A stretch of 10,576 nt of DNA from Deltaproteobacteria bacterium (lineage in GTDB: Bacteria > Desulfobacterota > Syntrophia > Syntrophales > UBA2210): assembly GCA_019314085.1 (NCBI GenBank), contig JAFCZZ010000036.1:1-10576 (forward strand). Reading direction: 5' to 3'. The translations under genes and the position numbers were made by a program. Under the pieces are notes generated by a model. That model was not told the DNA's origin, made no database searches, and was given only the letters and a program-made list of their open reading frames with translations. Shown here one piece after another: positions 1 through 10,576 of the stretch (the first letter of the stretch is position 1; every line of letters begins with the position of its first letter).

Positions 1-720
1 AATTTCAGGTCATTCGCCGAGTATTTTAAATTTGTTACAGCAAAAGAGGGGGCGGATGAACTGATCGTAATGATCGATTCCCTTTCCACGAACCTTACCA
101 GTTTTTTCCGGGAGGAGGCCCATTTCCATAGGTTCCGCCAGATTGTCCCCGAAATCATAGAATCATCTTCCCGCTACAGCCGCGTCCCCAGGCTCAGGGT
201 ATGGTGTGCCGGGTGTTCAACGGGCGAGGAGCCGTATTCCCTGGCTATGACCTTAGGGGAAACGTTAAACGGCCACAATGTCGATACACAGATACTGGCG
301 ACGGATATCTCTACGAAAGTGCTTAAAACCGCTACGGCCGGTATTTATGCGAATGGGCGCGTCAAGGGTATTCCCGGATCTTTGCTCCGGAAATATTTTC
401 AAATCGGCCAGGGGAAATGGGAGGGACATTATCGGGTGAAGGAGAACCTGAGAGGTATTATAAAATTTACGAGATTCAATCTTATGGAAGTGCCTGATTT
501 TAAAGATCCCCTTGACACCATATTTTGCAGAAACGTTATGATCTATTTTGATAAAGAAACTCAGAAGAGGCTGATTGATAGATTTTATGACTGTCTGAAA
601 GAGGGTGGCTGGTTGTTTATCGGGCATTCCGAAAGTCTGACGGGTATAACGCACCGGTTTAAATATATCGAGCCGAGTGTCTATCGTAAAGAACTTGCAG
701 AGGAAAGGCCGAACCCTTGA
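1..720 (+). CDS. cheR: Chemotaxis receptor methyltransferase CheR (5' end outside window)
   Basis: CheR transfers methyl groups from S-adenosylmethionine to glutamates on chemoreceptor cytoplasmic domains, the adaptation step opposed by CheB. The frame is open from base 1, and the residues before the first in-window ATG at 70 (FRSFAEYFKF...) continue the CheR N-terminal helical domain. The real start is therefore upstream and the gene is 5'-partial, lacking perhaps 30-40 residues. Visible family signatures are the TNLTSFFRE stretch, the SAM-binding loop WCAGCSTGEEPYS (about 202-240), ATDIS (about 300-314) and FCRNVMIYF (about 523-549). The C-terminus ends normally at TGA 718-720. The stop is followed within 20 bp by the cheD start, consistent with co-transcription. 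CheR identity is secure; which receptors it serves cannot be seen. Confidence 0.96.
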   Translation, partial: NFRSFAEYFKFVTAKEGADELIVMIDSLSTNLTSFFREEAHFHRFRQIVPEIIESSSRYSRVPRLRVWCAGCSTGEEPYSLAMTLGETLNGHNVDTQILATDISTKVLKTATAGIYANGRVKGIPGSLLRKYFQIGQGKWEGHYRVKENLRGIIKFTRFNLMEVPDFKDPLDTIFCRNVMIYFDKETQKRLIDRFYDCLKEGGWLFIGHSESLTGITHRFKYIEPSVYRKELAEERPNP

Positions 721-739
721 TACTTTTCAGGTTGTGTCT

Positions 740-1540
740 ATGAACAAGATTATAGTCGGAATTTCAGATCTGAAGGTGACTGAAAACATTGAGGATACGC
801 TGATCACCTATGCCCTCGGTTCATGTATTGCTGTCACCGTTTATGATCCCGTGGTAACGGTGGGGGGGCTTTTGCACTTCATGCTTCCCGATTCATCGCT
901 TGATTTACATAAGGCGCGGAATAATCCGGCGATGTTCGCGGATACGGGGATACCCCTTCTGTTTAAATCTTGTTACAAGCTGGGGGCTCAAAAGAAACGA
1001 ATGGTAGTAAAGATTGCCGGCGGGGCTCGCATCCTGGACAATGGGAACCACTTCCAGATCGGCAAGAAAAACCTGACTGCCTTAAGGAAAATTTTTTGGA
1101 GGAATAATGTCCTGATAGACGGCGAAGACACGGGGAGTAATAACTCGATGCGTGCCGTCATAAAGAAGGTTATCTCGATTTCAGGTTTCAAGATGGATAA
1201 ATGTATCGAGGCGAGCAACGGGGTGGAAGCGCTGGAGGCGCTGACAGACAATTGGGTGGATGTAATAATATCAGATATAAATATGCCGGAAATGAATGGT
1301 TTTGAATTATTTGAGAGGTTGAAGGACGATAACCTCCTTAAAGGTATTCCCGTCATAGCCATAACCACGGAAAGCAGCGATGAGCGCATGCAGGATGCCT
1401 TCAACCTAGGGGTGAAGGGTTTTATAAAAAAGCCTTTCCAGCCTGAGGAAATCAGGGGAATTCTTTATAAAGTCATAGGGGTGAGTAATGAAGGAGAATA
1501 TGGAGAAGATAATCGAGATGACGAGTCTTTCGATTTCTGA
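740..1540 (+). CDS. cheD: CheD deamidase fused in frame to a CheY-like receiver (both halves truncated at the join)
   Basis: The first 136 residues are CheD, which deamidates receptor glutamines. They carry the family catalytic residues Thr23, Cys29 (ALGSC) and His46 (LLHFMLPDS), plus FADTGIP and VKIAGGA. CheD proteins normally continue about 20 residues past the EDxGG-like motif. Here, after GEDTGSNNS, the chain runs straight into MRAVIKKVISISGF, a receiver domain from helix 1 onward, with phosphoacceptor Asp179 (SDINMPEMNG), the TTES switch region and the KKPF lysine. The receiver lacks its own beta1 strand and Asp-Asp pair. The start at ATG 740 fits the CheD family N-terminus (MNKIIVGISDLKV); an in-frame GTG at 677 would overlap cheR and add non-family residues. 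The 3' end overlaps the next gene by 41-53 bp. CheD activity may survive, but receiver phosphorylation is doubtful without the acidic pair. Domain identities are sure; function of the chimera is inference. Confidence 0.9.
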   Translation: MNKIIVGISDLKVTENIEDTLITYALGSCIAVTVYDPVVTVGGLLHFMLPDSSLDLHKARNNPAMFADTGIPLLFKSCYKLGAQKKRMVVKIAGGARILDNGNHFQIGKKNLTALRKIFWRNNVLIDGEDTGSNNSMRAVIKKVISISGFKMDKCIEASNGVEALEALTDNWVDVIISDINMPEMNGFELFERLKDDNLLKGIPVIAITTESSDERMQDAFNLGVKGFIKKPFQPEEIRGILYKVIGVSNEGEYGEDNRDDESFDF

Positions 1541-1934
1541 GGTCTTTGAGAAGATGTTTTATATATTTCTCGAACCCTCGGATGATGAAAATGATGGGTA
1601 TGATATGGAGGCTGTCATAGGGTTTGAAGGCCCCGTGAGAGGGGAGATCAGGATGTTGATCTCCAGAAATATAGTAAAAAAGATGGTTCTCAACATGCTG
1701 AATCTGAAAGAAGACGAAGTGACCCGGCATAACATTGAGGATTGCTCAAAAGAGGCGGTTAATATGGTTGCCGGCAATCTCTTCGGCAAACTTGACGGTT
1801 CGGAGAAGTTCCATCTGTCAATTCCTACATTTAAAGCGGAATGTTCCGGCCTGTCTTCGGGGAAAGATACTTGCAGAATGGATTTCGACTCGGATAGCGG
1901 GAATGTGGGAGTGGCGGTGACCCTGTCAGAGTAA
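1500..1934 (+). CDS. CheX/CheC-family chemotaxis phosphatase-like protein (copy 1)
   Basis: A protein of about 144 residues (148 if the ATG at 1488 is used) with the CheX/CheC/FliY fold signature. One phosphatase motif D-x3-E-x2-N-x3-G is present as Asp81, Glu85, Asn88 in DCSKEAVNMVAG. In CheC and CheX the Glu and Asn of this motif drive dephosphorylation of CheY-P. A single motif in a short chain resembles CheX more than the two-motif CheC. AAGGAG at 1491-1496 lies only 3 nt from ATG 1500, while ATG 1488 has a GGGGTGA-like sequence before it, so the start is uncertain. Either start lies inside the end of the CheD-REC gene, suggesting translational coupling and a receiver-phosphatase partnership. 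There is no signal peptide or membrane segment; the protein should be cytosolic. Confidence 0.85.
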   Translation: MEKIIEMTSLSISEVFEKMFYIFLEPSDDENDGYDMEAVIGFEGPVRGEIRMLISRNIVKKMVLNMLNLKEDEVTRHNIEDCSKEAVNMVAGNLFGKLDGSEKFHLSIPTFKAECSGLSSGKDTCRMDFDSDSGNVGVAVTLSE

Positions 1935-1939
1935 TACGT

Positions 1940-1974
1940 CTGAAGCACGTTCAGCATGAAGTACGCGTAGTACT
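1940..1974. repeat. Two tandem short dyads downstream of cheX copy 1
   Basis: CTGAA-GCACG-TTCAG at 1940-1954 and AGTAC-GCGTA-GTACT at 1960-1974 are each perfect 5-bp inverted repeats with a 5-nt spacer. Their centres are 20 bp apart, about two helical turns. They could be small hairpins in the polycistronic RNA or paired protein sites. Neither is followed by a T-run, so they are not intrinsic terminators. Five-bp dyads arise easily by chance; the repeated geometry is the only reason to note them. Confidence 0.3.
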
Positions 1975-2014
1975 GGCGGGCAACAGAGAGAGGTCTGAAT
2001 AACTATCATTATCT

Positions 2015-3198
<1,184 letters not shown>

Positions 3199-3200
3199 TT

Positions 3201-5402
3201 ATGAAATATGAAAAACTGTCGAATCTAATAGATGGAGTTGCTTCCGATTTCCTTTTTCTCGATGAAAAAGGGATCGATATCCCCTCCGCGGGAAAGTTTC
3301 TGAACCAGATCGAAGTGATCATAAATGAGGCCACGGCTCAAGAAACCGGACAACTGAGGCGGATAGCATGTGGAATAAACGCTCTGCTCGAGAAAATTAT
3401 ACTGAATGGTATCGACCAGGAAGAGGGGTGCCGTGCCTTTGAAAGAGGCATCACCACCATGCAGGACATTATTAACAGTTTTAAGAATACAGGCGACTAT
3501 AAAGGGGATATAGAAGACTTTATGGGACACATTGCCGGGCTGACGGGGACTGCGATGGAACAGGAAGAAGTCCCCGGCGATGCGAGTGTGACCAGGAAAG
3601 AATCTCCTGAAGAAGCCGTCCAGGCGGAAGAGAAATTTGAGATTTCGGATGAATCGCTATTGAGGGATTTCATCACCGAAGGTCTTGAATACATGGGTGA
3701 AATCGAGGTAAATGTTTTGAACCTTGAGCAAAGCCCTGAAGATAAAGAGTATCTTAATGCTGTATTTAGGCCGTTTCATTCGATCAAAGGTGTGGCGAGC
3801 TTTCTTAATCTGAATGATATCAGTGGTCTAGCCCATGATTTGGAGAACCTTCTTGATCGGGCAAGAAGTGATGACCTGCCGGTGACTTCCACACTTATCG
3901 ATATTATCCTCAATGGATCAGACTTCTTGAAGGAAATGATAGGCAGTCTGAAGGGAGTCCTGGATGGTGAAAGGAGCCGGCCTTCAAAACCGGATGTTTC
4001 CGCCTTGAAAGATCAAATAAAAAATATCGATCAACAGGTCGATCCCGGGGGCACAGTCGAAAGACTGGGGACCATCCTGGTCGGCGACGGGGTTATAACA
4101 GGGGAGGCGCTTGAAGACACCCTTAAAACTGCTCAGGGGCCACCGCTGAAAAAGCTGGGAGAGACCCTGATCGATGAGGGTAAGGCGACTTCGAAACAGG
4201 TGTCACAGGCTCTGAGAAAGCAGGCGAATCAAGTTGTCGATGCGAGCACGATCAGGGTGGATGTACAGAAATTGGGTGATATAGTTGACATGGTTGGAGA
4301 GCTGGTTATCACTCAGGCTATGATCAGACAGAGCCCGGTCATTCAAACGAGCAAGGACAACAAGCTGATCGAAGACATGACGCAGTTGGCCACTATTAGT
4401 TCGGAGCTTCAAAAAATATCAACCGCCTTGAGGATGGTGCCGATTAAACAGACGTTTCAGAGAATGTCCCGTCTGATAAGGGATCTTTCTAAGAGTACGG
4501 GGAAGAAGATTGTCGCTGAGATGGCAGGTGAGGATACGGAAATCGACAGAAACATGACAGAGGAGATCTACAGTCCTCTTGTCCATATGGTAAGAAATTC
4601 TGTTGATCATGGAATAGAAACCCCCGAAGAACGAATCAGTCTCGGGAAACCTGAAGAGGGCGTGGTTAAACTTAGCGCCTTCCATAAAGGCGGCAAGGTT
4701 GTTATCGAGATATCCGATGACGGCAGAGGGCTGGATAAAGAAAAAATACTGAAAAAGGCTGTGGATAAGGGACTTGTAAAAAGCTCAGAAGACCTGCCGG
4801 AGCGCGAAATATATAGACTCTTATTCCTTCCGGGGTTTTCAACTGCCGAGAAGATAACAGATATTTCAGGCCGGGGAGTTGGTATGGATGTTGTAAAACA
4901 GGCCGTGGAAAAGCTGCGGGGGAAGATAGAAATTGATAGTGTGCTCGGTAAGGGCTCCACGTTTATCATCAAACTCCCCCTTACCATGGCCATTATCAAC
5001 GGGATGATTGTGCGTGTAGGTAAGGAAAAGTATATTATTCCTATTGTTGCGATCAGGCAGCTGTTGCGTCCTCTGCGAGAATCTTACAACAAGATAGCCG
5101 GCAGGGGGGAAACGATAAACGTAATGGGCACTCCCATTCCGCTGGTGAGATTGTATGATCTTTTGAGTATAGAACATGAGCATGAACACCCCTGGGAGGC
5201 TGTAACGGTGGTGATTGAAGGTGAGAATGGGGCAAAGTGTATCTTGGTGGATGAGATCATTGGTGAAGAGGAAGTGGTGATCAAGAGTCTTGGCGAAGGG
5301 CTGCAAAGTGTCCGAGGAGTTTCCGGCGGCGCTATTATGGGGGATGGCAGTGTAGGATTGATACTGGATCCCGAAGGCTTGTTCGAATTGAGTGAGATGT
5401 GA
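3201..5402 (+). CDS. cheA: Chemotaxis histidine kinase CheA with extra N-terminal domain and linker repeats
   Basis: CheA autophosphorylates in response to receptors and passes phosphate to CheY and CheB. The order in this 733-residue protein is unusual. Residues 1-115 are a helical, histidine-poor domain with no HxxKG motif. The true HPt domain is about 155-265 with His193 in FHSIKG. Two copies of an LGxxLvxxG repeat follow at about 289-311 and 319-342. Then come the dimerisation segment (about 345-415, VDMVGELVITQ), the ATPase domain with N-box HMVRNSVDHGIE (about 462-473), DDGRGLD (about 506) and GRGVGMDVV (about 557-565), and a CheW-like regulatory domain from about 598 to the end. No P2 CheY-binding domain is recognisable. 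It is cytosolic. Start ATG 3201 lies 2 nt after the cheB stop with only a weak Shine-Dalgarno sequence, pointing to coupling with cheB. Confidence 0.96.
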   Translation: MKYEKLSNLIDGVASDFLFLDEKGIDIPSAGKFLNQIEVIINEATAQETGQLRRIACGINALLEKIILNGIDQEEGCRAFERGITTMQDIINSFKNTGDYKGDIEDFMGHIAGLTGTAMEQEEVPGDASVTRKESPEEAVQAEEKFEISDESLLRDFITEGLEYMGEIEVNVLNLEQSPEDKEYLNAVFRPFHSIKGVASFLNLNDISGLAHDLENLLDRARSDDLPVTSTLIDIILNGSDFLKEMIGSLKGVLDGERSRPSKPDVSALKDQIKNIDQQVDPGGTVERLGTILVGDGVITGEALEDTLKTAQGPPLKKLGETLIDEGKATSKQVSQALRKQANQVVDASTIRVDVQKLGDIVDMVGELVITQAMIRQSPVIQTSKDNKLIEDMTQLATISSELQKISTALRMVPIKQTFQRMSRLIRDLSKSTGKKIVAEMAGEDTEIDRNMTEEIYSPLVHMVRNSVDHGIETPEERISLGKPEEGVVKLSAFHKGGKVVIEISDDGRGLDKEKILKKAVDKGLVKSSEDLPEREIYRLLFLPGFSTAEKITDISGRGVGMDVVKQAVEKLRGKIEIDSVLGKGSTFIIKLPLTMAIINGMIVRVGKEKYIIPIVAIRQLLRPLRESYNKIAGRGETINVMGTPIPLVRLYDLLSIEHEHEHPWEAVTVVIEGENGAKCILVDEIIGEEEVVIKSLGEGLQSVRGVSGGAIMGDGSVGLILDPEGLFELSEM

Positions 5403-5417
5403 GGGGTAGAAAATGAT

Positions 5418-5422
5418 AGGAG
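5418..5422 (+). promoter_or_regulatory. Ribosome binding site deciding the cheY start
   Basis: AGGAG ends 7 nt before ATG 5430, an ideal spacing. The alternative in-frame ATG at 5424 leaves a 1-nt gap and is unlikely to be used. Confidence 0.7.
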
Positions 5423-5429
5423 TATGGTC

Positions 5430-5816
5430 ATGAGTGTTGATAAGAATATGAGGATACTGGTGGTTGATGATTTTGCCACAATGAGGAAGGTCATCAAAAA
5501 TCTCTTAAAACAGGGCGGGTATAATAATATCGTTGAGGCCGAAGATGGTGCAGAGGCCCTCAAGGTCCTGAAATCGGTGAAGGTAGAGTTTGTCATCTCT
5601 GACTGGAATATGCCGAATATGAACGGGCTTGAATTTCTGAAGGCAGTCAGGGCAGATGCCGAACTCTCCGGTTTGTCGTTTCTGATGGTGACGGCGGAGG
5701 CCCTCCAAGAGAACGTTGTGCTGGCAGTGAAGGCCGGTGTGAGTGACTATATCGTAAAACCGTTTACCGCTGAGGTTCTGAATGAAAAGATCGAGAAGAT
5801 CTTACAGAAGTCCTAG
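5430..5816 (+). CDS. cheY: Single-domain chemotaxis response regulator CheY
   Basis: A 128-residue stand-alone receiver, the classic CheY size. It has the acidic pair Asp13-Asp14 (VVDDFATMRKVI), phosphoacceptor Asp58 (SDWNMPNMNG), the conserved switch Thr in MVTAEA and the Lys in VKPF. The DDF-x-TMR and DWNMP wording is close to flagellar-type CheY of enterics. CheA-phosphorylated CheY diffuses to its target, which cannot be identified here. Unlike the receiver in the CheD fusion, this one keeps every catalytic residue and is the more likely functional output regulator. Its TAG stop at 5814-5816 overlaps the Shine-Dalgarno of the following CheX-like gene, a sign of coupled regulator and phosphatase expression. 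Confidence 0.95.
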   Translation: MSVDKNMRILVVDDFATMRKVIKNLLKQGGYNNIVEAEDGAEALKVLKSVKVEFVISDWNMPNMNGLEFLKAVRADAELSGLSFLMVTAEALQENVVLAVKAGVSDYIVKPFTAEVLNEKIEKILQKS

Positions 5817-5825
5817 GAGGAAACC

Positions 5826-6293
5826 ATGGATGTCAGATTTATAAATCCCTTTTTGACGGGGACGATCAATGTGTTGAAGACGATGGCCTCTGTCGAACCG
5901 AAGCCGGGCAAGCCATACCTCAAGAAAAACAGCCTGGCCACTGGCGATGTTTCAGGGATAATAGGCCTTACCGGGTCGGTAGTCGGTTCAATGGCCCTGA
6001 GCTTCTCCGAGGGGGCTATACTGAAGATCGTATCGAATATGCTGGGGGAAGAGATGACGGAGGTCAACGGTGATATCACGGATGCCGTGGGCGAGATCAC
6101 CAACATGGTTTCAGGCGCATCCAGAAAGGAACTGGAGGGGATCGGCTTCACTATCACGGCAGCAATTCCTTCGGTCATTTCGGGCAAAAACCACTCGATC
6201 AAACATGTCTTGGGGGGGCCTAGTCTCATTATTCCCTTTGAGACGGAGGATGGGCCCTTTACGGTGGATGTGTGTATAAGCGATCCGAAATAG
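5826..6293 (+). CDS. cheX: CheX-family chemotaxis phosphatase (copy 2)
   Basis: A 155-residue protein of the CheX type. It begins MDVRFINPFLTGTINVLKTM, contains the GxxxGSMALSFSE strand, and has one phosphatase motif D-x3-E-x2-N-x3-G as Asp86, Glu90, Asn93 (DAVGEITNMVSG). CheX removes phosphate from CheY-P. AGGAGG at 5815-5820, overlapping the cheY stop, lies 5 nt before the ATG, so expression should track cheY. It is distinctly different from the copy at 1500-1934, so the two are old paralogues, not a recent duplication. No signal peptide or transmembrane segment is present. The cognate substrate is most simply the adjacent CheY. Confidence 0.92.
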   Translation: MDVRFINPFLTGTINVLKTMASVEPKPGKPYLKKNSLATGDVSGIIGLTGSVVGSMALSFSEGAILKIVSNMLGEEMTEVNGDITDAVGEITNMVSGASRKELEGIGFTITAAIPSVISGKNHSIKHVLGGPSLIIPFETEDGPFTVDVCISDPK

Positions 6294-6300
6294 CGGAAAA

Positions 6301-6320
6301 AGTGGAGAAAAATTCTCACT
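6301..6320 (+). other. Bulged hairpin between cheX copy 2 and the hybrid kinase
   Basis: AGTG(G)AGAA, AAA loop, TTCTCACT gives an 8-bp stem with one bulged G just after the cheX stop. It is followed by GGGTAA, not by T residues, so it is at best a weak attenuator, RNA processing or stability element between the chemotaxis genes and the kinase gene. Confidence 0.35.
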
Positions 6321-6365
6321 GGGTAATCCAACCGGTAGCGACTCATACCAAAAAGTGAGGCGACC

Positions 6366-7928
6366 ATGGAACAGAAACTTGTTAAAGGGAAACAAGTGAA
6401 AGGGAGACTTCAGACCACAAGCTACCTGAATGATGTATTCAGGCATATCAACGCACTCATTGTTGCATGGGATAAGGAACAGAGGGTTGTCATCTTCAAT
6501 GAAGTCTTTGTCCGGATGAGCGGTCACGCCGAGTCGGAGATCATCGGTCAACCCCTATCAGCACTGTTTCCCGCAGAAAATCGTTCCGAGTCTCTGCAAA
6601 AGATCGAGGGCGCATCACGGAAGGGTGGATTGGTGGAGATCCCGATTCTGCAGAAGGATGGCGGTGCGCGCATAGGGTTGTGGAACATTTCATCCATCTA
6701 TGATGGAGACAACGGGACACCGGTCATCACCGTTGCTGCGGGACAGGATATCACAGAGCGGAAAAGGCTCGATGCGCAGATCACTCATACCCAGAAGATG
6801 GAGGCCATCGGAACTCTGGCGGGGGGTCTTGCACATGATTTTAATAATATTCTCCAGGGCATCTCGGGGTATACCCAACTCCTCTTGATGAGAAAGCCAC
6901 CGAATGATCCCGACCATGATTATCTCGGCCAGATTGAGGGGCTGATCCAGGTGGCAACCAAACTCATCGAGCAGCTTCTGATCTTTGGCCGGAAGGCGGA
7001 GAAAAGGGTGCGGCCGCTTGATCTGAATCGAGAAGTTGCCAAGATCATGAAATCCCTTATGAGAATAATTCCTCGGATGATATCCATCGAAACACACCTG
7101 TCTGACGATCTCAAACGAATCAATGTGGATCAGGCACAGCTTGAGGCGGTCATCATGAATCTTGTGGCCAATGCCAGCGACGCCATGCCTGACGGCGGCA
7201 GACTTGTTATTGAGACGAAGAACACAATCCTGGATGATTGGTACTGTAAGGATCATGCGGGCACTGTCCCCGGGAGGTATGTATTGCTGACCGTCTCTGA
7301 TAACGGGTGCGGCATGGACAAGGAGACGCTGGAGCGCATATTTGAGCCATTTTACACGACGAGAGAGATCAGCCGGGGGACCGGGCTCGGTCTTGCCATT
7401 GTGTATGGTGTTATCAAAGATTATAAAGGGTATATAACCTGTTCCAGTGAGCCGGGCCAAGGGACCGTTTTCAATGTCTATTTTCCGGGATTAGAGGGTG
7501 TTGAGAAGAGAAAAGACCAGCCGGCGGAACCTGAAAAAGCCACTGCGGTGTGTGGCGGTAACCAGACCATTCTTGTAGTCGATGACGAGAAGCCCATCCT
7601 TGAAATAGCGTGTGATATACTTGGCCAGTATGGGTATACGACTCTAACGGCGGAGAACGGAGAAGATGCCCTCCATCTGTACGAGAGGGAAAGGGACCGG
7701 ATTGATCTTATACTTTTGGATGTCGGAATGCCGGGTATGGGAGGATACCAGTGTTTCAAGGAACTTATGAGGATCGATCCCGCGATAAAGGTCATCATCA
7801 CCACCGGGTATTTCGCCAGTGAGAGGGTGGGAGAGATGCTCGAATCCGGCGCCGCTGGTTTTATCAGTAAACCGTATCGGTTGGCCGATATGGTGAAGAA
7901 GGTCAAGGATATCTTAGGTAAAAGATAA
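6366..7928 (+). CDS. Soluble PAS-domain hybrid histidine kinase with C-terminal receiver
   Basis: A 520-residue kinase with no membrane segment, so it probably reads a cytoplasmic cue. A PAS domain spans about 20-130 and ends in AAGQDITERKR. The phosphoacceptor domain has His157 in GGLAHDFNNIL, a histidine-kinase box of the HPK4 type. The ATPase domain has N-box Asn269 (MNLVANASDAMP), DNGCGMD (about 312) and GTGLGLAIV (about 338-347). A linker of about 30 residues leads to a receiver from about 400 to the end with Asp452 (LLDVGMPGMGG), acidic pair VVDDE and SKPY lysine. GTGAGG at 6355-6360 lies 5 nt before the ATG. It lies 72 bp after cheX in the same direction and its stop is 4 bp from that of the convergent sigma54 activator. 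That regulator is a plausible partner, as is a phosphorelay with the chemotaxis proteins; neither link is proven. No HPt domain is present in the chain. Confidence 0.94.
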   Translation: MEQKLVKGKQVKGRLQTTSYLNDVFRHINALIVAWDKEQRVVIFNEVFVRMSGHAESEIIGQPLSALFPAENRSESLQKIEGASRKGGLVEIPILQKDGGARIGLWNISSIYDGDNGTPVITVAAGQDITERKRLDAQITHTQKMEAIGTLAGGLAHDFNNILQGISGYTQLLLMRKPPNDPDHDYLGQIEGLIQVATKLIEQLLIFGRKAEKRVRPLDLNREVAKIMKSLMRIIPRMISIETHLSDDLKRINVDQAQLEAVIMNLVANASDAMPDGGRLVIETKNTILDDWYCKDHAGTVPGRYVLLTVSDNGCGMDKETLERIFEPFYTTREISRGTGLGLAIVYGVIKDYKGYITCSSEPGQGTVFNVYFPGLEGVEKRKDQPAEPEKATAVCGGNQTILVVDDEKPILEIACDILGQYGYTTLTAENGEDALHLYERERDRIDLILLDVGMPGMGGYQCFKELMRIDPAIKVIITTGYFASERVGEMLESGAAGFISKPYRLADMVKKVKDILGKR

Positions 7929-7932
7929 GCCG

Positions 7933-9312
7933 TTACCCGAGCTGATACCGCTTTAATTTCTCTACAAGGGTTGTCCGGTTCAGTTTCAATAACTTCGCCG
8001 CCCTGTTCTTTATCCCGCCCGATTCGGCCAGGGCCTTCCGGAGCAGATCTTTTTCAAACTGACAGATTGTTTCATTCAGATCCAGACCGCTGGCGGGGAT
8101 CTTGATGTCGTGTGTAGCCTCTTTACTCTCCTCTGAGTTCAGTCGTATCTTATCGGGTAGATCCTCCAGCCCTATCGAGCCGTACTCCTTCATGACAACA
8201 AGCATCTCAGCCAGGTTCTGTAGTTCCCTCACATTGCCCGGCCAGTGATACTTCATAAGACAATCCATGGCTTCGGGCATCAGCTTCTCTACGTTCTTCT
8301 TTTTTGATTTATTGAAGTTCCTCAGGAAATGGTTTGTCAGAACCGGTATATCCACCGTCCTTTCTCTGAGAGGCGGAAGATGGACAGGTATTACATTGAT
8401 GCGGTAAAAGAGGTCCTCCCTGAATTTCTTTTCCGCCACGGCCTTTTCCAGATCCTGGTTTGTCGCGGTAACAATCCGTACGTCCACATTGATGGTCTTC
8501 ATGCCTCCGATTCGTTCGAACTGTTTCTCCTGTATCACCCGCAGCACCTTTACCTGCAGTGATGGGCTCATATCGCCGATCTCATCGAGAAAGATTGTTC
8601 CCCCGTGTGCCAATTCGAACCGCCCCGTTCTGCTCCGTATCGCTCCGGTAAAGGCACCTTTTTCATGTCCGAACAGTTCACTCTCGAGAAGCTCTTCGGG
8701 GATCGCCCCGCAGTTTACGGTAACAAGCGGGCCGTTTTTCCTGTCACTGTTAAAATGCAGTGCCTGGGCTATCAGCTCCTTGCCGGTCCCGCTCTCGCCA
8801 TAGATGGCAATGGTGCTGTCCGATGAGGCCACCTTCTTAATCTTTTCAACGACGGCCTTCATCCCGTCGCTGTAAGATACGATCTCTCCGAAGTTATATT
8901 TTTTCTCCAGCTGGCCCCTGAGCACGGTGTTTTCATCCACCAGTTTCGCGTGGAACAGGGCCCTTCCCACAATCAGGGTGACAAGATCCGCTTTAAAAGG
9001 TTTTGTTATATAATCGAAAGCACCCATTCGCATGGCGTCAACGGCACTGCCCACGGTGGCATGACCCGTGATCATGATAACGATATTTTCGGGATTGATC
9101 TCTTTTATGAACTTGAGTAGCTGCAGGCCATCGACATGAGGCATCTTCATGTCTGTTATGACCAGATCGTATTTGTCGCAGGGGAAGGTATCCATCGCCT
9201 CCCTGCCATCTTTGACCGCTTTTACCTCATGACCTTCTCCGGACAAGAGTTCCACCAGATTTTCTCTGCTGAGATCGTTGTCTTCCGCAACCAATACCTT
9301 AATCTTTTTCAT
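7933..9312 (-). CDS. NtrC-family sigma54-dependent response regulator
   Basis: A 459-residue three-domain activator. The receiver (about 3-120) has Glu10-Asp11, phosphoacceptor Asp54 (TDMKMPHVDG) and TKPF lysine. The AAA+ sigma54-interaction domain (about 143-375) has Walker A GESGTGKE at 172-179, the sigma54-contact loop GAFTGA at 219-224, Walker B with Asp243-Glu244 (FLDEIGD) and the arginine-finger segment FREDLFYRINV. A C-terminal Fis-type helix-turn-helix ends at RTTLVEKLKRYQLG. Phosphorylated proteins of this class oligomerise on upstream sites and remodel sigma54 RNA polymerase. The Shine-Dalgarno is weak. It converges on the hybrid kinase with 4 bp between stops and no terminator. The dyad TCTGAT-A-ATCAGA 10 bp upstream of its start could be an autoregulatory site. 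Its target genes are unknown. It does not look like the PEP-CTERM-associated regulator PrsR. Confidence 0.95.
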   Translation of the reverse strand: MKKIKVLVAEDNDLSRENLVELLSGEGHEVKAVKDGREAMDTFPCDKYDLVITDMKMPHVDGLQLLKFIKEINPENIVIMITGHATVGSAVDAMRMGAFDYITKPFKADLVTLIVGRALFHAKLVDENTVLRGQLEKKYNFGEIVSYSDGMKAVVEKIKKVASSDSTIAIYGESGTGKELIAQALHFNSDRKNGPLVTVNCGAIPEELLESELFGHEKGAFTGAIRSRTGRFELAHGGTIFLDEIGDMSPSLQVKVLRVIQEKQFERIGGMKTINVDVRIVTATNQDLEKAVAEKKFREDLFYRINVIPVHLPPLRERTVDIPVLTNHFLRNFNKSKKKNVEKLMPEAMDCLMKYHWPGNVRELQNLAEMLVVMKEYGSIGLEDLPDKIRLNSEESKEATHDIKIPASGLDLNETICQFEKDLLRKALAESGGIKNRAAKLLKLNRTTLVEKLKRYQLG

Positions 9313-9322
9313 GGTAGCCCAG

Positions 9323-9335
9323 TCTGATAATCAGA
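9323..9335. promoter_or_regulatory. Perfect 13-bp dyad upstream of the sigma54 activator gene
   Basis: TCTGAT-A-ATCAGA is a perfect inverted repeat with one central base, 10 bp before the activator's ATG on the - strand. It would lie in the 5' leader or overlap a promoter, the place for an autorepressor or a translational control site. Function is inferred from position only. Confidence 0.4.
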
Positions 9336-9406
9336 TTACATTACCTTTTCCCGGATTGGCAACAGCCCTCGCTGCCCCCGATATCTGAGAATTGAGAATC
9401 TATGTT

Positions 9407-9439
9407 GGTGATTTTGGCTTTCTCTGAGAAATTATCACC
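9407..9439. promoter_or_regulatory. Nested inverted repeat in the divergent intergenic region
   Basis: Outer arms GGTGAT (9407-9412) and ATCACC (9434-9439) enclose an inner perfect dyad TTTCTC-T-GAGAAA (9419-9431). It may be a cruciform-like protein site or, if transcribed, a stem with an asymmetric internal loop. No T-run follows on either strand. Confidence 0.4.
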
Positions 9440-9579
9440 CTTGCGTCTCTCGCCACATCGCGCCCGATTCTATGGGATGGGAAATATTATAGCAAGTATT
9501 TTCTCGTTGTTTTTGCAGATGAGGTGTTATCAGGGTTTCTCCTGTTGACTTTGGATGGTCGTCTGTGGCAGATTAGCGC

Positions 9580-9608
9580 GGTATCTGCTATTCTGGAAAA
9601 GAGATACC
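9580..9608. promoter_or_regulatory. Candidate operator upstream of the small Lys/Glu-rich gene
   Basis: GGTATCT (9580-9586) and AGATACC (9602-9608) are perfect 7-bp inverted arms separated by 15 nt, with centres 22 bp apart, so they lie on about the same face of the helix. They sit 31 bp upstream of the ATG at 9640. This geometry suits a dimeric regulator; a leader RNA hairpin is the alternative. Confidence 0.4.
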
Positions 9609-9639
9609 ATGAGAAAGAGATTACAACAGGGAGGAATGT

Positions 9640-10005
9640 ATGGCTTCTAAGGATAAGATTGCAAGGGATGCCCAAAAGGCTTACTGGGAGGGCGCATTGA
9701 GCTGCCGTCTGGAGGTTTTGAAGGAACGCGGCCTCGATCAGGGCAGGATAGCGAAGGATGCCTCTGTCAAAAAGATACGGGCCGAGATACGGAAGATTGC
9801 GGGCAGGCTTGCCGTTATAGACAAAAAGCAGGACAAGGTTGCAGAGATGGCGAGAGTCAAGGCCGAGAAGCTGGCCGTTCCCAAGGAGGAAAAGACCAGG
9901 AAGGCAAAGGCCGAGGAAGAGGCCGCTGAGGTGAGTAAACGCCAGCAGAAACTGGAAAAGAAGATGGAGAAGAAGAAGGAAAAGAAACAGGCAAAGGAAG
10001 ACTAG
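9640..10005 (+). CDS. Small Lys/Glu-rich coiled-coil-like protein of unknown function
   Basis: I do not recognise a family for this 121-residue protein. A Shine-Dalgarno AGGGAGG at 9628-9634 lies 5 nt before the ATG, which supports real translation. Residues 1-40 are mixed in composition, with one Cys near residue 22 (ALSCRLEVLKERGLDQ). From about 40 onward the chain is almost all Lys, Glu, Ala, Arg and Gln with no Pro-rich or aromatic content except one VPKEE break, predicting long charged alpha-helix or coiled coil. The C-terminal 30 residues are strongly basic (KKMEKKKEKKQ). There is no signal peptide or membrane segment. Possible roles are nucleic-acid or ribosome association, but this is speculation from charge. 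It is a single-gene unit closed by the terminator at 10056-10088. Confidence 0.7.
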   Translation: MASKDKIARDAQKAYWEGALSCRLEVLKERGLDQGRIAKDASVKKIRAEIRKIAGRLAVIDKKQDKVAEMARVKAEKLAVPKEEKTRKAKAEEEAAEVSKRQQKLEKKMEKKKEKKQAKED

Positions 10006-10055
10006 GGTTGATATTGCTGTTCGGTGTTTTGAAGAACGATACGTAGTGCAATAAA

Positions 10056-10088
10056 AAACGCCCACCGATTGAAAGCCGGTGGGCGTTT
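10056..10088. terminator. Strong bidirectional intrinsic terminator
   Basis: A perfect 12-bp GC-rich stem, AAACGCCCACCG (10056-10067) and CGGTGGGCGTTT (10077-10088), has a 9-nt loop. The A-run on the left gives six or more U residues after the stem in - strand transcripts, and TTT follows on the + strand. It lies between the convergent small gene and PEP-CTERM gene, so it should end both; the - strand direction looks stronger. Confidence 0.88.
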
Positions 10089-10095
10089 GAAACAA

Positions 10096-10576
10096 TTATA
10101 CATCCAGATTATCCCAGCTTTTTTTCCTTCTCACAAATCTCAGGCCAGCCAGACCGCACCCGAGGAGCAGCATGGTGGTCGGTTCGGGGACCGGTGCCCC
10201 CCCTGATGTTGTATTGACCGTGAATGATACGCCGGTGGTCTCAAAGTGACAATCGGGATCGAATCCGAAGCCGAAATTTCCGTCATTACCGATATAACTG
10301 CCCAGTGAGTCAATTTCAAGAGCAGTGAATCCACGAGAAACATCCTGCGGGGCGGTTGTGAGATTTACAAAATGAAGTAACTCTATACTTCTCGGGTCGG
10401 CGAAATGATCGCCAGAATCGCTACCACCTTCCCTTATTACGCCCTCATCAGCAGAATCGAGGAGATCAACCCATAAAACGTTGTCTCCGTAGTCTTGCCA
10501 ATATTTGAGGCCGGAAATGGATAACGTGGCGCTCTCGATGGTTTCATCTTCCGGTATGGCCTGATCTATACCCCAC
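10096..10576 (-). CDS. PEP-CTERM sorting-domain protein (5' end outside window)
   Basis: The - strand frame is open from the right edge to the TAA at 10096-10098, giving 159 residues of the C-terminal part; the start and any signal peptide lie outside. The end is a textbook PEP-CTERM sorting signal: VPEPTT, a hydrophobic stretch MLLLGCGLAGL, then the basic cluster RFVRRKK, with a short extra tail SWDNLDV. Proteins of this class are exported, recognised by an exosortase at the PEP motif and usually go to the cell surface or exopolysaccharide matrix. The region before the signal (GNFGFGFDPDCHFETTGVSFTV) resembles the beta-rich ectodomain seen in many such proteins. No exosortase gene is in the window. 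The terminator at 10056-10088 lies just downstream. The ectodomain's ligand or role is unknown. Confidence 0.9.
   Translation of the reverse strand, partial: WGIDQAIPEDETIESATLSISGLKYWQDYGDNVLWVDLLDSADEGVIREGGSDSGDHFADPRSIELLHFVNLTTAPQDVSRGFTALEIDSLGSYIGNDGNFGFGFDPDCHFETTGVSFTVNTTSGGAPVPEPTTMLLLGCGLAGLRFVRRKKSWDNLDV

Follow-up and report, generated by a model that had tools for sequence, protein, structure and literature searches.

The window, by which we mean the whole 10,576-nucleotide stretch of DNA analysed here, contains a series of che genes on its plus strand, in which a single open reading frame (ORF) occupies the place of cheD and cheY. It also contains genes for a PAS-HisKA hybrid kinase and, on the opposite strand, a sigma-54 regulator. 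The features discussed below are the following.

1 to 720, plus strand: cheR, cut by the start of the window.
740 to 1141, plus strand: CheD part of the fused ORF, residues 1-134; catalytic Thr23, Cys29 and His46 present, tail absent.
1141 to 1142, plus strand: the join, with 123 bp fewer than in the related loci L001 and L105.
1142 to 1540, plus strand: receiver part of the fused ORF, helix 1 onward, residues 135-266 and the stop codon; Asp179, Thr209 and Lys231 present, beta1 and the acidic pair absent.
1488 to 1934, plus strand: CheX-family gene, overlapping the end of the fused ORF.
2161 to 3198, plus strand: cheB.
3201 to 5402, plus strand: cheA.
5424 to 5816, plus strand: second CheY-type receiver, complete (profile positions 1-110 of 111).
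5826 to 6293, plus strand: second CheX-family gene.

Translation of positions 740-1540 of the plus strand gave one open frame of 266 residues, CheD followed by a receiver, which reads MNKIIVGISD...NVLIDGEDTGSN up to the join and NSMRAVIKKVISISGF...DDESFDF after it; the position of the join (1141/1142) was set by comparison with relatives. Both Pfam domains were matched in this frame, as expected for the in-frame CheD-CheY chimera that had been proposed in an earlier note on this DNA. The CheD domain (PF03975) was incomplete, residues 48-136 of the fused ORF covering profile positions 1-92 of 108 as compared with 1-107 in the intact protein P0004. The same note had described the loss of the usual C-terminal strand of CheD; the tail is indeed missing, but about 26 residues are lost and their pattern looks like strand-turn-strand, which is more than one strand. 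The Response_reg domain (PF00072) was matched by residues 135-240 at profile positions 8-108 of 111, as compared with 1-108 in the intact CheY P0122, and we agree that the receiver begins at helix 1, without beta1 and its acidic pair. Comparison with P0122 showed that the phosphoacceptor Asp179, Thr209 and Lys231 are present in the receiver half; we presume that these residues have the roles of their counterparts in E. coli CheY. In the CheD half, Thr23, Cys29 and His46 of P0004 are the same in the window and align with CheD of T. maritima, whose catalytic triad is Cys27/His44/Thr21 according to a figure legend of PMC7022378. The frame is kept across the join and the overlap with the CheX-family gene at 1488-1934 is preserved, as the earlier note had stated, with an overlap of the same kind in L001, L004 and L105. 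A GGGGAG motif (window 1132-1150) lies ten bases 5' of an in-frame ATG at 1148, and could provide a putative internal ribosome site from which a receiver of 130 residues, lacking beta1, would be translated.

We then compared the fused ORF with its protein relatives. In the whole-ORF search, 7999 candidates sharing the most words were scored and the best 120 of 7779 with E <= 0.001 were retained; relatives with few shared words could be missed, while any protein carrying this join would be expected to rank first. The join was absent from all proteins among the matches listed, so that the other proteins with the same junction for which the earlier note had proposed to search did not appear, and the nearest CheD sequences among these matches were the separate proteins P0004 (93% identity) and P0005 (92%), the latter of which has the upstream extension too. 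A search with the receiver half (best 120 of 375) was led by P0122 to P0125, which are 143 aa long, 88-90% identical (90% for P0122) and all contain NVLIVDDS. Complete CheD (P0004) and complete CheY (P0122) are thus found apart in relatives, and since the longest contig is 3026 bp for both, they probably lie on one common contig. A search centred on the join (residues 100-200) gave 32 matches from 73 candidates, none covering more than 66% of the region, and the two best were CheY proteins whose N-terminus is longer and whose VDDS is complete. Two of the best 120 of 375 CheY relatives, P0147 and P0191, are 130 aa long and start at the internal Met of NSMR; they look as if they were without beta1, which may reflect start-site calling or similar deletions.

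The same comparison was made on the DNA of related loci and genomes. The best 80 of 540 relatives were kept in the scan of genome contigs, and the set of loci comprised 78 with a CheD match at E <= 1e-15, of which 35 had a receiver gene at most 400 bases downstream (27 distinct loci, the other eight being repeat fetches of the same places). None of the 35 loci (27 without repeats) showed a read-through from CheD into the receiver, a stop in the CheD frame preceded the receiver in 35/35, and the smallest gap between the matched CheD and receiver parts was 123 bases. In L001 and L105, the end of cheD is followed by 9 bases and then by the start of cheY in the same frame, while L004 has 11 bases between the genes and a cheY three codons shorter. 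The distance from the cheD start to the cheY stop is 924 bp in L001 and L105 and 801 bp in the window, a difference of 123 bp or 41 codons. These results bear out the proposed loss of DNA between adjacent cheD and cheY genes. Within the family of genome G001, 10 of the 19 genomes matched at E <= 1e-30, and two separate matches were obtained in each of them. Within the order that includes this family, 60 of 155 genomes, taken without stated completeness and with at most 16 candidates scored per genome, matched at E <= 1e-40, 52 of them with two matches and eight with one. The CheD matches ended at query residues 135-142, except in G151 where the match continued through a TAA to residue 173, the receiver matches started at residues 111-134, and no match in the 60 matching genomes spanned both halves. 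The architecture was therefore found in no second genome, be it among the protein matches listed, the 60 of 155 genomes or the 35 loci (0/35). A near-match search of phage records with window positions 1-2300 gave no match, viral contigs contained no exact match to the join, and further scans of viral contigs gave no other piece of the cheD-cheY pair of the window than the contig L101/L112 described below. As far as these comparisons reach, the apparent 123-bp loss is private to one contig.

Both halves of the fused ORF appeared normally constrained. In the CheD half, no residue was private and two departed from a column with at least 90% agreement (114 relatives, P0002, P0003, P0008, P0009, P0011 and P0113 being left out), while nine intact controls had 0-2 private residues and 0-4 such departures. 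The receiver half had 2 private residues and 1 departure, and nine controls had 0-3 and 0-3 (120 relatives). The pN/pS of CheD was 0.19-0.24 between the window and four loci and 0.22-0.26 among intact loci, L006 and L104 being dropped because of a mismatch in their start pattern. That of CheY was 0.13-0.20 between the window and six loci and 0.07-0.21 among intact loci, the window averaging slightly above the latter. For cheX, for which two loci were entered, pN/pS was 0.43 and 0.54 in the window pairs and 0.38 between L001 and L004. The dS exceeded 0.6, and often 1, in the window pairs, and therefore only an old relaxation would be visible. An old decayed gene pair was rejected, as private residues, departures at conserved columns and pN/pS were all near those of intact controls; the decay that had been considered for this pair is not visible in its residues. 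It follows from the constraint on both halves that the loss is recent, or is absent in the organism.

One other contig bears on the join. The IMG/VR contig 3300008470_000647 (L101/L112; 6062 bp) contains 361 bases that match window positions 781-1141 with 13 mismatches (96.4%), and it ends exactly at 1141, immediately before the join, its final 32 bases being identical to the window. On the other side it consists of phage DNA, with a helicase-like gene recognized by eye. The 11-base stretch TGAAAACATTG is common to L101 (around L101:5000) and the window, and 10 of its 11 bases are found in L113. The same phage stretch occurs in five other viral contigs, which diverge right after TGAAAACATTG, and L101 is therefore a chimera of phage and bacterium whose last 361 bases are bacterial cheD. 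Six codons differ in residue between L101 and the window; judged by eye with P0004-P0006 as reference, two of these look derived in the window and four in L101. Among genes of L101 that by eye look phage-like there is a TonB-dependent-receptor-like ORF (L101:2567-4165, with Plug and beta-barrel Pfam domains), which may be either real cargo or another chimera. That L101 should end on the join base by accident is unlikely (about 1 in several hundred, a rough estimate made after the fact). Its end suggests a branch of the assembly graph at 1141, as would be given by coexisting joined and intact forms, and strain variation could be an alternative. Such a branch fits coexisting alleles as well as an artefact and does not separate the two.

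A recent, real deletion in cells is our preferred reading of the private loss, and we hold it to be evenly poised between right and wrong. In one bacterial lineage, placed in the Desulfobacterota by the names of its relatives, about 123 bp would have been deleted, comprising the cheD end, the short spacer and the opening codons of cheY, and the frame would have happened to survive, giving a single ORF of 266 residues. The CheD half would then have its catalytic residues but not its C-terminal part, and in the receiver half beta1 and the metal-binding acidic pair would be missing. Both encoded proteins would probably be disabled, inactive or weak, while the downstream cheX would still be translatable and the complete CheY at 5424-5816 would remain. 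This reading is favoured by the nearest proteins, which are separate and complete (P0004 and P0005 for CheD, P0122-P0125 for CheY), and by the stop of L101 at 1141, where a branch would be expected if the joined form existed beside the intact one. Against it are the presence of the join in this one contig only, within the searches made, the lack of accumulated damage in the two halves, as would also be seen with an artefact, and the chimeric joins that L101 shows in data from a close relative. A cross-species chimera was rejected, both halves having the same nearest relatives.

An artefact, in which a library chimera or a join of contig ends in a strain-mixed metagenome omitted the 123 bp while the organism has two complete genes, is a serious possibility to which we give somewhat less than even weight. 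L101, from a close relative, stops at 1141 and is fused to phage DNA at the 11-base stretch that it has in common with the window; the restriction of the join to one contig and the undamaged state of both halves also agree with an artefact. Amplification chimeras between nearby parts are reported in PMC4595205, where the overlaps described peak at 6 nt and the distances at 250-300 nt. However, long repeats are absent and any overlap at the join is small, the frame is kept (one chance in three) and the nearest relatives are the same on both sides. In L001 and L105, direct repeats in the intact region reach 7 bases at most, and the overlap at the join predicted from the relatives' loci was 0 bases in 13/13 pairs of loci. 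A collapse of repeats therefore fails to account for the join, and a molecule that carried it probably existed; of the assembly collapse raised in the earlier note, the repeat-driven form is thus disfavoured and an artefact in general stays plausible.

A functional new protein, in which the CheD strand NVLIDGED replaces beta1 and the acidic residues of the receiver to give a deamidase-receiver hybrid, appears very improbable. The resemblance of NVLIDGED to the receiver motif NVLIVDDS (alignment A1), the open frame, the conserved residues on both sides including Asp179, Thr209 and Lys231, and the occurrence of CheD-receiver fusions elsewhere would fit such a protein. However, NVLIDGED belongs to the normal CheD sequence of intact relatives and would have to be taken from a CheD fold which is itself without its tail, the route from it to helix 1 is four residues longer, the join occurs in no protein among the matches listed, and VLIVDDS is retained in each of the five fusions that were found (P0008, P0009, P0011, P0113 and one protein of a Bdellovibrio plasmid). 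It is scarcely credible that a working protein would reuse this strand as receiver beta1 and couple receptor deamidation to phosphorylation in one polypeptide.

A deletion driven by an 11-base microhomology, AACTCGATGCG (1142-1152), as proposed in the earlier note, has a very low probability. These bases do stand at the join as described, but they occur letter for letter in intact cheY of L001, L104 and L105, and are therefore plain cheY sequence. At the DNA level, the codon that follows the position of Asn134 specifies Y, F, H, C or R in 17 cheD tails, and the codon preceding that of residue 135 is TCN in the cheY heads, as reflected in the absence of predicted overlap. An Asn follows the last shared residue in 4 of 23 aligned CheD proteins (P0006, which is fairly close, P0012, P0014 and P0018) and would permit an overlap of about 3 bases (AAC) if the strain of the window had Asn too, but in the closest CheD relatives, P0004 and P0005, this position is occupied by Tyr.

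If the deletion is real, the locus shows two neighbouring signalling genes shortly after a small in-frame deletion fused them, probably at the cost of both functions; if the join is an artefact, it cautions against accepting fusion ORFs at the border of cheD and cheY without support from reads. Such ORFs could easily arise at this border, since in L001 and L105 the two genes are separated by 9 bases and share one frame. Judged from sequence, neither the deletion nor the artefact would provide evidence of a new working protein. The titles and abstract openings among the literature matches listed contained no report of a CheD-CheY fusion of this kind; in the accessible text of PMC3513319 "CheD-CheY" occurs twice, both times in a binding table, and the fusions in that of PMC2577667 are CheA/Y.

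Comparison with CheD of T. maritima (2F9Z chain C) showed that residues 1-134 of the fused ORF align and keep the catalytic triad, whereas about 26 C-terminal residues are absent. The stand-alone CheY proteins P0122-P0125, from the same operon type, are 88-90% identical to the receiver half from helix 1 to the FDF end, whereas the receiver of the fused ORF is without beta1, the acidic pair and its own start codon at the usual place. Both domains were found in four of the best 120 whole-ORF relatives, P0008, P0009, P0011 and P0113, which like the fused ORF have CheD and then a receiver in one ORF. They are 282-322 aa long as compared with 266 and, unlike the fused ORF, all keep VLIVDDS; P0011 also retains the CheD tail. 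The CheD tails of P0008, P0009 and P0113 appear, by eye, to be out of frame, which suggests frameshifts at the same gene border. P0002 and P0003 are tandem double-CheD proteins of 366 aa. Plasmid records gave 1037 matches, all below 60% identity among the best 15 of 1037. One gene of the Bdellovibrio plasmid pBdHAGR1 (L118:1456-2508) encodes CheD and then a receiver in a protein of 350 aa annotated as hypothetical (BFD69062.1), whose domains, unlike those of the fused ORF, are nearly complete, with CheD at profile positions 2-105 of 108, the receiver at 1-103 of 111 and VLIVDDS kept.
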